Positions 1-43,266 of a stretch of 43,266 bases of DNA are shown in pieces. Both the position numbers and the translations under genes were made by a program. The notes under the pieces were generated by a model. The model was given only the letters and a program-made list of their open reading frames with translations. It did not search any database and was not told the origin of the DNA. Numbering within the stretch: position 1 is the stretch's first letter; every line of letters starts with the position of its first letter. This stretch comes from Prevotella sp. (GTDB taxonomy: Bacteria; Bacteroidota; Bacteroidia; Bacteroidales; Bacteroidaceae), in the NCBI GenBank assembly GCA_017556145.1, contig JAFZCU010000128.1, positions 1-43,266 on the forward strand. The letters are read 5' to 3'.

Positions 1-206
1 AGGCCATCATCTTTACAGGTGGTATTTCCAAAGCCGGCAAATGGTTGTAGCAGCCAACCCAGAAATCATTCGAGGAGCATGTGTTCCATAATATCCAGGG
101 CAAGGTGAAGTTCCTTTTGTCTGATCTGGATGAAAGCGAGCGCAATATCCTTGGTGCGAGTGTGCTGGCTTGGGAGGTTAAGGAATATTCGCTGTTTATT
201 GAATAG
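1..206 (+). pseudogene. ROK-family sugar kinase, 3' fragment with in-frame stop
   Basis: This is the tail of a ROK (repressor/ORF/kinase) protein whose 5' part lies outside the window. Read in the frame that ends at TAG 204-206, it aligns almost residue for residue with the C-termini of the two downstream copies, for example AIIFTGGISKAGKWL, SFEEHVFHN and ILGASVLAWEVKEYSLF. An in-frame TAG at 48-50 follows GKWL, where the second copy reads LIKP. The stop would remove about 50 residues, so the copy is probably dead. TAG is a normal stop in this genome (menF, menC and menE all end with it), so recoding is unlikely. An assembly or base-call error cannot be excluded. Confidence 0.75.
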
Positions 207-221
207 TAAAAGGAAGATGTT

Positions 222-1205
222 ATGGATTATATAGATAGAATTAAGACCAGAGTCGTTGGTGTCGACATCCGTGAAGTAAAAACCACCTATGCCGTGGTGG
301 ATATCCGTGGTGAGATTATCTCGATGTAATATATCATGACGTCGGATTATCCTGATGTAAATGATTATGTCAGTGCCTTGAGTGAGAAGATCATTATGCT
401 GGTCGAGGAAAACGGCGGTTATGAAACGATACGTTCTATCGGTTTGAGTGCGCCGAGTGCCAACTTCATGACGGGCTGTATCGAGCATGCTGCCAATATG
501 CCCTGGAAAGGCGTAATCCCTATGGCTGCCATGTTACGTGACCGTCTGGGACTGGCCGTCGCACTGGCCAACGATGCACATGTGACGGCATTAGGTGAGA
601 AGGCTTATGGCAGTGCGCATGGACTGAAGGACTTCGTGGTGGTATCTATCAGTCATGGCGGTTTGGGCAGTTGTATCTTCATGGACGGCAAGCCTTATCT
701 TGGTGTGAATGGCTTTGCCGGTGAGGTAGGCCATTCGTGCGTGCAGGTCGACGGGCGTGAATGTGGCTGTGGCCGCAAGGGATGCCTGGAAACCTATTGC
801 TCTGATAGGGGGCTTATCCAGACGGTCAAGGAACTGCTTGATGAGGGCGAGCCGTCGGCTTTGAGGGATCTTAAGAATATCAGTGCACAGACTGTTTCCT
901 ATTATTGTGATAAGGGCGATGTGGTGTCTATCGAGGCTTTCCGCCGTTTAGGTTTCATGCTGGGCCTTGGCCTGGCCAACTATGCCTCCATCCTGAATCC
1001 TGAGGCCATCATCCTCACCGGTGATATGATGCAGGCTGGCAAATGGCTGATAAAACCGATGCGTAAGTCGTTCGAGGAACATGTGTTCCATAACATCCAG
1101 CGGGAGACTCGCCTGCTCGTCTCCATCCTCAAAGAGGGTGAGCGCGACGTGCTTGGAGCCAGTGCTTTGGCCTGGGATGTGAAAGAGTATTCATTGTTTA
1201 AATAA
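222..1205 (+). pseudogene. ROK-family sugar kinase, interrupted by early stop
   Basis: This is the second ROK copy in the tandem. The natural start at ATG 222 gives MDYIDRIKTRVVGVDI, matching the third copy, but TAA at 327-329 ends it after 35 codons. The frame reopens at ATG 336 and runs to 1205 with the rest of the fold intact, including the catalytic NDAH motif and the CGCGRKGCLE zinc signature. The piece from 336 lacks the N-terminal phosphate-binding strand, so it should not be an active kinase alone. The stop lies in a stretch of poor identity to copy three (SMxYIMTS against AEDSFPTL) of the same length, so this is substitution, not a frameshift. Only seven bases separate TAA from ATG 336, so translational re-initiation is conceivable. 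Confidence 0.7.
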
Positions 1206-1217
1206 AAATTCGTGAGA

Positions 1218-2198
1218 ATGGAGGAGAATAATATCAAGACTAAGGTCGTTGGTGTGGATATCAGCATCGAGAGTACCACCTATGCGATGGTGGATGTCAG
1301 AGGTAATATCCTGGCAGAAGACTCATTCCCGACATTGGATTATCCTGATGTGAATAATTTCGTGACGGCATTGAGTGAGAATATTGTGATGATGGTAGAG
1401 CAGAACGGTGGTTATGAGACGATCCGTTCCATCGGCGTCAGTTGCCCCAGTACCAGCTCGGTCTCTGGATGTATCGAGAATGCGGCCAACCTCCCATGGA
1501 AGGGTATCGTACCGTTGGCAGCCATGCTGCGCGACCGGATCGGATTGGCTGTGGGCTTAGCTAACGATGCACATATCTCTGCTTTGGGCGAATATGCTTA
1601 TGGCTGTGCCCACGGTATGAAGAATTTCGTTACCGTCAGCCTGGGTGTCGGCATCGGCAGTTGCTTCTTCTCTGATGGCAAGGAGCATCGTGGTCATGGC
1701 GGCTATGCTGGCGAGTTCGGACATACTTGTGTCTATCCTGATGGCCGTGAGTGCGGTTGTGGCAACAGGGGCTGTCTGGAAGCCTATGTGGGAGCCAAGG
1801 GTATTGTCCAGACGGCTCTTGAGATGATGGCGGAAAGTGATGCGCCCTCACTGATGCGCAATCTGGAGAAATTGTCGCCACGCACCATCAAAGAGTGCTG
1901 TGACGAGGGCGATGAGATGGCCATCGAGGTCTATCGTCGTACAGGCCATATCTTAGGTCAGGGTTTAGCAACTTATGCTTCCTTGATCGATCCTGAGGCT
2001 TTCATCTTTACGGGCGGTATATCCCATGCAGGCCATTGGCTGTTGGATCCTGCCGAGGAAGTGTTCGAAAAACTGGTATTCGGCAATTTGAAGCATAAGG
2101 TCAGGATGATTGTCTCGACTTTCAATGACCGTGAGCGCGACGTGCTGGGGGCCAGTGCCTTGGCATGGAGCGTACCTGAGTATTCACTCTTTAAGTAA
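1218..2198 (+). CDS. ROK-family protein (putative sugar kinase), intact copy
   Basis: A full-length ROK protein of about 326 residues. It has the N-terminal ATP-site strand VVGVDIS (residues 10-16), the catalytic Asp in LANDAHISALGE near residue 116, and the GHT...CGCGNRGCLEAY zinc-binding signature near residues 170-187. ROK kinases phosphorylate glucose, N-acetylmannosamine, N-acetylglucosamine and similar sugars in the cytosol; the substrate cannot be read here. No helix-turn-helix precedes the domain, which favours a kinase over a repressor. I chose ATG 1218; GTG at 1212 is in frame and would add two residues. It is the only unbroken one of three tandem copies and lies 5 bp before the menaquinone genes, so it may be co-transcribed with them. 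Confidence 0.85.
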   Translation: MEENNIKTKVVGVDISIESTTYAMVDVRGNILAEDSFPTLDYPDVNNFVTALSENIVMMVEQNGGYETIRSIGVSCPSTSSVSGCIENAANLPWKGIVPLAAMLRDRIGLAVGLANDAHISALGEYAYGCAHGMKNFVTVSLGVGIGSCFFSDGKEHRGHGGYAGEFGHTCVYPDGRECGCGNRGCLEAYVGAKGIVQTALEMMAESDAPSLMRNLEKLSPRTIKECCDEGDEMAIEVYRRTGHILGQGLATYASLIDPEAFIFTGGISHAGHWLLDPAEEVFEKLVFGNLKHKVRMIVSTFNDRERDVLGASALAWSVPEYSLFK

Positions 2199-2203
2199 AC
2201 GTT

Positions 2204-2620
2204 GTGAACGTAGAAAGAATAAACCGGATTATCAACGAGAAACCAAACCTGAGTACCGCCCTCGGCATGGAGTTCATCTCCACGCCAGAGGATGATACTT
2301 GTATGGCACGCATGAAGGTTGACGAGCGCAATCGCCAGCCTTTTGGCTTTCTAAGCGGAGGCGCTTCATTGGCTTTGGCCGAGAATGTGGCAGGCGTCGG
2401 CTCTTCAGCCCTCTGTCCGCATTGTGCCTGTGTAGGCATCGAGGTCAGTGGCAGTCATGTGAAAGCGGTGGCTGAGGGAGATTGCGTTACAGCGTATGCC
2501 CGTCTGCTAAACCGGGGGACCACCCTCCACGTCTGGAATGTGGATATCAAGGACTCTTCTGGCGAACTGATTTCAAATGTCCGCGTTACCAATTATATCA
2601 TCAAGCAGAAGAAAGAATGA
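2204..2620 (+). CDS. menI: hotdog-fold thioesterase, probable DHNA-CoA thioesterase (MenI type)
   Basis: A 138-residue hotdog-fold acyl-CoA thioesterase of the PaaI/YdiI group. The motif FGFLSGGASLALAE (about residues 47-60) is the family's GGA...E active-site helix, with Ser where many members have His. In menaquinone synthesis this enzyme releases 1,4-dihydroxy-2-naphthoate from its CoA ester, the step after MenB. The position at the head of menF-menD-menB-menC-menE supports that role, though the substrate is inferred from context. The start is GTG at 2204, because the next in-frame Met is 21 residues later and would cut into the fold. The stop overlaps the menF start as ATGA. Confidence 0.85.
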   Translation: MNVERINRIINEKPNLSTALGMEFISTPEDDTCMARMKVDERNRQPFGFLSGGASLALAENVAGVGSSALCPHCACVGIEVSGSHVKAVAEGDCVTAYARLLNRGTTLHVWNVDIKDSSGELISNVRVTNYIIKQKKE

Positions 2621-3663
2621 CGGCTTACGCCATATACAGATTGCCCCATGAAGACCACGCCACTCTGATCAAACAGACAGAAGGTGAACCTGTGGAACTA
2701 CTCTCTCTCACGGAGTTGAAGGGTCGTCAGGGATTTGTTGTAGCGCCCTTCGAAGTTAATGCAGAACAGCCGATTCTGGTGATCCAAGGGGATGAGACGA
2801 AGGTTGTTCTTGAGGAAAGAGAAAAGCTGGAGGATGAAGGGGAAAGAAAAAAGTCAGCCCCTTCGTTGCATTATTCCATCGACTTTGCCAATTATCATTC
2901 ACAATTGGAGAACGATACTTTCCAAAAGATTGTCTTAGCGCGCTGTGCAGACGAAAAGCTGGGAGAGAATGTGGAGCCGATGGAATTGTTTTATCGGGCT
3001 TGTTCATTGTATCCGCGATTGTTCATTGCTTTGGTGGAGACAGAGAAGAGTGGATGCTGGTTGACAGCAACGCCAGAGATATTGTTAGACGGAAAGGACT
3101 CTGACTGGCGAACCATCGCTCTGGCTGGAACCATGAAACTGGAAGGTGACCAGCTGAATGGTGAGGGCGAGACCTTGCGATGGAGTACCAAGAACATTCA
3201 GGAGCAGCGCATCGTGGCTACCTATATCACAGAGTGCCTGGAGCAGTTTACTGGTGATTTCCGTGAGGAAGGGCCAAGAACGGTAAGGGCAGCAAATCTG
3301 GTACATCTGAGGAGTGACTTTACATTTAAATTCGATAGTCAGGATTATATAGGCGAACTGCTGAATACCCTGCATCCTACACCAGCTGTGTGCGGACTGC
3401 CCAAGCGCGAGGTGTTTCAGTTTATCGTGAAAAACGAGCATACGCCACGCAGATACTATAGTGGTTTTATGGGACCACTTGGAGTCCGTGAAACCCATCT
3501 GTATGTATCGCTCAGGTGTATGAACATCGATGGGCAAAACTGTCATCTCTATGCTGGTGGAGGTTTGCTGAAGGACAGCACTGAAGAGCAGGAGTGGCAA
3601 GAGACGGAGGCAAAACTCGAAACGATGAGAAGAATTTTAGACATAAGGACATCACATGTATAG
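2617..3663 (+). CDS. menF: isochorismate synthase MenF
   Basis: Isochorismate synthase converts chorismate to isochorismate, the committed step of menaquinone synthesis. The 348-residue protein carries chorismate-binding family motifs in order: KIVLARC, ATPEILL, ALAGTMK, EQRIVATYI, LHPTPAVCGLPK, YYSGFMGPLG, YVSLRCM and YAGGGLL, ending in EEQEWQETEAKLETM, which carries the Mg-binding glutamates. Length fits the short Bacteroidetes form. The open frame extends upstream to 2482, but ATG 2617 overlaps the thioesterase stop (ATGA) and gives a sensible N-terminus, MTAYAIYRLP. The 3' end overlaps menD by 8 bp, which implies translational coupling. Confidence 0.92.
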   Translation: MTAYAIYRLPHEDHATLIKQTEGEPVELLSLTELKGRQGFVVAPFEVNAEQPILVIQGDETKVVLEEREKLEDEGERKKSAPSLHYSIDFANYHSQLENDTFQKIVLARCADEKLGENVEPMELFYRACSLYPRLFIALVETEKSGCWLTATPEILLDGKDSDWRTIALAGTMKLEGDQLNGEGETLRWSTKNIQEQRIVATYITECLEQFTGDFREEGPRTVRAANLVHLRSDFTFKFDSQDYIGELLNTLHPTPAVCGLPKREVFQFIVKNEHTPRRYYSGFMGPLGVRETHLYVSLRCMNIDGQNCHLYAGGGLLKDSTEEQEWQETEAKLETMRRILDIRTSHV

Positions 3664-5323
3664 TAATAAGGAGAATGTCAACATATTAACGGCCCTTCTG
3701 ATCGCTCATGGCGTTAAACATGCGGTGGTTTGTCCTGGAAGTAGGAATTCACCCATTGTGCATAACCTCAATGAATGTCCTGACATCGCATGCTATCCTG
3801 TGACGGATGAACGCTCCGCAGGCTTTTATGCCTTAGGCATCGCTCTATGTGAGTCTGAGCCTGTGGCCGTCTGTGTCACCAGTGGTACGGCACTGCTGAA
3901 TCTTGCGCCTGCAGTGGCTGAGGCTTATTATCAGCATGTGCCGTTGGTCGTGATCTCTGCAGATCGCCCGCCACAGTGGATAGACCAACTCGATGGCCAG
4001 ACGCTCCCGCAGCCTGATGCCTTAGGGCGTTTCGTCAAGAAAGCCGTCTCTTTGCCTGAGCCTTACTCCGATGAAACACGATGGCACTGTAACCGCCTCG
4101 TCAACGAAGCGCTGCTGGAAACACGTCATCATGGTGATGGCCCTGTGCATATCAATGTCCCCATCTCTGAGCCGTTGTTTGAATACAATATCTCCGAATT
4201 GCCTGAAGAACGGAGTATCTGTTTGCTGAATCCAAGATGTTATAAATCTCTGCTGTCGGTAGAGTGCGCAGGACAGTTCTTCATATCGAAGAAACCGATG
4301 GTGATAATAGGACAGATGTCAAGAGAGGTATTAATACCACAGGAACTCTATTCGATATCCTTATGTGCCGTCGTGTTCAACGAGTCGTTGAGTGTCGGTA
4401 ATGGTGGCGAACATTTCGATGAGGTGCTTTATGCTGTTGGTGATGATCCTGATTATCAACCCGATTTTGTCCTCTATCTGGGCGATACGATGGTAAGCAA
4501 GCGTGTCAAACAATGGATGCGGAGATTGAAAGATGCACATATCTGGGCTGTTACTGAGGATGGAAGTATTCACGATACTTCAATGCAGTTGTATGGCGTT
4601 ATAGAGGGCCATCCTGCCGACGTGATAGACGATCTGGTAGAAACAGCGGGGATTAAAGCTATTCAGTCTACGGAGGCTTTTAAAACACGATGGGAAAAGG
4701 TATTTGCCAAAGCCGATAAACATGCAGGGAAATATCAGCCTGCCTATTCTGAGATGGCTGCGGTAAAGTGCTTTGAAGAACAGTTGGGACCAGCAGAAGA
4801 TTGTTATGTACATTATGGTAACAGCAGCGCCATCCGTCTGGCGAATATCTACGCCCGCCATTATGTCTATTGTAATCGTGGCGTGAATGGCATTGATGGC
4901 TCCCTCTCCACGGCAGCAGGCTTTTCGGTTGTAAAGGACGATGATGAAACAGTTTTTTGCGTCATTGGCGACCTGAGCTTCTTCTACGATCAGAATGCCC
5001 TTTGGAATCAGAACCTGCGGGGCAATTTCCGCATTCTCCTGCTCAACAATGGGAAGGGTGGTATCTTCAATCTGTTGAGAGGTCTCGAACAGAGTCCCGC
5101 CCGAGATAAATATGTTGCTGCCGGGCATCATACCTCTGCTGAGGGCATCTGTTTGCAGAACAACGTTAAATATCTGAAGGCTACCAACATGGAAGAGATG
5201 CAACAAGGTATCGACACCTTATTAAATATAGAGAGTAATCGTCCTGTGCTGTTGGAAGTCTTTACTGATGCAGCAGAGGATGAACGAGTATTTAAAGAGT
5301 ATTATCAAAGTATTAAGTTATGA
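3656..5323 (+). CDS. menD: SEPHCHC synthase MenD
   Basis: 2-Succinyl-5-enolpyruvyl-6-hydroxy-3-cyclohexene-1-carboxylate synthase is a thiamine diphosphate enzyme joining isochorismate and 2-oxoglutarate. The 555 residues match the family length. Visible motifs are [10 protein letters not shown] near residues 21-30, [18 protein letters not shown] near residue 80, and the ThDP/Mg site [12 protein letters not shown] near residues 435-446. The N-terminus MYSNKENVN begins at ATG 3656 inside the menF stop region. The end overlaps menB as ATGA (5320-5323), so these genes are read as one operon. Confidence 0.95.
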
Positions 5324-6171
5324 GAGCGTGGAAACAAATACGTGAGTTTAAAGAGATTTTGTTCGAAGAATATAATGGTATCGCCAAGATCACCATCAAC
5401 CGTCCGCAATATCGCAATGCATTTACCCCCAAGACCACTTGGGAGTTGAGTCAGGCGTTCTCGATGTGTCGCGAGATGCAGGATATCAGTGTGGTGTTGT
5501 TGACTGGTGCTATGAGTGAAGTGCCTGAGGGCAAGACACTGGCCGATGTGAAACATGCCTTCTGCAGTGGTGGCGATATGCATGTGAAGGGCCGTGGCGG
5601 CTATGTCGACGAGGAGGGTGTGCCTCGTCTGAGTGTCCTCGACGTACAGATGCAGATCCGTCGTCTGCCCAAACCTGTGATTGCAATGGTGAATGGTTAT
5701 GCCATCGGTGGCGGACATGTGCTCCATCTGGTGTGTGACCTGACGATAGCCTCGGAGAATGCCATCTTTGGACAAACAGGTCCAAAGGTGGGTAGTTTTG
5801 ATGCTGGTTTTGGTTCTTCGTATCTGGCCCGTATCGTGGGTCAGAAGAAGGCTCGTGAAATCTGGTTCCTCTGTCGCCAATATACGGCTCATGAGGCTGA
5901 GGCAATGGGCATGGTGAATAAGGTTGTGCCTATTGAGCGTCTTGAGGATGAATGTGTGGAGTGGGCTGAAATTATGATGGAACGTTCGCCTTTAGCCCTC
6001 CGAATGATTAAGGCCGGACTGAATGCGGAACTCGATGGACAGGCGGGTATTCAGGAACTTGCGGGCGACTGCACCATGCTTTATTATTTCCTCGACGAAG
6101 CCCAAGAAGGCGGTAAAGCCTTCCTGGAAAAGCGCAAGCCCGACTTCAAGAAATATCCCAAGCTTCCATGA
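5320..6171 (+). CDS. menB: 1,4-dihydroxy-2-naphthoyl-CoA synthase MenB
   Basis: A crotonase-family enzyme that closes o-succinylbenzoyl-CoA to DHNA-CoA. The 283 residues show the MenB pattern: [11 protein letters not shown] near residue 83 (oxyanion hole), [18 protein letters not shown] near residue 128, and [21 protein letters not shown] near residue 155, which is typical of MenB rather than of enoyl-CoA hydratases. The gene overlaps menD and menC at ATGA junctions on both sides. Directly after menD one often finds menH; here it is absent, so SHCHC synthase must be supplied from elsewhere or by another enzyme. Confidence 0.95.
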
Positions 6172-7208
6172 CCTATGAGATTGAGGAGCGTGTGCTCCAT
6201 TTTAAGCAGCCGGCAGGCACTTCGCGCGGTGTCTATACCATCCGCAAGATCTGGCTCGTTCATCTCTACGAGGGTGATTGTCATGGCGTAGGGGAGTGTG
6301 CACCATTACCTGATCTTAGCTGTGATGCGATGGAGCATGAAAGGTATGAGGCGTTACTTCGTCAGTTCTGCAAGAAACTATGTGAGACCGGTGAGATGGA
6401 CTACGATGCATTGAGGGATTATCCTTCAATGTTGTTTGGCCTCGAAACAGCCCTGCTTTCCTTACATTCCTCTCTCCTCTCACCTCTTACCTCTCACTTC
6501 TTATTTGATACGGCCTTCAGTCGTGGTGAAGTCGGTATTCCTATTAACGGTCTTGTCTGGATGGGCAATTACGATGAGATGCTTCACCGTCTGGAAACCA
6601 AGCTTGAACAAGGTTTTAGATGTGTAAAGTTAAAGATCGGTGCCATCGACTTTGACCAAGAGCTGGACTTGATAAAGAGGATCAGAGAAAGGTTCTCCTT
6701 CCACGAAGTAGAACTCCGTCTCGATGCCAACGGCGCCTTTCCTTACAACGAGGCCCTTTATAAGCTCGAGCTCCTCTCTCAATACGCTATCCACTCCATC
6801 GAGCAGCCCATCCGTCAGGGACAGTGGGCCTATATGGCTGAGCTCTGTCGCGAGTCACCTCTCTCCATCGCCCTCGACGAGGAACTCATCGGAGTCAACG
6901 ACCCCGCGATGAAGCGCCACATGCTCAACATCATCAAGCCCCGTTACATCATCCTTAAGCCCTCTCTTCACGGTGGCATGGCTGGCTGTCGCGAGTGGAT
7001 TGATATTGCTCGCGATATGGGTATCGGCTCGTGGATTACCTCTGCCCTCGAGAGCAACATCGGCCTGAATGCCATCGCCCAGTTTGCCGCCTCTATCTAT
7101 GGCGACCACATCACCATGCCACAGGGCCTCGGCACCGGTCAGCTCTTCACCGACAATATCCCAATGCCTTTGGAAATCAGAGGCGATCAGTTATGGCGAT
7201 GTCGTTAG
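6168..7208 (+). CDS. menC: o-succinylbenzoate synthase MenC
   Basis: An enolase-superfamily dehydratase that makes o-succinylbenzoate from SHCHC. Catalytic elements are visible: KLKIG (first Lys pair, near residue 154), RLDANGAF (metal Asp, near 186), SIEQPI (metal Glu, near 210), ALDEEL (metal Asp, near 236) and LKPSLHGG (second Lys, near 262). The length is 346 residues. Oddity: at 6471-6505 the coding strand is a run of five imperfect TCTYNCC-type heptamers, read as [12 protein letters not shown] just before FDTAFSRG. This looks like a low-complexity tract that expanded inside the gene, in a loop before the barrel domain. The gene overlaps menB (ATGA) and menE (16 bp). Confidence 0.92.
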
Positions 7209-8176
7209 AGGCATTCCTTGAAGAGTGGAATAACCCTTCGGAAACACTATTGGTGTATACCAGCGGCAGCACGGGTACTCCTAAGCCCATGATGGTTGAG
7301 AAGCATCGTATGCTTGCCTCTGCCCGTCGTACTAACGATTTCCTCGGCCTCCAGCCTGGCGACACCGCTCTGCTCTGTATGTCGCTCGACTTCATCGCTG
7401 GCAAGATGATGGTCGTTCGCGCCCTCGAACGCCAGTTACGATTAGTCACTGTCGCTCCCAGTGGCCATCCCTTGGCCGCCCTCAATGACCAGACTTCCCT
7501 CGATTTCGCTGCGATGGTCCCCTTGCAAGTCTACAACTCCCTCCAAGTTTCCATTGAGCGTGAGCGTCTGATGCAGATCCGCCACCTTATCATCGGTGGG
7601 GGAGCTATCGACGATGCCCTAGCTTCAGAACTGAAAAACTTCCCCAATGCCGTCTGGAGTACTTATGGCATGACTGAGACCCTCTCTCACATCGCTCTCC
7701 GTCGCCTTTCTGGCCCTGAAGCCTCTATCTGGTACACTCCCTTCCCCTCCGTCCGTGTCAGTCTTTCCGAAGAAGACACTCTTATCATCGATGCCCCCGA
7801 GGTCTGCCCCAATCCCCTCGTCACCAATGATATTGCTGAACGATCTCCTGATTATTCGAAATTTCGGATTATCGGAAGAAAAGACAACATCATCTGCTCC
7901 GGAGGCCTGAAGATTCAGGCTGAGGAACTCGAGCGTCAGCTCCGTCCCCACATGCGCGTACCTTATATAATTACCAAGCGTCCCGATGAGAAATTCGGCG
8001 AGATTGTCGTCCTGCTCACCGAAGGCTCCACAGATGAAGCCCGTGAGGTCTGCGAGCGCATCCTACCCCGTTTCCACCAGCCTCGCGCCTATCTCCACGT
8101 CTCCAGCATCCCCCTTACCGCCACTGGCAAACCCGCCCGCCATGAGGCAGCGCTATTAGCCGACAATAACAATTAG
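7193..8176 (+). CDS. menE: o-succinylbenzoate-CoA ligase MenE (short Bacteroidetes form)
   Basis: An adenylate-forming ligase that activates o-succinylbenzoate to its CoA ester. P-loop VYTSGSTGTPKP lies near residues 20-31, the ATYGMTET-type A5 motif appears as STYGMTETLSHIAL, the hinge GRKDNIICSGG is near 229, and the C-terminal catalytic Lys is in TATGKPAR near 312. At 327 residues it is shorter than typical acyl-CoA ligases, with a reduced N-terminal domain. I chose ATG 7193, which overlaps the menC end; ATG 7199 is equally possible. The longer frame from 7031 lies inside menC and is not credible. It ends the operon 24 bp before the convergent RT gene. Confidence 0.9.
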   Translation: MAMSLEAFLEEWNNPSETLLVYTSGSTGTPKPMMVEKHRMLASARRTNDFLGLQPGDTALLCMSLDFIAGKMMVVRALERQLRLVTVAPSGHPLAALNDQTSLDFAAMVPLQVYNSLQVSIERERLMQIRHLIIGGGAIDDALASELKNFPNAVWSTYGMTETLSHIALRRLSGPEASIWYTPFPSVRVSLSEEDTLIIDAPEVCPNPLVTNDIAERSPDYSKFRIIGRKDNIICSGGLKIQAEELERQLRPHMRVPYIITKRPDEKFGEIVVLLTEGSTDEAREVCERILPRFHQPRAYLHVSSIPLTATGKPARHEAALLADNNN

Positions 8177-8200
8177 TGACAATCGCCATTGATCTTATTC

Positions 8201-9451
8201 TCATAATTGGCAATCTGAGCCTATTTCGATATGTTTTCTTTGGGCAGTGGCAGTTTCTTTGTATTTGTAGAACTCGTTTACCAAGCTCTTGTAGCCTAAT
8301 TGTTTAAGCTGTGCATAGTCGGTTCTGTAATTGGCCTTGTTGTGTTTCCCCGTGCTCAGGAAGCGGATGTTCTGCTGAAGGTAGTGATCGATTTCCTTGA
8401 GTCCGTCGGTGGTGTTGATGACAGGGAAAAACCACCTGGACCATGTGAGGACTTCGGTATCGTCGTTCTCAAAAAAGACACGATTGAAACGGTTGATGAG
8501 CGCTTTCATGGCCTTTTCGGGCTCAATGTGCTTTTTGTTGCGCCAACGCATCAGCGACTTGGTGGCACGTTTGATTTTGCCTTTCATCTTTCTCTTGGTG
8601 GCTTCCGAGATGTCGATGATGTGTGCATGGCACTTGAATCCTAAAAATTCGTAGGCATCATCGGGCGTATATATTTTTTCCTTATCGGGGTTTATTTCAA
8701 GCCTATATTGCCTGAGGAATTCTGCCATTTTCCCTTTGTAGGTCTCGAGTGTATCCAAGTCGGGCGCAAATAGGATAATATCGTCGGAATAGCGTGCATA
8801 AATGACATTGGCTTCACTGAAATATCGGTCCACTTTTTTTAAATAGACGTCGGCCAGGAAGGGTGAAGTGGGGGTGCCGGCCATCACCCCGTGGTTTTCA
8901 ATGATGGTTTCGCCGTTGAAGACGACTCTGTTGTCGGTCAACATGTTTTCAAAGAAACGGTACAAAGGCGGATCACCGGTCATCATCTCCGCCAGCATCG
9001 GCAGCAGGATATCTATGGAAATGGAATTGAAATAGTCATGGATGTCGAGTTTGTAGGCCCACATCTTCCGACCTCTGATGGCCTGGTTGATGTGAAAGAT
9101 GGCATCACTCGCTTTCATGCCCCTACGGAACGCATAGCAATTCGGTGCAAAACACCGATCGTAATCATAGAGCTTGAAGGCCATGAGTTTGAGGAGCATC
9201 ATCTCGTCGGGCGCAAAACTATAGACCACACGTTTCTTTCCCGTGCCCATCTTATTGATAATCTTCTTCGTGGGAATGCCTAATCGCTCGCCTTGGGCTA
9301 TCTTCTGCGCCAGAGGGAGGTACGCTTCACGTTCCACATAACTGTCGGCTTCTTTAAACTCATGCCAAGTGAAACGACCTTTCAGCAGTCGATAGGCAAG
9401 AAACTCTTCCCATGTTTCTTGTCGGGAAAGTTGCGTCAGGATGCTCTCCAT
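8201..9451 (-). CDS. reverse transcriptase (retron/defence-RT-like, class unassigned)
   Basis: A 416-residue RNA-directed DNA polymerase. RT blocks are clear: first catalytic Asp in YKLDIHDYFNSI (Asp136), GTPTSPFLADVYLKKVD (192-208) and the catalytic centre YARYSDDIILF (YSDD at 221-224, Ser where retrons usually have Ala). LEINPDKEKIY and FLGF follow, then a basic helical thumb (about 283-310) and a C-terminal segment around LGYKSLVNEFYKY (385-397). The block 4 motif is GxPxSP, not the SQ form of diversity-generating RTs. I found no retron NAxxH or VTG motifs, no intron maturase domain and no endonuclease domain. ATG 9451 is preferred; the open frame upstream runs through the structured segment 9464-9598. 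It could be an unknown-group or defence RT. Confidence 0.85.
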   Translation of the reverse strand: MESILTQLSRQETWEEFLAYRLLKGRFTWHEFKEADSYVEREAYLPLAQKIAQGERLGIPTKKIINKMGTGKKRVVYSFAPDEMMLLKLMAFKLYDYDRCFAPNCYAFRRGMKASDAIFHINQAIRGRKMWAYKLDIHDYFNSISIDILLPMLAEMMTGDPPLYRFFENMLTDNRVVFNGETIIENHGVMAGTPTSPFLADVYLKKVDRYFSEANVIYARYSDDIILFAPDLDTLETYKGKMAEFLRQYRLEINPDKEKIYTPDDAYEFLGFKCHAHIIDISEATKRKMKGKIKRATKSLMRWRNKKHIEPEKAMKALINRFNRVFFENDDTEVLTWSRWFFPVINTTDGLKEIDHYLQQNIRFLSTGKHNKANYRTDYAQLKQLGYKSLVNEFYKYKETATAQRKHIEIGSDCQL

Positions 9452-9463
9452 GATGAAAAAAAG

Positions 9464-9598
9464 AAAAAGGGGATTGATTTTGAATCCGCAAAATTGCGGA
9501 TCACGAGAGGATACCTTGCCCCGTTTGCCTGCAAAACATAGATGTGTGCGGGTAAGGCTGCCTCCATTGCAGGCGCAGCACTGCTGCATCCCCTTTTT
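9464..9598 (-). ncRNA. candidate structured RNA bounded by inverted repeat, upstream of RT
   Basis: Read on the minus strand, this 135-nt segment begins with AAAAAGGGGAT (9598-9588) and ends with the exact complement ATCCCCTTTTT (9474-9464), 12 nt before the RT start codon. Between these arms are several hairpins: GCAGC-AGT-GCTGC, GCCT...AGGC, and ATCCGCA-ATTT-TGCGGAT (about 9484-9501). A competing long pairing joins GCCTGCAA (9527-9534) with TTGCAGGC (9567-9574). Terminal complementary arms around hairpins directly 5' of an RT recall the a1/a2 layout of retron msr-msd. Other defence RTs also carry an upstream ncRNA. Alternatives are an unusually long-looped terminator of the upstream gene or an RT leader. 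Confidence 0.5.
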
Positions 9599-9607
9599 CA
9601 GTAAATC

Positions 9608-10123
9608 TTAGTCCAGAAACTTGCGAATGCGTCCGATGACATAACTTCTTTCGTTGGGCATCTGCGTGTAGAAGTTGATGTAGGGAAGATTTAACTTCTC
9701 AGCGTACATCCTTGCAATCAGATACTTCACGTTCTCATCATGGCTATGGCCTTTGCCGAGCATCACCACACCCTTGGGGCTGCCGCCAGCTTCGAGCAAG
9801 AACGTGTAGGGCTGTCCCCATTCGGCTCTATAGACCTGACGCGGACGTGTCGTGTAGAGCTGTTCCTCATCGCTGACGAATCCAACGAGGTCGGTCACCT
9901 TGACGTTCTCACGAATCGTGTACGACGGGAATTCACTCAGCAGAATCTCCTTGAAATAGCTTTTCCATTCTGCATCAGTCTTTTCTCTTTCCACTTCCGC
10001 GCTCGGAGAAACCGGACGCTGTGTAGGACGGACCTGTTGTGTGGATGACACATTGTTCTTTGAATCGTCAAGATTGTCCTTGACTATATCCACAACCTTC
10101 AACAATAATTTACCCCAATCCAT
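9608..10123 (-). CDS. hypothetical protein upstream of RT
   Basis: A soluble 171-residue protein I cannot assign. It has a short N-terminal helix (MDWGKLLLKVVDIVKDNL), a polar linker to about residue 45, and a compact C-terminal domain. The motifs are YTIRENV, AEWGQPYTFLLEAGG, KGVVMLGKGH, IARMYAEKLNLPYINFY and ERSYVIGRIRKFL. The E...K strand-turn-strand (FLLEAGGSPKGVVML) loosely recalls restriction-endonuclease-like cores, but this is speculation. It has its own TACCTTTG promoter at 10158-10165. It lies 157 bp upstream of the RT on the same strand, with the inverted-repeat RNA candidate between, so the three may form one transcription unit. Confidence 0.75.
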   Translation of the reverse strand: MDWGKLLLKVVDIVKDNLDDSKNNVSSTQQVRPTQRPVSPSAEVEREKTDAEWKSYFKEILLSEFPSYTIRENVKVTDLVGFVSDEEQLYTTRPRQVYRAEWGQPYTFLLEAGGSPKGVVMLGKGHSHDENVKYLIARMYAEKLNLPYINFYTQMPNERSYVIGRIRKFLD

Positions 10124-10157
10124 AGTTTTCTGTTTTTAAAATTCATTAATGACTTGG

Positions 10158-10165
10158 CAAAGGTA
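10158..10165 (-). promoter_or_regulatory. Bacteroidetes -7 box TACCTTTG for the 171-aa gene
   Basis: CAAAGGTA on the plus strand reads TACCTTTG on the minus strand, 34 bp before the start codon at 10123, matching the Bacteroidetes TAnnTTTG consensus. Confidence 0.6.
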
Positions 10166-10220
10166 AGCAAAAAAACTGAAACAAACAACACATTGGTGCT
10201 TTTTTTCATTTGAAAAGAGA

Positions 10221-10250
10221 GATGCAGCTGCTTTCACAAGTGGCTGCATC
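10221..10250 (-). terminator. hairpin downstream of aroB, possible terminator
   Basis: GATGCAGC (10221-10228) and GCTGCATC (10243-10250) form an 8-bp stem with a 14-nt loop. On the minus strand it is followed by TCTCTTTTC, so it could terminate aroB transcription before the 171-aa gene. The loop is long and the U-tract weak. Confidence 0.4.
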
Positions 10251-10304
10251 CGCGATTAGTTAGTAATATGATTAGGCCATTAAGCTGATTGGTCCGTTTT
10301 CAGG

Positions 10305-10323
10305 GCCGCGTTTCGGGCGCGGC
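10305..10323. other. GC-rich hairpin after aroB
   Basis: GCCGCG (10305-10310) pairs with CGCGGC (10318-10323) across a 7-nt loop, 17 bp past the aroB stop. No U-run follows on the aroB strand, so it may protect the mRNA 3' end rather than terminate transcription. Confidence 0.35.
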
Positions 10324-10339
10324 TGCAGTGGAATCCTGC

Positions 10340-11395
10340 TTAGCCCTCGCGATAGAAGTCGAGGGCTTCGTAGATCTCTTCCTTCGTGGCGGTCTGGTTG
10401 ATGCGGATGTCGCCGATGCCACCGAGCAGGGTGAAATTGATGCTGCCCGCCGTATTCTTCTTGTCATGCGTCATGAGCTCGAGGAGGGTGGGGTAGTCAT
10501 CGCAAGTGACGGGCATGCGGCCGTAATGTTCACGGATGAAACTGACGGTCTGGCGCATCTTGTCGGTGGGGAAGCCAGTCTTAACGGTGCTCAGGTAGAG
10601 CTCGCAGACAAGGCCATAGGCGACGGCGTAGCCGTGAAGGATGGGAGTATGGCTGAGTGCAAACGACTCGAAGGCGTGGCCAACGGTATGGCCGAGGTTG
10701 AGAGCCTTGCGGAGACCATGCTCTAAGGGATCCTCGGTGACAATGCGCTGCTTGACGGCCACGCTGTCGGCCAGCATGCGCTGGAGAGTGGCAAGGTCTA
10801 AGGGCTCGGCATCGAGATTGAAATTGATCAGTTCTGCCCACATCGCCTCGTTGGAGATGAGGCCGTGCTTGAGCATCTCGGCATAGCCGGAGAGAATGTT
10901 CTCACGGTCGAGGGTGCGCAGGAACTGTGTGCTAAGGATGACCGTAGCGGCATTGTTGAACACTCCGATCTCGTTCTTCAGGCCTCGGAAGTTGATGCCT
11001 GTCTTACCGCCGACACTGGCGTCGACCATGGCGAGCAGGGTGGTGGGGATGTTGATGTAGTTGATGCCGCGCTTGAAGGTGGAAGCCGCGAAGCCGCCCA
11101 GATCGGTCACCATGCCGCCACCTATATTTATTAATAAGGTGTGGCGGGTGCCGCCCATACGTCCGAGTTCTTCCCAGACATGGGCCAGTGATTCAAGCGT
11201 CTTGTGGGTGTCTGTAGCCCCGATGCTGATGACCTCAGCACCCTGAAGGCAGGGAAAGCCGCTGACCACAGGCCAGCAGAGCGTTCGGGTGGTATTGTCG
11301 GTGAGTATGAAGAGCCTATCGTGCTCGCAGGCCGCGATGGCGCTGGCGAGCGACGTCTCCAAATTCTCCGCTATTTCTACCTGTTGGGGGTTCAT
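10340..11395 (-). CDS. aroB: 3-dehydroquinate synthase AroB
   Basis: The second enzyme of the shikimate pathway, converting DAHP to 3-dehydroquinate with NAD and a divalent metal. The 351 residues include the NAD-binding run NIGGGMVTDLGGF (near 90-102), IPTTLLAMVDASVGGKTGIN, and the metal ligands in GYAEMLKHG, NLGHTVGHAFE and ILHGYAVAYG. It acts in the cytosol and supplies chorismate, which MenF uses, but it is convergent with the men operon and not co-transcribed. Start ATG 11395 gives MNPQQVEIAENL; a TATCTTTG promoter lies 29 bp upstream. Confidence 0.95.
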   Translation of the reverse strand: MNPQQVEIAENLETSLASAIAACEHDRLFILTDNTTRTLCWPVVSGFPCLQGAEVISIGATDTHKTLESLAHVWEELGRMGGTRHTLLINIGGGMVTDLGGFAASTFKRGINYINIPTTLLAMVDASVGGKTGINFRGLKNEIGVFNNAATVILSTQFLRTLDRENILSGYAEMLKHGLISNEAMWAELINFNLDAEPLDLATLQRMLADSVAVKQRIVTEDPLEHGLRKALNLGHTVGHAFESFALSHTPILHGYAVAYGLVCELYLSTVKTGFPTDKMRQTVSFIREHYGRMPVTCDDYPTLLELMTHDKKNTAGSINFTLLGGIGDIRINQTATKEEIYEALDFYREG

Positions 11396-11423
11396 TATCC
11401 TTTAATGGTCATTTTTGCGAGTG

Positions 11424-11431
11424 CAAAGATA
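11424..11431 (-). promoter_or_regulatory. -7 box TATCTTTG for aroB
   Basis: CAAAGATA on the plus strand gives TATCTTTG on the minus strand, 28 bp upstream of the aroB start. The surrounding 17 bases, GCAAAGATAGTCAAAAT, recur exactly at 22865-22881 before the minus-strand lipoprotein gene. Confidence 0.6.
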
Positions 11432-11556
11432 GTCAAAATTTTAGAAAATCGTCTAAAAAGAAGAAAATAATTGTATAATTTACATTTTTTTTCTTAGGAT
11501 TGATTAAACTTTTGAAATTTTGCTGCGTCAAAAGAGCAGAATTTTGAAAAAACTAT

Positions 11557-14500
11557 ATGAAAAGATTACTGATTTTGATGATTGTCTGCGTAACGACAAT
11601 CGCTGGATTTGCTCAACGGACCGTAACCGGTAAAGTAGTAGAACAAGACACTAAGGACGCTGTGATTCAAGCGACAGCCTCTCTTTTAAGTGGTGAGAAA
11701 GTGGTATCCAATGCCGTAACTAATGCTGATGGTAACTTCAGCGTGAAGGCGCCGAGCGATGGCACCTTTACGCTGAGAATTACCTATGTGGGTTTCAAGA
11801 CCTACACGAAGAAGATTACCGTTGCCGATGGTAAGGGGGTGTCGGCAGGCACCATCAGTCTGGCGCCTGATGCCATCATGCTGCAGGGTGCTACTGTGAC
11901 AGCCCACCTGGCCAAGGTGGTGTCGAAGGGTGACACCCTTATCTTCAATGCCGATGCCTATCGTGTGCCTGAGGGCTCTGTGGTAGAGGAACTGGTGAAG
12001 CGTATGCCAGGTGCCGATATCGACGAGAATGGTAACATCACCATCAATGGTAAGCAGGTGCAGAAGATCAAGGTGGACAGTAAGGACTTCGGTGATGCCC
12101 AGACGGCGCTGAAGAACCTGCCTGTCTCGATTATTGAAAAGGTTCGCGCGTATGAGGAGAAGAGCGACTTGGCCCGTATCACCGGTATCGACGATGGTAA
12201 CGAGCAGATGGTGCTCGACTTCGGTATCCGTGCCGGTATGAACCGTGGTATGATGATGAATGCCGACTTGGGCTATGGTACCAAGGACCGCTATTCTGGC
12301 CGTCTGTTCGGTATGTATATGCGTGACGACTATCGCGTGATGGGTATGTTCAATGCCAACAATACTAACGACCAAGGCATGGGCGGCGGCGGTGGCCGGC
12401 GCTTCGGCGGTGGCGGCGGTATGGGTGGCGGCGGCCTGAACGCTGCCAAGACCGGTATGGTGAACGTGAACTACGAGAAGACCAAGGTGGTCATTGCCCA
12501 GGCCAGTGTGAACTTCAACCATCGCGATGGTGACTCCTGGTCACGCCGTTCGAGTGAGAACTTCACCGGTGGTGTATCGTCGTTCCAAAACTCCATCAAC
12601 CAGAACTTCTCGCGTAACGATAACTGGAGTGTACAGGGTCGCGTGGAGTGGACACCCGATACCTTGTGGAACATTGCTTTCCGCCCGAACTGGAGCTTCG
12701 GCAACAACGACGGAACCAGCGGTAGCTATTCTGCAACATTCAACCATGATCCTTATGATATCATTGATTACCAGTTGGAGGCTGCTATATTGGAGAACAT
12801 TATCAAGACCGGTGGCGACTTGAGTGAGTATATCGTCAACGGATCAAGGAATAAATCGCTGACCTATGGTGAGAACAAGCGACTGGGCGGTACCTTACAG
12901 ATCAACCGTCTGATGAACGGTAGGGGCCGTAACCTGACCATCCAGTTGACGGGTAACTATAGCGACAATGAGAATAAGCAGTTGTCGAACAACCAGACAC
13001 ACCTCTTCAAGAGCACCACAACATTCAATGGCGTGAGCGGACTCTCTGAATATCAGACCAACCGTTACAACCTGACACCCACCACATCGTATGACTATAG
13101 CGTGAGAGCTACCTATAGTGAGCCGATCGGCTACGCTACGTTCCTGCAGTTCAGCTATACCTTCCAGTATCGCTACAACGAGAACGACCGTCAGACGTTC
13201 GACTATTCGAACCCGCTCCTGTCAGATCATTCCAAGAGCTTCGACTTCAGCAGTGTGAATCCTTCCTATGGTCACTTCAGCGACTATTTCAATATCGTTC
13301 AGAACGGATATTCGCCTGTGAAGGATGATTTCTACTATAGTAAGGACCAGAGCCGCTATTCGGCCTATAAGAACTACATCCACACGGGTGAGATTATGCT
13401 GCGCTGGATTCGCGATACCTACGACTTCAACGTGGGTGTGCAGATCATTCCGCAGACATCAGAGTACACACAGCGTTACCTGGGTGTTGACACCATCGTA
13501 AACCGCTCGGTGACCAACTGGAGCCCGACAGCCAACTTCCGCTGGCGCTTCTCACAGCAGGGTAGCCTCCAGTTCCAGTATCGTGGTAACACCAGTCAGC
13601 CGTCAATCGACCAGCTGCTCGTGATCAACGATGATACCAACCCGCTGAACAAGACCACTGGTAATCCTGATCTGAAGCCTTCGTTCACACAGAGCTTCAA
13701 CCTGCGCTATAACAACTATATCATGGCACACCAGCGCATGATCAACGCCAACCTGAATTTCTCGACCACGGCGAACAGCATCGCCAACAAGGTGACATAC
13801 GATCCTAATACCGGTGGACAGAGCTCACGTCCTGAGAATATCAACGGTAACTGGAATGCAGGCGGTAACATCATGTGGAACTCGGCCATCGACTCATTAG
13901 GTTACTTCAGCTACAACATCTCCGTGAACGACAACTACAACCACCGTGTTGGTTATGTCACGAAAGACAAACAGTCGGTGAGAAACGTCACGAACTCGAA
14001 TAACATCGGCGGTCGTCTCGGTGGTAGCTACCGTAATGACTGGTTAGAGGTGGAGCTCAACGGTTCGGTGAACTACAATAAGACCCGCAACGAGCTGCAG
14101 CCGCAGTCGAACCTCGACACTTGGACTTACTCCTACGGTATGAATACGACCATCTATCTGCCTTGGGGCACACAGCTCACAACGGATATCAGTATGAACA
14201 GCCGTCGTGGTTATACCGATGCTTCTATGAACACTAACGAGCTCATCTGGAACGGCCAGATTTCTCATAGCCTGCTCCAGGGTAAGCCCCTCACACTCTC
14301 ACTGCAGTTCTATGACATATTAGGTCAGCAGTCGAACTTCTCGCGTACGATTTCTGCTATGTCGCGTACCGATAACGAGTACAACGCTATTACCAGTTAT
14401 ATCATGTTCCGCGCCAGCTATCGTCTGAACTTCTTCGGAACGCGTGCATCCCGTAGAGGCATGATGGGCGGCATGGGCATGGGAATGCCGATGGGCGGTG

Positions 14501-14610
14501 GTAACGGCCGTGGTAACCGTGGCGGCGGTATGCCGATGGGCGGTGGCGGCTTCGGTGGAGGCGGCGGCTTCGGTGGCGGCGGTGGCTTCGGCGGCCCTGG
14601 CAGATTCTAA
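11557..14610 (+). CDS. outer-membrane beta-barrel protein (TonB-dependent-receptor-like)
   Basis: A 1017-residue exported protein. A signal peptide (MKRLLILMIVCVTTIAGFAQ) is followed by a carboxypeptidase-regulatory-like beta-sandwich (about residues 22-105, TVTGKVVEQD...TYVGFKTYTKKI). Next come a plug-like region with VEELVKRMPGADIDENGNITINGK and a long aromatic, Asn-rich barrel (about 230-960), as in Bacteroidetes outer-membrane barrel proteins of the TonB-receptor superfamily. No SusD partner is adjacent, so it is not an obvious glycan-uptake pair. Oddities are two low-complexity Gly/Met stretches, one at about 275-293 in the barrel and a tail of about 45 residues made of GMGM, GGG and GGFGGGG units. 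The C-terminus ends in Phe, typical of outer-membrane barrels. Ligand unknown. Confidence 0.85.
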   Translation: MKRLLILMIVCVTTIAGFAQRTVTGKVVEQDTKDAVIQATASLLSGEKVVSNAVTNADGNFSVKAPSDGTFTLRITYVGFKTYTKKITVADGKGVSAGTISLAPDAIMLQGATVTAHLAKVVSKGDTLIFNADAYRVPEGSVVEELVKRMPGADIDENGNITINGKQVQKIKVDSKDFGDAQTALKNLPVSIIEKVRAYEEKSDLARITGIDDGNEQMVLDFGIRAGMNRGMMMNADLGYGTKDRYSGRLFGMYMRDDYRVMGMFNANNTNDQGMGGGGGRRFGGGGGMGGGGLNAAKTGMVNVNYEKTKVVIAQASVNFNHRDGDSWSRRSSENFTGGVSSFQNSINQNFSRNDNWSVQGRVEWTPDTLWNIAFRPNWSFGNNDGTSGSYSATFNHDPYDIIDYQLEAAILENIIKTGGDLSEYIVNGSRNKSLTYGENKRLGGTLQINRLMNGRGRNLTIQLTGNYSDNENKQLSNNQTHLFKSTTTFNGVSGLSEYQTNRYNLTPTTSYDYSVRATYSEPIGYATFLQFSYTFQYRYNENDRQTFDYSNPLLSDHSKSFDFSSVNPSYGHFSDYFNIVQNGYSPVKDDFYYSKDQSRYSAYKNYIHTGEIMLRWIRDTYDFNVGVQIIPQTSEYTQRYLGVDTIVNRSVTNWSPTANFRWRFSQQGSLQFQYRGNTSQPSIDQLLVINDDTNPLNKTTGNPDLKPSFTQSFNLRYNNYIMAHQRMINANLNFSTTANSIANKVTYDPNTGGQSSRPENINGNWNAGGNIMWNSAIDSLGYFSYNISVNDNYNHRVGYVTKDKQSVRNVTNSNNIGGRLGGSYRNDWLEVELNGSVNYNKTRNELQPQSNLDTWTYSYGMNTTIYLPWGTQLTTDISMNSRRGYTDASMNTNELIWNGQISHSLLQGKPLTLSLQFYDILGQQSNFSRTISAMSRTDNEYNAITSYIMFRASYRLNFFGTRASRRGMMGGMGMGMPMGGGNGRGNRGGGMPMGGGGFGGGGGFGGGGGFGGPGRF

Positions 14611-14631
14611 GAATCAACCCTGTAAAAAGAA

Positions 14632-14660
14632 AAGAGGCTTCGGTTATTCCGAAGCCTCTT
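14632..14660 (+). terminator. strong intrinsic terminator after the barrel gene
   Basis: AAGAGGCTTCGG (14632-14643) and CCGAAGCCTCTT (14649-14660) form a perfect 12-bp stem with loop TTATT, followed by CTTTTGTTT on the plus strand. Its right arm lies inside the last codons of the convergent coaE-DUF5606 gene, encoding the acidic tail. Confidence 0.85.
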
Positions 14661-15648
14661 CTTTTGTTTCCTCTGTTTCTTCTTTGAAATCGGTGATGCC
14701 GTTCTCGATGAGGATGTTATACCAGGAGATGAGTTTCTTGATATGGCTGTTCTGTACACGGTCGCGATCCCATTCGGGCAGCACCTTGGTGAAATACTCC
14801 TGAAGCTCCTTGCCAGAGGCTTTCTTCTCGTTGATGCCGGCCTTCTGACCGCTCTCAAGGTTCTTCATGTTGTCAAGTACGGTCATCAGGGGCACATCGT
14901 CAGTTTCAGTGAACATGGCGATGTCGTTGAGCGATGTGATCCTATCGGTGGCGAAAGCTGGTTGGCGACGGTGCGTGGCATCGAGTGCCTCCACAATCAG
15001 GTTGTTCTTGCCTCGTGAAACGAGTTTGTAAAGGCCGGGCTTGCCGGCGATGGCTAAAATGGTTTCTTTCATTTGTTTATGATACTTGTTATTTGTTATT
15101 TTATTGTTTATTATCTCTTCGATTTGTTTGTCTATGTCTGCTTCTCCATCGTTGACAATCTCGAAGTCGGCCCTACGGCGAACCTCCTCCTGAGGCAGCT
15201 GTCGTGCCATCCATTCGAGCACTTTCTCACGGCTGATGCCGTCGCGCTGCATGACACGCTGGATGCGTACTTCTTCCGGCGCCGTAACGACGATGGTCTT
15301 GTCAACCAGGCGGTAGGCGCCTGACTCGTAAAGGATAGCGCTCTCCATCCACTTCATACCACTCGCCTCGAAGTCGCGGAATACAGCAGGGTGGACAATC
15401 GCGTCAATGGCCTTGGCATTCTCCTCAGAGATTAACAGAAACCTGGCGACAGCGGCCTTGTTTAATTGGTCATTAACATAAGTGTCTGGTCCGATGAGGG
15501 CCGTGAGTTGCTGGCGGATATCCGAAGAGGTGCGCATCAGACGCTTGGCAGCGCTGTCGCAGTCGTAGACCTCATAGCCGCGTGCTACGAGTCGCTGGCA
15601 CACGTAACTTTTGCCGCTGCCGATGCCTCCGGTGATACCGATTTTCAT
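14644..15648 (-). CDS. coaE: dephospho-CoA kinase fused in frame to a DUF5606 domain
   Basis: Residues 1 to about 182 are dephospho-CoA kinase, the last step of CoA synthesis. They include P-loop MKIGITGGIGSGKS, YDCDSAAKRLM, the IVHPAVF motif and IQRVMQRDGIS. Residues 193-334 (from MKETILAIAGKPGLYKLVSRG) match DUF5606, a Bacteroidetes family normally encoded as a separate neighbour. No stop separates them: the linker EEIINNKITNNKYHKQ is encoded by AT-rich DNA that looks like a former intergenic spacer. The inner ATG at 15070-15072 could still start a separate DUF5606 product. The N-terminal start at ATG 15648 shares one base with the ybbR stop (TGATG); the longer frame to 15747 is inside ybbR. 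Confidence 0.85.
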   Translation of the reverse strand: MKIGITGGIGSGKSYVCQRLVARGYEVYDCDSAAKRLMRTSSDIRQQLTALIGPDTYVNDQLNKAAVARFLLISEENAKAIDAIVHPAVFRDFEASGMKWMESAILYESGAYRLVDKTIVVTAPEEVRIQRVMQRDGISREKVLEWMARQLPQEEVRRRADFEIVNDGEADIDKQIEEIINNKITNNKYHKQMKETILAIAGKPGLYKLVSRGKNNLIVEALDATHRRQPAFATDRITSLNDIAMFTETDDVPLMTVLDNMKNLESGQKAGINEKKASGKELQEYFTKVLPEWDRDRVQNSHIKKLISWYNILIENGITDFKEETEETKEEASE

Positions 15649-16634
15649 CAGTGGCCCCCCTCTTCCTCTATCAGGTAGTCGACGTGTGAGATATCCAGTC
15701 GGGCACGGGAAATGCCTGAAGGCGAGTCTTTCAGATAGATGTGACACTTCTCCGACGGATTGTTGGCCAGGTCGTTGTAATCGGCCACCACCGTGAAATC
15801 CTCAGGATGCAGGTTACGGAACACGTTGGCACCCGTAACGAAGCGCACCTTAACCTTGGCAGGGAAGGTGCGGAGAATCTTGCCTGGCGGCATGTTGATG
15901 CCTTGAACAGGAACACCGTCGATACTTTCTTCTGTCAGCACATCGGTAAAGAAACGGATGCTGATCTCGTCGGGCACCGTCTTGACACCCGTCTGTTTCA
16001 TCAGACGACAGTTGACCTGCAGTGTATCACGGAAGTTGACATAGTTCAACTGCTCCGTATAGATGACGTTGATGCTGTCGAGTTTTTCCTTCGGCGCGTA
16101 GACGGTCACGCTGTCTGGCTGATATTCCACCCTTGAGATGAAGAACAGCTGCTCGGGGATGACACGTCCGCTCCATCTTACGGGTACACGCTTCTTGTCG
16201 CCGAAGTTATAGTAGAACACCAGCTTGTCGGGCTTGAAGTTTGTGATTCTGGAACTGCTGGCCAGCTGCTGGCGGATAAACTTCTGTAGCTCACCCATGG
16301 GGATGGTGCCAGTACCGTCGTTTCGGGCGTAGTTCTTGTAGTTGACACGTACTTGCGGCAGCGCCTTGCCGTACATATAGGTGAGCAGCGTGGTGCCTTT
16401 GTCGTGGATAGTAATCTTGACGGTATCAGTTTCATCGGAAGTCAGCATGACGTTCTTGGGCACATCCGTAATGGTCACAGGAATGGCAAACTCTTTCTCG
16501 TAGCTCTCGTTGAGGGCCAGAGACAACCAGAAGATTCCTGACAGGGCGAGAAAGAACAAGAAAATCAGAAACTCCCTGTTAGTCTTGCTAAACAGGAAAT
16601 CTCTGATGATTTGCCACAGATTGTGCCTCTCCAT
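15648..16634 (-). CDS. YbbR-like domain protein
   Basis: A 328-residue membrane-anchored protein. After a short cytoplasmic N-terminus there is one hydrophobic segment (FLIFLFFLALSGIFWLSLAL, about 20-39), then an extracytoplasmic part with YbbR-like repeats (EFAIPVTITDVPKNVML near 52, VRFVTGANVF near 280). In other bacteria YbbR proteins regulate the diadenylate cyclase CdaA. In Bacteroidetes they commonly sit between yajC and coaE, as here. Its function in this setting is not established. It starts 12 bp after yajC on the same strand and is coupled to coaE by a TGATG overlap. Confidence 0.85.
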   Translation of the reverse strand: MERHNLWQIIRDFLFSKTNREFLIFLFFLALSGIFWLSLALNESYEKEFAIPVTITDVPKNVMLTSDETDTVKITIHDKGTTLLTYMYGKALPQVRVNYKNYARNDGTGTIPMGELQKFIRQQLASSSRITNFKPDKLVFYYNFGDKKRVPVRWSGRVIPEQLFFISRVEYQPDSVTVYAPKEKLDSINVIYTEQLNYVNFRDTLQVNCRLMKQTGVKTVPDEISIRFFTDVLTEESIDGVPVQGINMPPGKILRTFPAKVKVRFVTGANVFRNLHPEDFTVVADYNDLANNPSEKCHIYLKDSPSGISRARLDISHVDYLIEEEGGH

Positions 16635-16646
16635 GCCGGTTGGTGC

Positions 16647-16967
16647 TTATTTCTGCAGAGGAACCCCCGACATGTCTTTGAACACAGAGGTCTTCTCGAC
16701 GGTGACGACCACGTCGCGGGCAATTTTTATATCGACGGTGTTTTTGGTCAGGTCGATGCTCTTCACGACACCATGGATACCACCGCCCGTAATGACTTCC
16801 GTGCCTTCCGTCAGTTCGTTTTGGAACTTCTGAATCTCCTTCTGCTTCTTCTGCTGCGGTTTGAACATGAAGAACCACATGATAGCAAAGATGGCTATCA
16901 TCATGATAAGAAAGCTCATGCTACTGCCTTGTCCTGCTGCCTGAGCAGCTAATACGATGTTTGTCAT
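16647..16967 (-). CDS. yajC: preprotein translocase subunit YajC
   Basis: A small (106-residue) accessory subunit of the SecDF-YajC translocase. One transmembrane helix (SFLIMMIAIFAIMWFFMF, about 18-35) is followed by the family signature KPQQKKQKE and a small beta domain (VITGGGIHGVVKSID). It acts at the inner membrane with SecD/SecF, not present in the window. Second gene of the nusB-yajC-ybbR-coaE unit. Confidence 0.93.
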   Translation of the reverse strand: MTNIVLAAQAAGQGSSMSFLIMMIAIFAIMWFFMFKPQQKKQKEIQKFQNELTEGTEVITGGGIHGVVKSIDLTKNTVDIKIARDVVVTVEKTSVFKDMSGVPLQK

Positions 16968-16999
16968 ATATACCTTAATTTTATGAGTTTAGTTCTTTT

Positions 17000-18013
17000 C
17001 TATATTTCGTCCTCTGGATCTTTCTCAATACGCTTCCGGGGTACCTTCCTCTTGGGCATGGAATCGGACTTCTTCTCGGGCTTGGGTTCCATGAACTTCG
17101 CCAGTCTTCCGGTCTTAATCAGATGACGGGCAATGCTGTCGAGCATGCCGTTGATATAGCCGCCACTCTTCCTGGTGGAGTAGAGCTTGGCCAGGTTGAC
17201 ATACTCGTTGATGGTCACGCTGACGGGGATGTTGGGGAACGTCATGAGCTCTGCGATGGCAATCTGCATGATGACGATATCCATATAGGCCAATCGTGAA
17301 AAATCCCAGTTGCGCGAGGCTTCGCTCATGAAGTGCTGATACTCGTCGGCATTGAGAATGGCGGCACGGAAGAGTTTGCGGGCAAAGTCCTGCTCCTCGT
17401 CGCTGTCCCACTCCTGCAGCAGTTCCTGCTTGGGACCGTTCTGCTCACTGAAACGGTTGAAGGTCTTCAGCACGAAGGTGTCGATAATCTCCTTGTCATC
17501 GTTCCAGTAGAGGCTCATCTCTTCCAGCAGGCTGTCCAGATCGTCATTCTTCTGGATGAAGGTGCGATAGAGTTTGCGCCACAACTCACGATCGGTATCA
17601 TAGCCGTCTTCTTGGCTGTTCATGTATTCCTGATAAATCTCACTGTTCTCGATATGTCCGAGGAGGGTGGAGATAAACTCGGGATGGTCGGCCCAAGTCT
17701 GTTTCTGGGTGCCAATGAAGTCGTTGAGCATCTTGTTGCCTTCCAACTGGAGGGCAAAGCGGTTTAAGGTGAATTTCTGCGAGGGGGCAGGGGTGCCTTC
17801 GCGCGCAGCACGGGTCTGCAGTACTTCCAGACGGCGCCTCGATTCCTTTGTGATGGCCACTACCAAGGCCAGCAGGTTGTTGTAAAGGTCATACGCTTTC
17901 GACAGACTGAAGAATAACTCCTTCTCGGCTGTATCGATGTTCTTGCTACCGTTTTGATAGTACGCATAGGTTAACTGAACAATCTTTGAACGAATAATCT
18001 CTCTGTTAATCAT
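17000..18013 (-). CDS. nusB: transcription antitermination factor NusB (long Bacteroidetes form)
   Basis: The C-terminal part (about 215-315) is the helical NusB fold that binds boxA RNA with NusE/S10: FSRLAYMDIVIMQIAIAEL, INEYVNLAKLYSTRKSGGYINGMLD. Bacteroidetes NusB proteins have a long helical N-terminal extension, so 337 residues is normal here against about 140 in E. coli. A basic, charged tail (KPEKKSDSMPKRKVPRKR) ends the protein. It starts the minus-strand operon with yajC 32 bp downstream. A TATCTTTG promoter lies 47 bp upstream of the start. Confidence 0.93.
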   Translation of the reverse strand: MINREIIRSKIVQLTYAYYQNGSKNIDTAEKELFFSLSKAYDLYNNLLALVVAITKESRRRLEVLQTRAAREGTPAPSQKFTLNRFALQLEGNKMLNDFIGTQKQTWADHPEFISTLLGHIENSEIYQEYMNSQEDGYDTDRELWRKLYRTFIQKNDDLDSLLEEMSLYWNDDKEIIDTFVLKTFNRFSEQNGPKQELLQEWDSDEEQDFARKLFRAAILNADEYQHFMSEASRNWDFSRLAYMDIVIMQIAIAELMTFPNIPVSVTINEYVNLAKLYSTRKSGGYINGMLDSIARHLIKTGRLAKFMEPKPEKKSDSMPKRKVPRKRIEKDPEDEI

Positions 18014-18060
18014 CTCACTTGATGTTTTAAATTATTATCGATTTTGTCGTTTTACGATTG

Positions 18061-18068
18061 CAAAGATA
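18061..18068 (-). promoter_or_regulatory. -7 box TATCTTTG for the nusB operon
   Basis: CAAAGATA on the plus strand reads TATCTTTG on the minus strand. A TTG-type -33 element lies about 20 bp upstream in the AT-rich divergent region shared with rplY. Confidence 0.6.
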
Positions 18069-18124
18069 TATATTTTTCCCCGATTATACAAGAAAATGCA
18101 AGAAAAAATAGTTAAAATGCAAAT

Positions 18125-18159
18125 TTTTCAATTTTCAATTATCAATTATCAATTATTTT
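18125..18159 (+). repeat. heptamer tract TTTTCAA/TTATCAA upstream of the rplY promoter
   Basis: Five consecutive 7-nt units, TTTTCAA twice, TTATCAA twice and TTATTTT, end 3 bp before the TACCTTTG box of rplY. Unit loss or gain would shift any upstream promoter element. Confidence 0.8.
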
Positions 18160-18162
18160 GTG

Positions 18163-18170
18163 TACCTTTG
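18163..18170 (+). promoter_or_regulatory. -7 box TACCTTTG for rplY
   Basis: TACCTTTG followed by CACCC matches the Bacteroidetes consensus, about 90 bp upstream of the rplY start, leaving a long leader that contains TATTAACA at 18229-18236. Confidence 0.65.
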
Positions 18171-18259
18171 CACCCGCTTTTTCCGAAAGCACAACGATTT
18201 TTCGTGTGATGGTGAATTAAGCAGTAGTATTAACAACTTAATTTTAGAGTAACACAATT

Positions 18260-18862
18260 ATGAAAGAAATTAATGTAAAAGGTCAGAAGCGCACCGCTAC
18301 TGGAAAGAAAGCTTCAAAGGAACTCCGCAAGGAGGGCTTGGTTCCCTGTAATCTGTATGGTGAGAAGAAAGGTGAGAACGGTCTGCCCGAGGCATTTGCC
18401 TTCGCCGCTTCATTCGCTGAGCTCCGCAAGGCTGTGTATACCCCTGAGGTATATGTGGTGAATCTCGACATCGACGGCGAGGCTCACAAGGCTGTTATCA
18501 AGGAGTTGCAGTTCCACCCCACATCAGAAGCTCTGCTGCACGCTGACTTTTTTGAGGTGAACGAGACCAAGCCCATCACCATTGGCATTCCCGTTAAGCT
18601 CAACGGTCTGGCACAGGGTGTTCGCGACGGTGGTAAGCTCAACCTCTCTATCCGTAAGATCAATGTCACCGCTCCTTACAAGCAGATTCCTGAGGTGCTC
18701 AACATCGACGTTACCAACCTGCAGCTTGGTAAGGCCATCAAGGTTGGCGCTCTGAACTTCGAAGGTCTTGAGATCGCAACTTCTCCTGAGGTTGTCGTCT
18801 GCTCTGTGAAGGCTACACGTGCTTCTCGCTCTGCTGCTGCCGCTGCTGAGGCCGAGGCATAA
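18260..18862 (+). CDS. rplY: 50S ribosomal protein L25/Ctc
   Basis: A two-domain L25 of the Ctc (general stress) type that binds 5S rRNA. Residues 1-92 carry the L25 core (INVKGQKRTATGKKASKELR, VPCNLYG, VYVVNLDIDGEAHKAVIKELQFHP). The C-terminal beta domain (about 98-180) has GIPVKLNGLAQGVRDGGKLN. An Ala-rich tail (RSAAAAAEAEA) ends the protein. Length of 200 is normal for the long form. It is followed by pth, the usual order in Bacteroidetes, separated by a heptamer tract. Confidence 0.95.
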   Translation: MKEINVKGQKRTATGKKASKELRKEGLVPCNLYGEKKGENGLPEAFAFAASFAELRKAVYTPEVYVVNLDIDGEAHKAVIKELQFHPTSEALLHADFFEVNETKPITIGIPVKLNGLAQGVRDGGKLNLSIRKINVTAPYKQIPEVLNIDVTNLQLGKAIKVGALNFEGLEIATSPEVVVCSVKATRASRSAAAAAEAEA

Positions 18863-18865
18863 ACT

Positions 18866-18921
18866 ATTTACTGTTTACTGTTTATAGTTTACAGTTTAGA
18901 GTTTATAGTTTAGGGTTTAGA
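18866..18921 (+). repeat. GTTTANN heptamer array between rplY and pth
   Basis: Seven tandem units GTTTACT, GTTTATA, GTTTACA, GTTTAGA, GTTTATA, GTTTAGG and GTTTAGA (18873-18921), preceded by a degenerate TATTTACT. The array stops 2 nt before the pth start codon, so it forms the whole pth leader. Confidence 0.85.
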
Positions 18922-18923
18922 GA

Positions 18924-19541
18924 ATGGACAAGTTCCTGATTGTTGGTTTGGGAAATGTCGGCGATGAATACGCCATGACCCGCCACAATACTGGTTTTAT
19001 GGTATTGGACGCTTTTGCGAAGGCGTCCAATATTTCATTTGAGGACAAACGCTACGGCTTCGTGGCGGAGACCTCGCTGAAAGGGCGAAAGGTGTTCCTG
19101 CTGAAACCGTCTACGTATATGAACCTCAGTGGTAATGCCGTGCGCTATTGGCTGAACCACGAGAACATTGACCAGAGCCGTCTGCTCGTTATCAGCGACG
19201 AGGTGGCCCTTCCGCTTGGCGATTTCCGCCTGAAGGCAGGTGGATCCAACGGTGGGCATAATGGCTTGGGACATATCCAGCAACTGATAGGTGACAACTA
19301 TGCCCGTCTGCGGATGGGAATTGGCAACGACTTCCCCCGTGGCATGCAGATTGACTGGGTGCTCGGGCGTTATAGTGAGGAGGAGTTGCAGACGTTACAA
19401 CCCAGTATCGACATGGCGGTCGACATCATCAAGAGCTTTGTGCTTTCTGGTATCGACTTTACGATGAACCAATTCAATAAACTGGGGAAAAGGAAAAGAG
19501 AAGTAAAAGCGAAAAGCGATGGCGGAGGAGGCGAGGATTGA
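18924..19541 (+). CDS. pth: peptidyl-tRNA hydrolase
   Basis: Recycles peptidyl-tRNA released from stalled ribosomes. Bacterial Pth motifs are all present in 205 residues: GLGNVGDEYAMTRHNTGFMVLD (catalytic His near 22), STYMNLSGNAVRYW (Asn near 70) and DEVALPLGDFRLKAGGSNGGHNGLGHI (Asp near 93), then YARLRMGIG. The basic C-terminal tail (GKRKREVKAKSDGGGGED) overlaps the next gene by 23 bp. The leader is a heptamer repeat array, an unusual context for an essential gene. Confidence 0.95.
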   Translation: MDKFLIVGLGNVGDEYAMTRHNTGFMVLDAFAKASNISFEDKRYGFVAETSLKGRKVFLLKPSTYMNLSGNAVRYWLNHENIDQSRLLVISDEVALPLGDFRLKAGGSNGGHNGLGHIQQLIGDNYARLRMGIGNDFPRGMQIDWVLGRYSEEELQTLQPSIDMAVDIIKSFVLSGIDFTMNQFNKLGKRKREVKAKSDGGGGED

Positions 19542-19905
19542 CAAGTGGCTCTGGGCAGCGCGTATTTTCAAGACACGCTCCATAGCTGCCGATGCCTGCA
19601 AGAACGGTCGTGTGACGATTGGAGGCATGGGTGTCAAACCCTCTCATGTCGTAAAGGCTGGTGAGGTGGTGGCTGTGAAAAAACCGCCTGTAACCTATTC
19701 TTTTAAGATTCTCAAGACGATAGAACAGCGGGTAGGTGCGAAACTGCTGCCGGAAATTTACGAGAACGTGACCTCTCCCGATCAGTATGAGCTGTTGGAG
19801 ATGAACCGTATCAGTGGTTTCGTCGACCGTGCCAGAGGAACAGGACGTCCAACCAAGAAGGATCGTCGTGCGATGGAGGCTTTTTTAAATCTGGATGAGA
19901 TATGA
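19519..19905 (+). CDS. S4-domain RNA-binding protein (Hsp15/HslR-like)
   Basis: A 128-residue S4-type RNA-binding protein. The S4 motif is at residues 6-50 (RIDKWLWAARIFKTRSIAADACKNGRVTIGG), followed by a strand pair (AGEVVAVKKPPVTYSFKIL) and a basic C-terminus (RARGTGRPTKKDRRAMEAF). This matches Hsp15, which in E. coli rescues 50S subunits carrying nascent chain-tRNA. Its neighbour pth acts on the same kind of stalled peptidyl-tRNA, which supports a shared role. It overlaps pth by 23 bp and the exchanger gene by ATGA. Confidence 0.88.
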   Translation: MAEEARIDKWLWAARIFKTRSIAADACKNGRVTIGGMGVKPSHVVKAGEVVAVKKPPVTYSFKILKTIEQRVGAKLLPEIYENVTSPDQYELLEMNRISGFVDRARGTGRPTKKDRRAMEAFLNLDEI

Positions 19906-20888
19906 CGCTATTGAATATATTCTTTATTATAATAGGTGTGACCCTTGTCATCTGGGGTGCAGACCGCTTGACGGAAGGTGCAGCCTCGCTGGCCCGTGGA
20001 CTCCATGTGCCTGAGATTGTGATAGGTCTGACCATCCTCGCTGCTGGCACCTCGGCACCGGAACTCTTTGTCAGTCTGGTTTCGGCCTTGAAGGGAACTT
20101 CCGACTTGGCTGTAGGAAATGTCATTGGTTCCAATATCTTCAATGCCATGCTGATTGTGGGCTGTTCTGCTGTGGCCGCTCCGATGGCTATCAGTCACTC
20201 CACCGTGAGTAAGGACATTCCTTTTGCCCTTATTGCTTCGATCCTGATGTTTCTGCTTTGTTTCGACGACATGAACTCACCTCACCTTTGGGGCAATGAG
20301 ATCAGTCGTTCCGACGGTCTGATTCTTTTGGTGGCCTTCGGTGCTTTTATGATCTATACCTTCAATAAGGCTCGTAAGGACGGCATGATGCCTGACGAGT
20401 ATGAGGATGACGATGAGGAGAAACAGCCGGTGGACAAGAAGATGGTTTGGAAAAATGTGCTATGGATGGCGGTTGGCTTGGCCTGTCTTATCTATGGCAG
20501 TAATCTCTTTGTCGATGCCGCCAGTTATGTGGCCTATCGTTTTGGCGTGCGCCAGAGTGTGGTGGGCCTGACGATTGTGGCTGGTGGCACCTCGTTGCCG
20601 GAGTTGGCTACCAGTGTGGTGGCTGCACGCAAGGGACAGTCGGCGTTGGCTATCGGCAATGCCATCGGTTCCAATGTGTTCAACATCCTGCTCATACTTG
20701 GCACAACAGCTGTCATTTGCCCCATGCGTATCATGGGTATTAATATTATCGACCTCTCAATGATGATTATCAGCATGGGTCTGCTCTGGCTCTTTGCCTA
20801 TACCAAGTATACGGTGTCGCGTCGTGAGGGCTTCTTGCTGATTGGCGGCTTCCTGGCTTATATGGCCTGGCTCTTCTATCTCCTATAG
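19902..20888 (+). CDS. calcium/sodium exchanger (CaCA family, YrbG-like)
   Basis: An inner-membrane antiporter of 328 residues with two inverted homologous halves. Alpha-1 motif GTSAPELFVSLVSALKG then GNVIGSNIFNAML lies near 49-85. Alpha-2 motif GGTSLPELATSVVAARKG then GNAIGSNVFNILL lies near 226-263. A hydrophilic acidic loop (EYEDDDEEKQPVDKK) separates them. About ten membrane segments are apparent. The glutamates in the two APEL/LPEL motifs bind the ion in this family. Start ATG overlaps the S4 gene stop (19902-19905). The queuosine riboswitch candidate begins 9 bp after its stop. Confidence 0.92.
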   Translation: MTLLNIFFIIIGVTLVIWGADRLTEGAASLARGLHVPEIVIGLTILAAGTSAPELFVSLVSALKGTSDLAVGNVIGSNIFNAMLIVGCSAVAAPMAISHSTVSKDIPFALIASILMFLLCFDDMNSPHLWGNEISRSDGLILLVAFGAFMIYTFNKARKDGMMPDEYEDDDEEKQPVDKKMVWKNVLWMAVGLACLIYGSNLFVDAASYVAYRFGVRQSVVGLTIVAGGTSLPELATSVVAARKGQSALAIGNAIGSNVFNILLILGTTAVICPMRIMGINIIDLSMMIISMGLLWLFAYTKYTVSRREGFLLIGGFLAYMAWLFYLL

Positions 20889-20896
20889 AAATAACA

Positions 20897-20933
20897 CAGG
20901 GGTCTTCTTGAACACCCCCTTTAACAAAACAAG
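20897..20933 (+). promoter_or_regulatory. preQ1-I riboswitch candidate controlling yhhQ-queF
   Basis: AGGGG (20898-20902) pairs with CCCCT (20916-20920) as P1. The loop TCTTCTTGAACAC fits the preQ1-I L1/P2 region, and the A-rich tail TTAACAAAACAAG (20921-20933) matches, from memory, the tail of the Thermoanaerobacter tengcongensis preQ1 aptamer. The AUG of the queuosine-precursor transporter begins 3 nt after the aptamer, so ligand-induced pseudoknot formation would block translation start directly. Regulated neighbours (yhhQ, queF) fit the ligand. Confidence 0.8.
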
Positions 20934-20936
20934 ATT

Positions 20937-21629
20937 ATGCAACAGAAAAATGAACAACGTATCAGTGTGCTGTTTATGCTTTACGGCATACTGTTCTGCG
21001 TTTGCCTGATAACGGCAAACGTACTTGAGACAAAACAGATTTCGTTAGGTCCTGCCAACATGACGGCTGGTCTGATTGTGTTCCCCGTAAGTTACATCAT
21101 CAATGATGTGGTGTGTGAGGTGTGGGGTTATGGCCGTACTCGTCTGCTCATCTGGCTGGGCTTTGCCATGAACTTCCTCTTCGTGATCTTCGGCGCCATT
21201 GCCGACTGGATTCCCGGGGCACCCTATTGGCATGGGGAGGAGGGCTTCCATCAGATTTTTGGTCTGGCCCCACGTATCGCTGGAGCCTCTTTCCTGGCGT
21301 TCGTCTGCGGATCGTTTATGAATGCTTATGTGATGAGTCGTATGAAACTGTCGTCGGCTGGTAGGAACTTCTCTTCCCGTGCTGTGCTCAGTACGGTTTT
21401 CGGTGAGTTGACCGACTCCATCATCTTCTTCCCCCTTGCCTTGGGTGGCGTAATTCCATGGGAGGAGATGCCTTCACTCGTCATCACACAGGTCACGCTG
21501 AAGACACTCTATGAGATTCTCGTCCTGCCTGTCACCATCCGTGTGGTTAAATTCACCAAGGCCCATGACCATGAGGATGTGTATGACAACAACATTACCT
21601 ATAATATTTTTAAACTAAAAGACCTATGA
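20937..21629 (+). CDS. yhhQ: queuosine precursor transporter YhhQ
   Basis: An integral membrane protein of the YhhQ/DUF165 family that imports queuosine precursors such as preQ0 and preQ1. The 230 residues show about six hydrophobic segments and family motifs: [31 protein letters not shown], the [11 protein letters not shown] segment, [11 protein letters not shown] and [14 protein letters not shown]. It lies immediately after a preQ1-I riboswitch candidate and overlaps queF by ATGA, so transport and reduction are jointly controlled. No queC, queD or queE genes are in the window. Confidence 0.93.
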
Positions 21630-22099
21630 GTACATCAAGAGAGACAGAGGGCCTGAAGGCCCTTGGTAAGAAGACGGAATACAAGTCGGACTATGCACCG
21701 GAGGTGCTGGAGACCTTTGAGAACAAACATCCAGAGAACGACTATTGGGTGCAGTTTAATTGTCCTGAGTTTACGTCACTCTGTCCCATCACGGGTCAGC
21801 CTGACTTCGCGGAAATCAAAATCGCCTATATCCCTGGCGAATGGATGGTGGAGAGCAAAAGCCTGAAACTCTATCTCTTCTCATTCCGTAACCACGGTGA
21901 TTTCCATGAGGACTGTGTCAATAAGATAATGAAAGACCTGGTGAAGCTGATGGATCCGAAATATATCGAGGTTTTGGGCCTCTTCACACCTCGTGGTGGC
22001 ATCTCCATCTACCCCTATGCCAACTATGGGCGTCCAGGAACGAAGTATGCCGAACTGGCTGAGCAGAGGCTTCTGTCTCGTCAGTTAGACCTGCGGTAA
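21626..22099 (+). CDS. queF: preQ0 reductase QueF (NADPH-dependent 7-cyano-7-deazaguanine reductase)
   Basis: Reduces preQ0 to preQ1 for queuosine tRNA modification, a nitrile-to-amine reaction of the tunnelling fold. The 157-residue single-domain form carries the catalytic Cys in [15 protein letters not shown] (about 49-63), the QueF motif [20 protein letters not shown] (about 77-96) and [15 protein letters not shown]. Translation is coupled to yhhQ through an ATGA overlap. The last 19 bp overlap the convergent lipoprotein gene. Confidence 0.95.
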
Positions 22100-22842
22100 T
22101 AACCTCGCTCCTGGTCTGCAAAACGCAGTTGGAGTGTGTCACGGCGCATGAAGACGATGTCAGCAGTATCCGTACTGACCACCTGTTGGTTTCCCAACGT
22201 GTCGCGGCGGGTTTCACTGAGGAGCAGATGACCGTTGTAGACATGCCACTGACGATATCGCTTTAAGGTAGGATATTCCACGGGGCCGGGCTGTCGCTCG
22301 GCTTCGTTGCGTATACCGATAGGACGGACCGTATTGTCGCGACGGATCTCAAAGCCATATTCTCTGGGCTGGAACCATTTCTGGCGCAAAGAGTCGGGGA
22401 AATCGGGAGGTAGTTGCACGGCACTGTCAGCTCCTGCACCTGCCCTGCGACGCAGACGAGGCATGACCTGATAGCACCATTCGCCTTTCAGACGGTCGAT
22501 ATTGATGACGATATCCGCTACAGACTTCTTTTCCGCATCCATTGTGATAGCCACCTGGTCGCCAATCTCCGGGCGTCCGTAGACACGACGGTTGATACGC
22601 GCATTTAAGATGTCGATGGTGTCAGGGTCGCTGTCGACGGATTTCAGAATGACGAGGATGGAGTCGTTCGACCCCTCACAGGCGAGACCGTAGATGGTAG
22701 AGTCGCCTTCCAATTGTCGGGCAATAGGTTCCTGACTCAGACTGTCGCCAGATGTCTGACCATCTCCGTTTCTGTTGCCGGAAATGCCACAGGCTGCTAA
22801 TAGCAAAACGAGGGAAAAGAGTATAAAAAATGTCCGTTTCAT
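22081..22842 (-). CDS. lipoprotein of unknown function
   Basis: A 253-residue predicted lipoprotein. The signal [18 protein letters not shown] has a clean LAAC lipobox, followed by a Ser/Gly/Asp linker. A segment at about 50-115 ([49 protein letters not shown]) is followed by a second part from about 140 with a beta-rich, lipocalin-like pattern ([39 protein letters not shown]). I recognise no catalytic motif. It has a TATCTTTG promoter 24 bp upstream and ends inside queF, tail to tail, with no visible terminator between them. Confidence 0.8.
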
Positions 22843-22865
22843 GCCTTTTTATTTGTTTTACGCGG

Positions 22866-22873
22866 CAAAGATA
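22866..22873 (-). promoter_or_regulatory. -7 box TATCTTTG for the lipoprotein gene
   Basis: CAAAGATA on the plus strand, 24 bp upstream of the start at 22842, in the same GCAAAGATAGTCAAAAT context as the aroB promoter. Confidence 0.6.
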
Positions 22874-22927
22874 GTCAAAATATCAAAAAAAGTTGGCCTA
22901 AAGCGCATATTTTTGAAATATTTTATC

Positions 22928-22935
22928 TATTTTTG
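22928..22935 (+). promoter_or_regulatory. -7 box TATTTTTG for the oadA-type gene
   Basis: TATTTTTG followed by TACCC, 31 bp before ATG 22966. This position excludes the earlier in-frame ATG at 22933 as the start. Confidence 0.6.
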
Positions 22936-22965
22936 TACCCATATAAATATACAACTAACGAAAAT

Positions 22966-24744
22966 ATGAAGAAAAGAATCCAGTTTAGTCTCGTTTATCG
23001 TGACATGTGGCAGAGCTCAGGAAAGTTCCAGCCACGCAAGGATCAGTTGGAGCGTATCGCCCCTGTGATTATTGATATGGGCTGTTTCAGCCGTGTGGAA
23101 ACCAATGGTGGTGCCTTTGAGCAGGTGAACCTGATGGCCGGTGAGAATCCCAATGCAGCCGTGAGGGCTTTCTGTAAGCCTTTCAACGAGGTTGGCATCA
23201 AGACCCACATGCTCGATCGTGGTCTGAATGCCCTGCGTATGTATCCTGTGCCCGACGATGTGCGTGCCCTGATGTATAAGGTGAAGCATGCCCAGGGTGT
23301 GGATATCCCCCGTATCTTCTGCGGTCTGAACGATACCCGTAACATCATCCCCAGTATCAAGTGGGCCAAGGAGGCAGGCATGACGCCTCAGGCTACACTT
23401 TGTATTACCACCTCGCCCGTTCATACGGTTGAGTACTACTCCAGCATTGCTGATGAGGTGATTGCTGCAGGTGCAGAGGAAATCTGTCTGAAGGATATGG
23501 CTGGCATCGGACAGCCTGCCATGCTGGGTGCTCTGACCAAGTCCATCAAGACCAAGCACCCCGATATCATCATCCAGTATCACGGTCATTCAGGCCCAGG
23601 ACTCTCGATGGCTTCCATCCTCGAGGTTTGTAACAATGGTGCTGATATCATCGACACAGCCATTGAACCACTGAGCTGGGGTAAGGTGCATCCCGATATC
23701 ATCTCCGTACAGTCGATGCTGAAGAACGAGGGCTTCGAGGTGGCTGACCTCAACATGAATGCCTATATGCAGGCACGTACCCTTACCCAGGAGTTTATCG
23801 ATGACTGGCTGGGTTACTTCATCAATCCTGCCAACAAGCACATGTCTTCTCTGCTGTTAGGAAGTGGTCTGCCTGGCGGTATGATGGGCTCGATGATGGC
23901 TGACCTTGGTCCTATCCAGAAGATGATTAACAAACTGCGCACTGCAAAGGGTGAGGCTGAACTGACGATGGACGATATGCTCGTGAAACTGTTCAACGAG
24001 GTAGAGTATGTATGGCCGAAGGTGGGTTATCCCCCACTGGTGACCCCGTTCTCGCAATACACCAAGAACATTGCCCTGATGAATCTGCTCACCATGGAGC
24101 AGGGCAAGGGTCGTTATGTCATGATGGACGATGCTATCTGGGGCATGATTCTCGGTAAGAGCGGCAAGGTGCCTGGCGAGATTGCGCCTGAGCTCATCGA
24201 ACTGGCCAAGACGCAGAAGCGTGAGTTCACCGATGCTGACCCGCACACCCTCATTCCCAATGCCCTCGAAGGTTTCAAGAAGGAGATGGACGAGAATGGC
24301 TGGGATTATGGACAGGACGACGAGGAGCTCTTCGAGCTGGCTATGCATCCAGAGCAGTACCGTCCGTTCCGCAGCGGTCAGGCCAAGAAGCAGTTGCTTG
24401 CTGACATTCAGAAGGCTAAGGACGCCAAATTGGGTGGTGGCAAGAAGATTTCCCAAGAGGAGATCGATGCCTTGAAGCATGCCAAGGCCGATGCTGTGAA
24501 GGTGCCTGTGGCAGGACAGCTGCTTTGGGGCTTTGGTGGCGAAGGTGTCATGGCACCTTGCGTAGAACCATTCATCGGACAGAAGTACAAGGAGGGTGAT
24601 ACCTTCTGTTATCTGCAGACGAAGTGGGGGGAGATCATTGCGATTCCTGCAGCCCTTGGCGGAAAACTGGTGGATATCAGTGTGAAGCCAGGACAGAACG
24701 TCCGCCAGAATGATACCATTGCATGGATTGAAAGAGAGGCGTGA
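22966..24744 (+). CDS. oadA: oxaloacetate decarboxylase alpha / pyruvate carboxylase subunit B
   Basis: A carboxyltransferase-type TIM barrel enzyme of 592 residues. It begins KRIQFSLVYRDMWQSSGK, and GCFSRVETNGGAFEQVN, CLKDMAGIG (catalytic Lys), IQYHGHSGPGLSMAS (metal His pair) and EPLSWG follow, then the conserved carboxylase domain with GGMMGSM and YVWPKVGYPPLVTPFSQY. The last 75 residues form a biotinyl-like barrel, but the expected AMKM motif is absent; the aligned Lys sits in LQTKWGE. The enzyme may use a separate biotin carrier protein, which is not in the window. It moves CO2 between oxaloacetate and pyruvate, central to Bacteroidales succinate/propionate metabolism. The downstream HD gene overlaps by one base. 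Confidence 0.85.
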   Translation: MKKRIQFSLVYRDMWQSSGKFQPRKDQLERIAPVIIDMGCFSRVETNGGAFEQVNLMAGENPNAAVRAFCKPFNEVGIKTHMLDRGLNALRMYPVPDDVRALMYKVKHAQGVDIPRIFCGLNDTRNIIPSIKWAKEAGMTPQATLCITTSPVHTVEYYSSIADEVIAAGAEEICLKDMAGIGQPAMLGALTKSIKTKHPDIIIQYHGHSGPGLSMASILEVCNNGADIIDTAIEPLSWGKVHPDIISVQSMLKNEGFEVADLNMNAYMQARTLTQEFIDDWLGYFINPANKHMSSLLLGSGLPGGMMGSMMADLGPIQKMINKLRTAKGEAELTMDDMLVKLFNEVEYVWPKVGYPPLVTPFSQYTKNIALMNLLTMEQGKGRYVMMDDAIWGMILGKSGKVPGEIAPELIELAKTQKREFTDADPHTLIPNALEGFKKEMDENGWDYGQDDEELFELAMHPEQYRPFRSGQAKKQLLADIQKAKDAKLGGGKKISQEEIDALKHAKADAVKVPVAGQLLWGFGGEGVMAPCVEPFIGQKYKEGDTFCYLQTKWGEIIAIPAALGGKLVDISVKPGQNVRQNDTIAWIEREA

Positions 24745-25283
24745 TGGACTATCAGTCGATTATAGATAAGTATTATCCGTCGGAGAATGAACTCCGACGG
24801 ATATTGCTAATACACAGCCGTCAGGTGGCTGACCGTTGTCTGAAGATTGCAAAGACCCATCCGGAGTTGAGGTTGGATGTGGAGTTCTTAGAGGAGGCTG
24901 CGATGCTTCACGATATCGGCATTTTCCGTTGTGATGCCCCCAGCATCCAGTGCTTTGGCAGCGAGCCCTACATCTGTCATGGTGCCATTGGTGGTCAGAT
25001 CCTGCGTGCGGAAGGCTGGGTGCGTCATGCCTTAGTCTGTGAAAGGCATACGGGTACAGGCTTAAGCCGTGAACAGATAGAGAGTCAGCACCTGCCTTTG
25101 CCGCCTGATGGCATCTATGAGCCTGAGGTTCTTGAGGAACAGGTGGTTTGCTATGCTGACAAATTCTATTCCAAGACCCATTTGGAACTGGAACGCACCG
25201 TTATAGAGGCTGCACAAAGTCTGGAGAAGTTTGGTGAAAAGGGTGTTAAAAAGTTCCTGCATTGGGTTAATATGTTTGAGTGA
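24744..25283 (+). CDS. HD-domain phosphohydrolase
   Basis: A 179-residue HD-superfamily hydrolase. It carries LIHSRQVADRCLKIA (first His, near 24), the HD doublet in EEAAMLHDIGIF (near 57) and a later His in ERHTGTGLS; DKFYSK may give the last Asp. Such proteins hydrolyse nucleotides or phosphate esters; the substrate cannot be inferred. ATG 24744 shares its A with the oadA stop (TGATG); a GTG at 24741 would add one residue. Confidence 0.82.
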   Translation: MDYQSIIDKYYPSENELRRILLIHSRQVADRCLKIAKTHPELRLDVEFLEEAAMLHDIGIFRCDAPSIQCFGSEPYICHGAIGGQILRAEGWVRHALVCERHTGTGLSREQIESQHLPLPPDGIYEPEVLEEQVVCYADKFYSKTHLELERTVIEAAQSLEKFGEKGVKKFLHWVNMFE

Positions 25284-25308
25284 ATAGTTATTTTTCTGTT
25301 TTTTTTCG

Positions 25309-25316
25309 TACCTTTG
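25309..25316 (+). promoter_or_regulatory. -7 box TACCTTTG immediately before lptD
   Basis: TACCTTTG ends only 4 nt before the GTG start codon at 25321. If functional, the transcript would start at or next to the start codon. Confidence 0.5.
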
Positions 25317-25320
25317 CGGC

Positions 25321-28300
25321 GTGAAACAAAAATCGGTCGTCATATCGATCCTTTGTGCTTTCATGCTGATGATGGCTTGTACACCGTCTTCGCTTCGTAT
25401 GGGCAAGACTCCAGAGGAAGTGAGGACGGCTGATATTGTGTCTGTACCCAAGCTGTCTGTACCTGTTCTGTCCGTAGATTCGGTGTCGTTACCGGCACTG
25501 ATTGACAGCATAGCAAGTGGGCAGGATGTGGATAGTCTGATAGCCGAAATCAAAGACTCGCAGGAAGCGTTTTCGGAAAATGCTGACGTGCCCCTCGACA
25601 CCATGATTCCTATGAATCAGGAGTCGGCCATCAAGACCAAGCGCGACACCTCGACAATGGATTCCCTGGAGTTGGCCATCTATAAATATAATAAGGTGAT
25701 TGACGACTCTTTGGCTCTCGACAGCATCAACAAAAGACGTAAGAACGGAATCGACTCTCCTGTAGAATATGCAGCCAACGATTCACTCGTCTATGATGCC
25801 AGCACCTCACGCGCCTTCCTCTATGGTAGTTCGACGGTGAAATACCAGAATATGGACCTTGCCAGTGAGAATATCAGCATGAGTCTCGACAGCAACCTGG
25901 TCTATGCCACAGGAAAAATGGATACGACGAGCCATCAGATGGTGGGAACCCCTGTGTTTAAGATGGGTAGCGACCAGTATGAGCAGACAGAGATGATGTT
26001 CAACTTCAAGTCGAAGAAGGGTTTCATCACCGATGTCTATACCCAGCAGGAAGACGGTTTCCTGACCAGTGAGCATTCCAAGCGTGGCTCTAATGGCGAG
26101 ATGTACCTCGAGCATGGCCGATATACCACTTGCGATGATCCCCATCCAGACTTCTATATCGCCATGTCGCGTGCGAAGGTTAGACCAGGAAAGGACGTGG
26201 TCTTTGGTCCTGCCTATCTGGTGGTGGCTGACGTACCATTGCCACTGGCCATCCCCTACGGATTCTTCCCCTTCACAAAGAGTTTCAGCAGTGGACTGAT
26301 CATGCCGACCTATGGTGACGAGACGGCCCGTGGCTTCTATTTGCGCGATGGTGGCTATTACTTTGCCATCTCTGATAAGATGGACCTCAAGCTGCTGGGT
26401 GAGATCTATACGAAGGGCTCTTGGGGCCTGTCGGGTACTTCCAACTATATCAAGCGTTATCGCTTCCGTGGTTCTTTCCTGTTCAGCTATCAGAACACGG
26501 TAACAGGCGAGAAGAACATGCCCGACTATGCGAAGACCACCAGTTTCAAGTTGCAGTGGAGTCACTCGCAGGATGCCAAGGCCAACCCCTTCAGGACTTT
26601 CAGGGCCAGTGTGAACTACGCCTCTACGAGCTATGAGCGCAACAACCTCACCTCGATGTATAACCCGCAGGCCATGACGCAGTCGCAGCGCACCTCGTCT
26701 GTCACGTTGGATACGAAGTTCTCCAGTTTGGGTATGTCCATCAATACCACCGTCAAGGCCGATCAGAATATGCGCGACTCTACGGTGACGCTGGGCTTGC
26801 CAGAAATGAGTATCAGTATCGCCAACTTCTATCCTTTCCGACGTAAGAAGGTGGTTGGCGATGAGCGGTGGTATGAGAAGATCTCCATGCGTTATACAGG
26901 TAGTCTGACCAATACTGTCAACGTGAAGGAAGATCGTCTGCTGCACACTAGCCTGGCCAAAGACTGGAAAAACGGTATGTCGCACTCCATTCCTATTTCT
27001 GCCAATTTCACGGCATTAAAGTACATTAGTCTCACGCCCTCCGTCAATTTCAATGGCTATACCGTCTTCAGGAAGCAGGAGAAGTCCTGGGACCAGGAGG
27101 CGCAGAAAGAGGTGACCGATACGGTGACGGGTTTCTTTAATTACTATTCCTATAACATGAGCGTCCAGGCCCAGACCAAACTCTACGGTTTCTTCACCCC
27201 CAGCCGTAAACTGTTTGGCGATAAGATCCAGGCCATCCGTCACGTGCTCACACCCTCTGTGTCGTTCACATATACCCCAGATTTCAGTGCCGGTTTCTAT
27301 GGTTTCTATAAAAGATACAAGAAGATTGATGCTGAAGGAAATGAGTCAGAGGTGGAATATTCACCCTATTCAGGCGGTATGTACGCGGCTCCTACCAATC
27401 GTATGTCGGGTAATATCAGTTTTACTTTGGGCAACAATGTGGAGATGAAGATCAGGGATAAGAACGACAATGACACGGTTATATCCATCATCGACGACCT
27501 CACGGCCCGTATGTCCTACGACATTGCTGCCAAGGAGCGTCCTCTGAGCGATCTCGACCTCAATATCCGTCTGAAGCTCTCGAAGAACTATACCTTCAGC
27601 ACCAATGCCCGCTTTGCCTCGTATGTCTATGAGGCGGATAGCGTGGGAGCCACTCCGAGGGTCAGCTCGCACACCACTTACTGGGAACAGGGCCGTATGG
27701 GACGGTTCCAAGGCATGTCGCAGGGCATTAACTACACCCTTGATAATAACAAGTTCATCAACTTCATCAAATGGTTGAAGGGTGAGAAGGTCGAAAAGAA
27801 AGACGACAAGAAGAATAAAAGTGAAGAAGAGGATGAGGACGAGTGGGATCCTGACCTGAATACCAACATCGACAAGGATCTGGATATCAACAAGGACAAG
27901 GCTGAACCCAAGACGAAGGCCGAGACCGATGAAGATGGCTACATGGCTTTCAAGATGCCGTGGTCGCTGACGTTCAGCTATAACATCAACATGCGTGAGA
28001 GCACCAATGTGAAGAAGTTCAACTATAATCGTATGCGCTATCCATACGAGTTCACACAGTCGCTCAACTTCCATGGTAACATCCGTCTCAGCGATGGCTG
28101 GAACATCAGTCTCAATTCCGGATATGATTTCGATTATAAGAAGATTTCCATGACCATAGCTTCCTTGAGTCGTGATCTCCACTGCTTCAGTATGTCGTGT
28201 AGCGTGACGCTCGCACCTTATACCAGTTACAACTTCTCCTTCCGTTGTAACGCTTCTACACTGACCGATGCCTTGAAGTATGATAAGCGCAGCAGCTACT

Positions 28301-28323
28301 CAAACGCTGTGCAGTGGTATTAA
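25321..28323 (+). CDS. lptD: LPS-assembly protein LptD (OstA-like), Bacteroidetes form
   Basis: A 1000-residue outer-membrane protein predicted to insert LPS into the outer leaflet. After a signal-like N-terminus (KQKSVVISILCAFMLMMAC) and a linker to about residue 140 comes an OstA/LptA-type beta-jellyroll (about 145-260: YAANDSLVYDASTSRAFLYG, YQNMDLASENISMSLDSN). The C-terminal LptD barrel follows, with FGPAYLVVADVPLPLAIPYGFFPF and SGLIMPTYGD. A charged insert near 820-865 (EKVEKKDDKKNKSEEEDEDE) is probably an external or periplasmic loop. The start is GTG at 25321, because the next Met would remove the signal. MMAC is lipobox-like. The end overlaps the antiporter gene by 24 bp. Confidence 0.85.
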   Translation: MKQKSVVISILCAFMLMMACTPSSLRMGKTPEEVRTADIVSVPKLSVPVLSVDSVSLPALIDSIASGQDVDSLIAEIKDSQEAFSENADVPLDTMIPMNQESAIKTKRDTSTMDSLELAIYKYNKVIDDSLALDSINKRRKNGIDSPVEYAANDSLVYDASTSRAFLYGSSTVKYQNMDLASENISMSLDSNLVYATGKMDTTSHQMVGTPVFKMGSDQYEQTEMMFNFKSKKGFITDVYTQQEDGFLTSEHSKRGSNGEMYLEHGRYTTCDDPHPDFYIAMSRAKVRPGKDVVFGPAYLVVADVPLPLAIPYGFFPFTKSFSSGLIMPTYGDETARGFYLRDGGYYFAISDKMDLKLLGEIYTKGSWGLSGTSNYIKRYRFRGSFLFSYQNTVTGEKNMPDYAKTTSFKLQWSHSQDAKANPFRTFRASVNYASTSYERNNLTSMYNPQAMTQSQRTSSVTLDTKFSSLGMSINTTVKADQNMRDSTVTLGLPEMSISIANFYPFRRKKVVGDERWYEKISMRYTGSLTNTVNVKEDRLLHTSLAKDWKNGMSHSIPISANFTALKYISLTPSVNFNGYTVFRKQEKSWDQEAQKEVTDTVTGFFNYYSYNMSVQAQTKLYGFFTPSRKLFGDKIQAIRHVLTPSVSFTYTPDFSAGFYGFYKRYKKIDAEGNESEVEYSPYSGGMYAAPTNRMSGNISFTLGNNVEMKIRDKNDNDTVISIIDDLTARMSYDIAAKERPLSDLDLNIRLKLSKNYTFSTNARFASYVYEADSVGATPRVSSHTTYWEQGRMGRFQGMSQGINYTLDNNKFINFIKWLKGEKVEKKDDKKNKSEEEDEDEWDPDLNTNIDKDLDINKDKAEPKTKAETDEDGYMAFKMPWSLTFSYNINMRESTNVKKFNYNRMRYPYEFTQSLNFHGNIRLSDGWNISLNSGYDFDYKKISMTIASLSRDLHCFSMSCSVTLAPYTSYNFSFRCNASTLTDALKYDKRSSYSNAVQWY

Positions 28324-30564
28324 GTCGAGGTCATCCTGTTCACCTACAATCCAGATGATGTCGCCCTCCTCAAACTTACGGTTGGGCTTAACGGCTGACA
28401 GACTTTCTTTTCCTTCCTCCAGTCCGATAACCATACAGTTATAGTGGTCGCGGATATTACTCTCTCTCAGTGTCTTCCCTATAAACGGACTGTCGGCGGC
28501 AATGATGAGCTGGCGAAGCTTCATCTCACGCTTCTCCAGTTCCGTATCTTCGCCAAGGACCTCCCGTTCGATTGCCTCGCGGAAGGCATTGAACTGCTCA
28601 TCGCTACCAATGGCCTGAAGTACGTCGCAGGGGAAGATGATCGAGTCGCCGTCGGGAATGTTAATCCTTCTTCCGCCACGCAGGATGCTGCTGATATGGA
28701 TGCCATACTTCTGACCTAAGTTCAGCTGCTTCAGCGAGCTCCCCATCCAGGCAGAGTTATAGGGAATCTCGAATTCTGCGATATGGATATCACGGTCCAG
28801 CAGCTTTCCCTCATACAATGGGCGCTTCTTGCCATGCACCATTGCCTCGATGTCCCTTGAACGCAGGTTGAGCATGAAGAGCCTTTCCAAGGTGATGCTG
28901 CGGTGCTTGATCCAACGTGACAGGATGATACATATCAGCGCGACGATACCGATGGTAATGATCAGGGCGCTTGAGAACTCGCTCAGGTAGTTGCAGACAT
29001 AGAAGATAAACGCCAGGGCCACCAGTGCGCGCACCAGGATGGTGAATAGCAGTGGCAGACGGTTACGGTTCGACTCAGCCCAGAGGGCCTTCCACTCTTC
29101 GCTGTGGTTTTTCTTCATCACCATGGCTCTCAGGAAGGGAGCAATCAGCAAAATCGTTAGAAGTCCGGTGATACCATTGGCATAGTTATGGAGTTCTTCT
29201 CCTGGTAAGAGCCTTCTCATGAATGGCTGCACAAAGGTCAGCATCAGGACGATGGTGGCCATGGAGAGAATCGAATAGATCAAGGTGTTCAGACCCATCT
29301 GTGTCAGCAGACGTTTCCACAGACTGCTCTCCTGAGAGTGCGGATGACTCATCGACAGATGGTTCAGCGAACGGATGATCTTGTGTGGCAGGTGTTTCTC
29401 CAGGTTATTGTAAACCGGTGTGGCGAACCGTATCATGTAAGGTGTGAGGAAAGTGGTTATAACTGATACGGCCACCACGACCGGATAAAGGAAGTTGCTG
29501 ATCACGCCAAGTGACAATCCCAATGAGGCGATGATAAACGAGAACTCACCGATCTGTGCCATTGAGAATCCGCAGCGCATGGCAGATTTCAGGCTTTCGC
29601 CACCCAGCATGAAGGCAAAGGTGCCGAAGATGGCCTGACCCACGAGGATTGTCATCACCAGCGCAAAGATAGGTAGGGCGTAGTCGATGATGATCTTCGG
29701 ATCGACGAGCATACCCACTGACACGAAGAAGATGGCACCGAAGAGGTTCTTCACAGGCTCCACCAGTTTGATGATGCGCTCGGCCTCGATGGTCTCTGCA
29801 AAAATGCTGCCCATGATAAAGGCACCGAAAGCTGACGAGAAGCCCACCTTCGTCGAGAAGACGGCCATCGCGCAGCACAAGCCTAACGATACGATGAGCA
29901 GCACCTCGCTGTTGATGAGCTTGCGCACCGATCTGAGGAACAGCGGAATGGCAAAGATGCCCACCACCAGCCACAATACCAGGAAGAACACGATGCGCCA
30001 GATGCTGTTCAGCATCTCGCCGCCTCCCAACTCCTTCCCGCTGGCAATGGCGCTCAGCAATACCATCATGACGATAGCAAGGATATCTTCCAGTATCAGT
30101 ACCGACATCACCAGACCTGCAAACTGCTGCTGCCGTAGTCCCAGGTCGTCGAAGGCCTTATAGATAATCGTGGTCGACGACATCGCGAGCATACCGCCCA
30201 GGAAGATACAGTCCATCTTGCTCCATCCGAACAGCTGCCCGATGATGACGCCTAAGAGCGACATGCAGAAGATGATGGTACACGTCGAGATAATCGGCGA
30301 TGCGCCCATCTTCAGGATTTTCTTGAATGAGAAGTCCAGACCTAAGGAAAACAAAAGGAACATCACACCCAGGTCAGACCATAGGTGGATGCTCTCAGAG
30401 TCTACGACCGAGGTCGTATATGGCATGTGGGTGCTTACTAAGAATCCCGCTACGACATAACCTAATACAAGGGGTTGCTTGAGTTGTTTGAAGATCAGCG
30501 TCACGATGCCTGCCACTACCAGGATTAGCGCCAGGTCGGTCACCAGTGCGGGGATTTCACTCAT
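28300..30564 (-). CDS. cation:proton antiporter (CPA2/Kef type) with C-terminal RCK_C-like domains
   Basis: A 754-residue inner-membrane antiporter. Residues 1 to about 385 are the Na/H exchanger fold of monovalent cation:proton antiporter-2 proteins: [36 protein letters not shown] and [18 protein letters not shown] second hydrophobic region (about 425-555) follows, an uncommon feature that may be extra membrane helices. The C-terminus has two TrkA-C/RCK_C-like domains (about 590-660 and 680-754; [47 protein letters not shown]), which in this group bind regulatory ligands. The ion (K or Na) is not known. The start overlaps the pepT stop by 8 bp. Confidence 0.88.
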
Positions 30565-31780
30565 TATAGTCTGCTGTCAGTTCGCAAATTCTCACAATCA
30601 CCTGGAGGGCTTTCTCCATCGACTGTATGCTCACAAACTCATAAGGTCCGTGGAAATTCACACCTCCTGCGAAGATGTTGGGGCAGGGGAGTCCCTTGAA
30701 AGAGAGCTGGGCGCCATCGGTACCGCCACGAATGGGCTTCACCTTGGGGGCAACACCACAGTCTTGCATGGCATGCAGCACCAGATCGATGACATGCATC
30801 TGCGGATCTATCTTCTCTTTCATGTTATAATACTGGTCCTTGATCTCACAGGTCACCGTTCCCTCGCCGTATTTTTCGTTCATCCGATCCACACAGCGCT
30901 GCATGAAATGCTTACGGTCTTCAAAGATGGCCCTGTCGTGGTCACGGATGATATAGCTCATCTTGGCCTGCTCACAATGGCTTTCGATACCCAGCAGGTG
31001 GTAGAAACCCTGATAGCCCTCAGTGGTCTCTGGCGTCTCATCGTGGGGCAGCATCGTGGCCAGTTCTGCTGCCAGGGCACTGGCGTTCACCATTTTTCCT
31101 TTGGCATAGCCGGGGTGTACGCTGATACCCTTGATGGTAATCTTGGCACTGGCGGCATTGAAGTTCTCGAATTCCAGTTCACCCACATCACCGCCATCCA
31201 TCGTATAGGCCCATTCGCAGTTGAATTTCTCCACGTCGAAGTGGTGGGCACCCATACCGATCTCCTCGTCGGGGTTGAAGGCAATGCGGATGTCGCCGTG
31301 CTTGATGTCCTTGTTGTCGCGCAGATAGCACATGGCCTGCACGATTTCTGCGATGCCAGCCTTGTCATCGGCGCCTAAGAGCGTATGACCGTCCGTCACA
31401 ATCAGGTCTTCGCCGATATGGTGCAGCAACTCGGGAAATTTTCTTGGACTGCTGATGATACCCTCCGACAGCAGGATTTCGCCACCGTCGTAATTGTGTA
31501 CGATCTGTGCCTTGATATCAGCACCTGAACAGTCGGGACTGGTATCATAATGCGAAATAAAACCGATGGTGGGTACTTTTTCCTTGATATTCGACTTCAG
31601 CGTTGCGTAGATATAACCTTTCTCGTCGAGTTCCACATCGCTGAGGCCTTCGTCCTCAAGTTCTTTCTTCAGGTATTCTGCAAAAAGCAGTTGTTTGGAC
31701 GTACTAGGCACGCAGTCGGCATCTTCAGCCGACTGCGTGTCAAATTTGGTATAGTTTAAAAAACGTTCTGTCAGATTCAT
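30557..31780 (-). CDS. pepT: peptidase T (tripeptide aminopeptidase)
   Basis: An M20-family zinc aminopeptidase of 407 residues that removes the N-terminal residue from tripeptides in the cytosol. Metal and catalytic motifs are complete: [17 protein letters not shown] (His/Asp), [17 protein letters not shown] (bridging Asp), [15 protein letters not shown] (catalytic Glu), [19 protein letters not shown] and [20 protein letters not shown] near the C-terminus. ATG 31780 shares one base with the upstream gene's stop (TAATG). Peptide use fits an amino-acid-fermenting gut anaerobe. Confidence 0.95.
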
Positions 31781-32292
31781 TACTCGTAGTATTCAATTGT
31801 GCGGGTCTGCTCCATCTCCTGGCCCATCATTGAGCTCTTGCGGCTGATCCAGTTGCCCTTTGCATCATACTTGTAGTCGGTATAAGGTGTTTCCATCTCC
31901 TGTCCGCCCATGTCCATTGACTGAGAGGCTACGGCACCCTTGTCGTTGTATTTGTACTTGATCACCATGTCGTTGCCCATCATATTAATAGTCTGGCTGG
32001 CGATACGACCGTTCTCCCACTTGTACTTGATTTCAATCTGCTGACCCTGCATGGCTTCTCTCTTGGCCGACTGCAGATAGCCGTTCTCATCATACTTGGC
32101 GTCAGAGATGCCGTTGCTCTCCATCTTGCCCTCCTTGGTGAAGTTGATAACCTGCTCACGACCCATCATGCTTGACTTGATGCACTTCACGGGACCTGTA
32201 GCCTCGTTAGCCTCTACATCGTGGAACTTGGTCTGTGCTTGCATGGCAAACGGAATAGCCATCAAGGCGATCATCATAAATAACTTTTTCAT
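31780..32292 (-). CDS. secreted protein with YD-like beta repeats
   Basis: A 170-residue exported protein. The signal peptide [20 protein letters not shown] is followed by about six short beta-hairpin repeats of the form (K/D)YxxxGxxxSxxxxMMGxExE, for example [36 protein letters not shown] and [20 protein letters not shown]. The pattern resembles RHS/YD-type or DUF3836-like repeats. Function unknown. It is the first gene of a unit with pepT and the antiporter, and has its own TAATTTTG promoter. Its leader carries TATTAACA, shared with other exported genes here. Confidence 0.8.
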
Positions 32293-32414
32293 TTTCTTTT
32301 TTGTTTAAATTGTTAATAATTAAAGTTGATAAATTAGTCAGATTACATCTGCTGCATCTTAGACGAGAAGACTTTAAAAAAGTTTAATCCCGTCGTAAAA
32401 CTAAGTTGATGCTG

Positions 32415-32422
32415 CAAAATTA
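32415..32422 (-). promoter_or_regulatory. -7 box TAATTTTG for the secreted protein-pepT unit
   Basis: CAAAATTA on the plus strand reads TAATTTTG on the minus strand, about 120 bp upstream of the start, followed by CAGCATC. Confidence 0.5.
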
Positions 32423-32480
32423 CAATTTTTTTCAGATATAATATAAAATTAAAGAAGATTTTTGAGGGGTGGCAGCAAAT

Positions 32481-32508
32481 TTTTCACTTTTCACTTTTCA
32501 CTTTTACC
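32481..32508 (+). repeat. TTTTCAC heptamer tract upstream of the dnaG promoter
   Basis: Three exact TTTTCAC units and one TTTTACC, ending 9 bp before the TATCTTTG box. It has the same position relative to the promoter as the rplY tract. Confidence 0.8.
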
Positions 32509-32517
32509 TTTTTTTAC

Positions 32518-32525
32518 TATCTTTG
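32518..32525 (+). promoter_or_regulatory. -7 box TATCTTTG for dnaG
   Basis: TATCTTTG followed by CAG, 19 bp before ATG 32545, a good spacing for a short leader. Confidence 0.65.
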
Positions 32526-32544
32526 CAGTCATATAAATCCATTT

Positions 32545-34497
32545 ATGATTGACAGGGCTACGATAGATAAGATCATGGATGCCACGAACATTGTCGACGT
32601 GGTGGGGGAGTTTGTCACGCTCCGCAAGGCGGGTGTGAACTATAAGGGCCTGTGCCCGTTCCACGACGATACCACGCCTTCGTTCATGGTGTCGCCCTCG
32701 AAACAGATCTGTAAGTGCTTTGCCTGTGGTGAGGGTGGTACGGCCATCAATTTCCTCATGAAGCACGAGCAGATCACCTATCCCGAGGCCCTGCGGTGGC
32801 TGGCGAAGAAATACAATATCGAGATACAGGAAAAGGAACTCACCGACGAGGAGAAACAACAGCAGAGCGATCGCGAGTCGATGTTCATTGTCAACGAATG
32901 GGCGCGGCTTTATTTCCAGGATATATTGAAAAACGACCCTGATGGCATCGCCATCGGTAAGCAGTATTTCCGTAGCCGGGGTATCCGCGATGACATCGTT
33001 GAGAAGTTCTGTCTGGGTTTCGCCCTCCCGCAGCGTGATGCCTTGGCCAAGGCTGCCCTGAAGGCCGGCTATCAGGCGGAGTTCCTCGAAAAGACAGGCC
33101 TTTGCATCAAAAACGAAAAAGGCATCTACGATCGTTATGCGGGCCGTGTCATCTTCCCTTGGCTGAATGTGAGCGGTAAGGTGGTAGCCTTTGGCGGACG
33201 ATTGTTGGATGCCCGTACCAAAGGCGTGCAGCAGAAATATGTCAACTCGCCCGATTCCGAAATCTATCATAAAGATCATGAGCTCTATGGCCTCTTCCAG
33301 GCGAAGAAGGCTATTGCCAAGGAAGACCGTGTCTATATGGTGGAGGGCTATACCGATGTGATTGCCATGCACCAGAGTGGCATTGAGAACGTGGTGGCCA
33401 ATAGTGGCACAGCCCTCTCCGTCTATCAGATTAAATTGCTCCGTCGCTTTACCCAGAACATTACCTTATTATACGATGGTGATGAGGCTGGCATCCATGC
33501 GGCCATGCGAGGCACCGACATGTTGTTGGCAGAGGGCATGAATATCAAGGTGCTGCTGTTGCCTGATGGCGACGATCCGGACTCCTTTGCCAAGAAGCAT
33601 TCGGCACAGGAGCTGAAAGACTATATCGAGAAGAATCAGACGGACTTCATCACGTTTAAGACACGTCTGACGGTGGAGAATGTGACCGACCCCGTGAAGC
33701 GCTCAGAGGCCATCAGCGGTATTGTGAAGAGCATTTCCGTGATTCCCGATCAGATCCTGCGCTCCACCTATCTCAGTGAACTCTCGCAGCGCATGGGCAT
33801 CAAGGAACAGACATTGCTGAACTCGATGAACGGCATGATTCGCAAGGACCTTGAGGAGAAGGAAAAAGAGCGCGAGCGGAATCAAGGGGACAGGTCGCTT
33901 GATTCCGACAGCAACGCTGTGAATCAAGGACCTGTCCCCTTGATTCCAAACACCTTGACGCCTGACTCCGAAGTGGAGGAGCTGATTATCAAGAGTATTA
34001 TCCGCGATGGTGAAAAGGTCATCTTCGAGCATGTGGAGATGGATGATGGCACATTTATCGACTTGACGGTGGCGCAATATGTGAATTACGACTTGGGGCA
34101 GGACAATATCCATTTCCACCATGAACTGTATAACCAGATTCTCGAGGAGGCTGTGGCGCATAGTGGCGAACCCGATTTCAAGGCCGAGACCTATTTCATG
34201 CACCATCCCGATGTGAATATCAGCAGCTTGGCAGCACGCTTGGCCATCGACACGCATCAGCTGGGCAAGAGCTTCCAGTTGAAGGAGCGTGAAGGAGGGC
34301 TCCGTCAGCACGTTCTCCACTTGGTGCTCGACCTGCGCATGGACATCGTCGAGAAACGACTTAAGGAACTCAAGGCAGAAATGCGACAGGTGGGCAGCGA
34401 TATGGAGCGCATCAAGGCCCTGATGGAGGAATTCAAGGAAACCCAGGAACTGCGTAACGCCCTGGCCCAACAGCTGGGCAACGACTTGGTAGGATGA
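32545..34497 (+). CDS. dnaG: DNA primase DnaG
   Basis: Makes RNA primers at the replication fork. The CHC2 zinc finger has Cys37, His40, Cys58 and Cys61 (GLCPFHDDTTPSF, CKCFACGEGG). The primase core follows (SRGIRDDIVEKFCLGF, GRVIFPWLN, GGRLLDARTKGVQQKYVNSP), with Toprim motifs VYMVEGYTDVIA (Glu near 267) and LLYDGDEAGIHAA (near 311). The C-terminal part (about 480-650) is the helicase-binding region. Between these domains, residues 445-468 are encoded by a 70-bp near-perfect palindrome (33878-33947), probably a mobile palindromic insertion tolerated in the flexible linker. The stop overlaps cls by ATGA. Confidence 0.95.
   Translation: MIDRATIDKIMDATNIVDVVGEFVTLRKAGVNYKGLCPFHDDTTPSFMVSPSKQICKCFACGEGGTAINFLMKHEQITYPEALRWLAKKYNIEIQEKELTDEEKQQQSDRESMFIVNEWARLYFQDILKNDPDGIAIGKQYFRSRGIRDDIVEKFCLGFALPQRDALAKAALKAGYQAEFLEKTGLCIKNEKGIYDRYAGRVIFPWLNVSGKVVAFGGRLLDARTKGVQQKYVNSPDSEIYHKDHELYGLFQAKKAIAKEDRVYMVEGYTDVIAMHQSGIENVVANSGTALSVYQIKLLRRFTQNITLLYDGDEAGIHAAMRGTDMLLAEGMNIKVLLLPDGDDPDSFAKKHSAQELKDYIEKNQTDFITFKTRLTVENVTDPVKRSEAISGIVKSISVIPDQILRSTYLSELSQRMGIKEQTLLNSMNGMIRKDLEEKEKERERNQGDRSLDSDSNAVNQGPVPLIPNTLTPDSEVEELIIKSIIRDGEKVIFEHVEMDDGTFIDLTVAQYVNYDLGQDNIHFHHELYNQILEEAVAHSGEPDFKAETYFMHHPDVNISSLAARLAIDTHQLGKSFQLKEREGGLRQHVLHLVLDLRMDIVEKRLKELKAEMRQVGSDMERIKALMEEFKETQELRNALAQQLGNDLVG
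33878..33947. repeat. 70-bp palindromic REP-like element inside dnaG
   Basis: Outer arms of 19 bp are perfectly complementary (33878-33896 with 33929-33947, containing AATCAAGGGGACAGGTC). They continue into an inner stem, CTTGATTC/GAATCAAG (33898-33905, 33921-33928), and ACAGC/GCTGT with loop AAC. Only 1- and 2-nt bulges interrupt about 32 bp of stem. The reading frame stays open through it. The core GGGGACAGG is shared with the element in cls. Confidence 0.9.
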
Positions 34498-35957
34498 TCA
34501 GTTGGAACGTCATATTATTCATTGTCTATCATGTGATTGTCATCCTGGCAATCATCCATGTGGTGATGGACAACCGGCAACCGGCCAAGACGATGGCATG
34601 GGCACTGGTGATATGGTTTGTACCAGTGGTAGGTCTGGTGTTCTATCTCTTCTTTGGCTTGAACACCCGCAAGGAGAAATTCATCAGCCAGCGCAGTCTC
34701 GACCAGCTCTCCAAACGTTCGATGCTGGAGTTCGTCGAGCAGAAGGACCTGCAGCTGCCTGCTGAGCATCGCCAACTCATCGACCTCTTCGTCAATGAGA
34801 ATTTCTCATTGCCTTTCAAGGATAATCAGGTCACGGTCTATGGCGACGGTTACGCTTTCTTCCCTGCGCTCCTGGCAGAGATTGCCAAGGCGGAGAGTCA
34901 TATCCATATCGATATGTATATCTTTGCCGAGGACCCGTTAGGCATGCTGCTCTCTGATGCCCTGATCGACAAGGCACGCCAGGGTGTGGAGGTAAGGCTG
35001 ATCTACGACGATGTAGGCTGCTGGAACGTCAGTCATGCCTTTTTCGACCGCATGCGCGATGAAGGTGTCGAGATTGTGCCTTTCCTGCCTGTGCGTTTCC
35101 CGTCGTTCACGAGCAAGGTCAACTATCGTAACCACCGCAAGCTGATTGTCATCGACGGACGAATCGGTTTCATCGGGGGTATGAACATCGCCTTGCGCTA
35201 TGTGAAGGGTACGGGCTCCCAGGCTTGGCGCGACACGATGCTGAAGGTGGAGGGCACGGGTGTCTATGGCATCCAGCGGGCGTTCCTCATCGACTGGTAT
35301 TTCTGCGACCGTACGCTCATCTCCAACCGCAAATACTATCCTCCCTCACACGGGGACAGGAACGATGTGATGTCAGAGATATCACACGCGTTCCTGTCCC
35401 CGTGTGAGGCGTTGACGCAGGTGGTCTGTAGCGGTCCGGTGGCACCCTATCCTGAAATCATGCAGGGCTATGTGCGCATCATCCTTTCCGCCAAGCGCTA
35501 TGTATATATAGAAACACCCTATTTCCTGCCTACCGAACCCGTGCTGTTTGCCCTGAAGACCGCCTCGATTGCAGGTGTCGACGTGCGCATCATCGTGCCT
35601 TACCGCAGCGATGCCAAATGGGTGGAGTGGGCGAGTCGCAGTTATTTGCGCGATGTGGTGGAGTCGGGTGTCACCGTCATGCTCTATCAGGCGGGATTCC
35701 TCCATTCCAAGCTGCTTGTCTGCGACGATAGCATCTGTTCGTGCGGATCAACCAATGTCGACATCCGCAGTTTCGAGAATAACTTCGAGTCGAACATCTT
35801 CCTCTATGGCGAAACTGCAGCACGTCAACTGCGTGAGGTGTTCCAGGCCGACGAACAGCAGTCGGTCAACTTGCAGGACATGCCCGAACGCATGCACCCG
35901 AAGTTTATGAAACGGCTTTGGGAGTCGATGGTCAGGATGATGTCACCCCTGATGTAA
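34494..35957 (+). CDS. cls: cardiolipin synthase (phospholipase D family)
   Basis: A 487-residue membrane enzyme that joins phosphatidylglycerol molecules. Two N-terminal transmembrane helices (VILFIVYHVIVILAIIHVVM and MAWALVIWFVPVVGLVFYLFFG, the PLDc_N type) precede two HKD catalytic motifs, NHRKLIVIDGRIGFIGGMN near 212 and HSKLLVCDDSICSCGSTNVD near 402. Residues 284-305, between the two catalytic halves, are encoded by a 64-bp palindrome (35345-35408). The start overlaps the dnaG stop (ATGA). The end overlaps rsmD tail to tail by 15 bp. Confidence 0.93.
   Translation: MISWNVILFIVYHVIVILAIIHVVMDNRQPAKTMAWALVIWFVPVVGLVFYLFFGLNTRKEKFISQRSLDQLSKRSMLEFVEQKDLQLPAEHRQLIDLFVNENFSLPFKDNQVTVYGDGYAFFPALLAEIAKAESHIHIDMYIFAEDPLGMLLSDALIDKARQGVEVRLIYDDVGCWNVSHAFFDRMRDEGVEIVPFLPVRFPSFTSKVNYRNHRKLIVIDGRIGFIGGMNIALRYVKGTGSQAWRDTMLKVEGTGVYGIQRAFLIDWYFCDRTLISNRKYYPPSHGDRNDVMSEISHAFLSPCEALTQVVCSGPVAPYPEIMQGYVRIILSAKRYVYIETPYFLPTEPVLFALKTASIAGVDVRIIVPYRSDAKWVEWASRSYLRDVVESGVTVMLYQAGFLHSKLLVCDDSICSCGSTNVDIRSFENNFESNIFLYGETAARQLREVFQADEQQSVNLQDMPERMHPKFMKRLWESMVRMMSPLM
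35345..35408. repeat. 64-bp palindromic REP-like element inside cls
   Basis: Arms 35345-35364 and 35389-35408 are perfect 20-bp complements (CTCACACGGGGACAGGAACG on the left). An inner stem TGTGAT/ATCACA (35366-35371, 35381-35386) closes on a 9-nt loop. The reading frame is open. The core GGGGACAGG and layout match the dnaG element, but the flanking arm bases differ in a compensated way. Confidence 0.9.
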
Positions 35958-36491
35958 GGGCTGGAAGATCGAGAAGTTCACGCTACCGTATGAACGGTGC
36001 TCAATGAAATTGGGATGGTCGGTGAAAGAATCGTTTTTGCCGTGTTCAAAGACGAAGACACCATCCTCCTTCAACAGATTTTTCTCGAAGATAAGAGTAG
36101 GGATGGTCTTCAGCTCTTCCAAGGCGTAGGGCGGATCGGCGAAGATAAAGTCGAACTGCTGCTTACAGCTCTTGATAAATCGGAATACATCGCCACGGAT
36201 TGCTGTAACATCCCTTGTCACACCCAGCTTCTGCAGACACTGCAGGATAAAGCGGTGATGGTCGCGGTCGGCCTCCACGCTGATCACATGGGCGCAGCCC
36301 CGTGAAGCCAGTTCCAGCGAGATGCTGCCTGTGCCTGAAAATAAGTCGAGGGCTGTGGTGCCATCGAAGTCGATGTAGCCCGTCAGCACGTTGAAGATGT
36401 TCTCCTTGGCAAAGTCGGTCGTCGGCCTCGCCTTGAAAGAGCGGGGAATATCAAAATGCCGTCCCTTATATTTTCCCGTTATTATCCTCAT
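35943..36491 (-). CDS. rsmD: 16S rRNA (guanine-N2)-methyltransferase RsmD
   Basis: An SAM-dependent enzyme that methylates G966 of 16S rRNA. The 182 residues show MRIITGKYKGR at the N-terminus, RPTTDFAKENIFNVL, SAM motif I ALDLFSGTGSISLELASRG (about 47-65), motif II VISVEAD and the catalytic FIFADPPYALEEL (about 113-125). The start is ATG 36491. Upstream lies an 8-nt repeat array in which every unit contains AAGGAG, the nearest 6 nt before the start codon. It follows DUF3822 on the same strand, a usual Bacteroidetes pairing. Confidence 0.94.
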   Translation of the reverse strand: MRIITGKYKGRHFDIPRSFKARPTTDFAKENIFNVLTGYIDFDGTTALDLFSGTGSISLELASRGCAHVISVEADRDHHRFILQCLQKLGVTRDVTAIRGDVFRFIKSCKQQFDFIFADPPYALEELKTIPTLIFEKNLLKEDGVFVFEHGKNDSFTDHPNFIEHRSYGSVNFSIFQPLHQG

Positions 36492-36495
36492 TCTT

Positions 36496-36551
36496 CACTC
36501 CTTCACTCCTTTACTCCTTCTCTCCTTTACTCCTTCTCTCCTTCAATCTTT
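36496..36551 (-). repeat. octamer array carrying six tandem AAGGAG motifs before rsmD
   Basis: Six units AAGGAGTG, AAGGAGTA or AAGGAGAG plus one degenerate unit (AAAGATTG), read on the minus strand, fill the gap between DUF3822 and rsmD. AAGGAG is the classic Shine-Dalgarno sequence. The nearest copy (36498-36503) is spaced 6 nt from the rsmD ATG. Confidence 0.85.
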
Positions 36552-37306
36552 CACTTCTTCTTCAGCAGTTCGTTCAGGTCGAAAGGCATGACGTAGGCAT
36601 TCTTCAGATACTTGCGCATCTCATCCAGCAGCCAGTCCTGCTCGGGAATGTCGCCTAAGATGTGTATCTCGTCGTGCTCTGGCTTCAGGTTCAGCTGTTT
36701 CCACACATAGAGCAGGAAATAGAGGGAGTCGTGGGCACGGGTGGTCTCAAACGAGTTGCAGAACTTGAAACGGTTCTGCTGGAACGAGAAGATGTCAAGC
36801 TGCTTGTCGTGGAAATAGCCGTACATCTTGCTGCGATGGCCCGTGAAGCTGCGCTGGTGCAGGTAGTTCCACACGGGAATCATGCCATGCATGAGCTGCA
36901 CGTCGTTGAAGCGGTCGGTGAGCACCATCAGCAGGTCCTTGTTGATGCAGTATACGCAGACGGCATTCAGCGAGGGGAGCACGTTGAACTTCACCACATC
37001 CTTCTCGCTTCTGGGGAAGGAGTGCAGGTAGAGCGTCGTGGCGTCGGCTTCCTGGAACTGCTCGATGGGCACCATCAGCACGGGGGTGTTGATCAGCACG
37101 CGGGCGGTAGGAAAGTCTAACTCCCTGGAAAAGGTCTTGAAGGCCTCGCGCAGGTTGGCAGCCATCGAGACACCGCTCTTCACCACATAGGGCTCAAACA
37201 ATACGGGCTGTTCCGGATCTGCCTTGTCCGTGATCATAAACGACAGCGTATTGTTTCCCACGCGAATCGTCAGTTGCTTGCTATTCGTGATACTTGTTGT
37301 GGCCAT
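36551..37306 (-). CDS. DUF3822 family protein
   Basis: A 251-residue protein of a Bacteroidetes-specific family that commonly lies next to rsmD. Features are KQLTIRVGNNTLSFMI at the N-terminus, a conserved RVLINTPVLMVPIEQF segment (about 92-107), FNVLPSLNAVCVYCINKDL (about 135-153) and LHILGD-like HEIHILGDIPEQDWL (about 215-229). The alternating strand pattern suggests an actin/ASKHA-like fold as reported for related proteins, but this is inference. Function unknown. It starts 3 nt after the stop of the 32-residue membrane protein (TAA-AGG-ATG), so the two are probably coupled. Confidence 0.85.
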   Translation of the reverse strand: MATTSITNSKQLTIRVGNNTLSFMITDKADPEQPVLFEPYVVKSGVSMAANLREAFKTFSRELDFPTARVLINTPVLMVPIEQFQEADATTLYLHSFPRSEKDVVKFNVLPSLNAVCVYCINKDLLMVLTDRFNDVQLMHGMIPVWNYLHQRSFTGHRSKMYGYFHDKQLDIFSFQQNRFKFCNSFETTRAHDSLYFLLYVWKQLNLKPEHDEIHILGDIPEQDWLLDEMRKYLKNAYVMPFDLNELLKKK

Positions 37307-37309
37307 CCT

Positions 37310-37408
37310 TTAGTTCATTGCCGACATCACACTGGCGATGCAAACGGCCAGCAGTCCTGCCGCCACCAGCACCAACGCAATGTTGATTTGTCTTTTACTA
37401 ATCTGCAT
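37310..37408 (-). CDS. 32-residue single-pass membrane protein
   Basis: ATG 37408 to TAA 37310 encodes 32 residues: a basic start (MQISKRQ), one hydrophobic helix (NIALVLVAAGLLAVCIASVM) and SAMN. A TACCTTTG promoter lies 8 bp upstream and the stop is 3 nt from the DUF3822 start, so it is the first gene of the DUF3822-rsmD unit. Too short for most gene callers. No homologue is claimed. Confidence 0.65.
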   Translation of the reverse strand: MQISKRQINIALVLVAAGLLAVCIASVMSAMN

Positions 37409-37416
37409 ATCGGCTG

Positions 37417-37424
37417 CAAAGGTA
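37417..37424 (-). promoter_or_regulatory. -7 box TACCTTTG for the small membrane protein-DUF3822-rsmD unit
   Basis: CAAAGGTA on the plus strand. The box ends 8 bp before ATG 37408, implying a leader of only a few nucleotides. A second TATCTTTG on the same strand lies farther upstream at about 37478-37485. Confidence 0.6.
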
Positions 37425-37749
37425 CGAATTATTTAGCGAAAACTGAAAGGTTTTCTACAAAATAATCATAACTGATGCAAAGATACGCATACTCGGTGAG
37501 ACAATAAAGCAATTTTTTAATTTCAAAATGATATAATAGCCTACATGCCTACATAAAATCTCTCAAACATACGATAAATAAAGGCTTTTCTGTACTTTTA
37601 TGCCTACATAAAGCCTACATGATACCTACATTCTGCCTACATGAATTTGGCACAAATACGGTCGAAATTAGCATCTCTTAACGTCTGCATAGGGTACTCG
37701 CACGTTGAAAGATACGACTTCGCAAGTTTTCTGATTAATAGTAGCAAAG

Positions 37750-37767
37750 AAATTCTCTAGAGAATTT
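37750..37767. repeat. 18-bp perfect palindrome, copy 1
   Basis: AAATTCTCTAGAGAATTT is its own reverse complement. It is repeated identically 65 bp away at 37815-37832, a typical layout for a dimeric DNA-binding protein's operator pair. Confidence 0.75.
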
Positions 37768-37814
37768 TCTGCTTTGATACGTGCTAATAATTGCTGAATA
37801 GGGAGGTAAGCATC

Positions 37815-37832
37815 AAATTCTCTAGAGAATTT
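37815..37832. repeat. 18-bp perfect palindrome, copy 2
   Basis: Second identical copy of AAATTCTCTAGAGAATTT inside the inverted-repeat element. Confidence 0.75.
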
Positions 37833-38073
37833 TTTACTCCCCTTAAGGATAGAACATGCGGAGTGCTTGCCTGGATTTTGCGGGATAGGGAGCTCGACAT
37901 TTACTCTGTTGACTTTATGAAAAGGGTGTTTTTAGGCCAAAATACCACAAAAACATGTAGGCAGAATGTAGGTATCATGTAGGCTTTATGTAGGCAAAAA
38001 TTTCTCAATATCCCTTTAAATAAAGGCATTTCCATCGATTTTATGTAGGCATGTAGGCTATAAACGGAATTTT

Positions 38074-38196
38074 TCAAAAAATCACTACGTGATTAAGAGC
38101 TTTCTCCTTATCATTAAGAGCCTCTTTAGCTTCGTCAAGTGCCTCTTCTATTTTGAGGAAACCAATAAAAATATGCTGAATATTTGGATAGTTCAT
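38074..38196 (-). CDS. putative 40-residue protein divergent from the toxin-antitoxin pair
   Basis: ATG 38196 to TGA 38074 encodes 40 residues beginning MNYPNIQHIFIGFLKIEE, followed by a charged amphipathic helix (ALDEAKEALNDKEKALNH). No clear promoter is seen on this strand. It could be a small regulator, a gene remnant at the edge of the inverted-repeat element, or chance. Confidence 0.35.
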   Translation of the reverse strand: MNYPNIQHIFIGFLKIEEALDEAKEALNDKEKALNHVVIF

Positions 38197-38206
38197 TTTT
38201 TATTCT

Positions 38207-38214
38207 TATTTTTG
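38207..38214 (+). promoter_or_regulatory. -7 box TATTTTTG for the toxin-antitoxin operon
   Basis: TATTTTTG followed by CAGCG, 19 bp before the antitoxin start at 38234. Confidence 0.6.
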
Positions 38215-38233
38215 CAGCGAGAAATAGTAAGTG

Positions 38234-38569
38234 ATGAATAAGGTTGGAGTAAAACGGGAATTGATAAGCCATCTGAAGAAAGCAAATGCCTTCTGGTCTT
38301 ATCAAGTGGATTCCATCAAGGATGTGCCTGATGACATTCTTGTGGAATTGGTTATGCTTCATCTTGATTTGGAAGACATAGATAAACTATTCGATATTTA
38401 TCCTTTCAAGTTTATTAAAAAGGCATGGATTGAGAATGTTGTGGTGTTAGGAGATCGCCATTATGAACTCAATAAGTTCTTTGCTTGGTATTATTTCAAA
38501 ATGAAAAAGCCGGGAGCTTATGTGAAATCGATGGAAACTCGGGTGCTTAACAAACGTATGGTTGCATAA
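38234..38569 (+). CDS. probable antitoxin of an AbiE-type toxin-antitoxin system
   Basis: A 111-residue soluble protein directly upstream of a nucleotidyltransferase toxin. It has NAFWSYQVDSIKDVPDDILVE, a motif I associate with Bacteroidetes DUF6922-like antitoxins paired with AbiEii toxins, then helical MLHLDLEDIDKLFDIYPFKF and a basic end (RVLNKRMVA). In such type IV systems the antitoxin usually represses the operon and counters the toxin. ATG 38234 is preferred; GTG 38231 would add one residue. The stop overlaps the toxin start as TAATG. The assignment rests mainly on position and size. Confidence 0.7.
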   Translation: MNKVGVKRELISHLKKANAFWSYQVDSIKDVPDDILVELVMLHLDLEDIDKLFDIYPFKFIKKAWIENVVVLGDRHYELNKFFAWYYFKMKKPGAYVKSMETRVLNKRMVA

Positions 38570-39225
38570 TGAACGGATTAGCTCCACAGACGTCAGAACT
38601 ATTTGAGAAGATCTCTCAATTAGATTGCATCAAACCTTTCGTCTTGGTGGGTGGTACTGCTTTGTCTTTGCAATTGAATTTGAGACAGAGCGAAGATTTG
38701 GACTTTATGCGTTGGAAACAATCTCCAAAAGATAAGTTGGAAGTAGGTATTTCAACGATAAAGCACGAATTGGAAACCATTGGGCACATCGATAAGATGG
38801 ATATAGGCGGCTTTAATTTTGTGGAGTTTGTTGTTGACGGTGTTAAACTATCATTTTATGCGGCTCCAAGAAAACGGATACCTTCGATGCAGGTTATACC
38901 ATATCTTAATAATCTGCAATTGGCTGACATTAAGTCCATTGGTGCAATGAAGATGGAGGCAATGCTTCGTCGTAGTAAATTTCGAGACTATTATGATATT
39001 TACTCGATTCTGAAGCAGGACGTTGATCTCCAAGAGATGATAGATATAGCCTTGGAGCATTCTGGCCATTTATTGAAAAGAAAAAATCTCTTAGCTATAT
39101 TGTCGAATGGGGAGCGGTTTAGAAAAGACAAAGAGTTTCTGGCACTTAATCCTGTCTATGATGTCTCTGCCCTTGACATAGAGGAGTATATCAAGGAAAA
39201 ATTGTTCGAAATAAATGGTAAGTGA
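38569..39225 (+). CDS. AbiEii/AbiGii-family nucleotidyltransferase toxin
   Basis: A 218-residue DNA polymerase-beta-like nucleotidyltransferase. The active-site motif GG(T/S)...DxD is VGGTALSLQLNLRQSEDLDF (about 24-43), followed by a third acidic strand near FNFVEFVVDGVKLSFY. KRRSKFRDYYDIYSIL-type basic motif (MLRRSKFRDYYDIYSI, about 139-154) is conserved in AbiEii toxins, which transfer nucleotides to tRNA or proteins and stop growth. The family gives phage abortive infection or plasmid stabilisation. Coupled to the antitoxin by TAATG. Confidence 0.88.
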   Translation: MNGLAPQTSELFEKISQLDCIKPFVLVGGTALSLQLNLRQSEDLDFMRWKQSPKDKLEVGISTIKHELETIGHIDKMDIGGFNFVEFVVDGVKLSFYAAPRKRIPSMQVIPYLNNLQLADIKSIGAMKMEAMLRRSKFRDYYDIYSILKQDVDLQEMIDIALEHSGHLLKRKNLLAILSNGERFRKDKEFLALNPVYDVSALDIEEYIKEKLFEINGK

Positions 39226-39230
39226 GTAAT

Positions 39231-39377
39231 ATGAGTTTTTGTCTGGATAAAACACCCCTTGTTGATGGCGTTCTTCAGATTACATCTGATCTTGAGGATG
39301 TAATAAAAGAAGTAGAACAAGGTAAGGTGGTTTCGATGAGTGAATTCAAATCCATGTTCGCAAAATGGTTAGATTAA
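39231..39377 (+). CDS. 48-residue protein after the AbiE toxin
   Basis: ATG 39231 to TAA 39375-39377 encodes 48 residues, 5 bp after the toxin stop. It starts MSFCLDKTPLVDGVLQITSD, then LEDVIKEVEQGKVVSMSEFK and SMFAKWLD. The DLEDVI...GKVVSMSEF pattern resembles tails of small antitoxins or addiction-module proteins. It may be a third component of the operon or the end of a decayed gene. Confidence 0.55.
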   Translation: MSFCLDKTPLVDGVLQITSDLEDVIKEVEQGKVVSMSEFKSMFAKWLD

Positions 39378-39379
39378 AG

Positions 39380-39433
39380 CACTCGAGTCAAACGATTGAA
39401 TGAGTCAACTCAAATGATCGTTTCAGTCGAGTG
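39380..39433. repeat. 17-bp imperfect inverted repeat after the toxin operon
   Basis: Arms 39380-39396 and 39417-39433 match at 15 of 17 positions (CACTCGA...AAACGAT with ATCGTTT...TCGAGTG), around a 20-nt loop containing GAGTCAACTC. The first arm begins 2 nt after the preceding stop. No U-tract follows, so it is not a standard terminator. Confidence 0.65.
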
Positions 39434-39491
39434 AAACAATCAATTCATTCGGGTGCCTAAAATGAAATAGCGATAACCCTGATACGAAGGA

Positions 39492-39755
39492 TCAGATGTT
39501 TTCTGCAGCGAGCCTGATGCGTCTCGACAGGTCGAAAAGTGCCCCTCGCAGCTGCTCTGCTTCCTCTGCTGTGAAGCCTCCGACGCCTCCATTTCCGTCT
39601 ATGCCGTCCATCTTGTGATAGAACCATGATGACGAACGCTGAAAATAGGTGTTCGCGAAGTCGCGCCATGAGATGGCCATCTGGATATCTCTCAGTTTCT
39701 TCTTCATATCAGTTGTAATTTCTTTTGTTGCAATAATCGTTTCATTATTCTTCAT
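39492..39755 (-). CDS. DUF5053 family protein
   Basis: An 87-residue protein. The C-terminal part, SWRDFANTYFQRSSSWFYHK, then MDGIDGNGGVGGF and AEEAEQLRGALFDLSRRIR, fits DUF5053, a small Bacteroidetes family that looks DNA-binding and is frequent in accessory regions. The start at 39755 gives MKNNETIIATKE; Met17 (MKKKLRDIQ) is an alternative start. Two copies of an ACTACAAATTTT operator-like site lie upstream, one over the promoter, which suggests autoregulation. Confidence 0.8.
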   Translation of the reverse strand: MKNNETIIATKEITTDMKKKLRDIQMAISWRDFANTYFQRSSSWFYHKMDGIDGNGGVGGFTAEEAEQLRGALFDLSRRIRLAAENI

Positions 39756-39803
39756 AAGTTACTTCCATCCATTCATTTGACTGTTGCATAATGATTCTGT
39801 TTG

Positions 39804-39858
39804 CAAAGGTACTACAAATTTTCGTATTATTGCTAATTGTACTACAAATTTTTGTAGT
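39804..39858 (-). promoter_or_regulatory. DUF5053 promoter with two operator-like repeats
   Basis: The minus-strand -7 box TACCTTTG is at 39811-39804. GTACTACAAATTTT occurs at 39809-39822 (overlapping the box) and again at 39839-39852. The second copy extends to a palindrome, ACTACAAA-TT-TTTGTAGT (39841-39858). A 30-bp step places both copies on nearly the same DNA face. Confidence 0.65.
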
Positions 39859-39896
39859 TACCTTCTGTTTTTAACATATTATTAAATTTATCGATG

Positions 39897-39904
39897 CAAA
39901 GATA
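39897..39904 (-). promoter_or_regulatory. second upstream -7 box TATCTTTG
   Basis: CAAAGATA on the plus strand within the 345-bp gap 39756-40100. It may start a longer DUF5053 transcript. I see nothing else in 39905-40073. Confidence 0.35.
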
Positions 39905-40073
39905 CGAGTTATTTCCGTAACTTCCAAATTTTAGATGATTTTTTTCGATTATAATCAGAAAAGAGACTTTTGTGCCCCTTCTCAGCTCGGTCTTTAACTC
40001 CTTTGAAACCTCAAAGAAAACTTGTGAAAATCACTTTTTCAATTAATCGTTAGGCTCTTTTGATAAAATAGTG

Positions 40074-40081
40074 TATCTTTG
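40074..40081 (+). promoter_or_regulatory. -7 box TATCTTTG for the phosphoribosyltransferase-like gene
   Basis: TATCTTTG followed by CACCC, 19 bp before ATG 40101. This rules out the earlier in-frame ATG at 40071. Confidence 0.6.
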
Positions 40082-40100
40082 CACCCAAAGAAGACATATT

Positions 40101-40526
40101 ATGGGAGTTACTTTCGACAACGTAGAAAAGATATTCGTGTTTGATTTCGGACACGATGGTACTGAGGATATTGAACTTTCCATCAGGAGTGCTGTGGACA
40201 GTGCTCACAAGAAGATAAATCTCTATCACTATGATGTAGTCGTTATGCCCAAAACCAGGACAAAGATTAACCAGTACATGCTACGCTATATCTACAGATT
40301 CAATCAACCAAGACTTTTGAAAGTAGAAGATGTACTATCAAAGCAGTTGGACGATGATCTTTTATCAAGGATTCGTCAGCAGAATGTTTTGGTCATTGAA
40401 GACGTCACAACTAATGGCTCAACACAGAATGAAATTCTCCGCACACTTCGAAATCTTAACAAAGATAATGAAATCACCATATTTAGTCTCATTGGTAGAA
40501 AAGACTTAATGGCGGAGTCATTATAA
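40101..40526 (+). CDS. phosphoribosyltransferase-like protein
   Basis: A 141-residue protein with a type I PRTase fold signature: a hydrophobic strand followed by acidic residues and a PRPP loop, NVLVIEDVTTNGSTQNEIL (about 95-113), and a closing FSLIGRKD. The N-terminal half (FVFDFGHDGTEDIELSIRSA) is unlike classic salvage enzymes, and the hood region that would bind a base is small. It could be a ComFC-like or regulatory PRTase. Substrate unknown. ATG 40101 is chosen from the promoter. A small ORF follows 23 bp downstream on the same strand. Confidence 0.7.
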   Translation: MGVTFDNVEKIFVFDFGHDGTEDIELSIRSAVDSAHKKINLYHYDVVVMPKTRTKINQYMLRYIYRFNQPRLLKVEDVLSKQLDDDLLSRIRQQNVLVIEDVTTNGSTQNEILRTLRNLNKDNEITIFSLIGRKDLMAESL

Positions 40527-40549
40527 TCACCTCTATCCCCCAAATGATT

Positions 40550-40759
40550 ATGGCTGAAAATACTATTGAATCTCTAAAAAAAGAATTTGTCCAAGAAGTG
40601 TTGTCCGAACAGAGTTATGACACACTTAAAGAATGGCTAAATATGCATGAAGAAGCTCGCTATGTTGCCTCTTTGACTAGCGATGAACCAGAACTTATTA
40701 AATTCAAACAGAATTATGAGGATTCTATTTTAAAAGGATTCGCAAAATCAAGAAAATAA
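40550..40759 (+). CDS. 69-residue hypothetical protein
   Basis: A small acidic helical protein (MAENTIESLKKEFVQEVLSE, then TLKEWLNMHEEARYVASLTS) with a basic tail ending KGFAKSRK. No family recognised. ATG 40550 is used; ATG 40544 adds two residues. It lies 23 bp after the PRTase-like gene and is probably its operon partner. Confidence 0.6.
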   Translation: MAENTIESLKKEFVQEVLSEQSYDTLKEWLNMHEEARYVASLTSDEPELIKFKQNYEDSILKGFAKSRK

Positions 40760-40889
40760 AGCGAATAGTTAAAGCGGAGTTTTTTTACTGATTATGAGAA
40801 ACAAATGAGGCCATTGTGCCTCTTCACAAGGTTGTGAATACACTAATGGATAAAAAATCTTATTAATAATTTGCTATTTTCAGTTTTTC

Positions 40890-40912
40890 TGTTTACTTTT
40901 GTACAGTAAACA
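40890..40912 (+). promoter_or_regulatory. -7 box TACTTTTG inside an 8-bp inverted repeat (promoter/operator)
   Basis: TGTTTACT (40890-40897) and AGTAAACA (40905-40912) are exact complements separated by 7 nt. The -7 box TACTTTTG (40894-40901) lies within, so a repressor bound here would block transcription of the secreted protein at 40939. Confidence 0.6.
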
Positions 40913-40938
40913 ATTGGTATTAACAAATATGACAGTGT

Positions 40939-41625
40939 ATGAAATTAGCAATCAGTTTTAGGTGTTTAATAACGTGTGCCGTTATTCTGTTCCCCTTTTC
41001 GTTAGTAAATGCCCAATCGCAATTGATAAAAGAACTATCAGATGCGATTATTACCCAAGTTGGTTCTTTTATAGATAATCCCAATCATCATGCCAATACT
41101 GTAAAAATATATAGTGCAATTCAAGATGCAAGAGGAATAGTTGATGAACTTTACAATGAGGCATTGGTGTCTAATCATCCTCAAGCAAGTGTAGATTTTC
41201 CTTATTTAGGAAGGACTAAATGTGTACTTAATTGTCTTGACTTCATAACTGCCAATATAGCAGGGCATTCAAGAGGAGGAATAGAGTCCGCAGAATGGGA
41301 ACAATATTTTCATCCACTTCTCATACAATTTGGATGGACTTGTGAGATTATTCATACAACATCTGAAATTGTGTTTTATGAATATGCAAGAGAGAATTTC
41401 AAAATGGTATTGGCAAAGAATATCAGACCAAAGAAAGAGGGTGGGGATTATAATGCTAATTCATTTTCATGCTATGTCTGGATACCCAGTACCAAAGAAC
41501 ATCATGCATTCCTTAAACGTGTAGTCTTTGGGGGTGATTATCAGTTTGTCGAATTTGGTGATGATGAAAATCGATATAGAAAAATTTCAAAGGTTTCTTC
41601 TAAGAGGGGTTCGAATCTTGATTAA
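40939..41625 (+). CDS. secreted protein of unknown function
   Basis: A 228-residue exported protein. The signal peptide MKLAISFRCLITCAVILFPF is followed by SLVNAQ with cleavage after NA or NAQ. The mature part has helices (LIKELSDAIITQVGSFID), a Cys pair region (GRTKCVLNCLDFITANIAGHSRGG) and WTCEIIHTTSEIVFYEYAREN. No family recognised. AT-rich compared with the housekeeping genes. It is preceded by a promoter embedded in an inverted repeat and by TATTAACA 13 nt before the start, and followed by a strong terminator. Confidence 0.75.
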   Translation: MKLAISFRCLITCAVILFPFSLVNAQSQLIKELSDAIITQVGSFIDNPNHHANTVKIYSAIQDARGIVDELYNEALVSNHPQASVDFPYLGRTKCVLNCLDFITANIAGHSRGGIESAEWEQYFHPLLIQFGWTCEIIHTTSEIVFYEYARENFKMVLAKNIRPKKEGGDYNANSFSCYVWIPSTKEHHAFLKRVVFGGDYQFVEFGDDENRYRKISKVSSKRGSNLD

Positions 41626-41629
41626 TTAA

Positions 41630-41663
41630 TAATAAAGGTGCGACAATTATCGCACCTTTATTA
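41630..41663. terminator. bidirectional intrinsic terminator
   Basis: TAATAAAGGTGCGA (41630-41643) and TCGCACCTTTATTA (41650-41663) form a perfect 14-bp stem with loop CAATTA. A/T-rich flanks provide U-tracts on both strands. It separates the convergent genes ending at 41625 and 41681. Confidence 0.9.
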
Positions 41664-41680
41664 ATATATCATAGGGCATC

Positions 41681-42217
41681 TTAATAGCTCCAGATACTTG
41701 TACCGGAGTAATTGCTTCGATGTTGTGTTGTTGTATTTCCGTATGAATCTGTGTAACTCGAAGATGAACCTATACTACGTCCATAAACATCATTGTAAGT
41801 CGTTGATCTGTTTCCATAGCCATTTGAATAGCTGTTAGAAGAGCCTACGCTTCTGCCATAAGGATCAGAATAGGTCGTAGAAGTGTTACCATAGCTGTCC
41901 GTATAACTTCTTGCTGTACCTGTTGTGTGACCATAAGCATCACGGTGAGTCGTTGTGGAGTAACCGTAGTTGTCGGTGTAGGTTGTCGAGGTGCCGATGG
42001 TCTGACCATACTGGTTCCTGTGAGTAGTCGTTGTGTTTCCATAACCATCATAGTACGATGAGGAGGTGCCAGTTGTCTGCCCATATTGATTGCGATGGGT
42101 ACTGGTAGAGTTACCAAAACTATCGGTATATCTTGAAGAAGAACCGATGTTGTAATACTGAGCGTTTGCTGCGATGGCGAATACGACTGCCATCAGGGTC
42201 ATCATTAACTTTTTCAT
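41681..42217 (-). CDS. secreted tandem-repeat protein (six 25-residue repeats)
   Basis: A 178-residue exported protein. The signal peptide MKKLMMTLMAVVFAIAANAQ is followed by six tandem 25-residue units from residue 25 of the form G(T/S)SxSYxDxYGNxTTTxRxxYGQ(T/S)x. The repeats are rich in Tyr, Ser, Thr, Gly and Asn, with almost no hydrophobic core, so a surface fibre, adhesin-like or glycosylated filler is plausible. At DNA level this is a 75-bp period over about 41696-42145, with clear divergence between units. No anchoring domain is seen. Function unknown. Confidence 0.75.
   Translation of the reverse strand: MKKLMMTLMAVVFAIAANAQYYNIGSSSRYTDSFGNSTSTHRNQYGQTTGTSSSYYDGYGNTTTTHRNQYGQTIGTSTTYTDNYGYSTTTHRDAYGHTTGTARSYTDSYGNTSTTYSDPYGRSVGSSNSYSNGYGNRSTTYNDVYGRSIGSSSSYTDSYGNTTTQHRSNYSGTSIWSY
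41696..42145 (-). repeat. 75-bp tandem repeat, six units, in the secreted protein gene
   Basis: Six units of 25 codons each, with conserved codons for YGQ, TTTHR and SYTDSYGN. Units one and two are closest to each other, and units four to six form a second group. Confidence 0.8.
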
Positions 42218-42328
42218 AATTCTAATTTTTTAAACTGTTAATACTAAATTTTGTTGTTCTTTGCCTCTTTATACCCGAAAATATCAAAAAGTAACCACCT
42301 AAAACAACTTTTTTTTCATTTTTTGATG

Positions 42329-42336
42329 CAAAAATA
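42329..42336 (-). promoter_or_regulatory. -7 box TATTTTTG for the repeat-protein gene
   Basis: CAAAAATA on the plus strand, about 110 bp upstream of the start; the leader has TATTAACA 18 nt before ATG. The rest of the gap 42218-42472 shows no gene. Confidence 0.45.
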
Positions 42337-42431
42337 ATAAGATCGGCCTTCAAATCCATGAAAATATGAATAACAAGCCTTGTGAAAACCACTTTCTTTG
42401 CTGATTTCTTGCATAATTCGATATTATTTCT

Positions 42432-42439
42432 TATATTTG
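42432..42439 (+). promoter_or_regulatory. -7 box TATATTTG for the TPR protein
   Basis: TATATTTG followed by CCC, 33 bp before ATG 42473. Confidence 0.5.
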
Positions 42440-42472
42440 CCCTATAAAACTGAAACTATATAATACGGTGAT

Positions 42473-43266
42473 ATGAATAAATATAAGATTCGCTATAAAA
42501 TATTATCAGTCTGCTTATTTGAGATTATCTCATTAAATATGTGGGGACAATATTCTGACGTGAGCATGGAACTGGCGAATTCATTGTCTTCTATGGCAGA
42601 TTTTTATAGTTCAGCCGATAATTACACAAAAGCAATTGAGCTTGAAAAACAATCCTTAGAGATTAGACGAGAACTCTTTGGTGACCATAGTTCTGAGTAT
42701 ATTCTGTCTGCTTCTACTCTTGCAGGGTACTTTTTTAATGTGGGTGATTTTAAAAATGCAGTAAAGTATGGGGAAGAGATAATTAGATTATATGCAGAAC
42801 TAGCTGGGAAAGAAAATGATGAGTACACGGTTCTTTTGTCAATTCTGGTAGAATATCATCACAAAAATGGGACGTACCAAAAAATGATAGAATATCAGAT
42901 AGAAATGATTGATCTTTATGAAAAGATGTATGGTGAAGATATTCAGCATTATGCTTTCAATCAAGCAGTTCTGTCACAATTCTATTCTGATATTGGAGAC
43001 TACCCTAATGCAATTGAAGCTGCAGAAAAGAGTGTTGCAGTATATCGTAAAAATAATGAGACAAAGGACTTGAATTACATGCTTGCATTGAATAATCTCG
43101 CTGATCTTTATTATACAAGAGGTTTTCTTAATGGCGAAGATAAAAGTAGAAGCATTAAAATGAAAGAAGAAGTTGTTGGTATAGCTGCAGAAAACTATGG
43201 AAGGGATAATATAGAGTATGCCAAATGGTTGAGCAATTACGCCTTATACTATCTTAATGCAAATGG
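42473..43266 (+). CDS. tetratricopeptide-repeat protein, 3' end outside the window
   Basis: ATG 42473 opens 264 codons that run off the end. The N-terminus MNKYKIRYKILSVCLFEIIS then LNMWGQ looks like a signal peptide ending in the GQ typical of Bacteroidetes exports. The rest is kinesin-light-chain-like TPR repeats of about 42 residues (SSMADFYSSADNYTKAIELEKQ, AGYFFNVGDFKNAVKYGEE, SQFYSDIGDYPNAIEAAEKS, NNLADLYYTRGFL). In Prevotella relatives such arrays often precede a CHAT protease-like domain, which would lie downstream and cannot be seen. AT-rich, like the accessory region around it. Confidence 0.8.
   Translation, partial: MNKYKIRYKILSVCLFEIISLNMWGQYSDVSMELANSLSSMADFYSSADNYTKAIELEKQSLEIRRELFGDHSSEYILSASTLAGYFFNVGDFKNAVKYGEEIIRLYAELAGKENDEYTVLLSILVEYHHKNGTYQKMIEYQIEMIDLYEKMYGEDIQHYAFNQAVLSQFYSDIGDYPNAIEAAEKSVAVYRKNNETKDLNYMLALNNLADLYYTRGFLNGEDKSRSIKMKEEVVGIAAENYGRDNIEYAKWLSNYALYYLNAN

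Follow-up and report, generated by a model that had tools for sequence, protein, structure and literature searches.

A compact chromosomal unit assigned to the UG26 class, composed of an accessory gene, an RT-5 RNA and a reverse transcriptase gene, in Prevotella sp.

In a 43,266 nt-long stretch of Prevotella sp. DNA (contig JAFZCU010000128.1; hereafter, the window) we found a compact chromosomal three-part unit that profile and covariance-model matches assign to the UG26 class. In order of reading, and all on the minus strand, the unit consists of an accessory gene, an RT-5 noncoding RNA and a reverse transcriptase (RT). By these matches the RNA is Rfam RT-5 and the RT is of class UG26, both catalogued types, hence the suggestion of an undescribed RT-ncRNA family, made in a previous reading of the DNA letters (the sequence-only reading), was wrong. 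Our literature search found no paper reporting a tested function for UG26 or RT-5. We consider it fairly probable (about 0.6) that the unit would work as DRT10, a tripartite system of Class 2, does, with an RNA-bound RT, an RNA-templated cDNA and an accessory effector: the RNA is conserved and goes with the RT and the accessory protein, the three probably form one operon and the catalytic RT residues are present.

The RT was mechanically listed as an open reading frame of 462 aa (8201-9589). We placed its likely start at the ATG in positions 9451-9449, since close relatives start with the same MESI/MDSI motif, and this gives 416 aa plus stop (8201-9451, minus strand). The PADLOC model RT_UG26, from which the window RT has no visible difference, scored 537.4 bits over nearly its full length, against 113.9 bits for the next model; the next specific UG models were UG27, UG17 (= DRT10), UG4, Drt3a and Drt9, with UG17, Drt3a and Drt9 at 105.4, 95.9 and 92.4 bits, respectively. 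The NCBIfam model of group II intron maturases gave 119.1 bits, under its cut-off of 300. In a tree of 29 RTs the 11 UG26 rows formed one clade (support 100/100); with the few Class 2 references in this tree its deep branches, and hence the deep place of UG26, have no settled order. The YSDD centre described in the sequence-only reading was confirmed, S222, D223 and D224 being present in 46/46 aligned RTs. Near the C-terminus, Tyr387 (46/46 aligned RTs) and Ser389 (45/46) are, by analogy with DRT10, candidate priming residues. We found no report in the literature that places this RT in a class devoid of an associated RNA, and such a class is not indicated, since the next-best-scoring Class 2 UG RTs include ones with a template RNA, according to PMC12632851.

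The RNA is 137 nt long (9463-9599, minus strand, as all its parts below) and is separated from the RT ATG by 11 nt (9452-9462). It matched Rfam RF03026 with 71.1 bits at 9471-9578, over the full model (1-104) and with a gathering cut-off of 45.7, and it runs beyond this match, out to a closing stem, P1. A covariance model, R1, gave 142.3 bits at 9461-9602, the alignment behind R1 including the window RNA. With respect to Rfam RT-5, the same family, the window adds the outward helices P1 and P2 and a supported pseudoknot, and the structure line obtained by cmscan has none of these three. P1 pairs GAAAAAGGGGAT (9588-9599) with ATCCCCTTTTTC (9463-9474) in 12 perfect bp. Perfectly complementary closing arms just upstream of the RT had indeed been recognized in the sequence-only reading, but with arms of 11 nt, a segment of 135 nt and a gap of 12 nt.

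Inside P1 the 5′ side holds the P2 hairpin GCAGC/GCUGC (9575-9587; 4/5 pairs changed on both sides), the 5′ strand of the pseudoknot, GCCUGC (9569-9574), and the 5′ strands of P3a (9561-9565, partner 9506-9510; 4/5 pairs changed on both sides) and P3b (9550-9557, partner 9514-9521; 7/8 pairs). Immediately 3′ of helix P3b lies a variable single-stranded segment, J (GCACACAUCUAU, 9538-9549), which differs among loci. Then come the 5′ strand of P5 (9534-9537, partner 9523-9526; 2/3 counted pairs changed on both sides), the 3′ strand of the pseudoknot, GCAGGC, within the P5 loop (9527-9532), the P4 hairpin AUCCGC-AAUUUU-GCGGAU (9484-9501; 6/6 pairs changed on both sides) and the sequence UCAAA (9479-9483), which occupies invariant columns of alignment A2 outside all the counted helices. 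At least three interior hairpins had been anticipated, and P2, P3 and P4 were found.

The conservation of the RNA is strong evidence for it, above the figures on chance repeats and folding. Precisely, the locus set consisted of at least 80 UG26 loci obtained from one genome scan, so that the counts given here are among the matches listed, and it left out L009 and L010, duplicates of L020 and L031, respectively. The RNA was present in 80/80 listed loci, whole in 79 and cut by the contig end in one; the RT-5 model matched 13/14 loci tested, the miss being L033, which is cut by its contig end. Among 82 RNAs, 95.1% of the cells were paired against 84.8% in shuffled alignments, with slid versions at 45-51%, and compensatory changes on both sides occurred in 32/44 pairs (17.9 in shuffled ones). 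For P1, 7/11 counted pairs were changed on both sides; hence the structured RNA linked to the RT is real, and its closing arms are both conserved and covarying across homologous loci. As for the window alone, the folding energy of the RNA is -56.1 kcal/mol, and that of shuffled sequences -37.9 (z -4.86, 0/200 as low). An 11-bp inverted repeat with arms 20-200 nt apart arose in 18/2000 mononucleotide shuffles of the 300-bp region; over the full length of the window there are 31 11-mer pairs of this kind, derived from a few longer repeats (1.7 in shuffles).

Comparative pairing thus shows an RNA that folds with P1 to P5 and that very probably also forms a pseudoknot. The long-range pairing joins GCCTGCAA and TTGCAGGC; it has 8 bp in the window, and in the alignment of relatives 6 of them are covered. 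It had previously been considered a competitor of the hairpins, and in the minimum-energy fold of the window RNA it replaces most of P3. The pairing stands, but competition does not, because relatives conserve P3 as well as the long-range pairing, which fits a pseudoknot. In this case 99.8% of the cells were paired, with 7 double-change cells (0.4 in shuffled ones) and 2/6 pairs changed on both sides; these changes are few, given that two doubly changed pairs also occurred in 27/500 shuffles and the pair types were equalled in 178/500.

The sequence-only reading, which described the RT as stand-alone, overlooked a gene at 9608-10123 (minus strand), encoding a protein of 171 aa. Its family, of about 170 aa and just upstream of the RNA, was present in 78/80 listed loci, the two loci without it being cut by contig ends; the RT was present in 80/80 and the next family in 9/80 (RT shadow frames set aside). 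The protein has an N-terminal amphipathic segment, a Pro/Gln/Ser-rich linker and a conserved domain that is weakly COG2852-like (PADLOC RTasCOG2852 matched 31/34 members, E up to 0.01). The N-terminal hydrophobic moment was significant in 58/78 accessory proteins and not in 20 (uncorrected). By eye, no obvious PD-(D/E)XK residues were seen in most of them; the members tried had no Pfam match, with weak sub-cut-off hits elsewhere, and a PDB sequence search returned nothing under E 0.47.

The three parts also go together. Among 301 genomes of the same family, RT and RNA were found in the same 9 and the accessory gene in 8 of these; RT, RNA and accessory-protein distances correlated with one another (r 0.77-0.79, 76 loci). 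Median dN/dS was 0.088 for the RT (232 pairs) and 0.124 for the accessory protein (48 pairs), values by which both proteins are under purifying selection. The three parts probably share one operon transcript, started at a promoter upstream of the accessory gene. The promoter-like TACCTTTG (10158-10165, minus strand) fits TAnnTTTG, which we take to be the Bacteroidales promoter type, and this motif occurred in the 150 nt upstream of the accessory gene in 53/78 loci (mononucleotide-shuffle mean 5.2) and in 0/77 loci in the approximately 100 nt before the RNA (1.2 expected).

The unit lies between a menE-like gene (7031-8176, plus strand; menE was its best NCBIfam match, under the cut-off) and aroB (10340-11395, minus strand; NCBIfam match over the cut-off), which are adjacent, with the unit absent, in 8/19 related loci. 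Elsewhere the neighbour genes vary and are mostly non-defence; they gave no support to a defence island, since at most 5 of 100 neighbours scanned (144 found) matched PADLOC at 1e-15. Two loci have an unusual arrangement: in L085 the accessory gene and the RNA are together, with trkA and trkH between RNA and RT (3057 nt), and L110 has an additional accessory gene that is followed by an additional RNA. Both arrangements suit an RNA acting in trans.

Outside this set, tblastn at 1e-20 against 50,697 phage and 72,556 plasmid records found no relative, and the RNA model (E up to 1) matched 0/53 viral stretches obtained from a motif scan. Of two protein-based scans of viral contigs, one found no relative and the other one remote RT (26% identity). 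With stricter filters, Rfam RT-5 was found in 1/395 genomes of the phylum, the window's own. When plasmids were searched less strictly for DRT references, the 60 matches listed, from 5000 records, were mostly group II intron RTs, with no DRT reference among them; when UG17, Drt9 and Drt3a were searched in 148 genomes each, the only clear DRT references were Drt3a/Drt3b loci. The two genome surveys are not independent because of overlapping genomes: L006, L008, L009 and L010 match L021, L015, L020 and L031, respectively, over 160 compared bases.

According to PMC12632851, DRT10 comprises an RNA of 137 nt, a SLATT protein and a UG17 RT, primes DNA synthesis on a C-terminal Ser/Tyr and has a template that lies next to a stem and is poorly conserved. 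With respect to that description, the UG26 unit is similar in its three parts, the size of its RNA, the conserved C-terminal Tyr/Ser and the variable segment beside a stem. It differs in the RT, far better matched by the UG26 model than by the UG17 one (537.4 against 105.4 bits); in the accessory protein, weakly COG2852-like and, lacking a Pfam match, no recognized SLATT; and in the RNA, which separates the accessory gene from the RT gene, whereas in DRT10 it comes ahead of the accessory gene. DRT9 (UG28) and DRT3a are Class 2 UG RTs that use an RNA as template, and the UG26 RT likewise has a linked structured RNA; the templates are described as a conserved poly-U and ACACAC, respectively. The window has CACACA at J, a sequence that only 3/83 RNAs contain.

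On the DRT10-like reading, the RNA of about 137 nt would be released from, or folded out of, the operon transcript and would bind the RT, which would prime DNA synthesis on its own residue, Tyr387 or Ser389. A short exposed RNA segment would then be copied into single-stranded or repeat DNA. The first template candidate is J, for which the predicted DNA is 5′-ATAGATGTGTGC-3′ or a repeat array made from a portion of this sequence, and the second is the UCAAA segment (UUCAAAAUC), which may instead be a protein site; J could also be a mere linker. The accessory protein, presumably held at the membrane via its N-terminal segment, may sense or use the RT DNA, or its loss in phage infection, and act as effector.

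For J, A-B-A′ repeats had seemed present by eye in many loops (for example, those of L011, L019 and L029) and were rejected. In 55 non-redundant loci the mean longest repeat was 2.58 nt, against 2.50 in mononucleotide shuffles (426/2000 as high), 2.63 in dinucleotide shuffles (235/300) and 2.54 in locus-swapped hybrids (596/2000); hence, unlike in DRT10, there was no enrichment. Nor did a positional scan of J bring out a clear identity or pairing signal (the best of many identity diagonals had a combined z of 2.74, uncorrected). For these two reasons we do not claim template repeats of this type in J, and the template may lie outside it. The longest inverted repeat in J averaged 2.35, against 2.15 in mononucleotide (24/2000 as high) and 2.24 in dinucleotide shuffles (15/300); since locus-swapped hybrids reached 2.39 (1454/2000 as high), J as a locus-specific hairpin was rejected and we read these repeats as shared loop ends.

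Other explanations were weighed against the DRT10-like one. The RNA could be a cis-acting leader that governs RT translation or the end of the RT transcript, being neither a partner nor a template of the enzyme: the RNA segment ends a median of 11 nt before the RT start, seemingly inside one operon transcript, and both RNAs of L110 precede a gene. We regard this as quite unlikely, given that the RNA of L085 has remained beside the accessory gene, 3057 nt from the RT, and that other loci have up to 172 nt between the RNA and the first aligned residue of the RT; a partner RNA is favoured because the RNA is kept in all 80 listed loci and related RTs have RNA partners. Retron RTs carry the motifs NAxxH and VTG. 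A divergent retron, in which P1 would be the a1/a2 pair and the msr-msd would be copied from a 2′-5′ branched primer, would agree with the inverted repeat that closes the entire RNA and with the RT gene that directly follows it, the likeness to retrons or other defence RTs pointed out beforehand. This likeness holds for the RT-linked RNA and its arms but not for the tested motifs and profiles: NAxxH was found in 3/81 RTs and VTG in 0/81, as expected from the earlier remark that the protein lacks retron motifs, the NCBIfam model of retron St85 gave 64 bits against a cut-off of 235 (537.4 for the UG26 profile), and no long msd-like hairpin was seen by eye. A retron is hence extremely improbable.

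A unit that is selfish, or domesticated for some role outside phage defence (repair, stress or its own spread), would explain the sporadic distribution (9/301 genomes), the site between menE and aroB, empty in 8/19 related loci, and the mostly non-defence neighbours. It is unlikely, however: no third gene family travels with it in more than 9/80 listed loci, and thus there is no common transposase or integrase, both RT and accessory protein are under purifying selection, and phage defence is the function of the studied relatives in Class 2, DRT9 and DRT10, according to PMC12483538 and PMC12632851. Within the DRT10-like reading, a bolder version, in which UG26 would be a new tripartite DNA-writing immune system with a telomerase-like layout, lineage-specific short DNA and a membrane-held nuclease-fold reader that takes this DNA as the alarm, seems doubtful. 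By this layout we mean a stem as template boundary, a short variable template and then a pseudoknot; the reader would be a nuclease fold without an intact active site. In this version a single RNA could work with several accessory proteins, as the doubled arrangement of L110 suggests.

UG26 and RT-5, so far separate catalogue entries, are here tied with one accessory protein into one probable operon, and the fuller RNA model with its likely pseudoknot makes the unit clonable and testable as a whole. If DNA is written from the RNA, the unit would be an addition to the few studied Class 2 systems (DRT2, DRT3, DRT9 and DRT10), and ruminant-gut Bacteroidales would have a Class 2 system with a different partner protein.

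The RNA of the UG26 unit was matched by the Rfam family RT-5 (RF03026) with 71.1 bits, against a cut-off of 45.7; RT-5 reportedly goes back to Weinberg et al. 2017. Read 5′ to 3′ on the minus strand, the unit has a promoter-like TACCTTTG (10165-10158), followed by an accessory gene encoding 171 aa (10123-9608), the structured RNA (9599-9463) and the gene of a 416-aa reverse transcriptase, RT (9451-8201). The RNA spans 137 nt end to end and the RT starts 11 nt beyond it. The arms that the sequence-only reading had placed around the RNA are real, but slightly longer than it said (12 perfect pairs). When the 300-bp region was shuffled 2000 times, 18 of the shuffled versions contained an 11-bp inverted repeat at comparable spacing, and the RNA fold was 4.86 standard deviations lower than dinucleotide shuffles.

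The RT was assigned to UG26, a class said to originate from Mestre et al. 2022, with 537.4 bits (runner-up model, 113.9); the nearest specific UG profiles after it were UG27, UG17 (DRT10), UG4, Drt3a and Drt9. It was below the NCBIfam cut-off for all the eight models listed, including group II, Drt2, Drt3a and St85 retron. The 11 UG26 rows formed a single clade (100/100) in a tree of 29 RTs, which informs the UG26 grouping and not deep placement; some rows are long-branched, and Drt3a and Drt3b are its only clear DRT references. Tyr387 (46/46 aligned RTs) and Ser389 (45/46) are both C-terminal, and Tyr357 and Tyr379 are, like Tyr387, invariant. The observation of the sequence-only reading stands and its interpretation is supported in part: the RT and the RNA are a genuine pair, but not a retron, by the motifs and profiles tested, and not an undescribed family, since the RNA exceeds the RT-5 cut-off and the RT is a catalogued UG26.

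To find relatives, one GTDB genome-collection scan was run with eight UG26 proteins as queries. Among at least 558 relatives of any kind we retained the best 80 (L011-L090, identity 59-85%), which belong to Prevotella, Bacteroidaceae or other Bacteroidales and come mostly from ruminant guts, according to record titles. The RNA was found at 80/80 retained loci, 78 of them in the RNA alignment (A2) plus L042 and L033, the latter with only the last third visible at the contig end. The RT-5 cut-off was reached in 13 of the 14 loci run against Rfam, the miss being L033. At 77 of 78 loci checked an ORF ended 0-47 nt (median 5) 5′ of the extracted RNA segment, the exception being L064, whose contig is too short to contain it. 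ORF clustering placed the RT in 80 loci and the accessory family in 78, L033 and L064 being cut, and the next family in 9 of 80, RT shadow frames set aside.

In 301 same-family genomes, a survey having at least 4 loci in common with the 80, RT and RNA were present in one and the same set of 9, of which 8 also matched the accessory profile. The genome without a profile match (G630) has two diverged accessory genes with an RNA after each, and its accessory domain matched the accessory protein (A3) in a profile comparison (probability 89.7, E 1.9e-6). Its locus (L110, 2735-6353) is an expanded unit ordered as accessory gene 1, RNA 1, accessory gene 2, RNA 2 and RT, where accessory gene 2 has two domain copies as well as zinc-ribbon-like and transmembrane-like parts (by eye, weak Pfam matches). 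Distances of RT, RNA and accessory protein were correlated (r 0.77-0.79, 76 loci). Median dN/dS was 0.088 for the RT (232 pairs) and 0.124 for the accessory gene (48 pairs), values that are rough because dS is high. At L085 (2228-7191) trkA and trkH (Pfam) lie between RNA and RT, with accessory gene and RNA still adjacent, and this is a natural separation of the RNA and enzyme genes. UG26 RT, RT-5 RNA and accessory gene are a three-part unit, better defined by this analysis.

The window accessory protein matched nothing in Pfam or NCBIfam. The family combines a conserved domain with a Pro/Gln/Ser-rich linker and, in 58 of 78 members, with an N-terminal segment of significant hydrophobic moment (uncorrected for multiple tests); by eye, L090 and one of the L110 proteins seem to have a transmembrane N-terminus. 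The PADLOC profile RTasCOG2852 weakly matched 31 of 34 members (best 3.1e-8), therefore an RT-associated protein of such kind is already in the catalogue. COG2852 is a family of Vsr-like nucleases.

We considered as promoter-like the motif TAnnTTTG, which was present in the 150 nt upstream of the accessory gene at 53 of 78 loci, against a mean of 5.2 in mononucleotide shuffles (34 of the loci with TTG 18-22 nt further upstream, vs 0.4), and at 0 of 77 loci in the approximately 100 nt upstream of the RNA (1.2 expected). With the motif before the accessory gene and absent before the RNA, the simplest reading is that the three parts would form one operon.

In the window the unit is flanked by a menE-like gene and aroB. 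Of 60 genomes from the genus, 48, among them that of the window itself, gave a match in a menE search, and menE surroundings were compared at 19 loci besides the window: menE and aroB were adjacent (10-275 nt apart) without the UG26 unit at 8, aroB was not seen in the examined stretch around menE at the remaining 11, and the accessory gene was in none of the 19. Of the 144 neighbours found at other UG26 loci, 100 were scanned, and no more than 5 of these matched PADLOC at 1e-15; among the 25 of 82 neighbour Pfam families listed, most were metabolic, the commonest being RadC and glycosyltransferases with 4/100. Elsewhere in the window, approximately 28 kb from the unit, 38569-39222 (plus strand) encodes a nucleotidyltransferase of the AbiEii type (Pfam 1.4e-17), which belongs to type IV toxin-antitoxin systems. 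Two inverted repeats of 19 and 21 bp (33878-33947 and 35344-35409), both perfect and with GGGACAGG cores, sit within the reading frames for a primase and a PLD protein and look like REP-type hairpins in coding sequence. In a stretch with no listed ORF ≥80 aa, an imperfect 114-nt inverted repeat (79%; 37536-38061) encloses a second one of 28 nt (89%; 37747-37835).

RNA structure was evaluated on A2, whose 82 rows are the window, three further loci (L003-L005) and 78 of the 80 retained loci (L042 and L033 excluded), counting seven elements: P1 (closing stem), P2, pseudoknot, P3a, P3b, P5 and P4. Standard pairs filled 95.1% of 3574 cells (84.8% shuffled). Pairing fell to 45-51% when 3′ partners were slid, a comparison biased in favour of our structure, which was drawn from the window and A2 sequences themselves. 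The covariation asked for by the sequence-only reading was found, with both-sided changes in 32 of 44 pairs against 17.9 in shuffles that do not preserve relatedness (0/500 as high). The pseudoknot was 99.8% paired, with both-sided changes in two pairs (4 rows with A-U in place of G-C, 3 with C-G in place of U-A) and 7 double-change cells vs 0.4 shuffled (0/500 as high); two doubly changed pairs were also reached in 27/500 shuffles and an equal number of pair types in 178/500, and 3 of its 6 pairs are invariant throughout A2. The minimum-energy fold, by a method that cannot represent pseudoknots, favours the long-range pairing over most of P3. We read this pairing, previously called competing, as a pseudoknot because P3 is conserved together with it; the RNA is probably pseudoknotted. 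The structure line of the Rfam RT-5 model, as printed, is without P1, P2 and the pseudoknot. Directly 3′ of P3b lies J, a variable single-stranded segment (9538-9549) 7-14 nt long and once 35. The exception is L042 (5798-5964), with a J of about 35 nt and the remaining RNA intact (117 bits).

DRT10 is the closest experimentally described system. In DRT10, a 137-nt RNA, a SLATT protein and an RT are all required for defence, priming is on a C-terminal Ser or Tyr, and tandem repeats are made by copying a template that lies next to a stem and is poorly conserved (PMC12632851). The UG26 unit resembles it in having three parts and in RNA size, in the conserved C-terminal residues of the RT (Tyr387 invariant, Ser389 nearly so) and in the variable J beside P3b, whereas RT class, accessory protein and gene order are all different. 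Also unlike DRT10, repeats in J were not enriched (2.58 nt vs 2.50-2.63 in nulls, 55 non-redundant loci), and a positional scan of J gave no clear signal. J may be a template, or else a linker giving P5 the freedom to fold back and form the pseudoknot. The other single-stranded template candidate is the invariant UCAAA that follows P4 (9479-9483). Other reports describe RNA template use by Class 2 RTs, with ACACAC as DRT3a template (PMC13174585), and by DRT9 (PMC12483538), and UG26 RTs in cold-seep viruses (PMC10504277). In the full texts searched, which include few subscription papers, we found neither UG26 nor RT-5 with a tested function, and only unrelated papers on COG2852 or DUF559 with reverse transcriptase.

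RT-5 RNA, the UG26 class and the RTasCOG2852 profile were catalogued already, and this analysis adds a better definition of them as a three-part unit with a probably pseudoknotted RNA. By analogy with DRT10, the unit probably works along similar lines, with the priming, template, cDNA product and defence role that we infer for UG26, and its function is, in this sense, a putative one.
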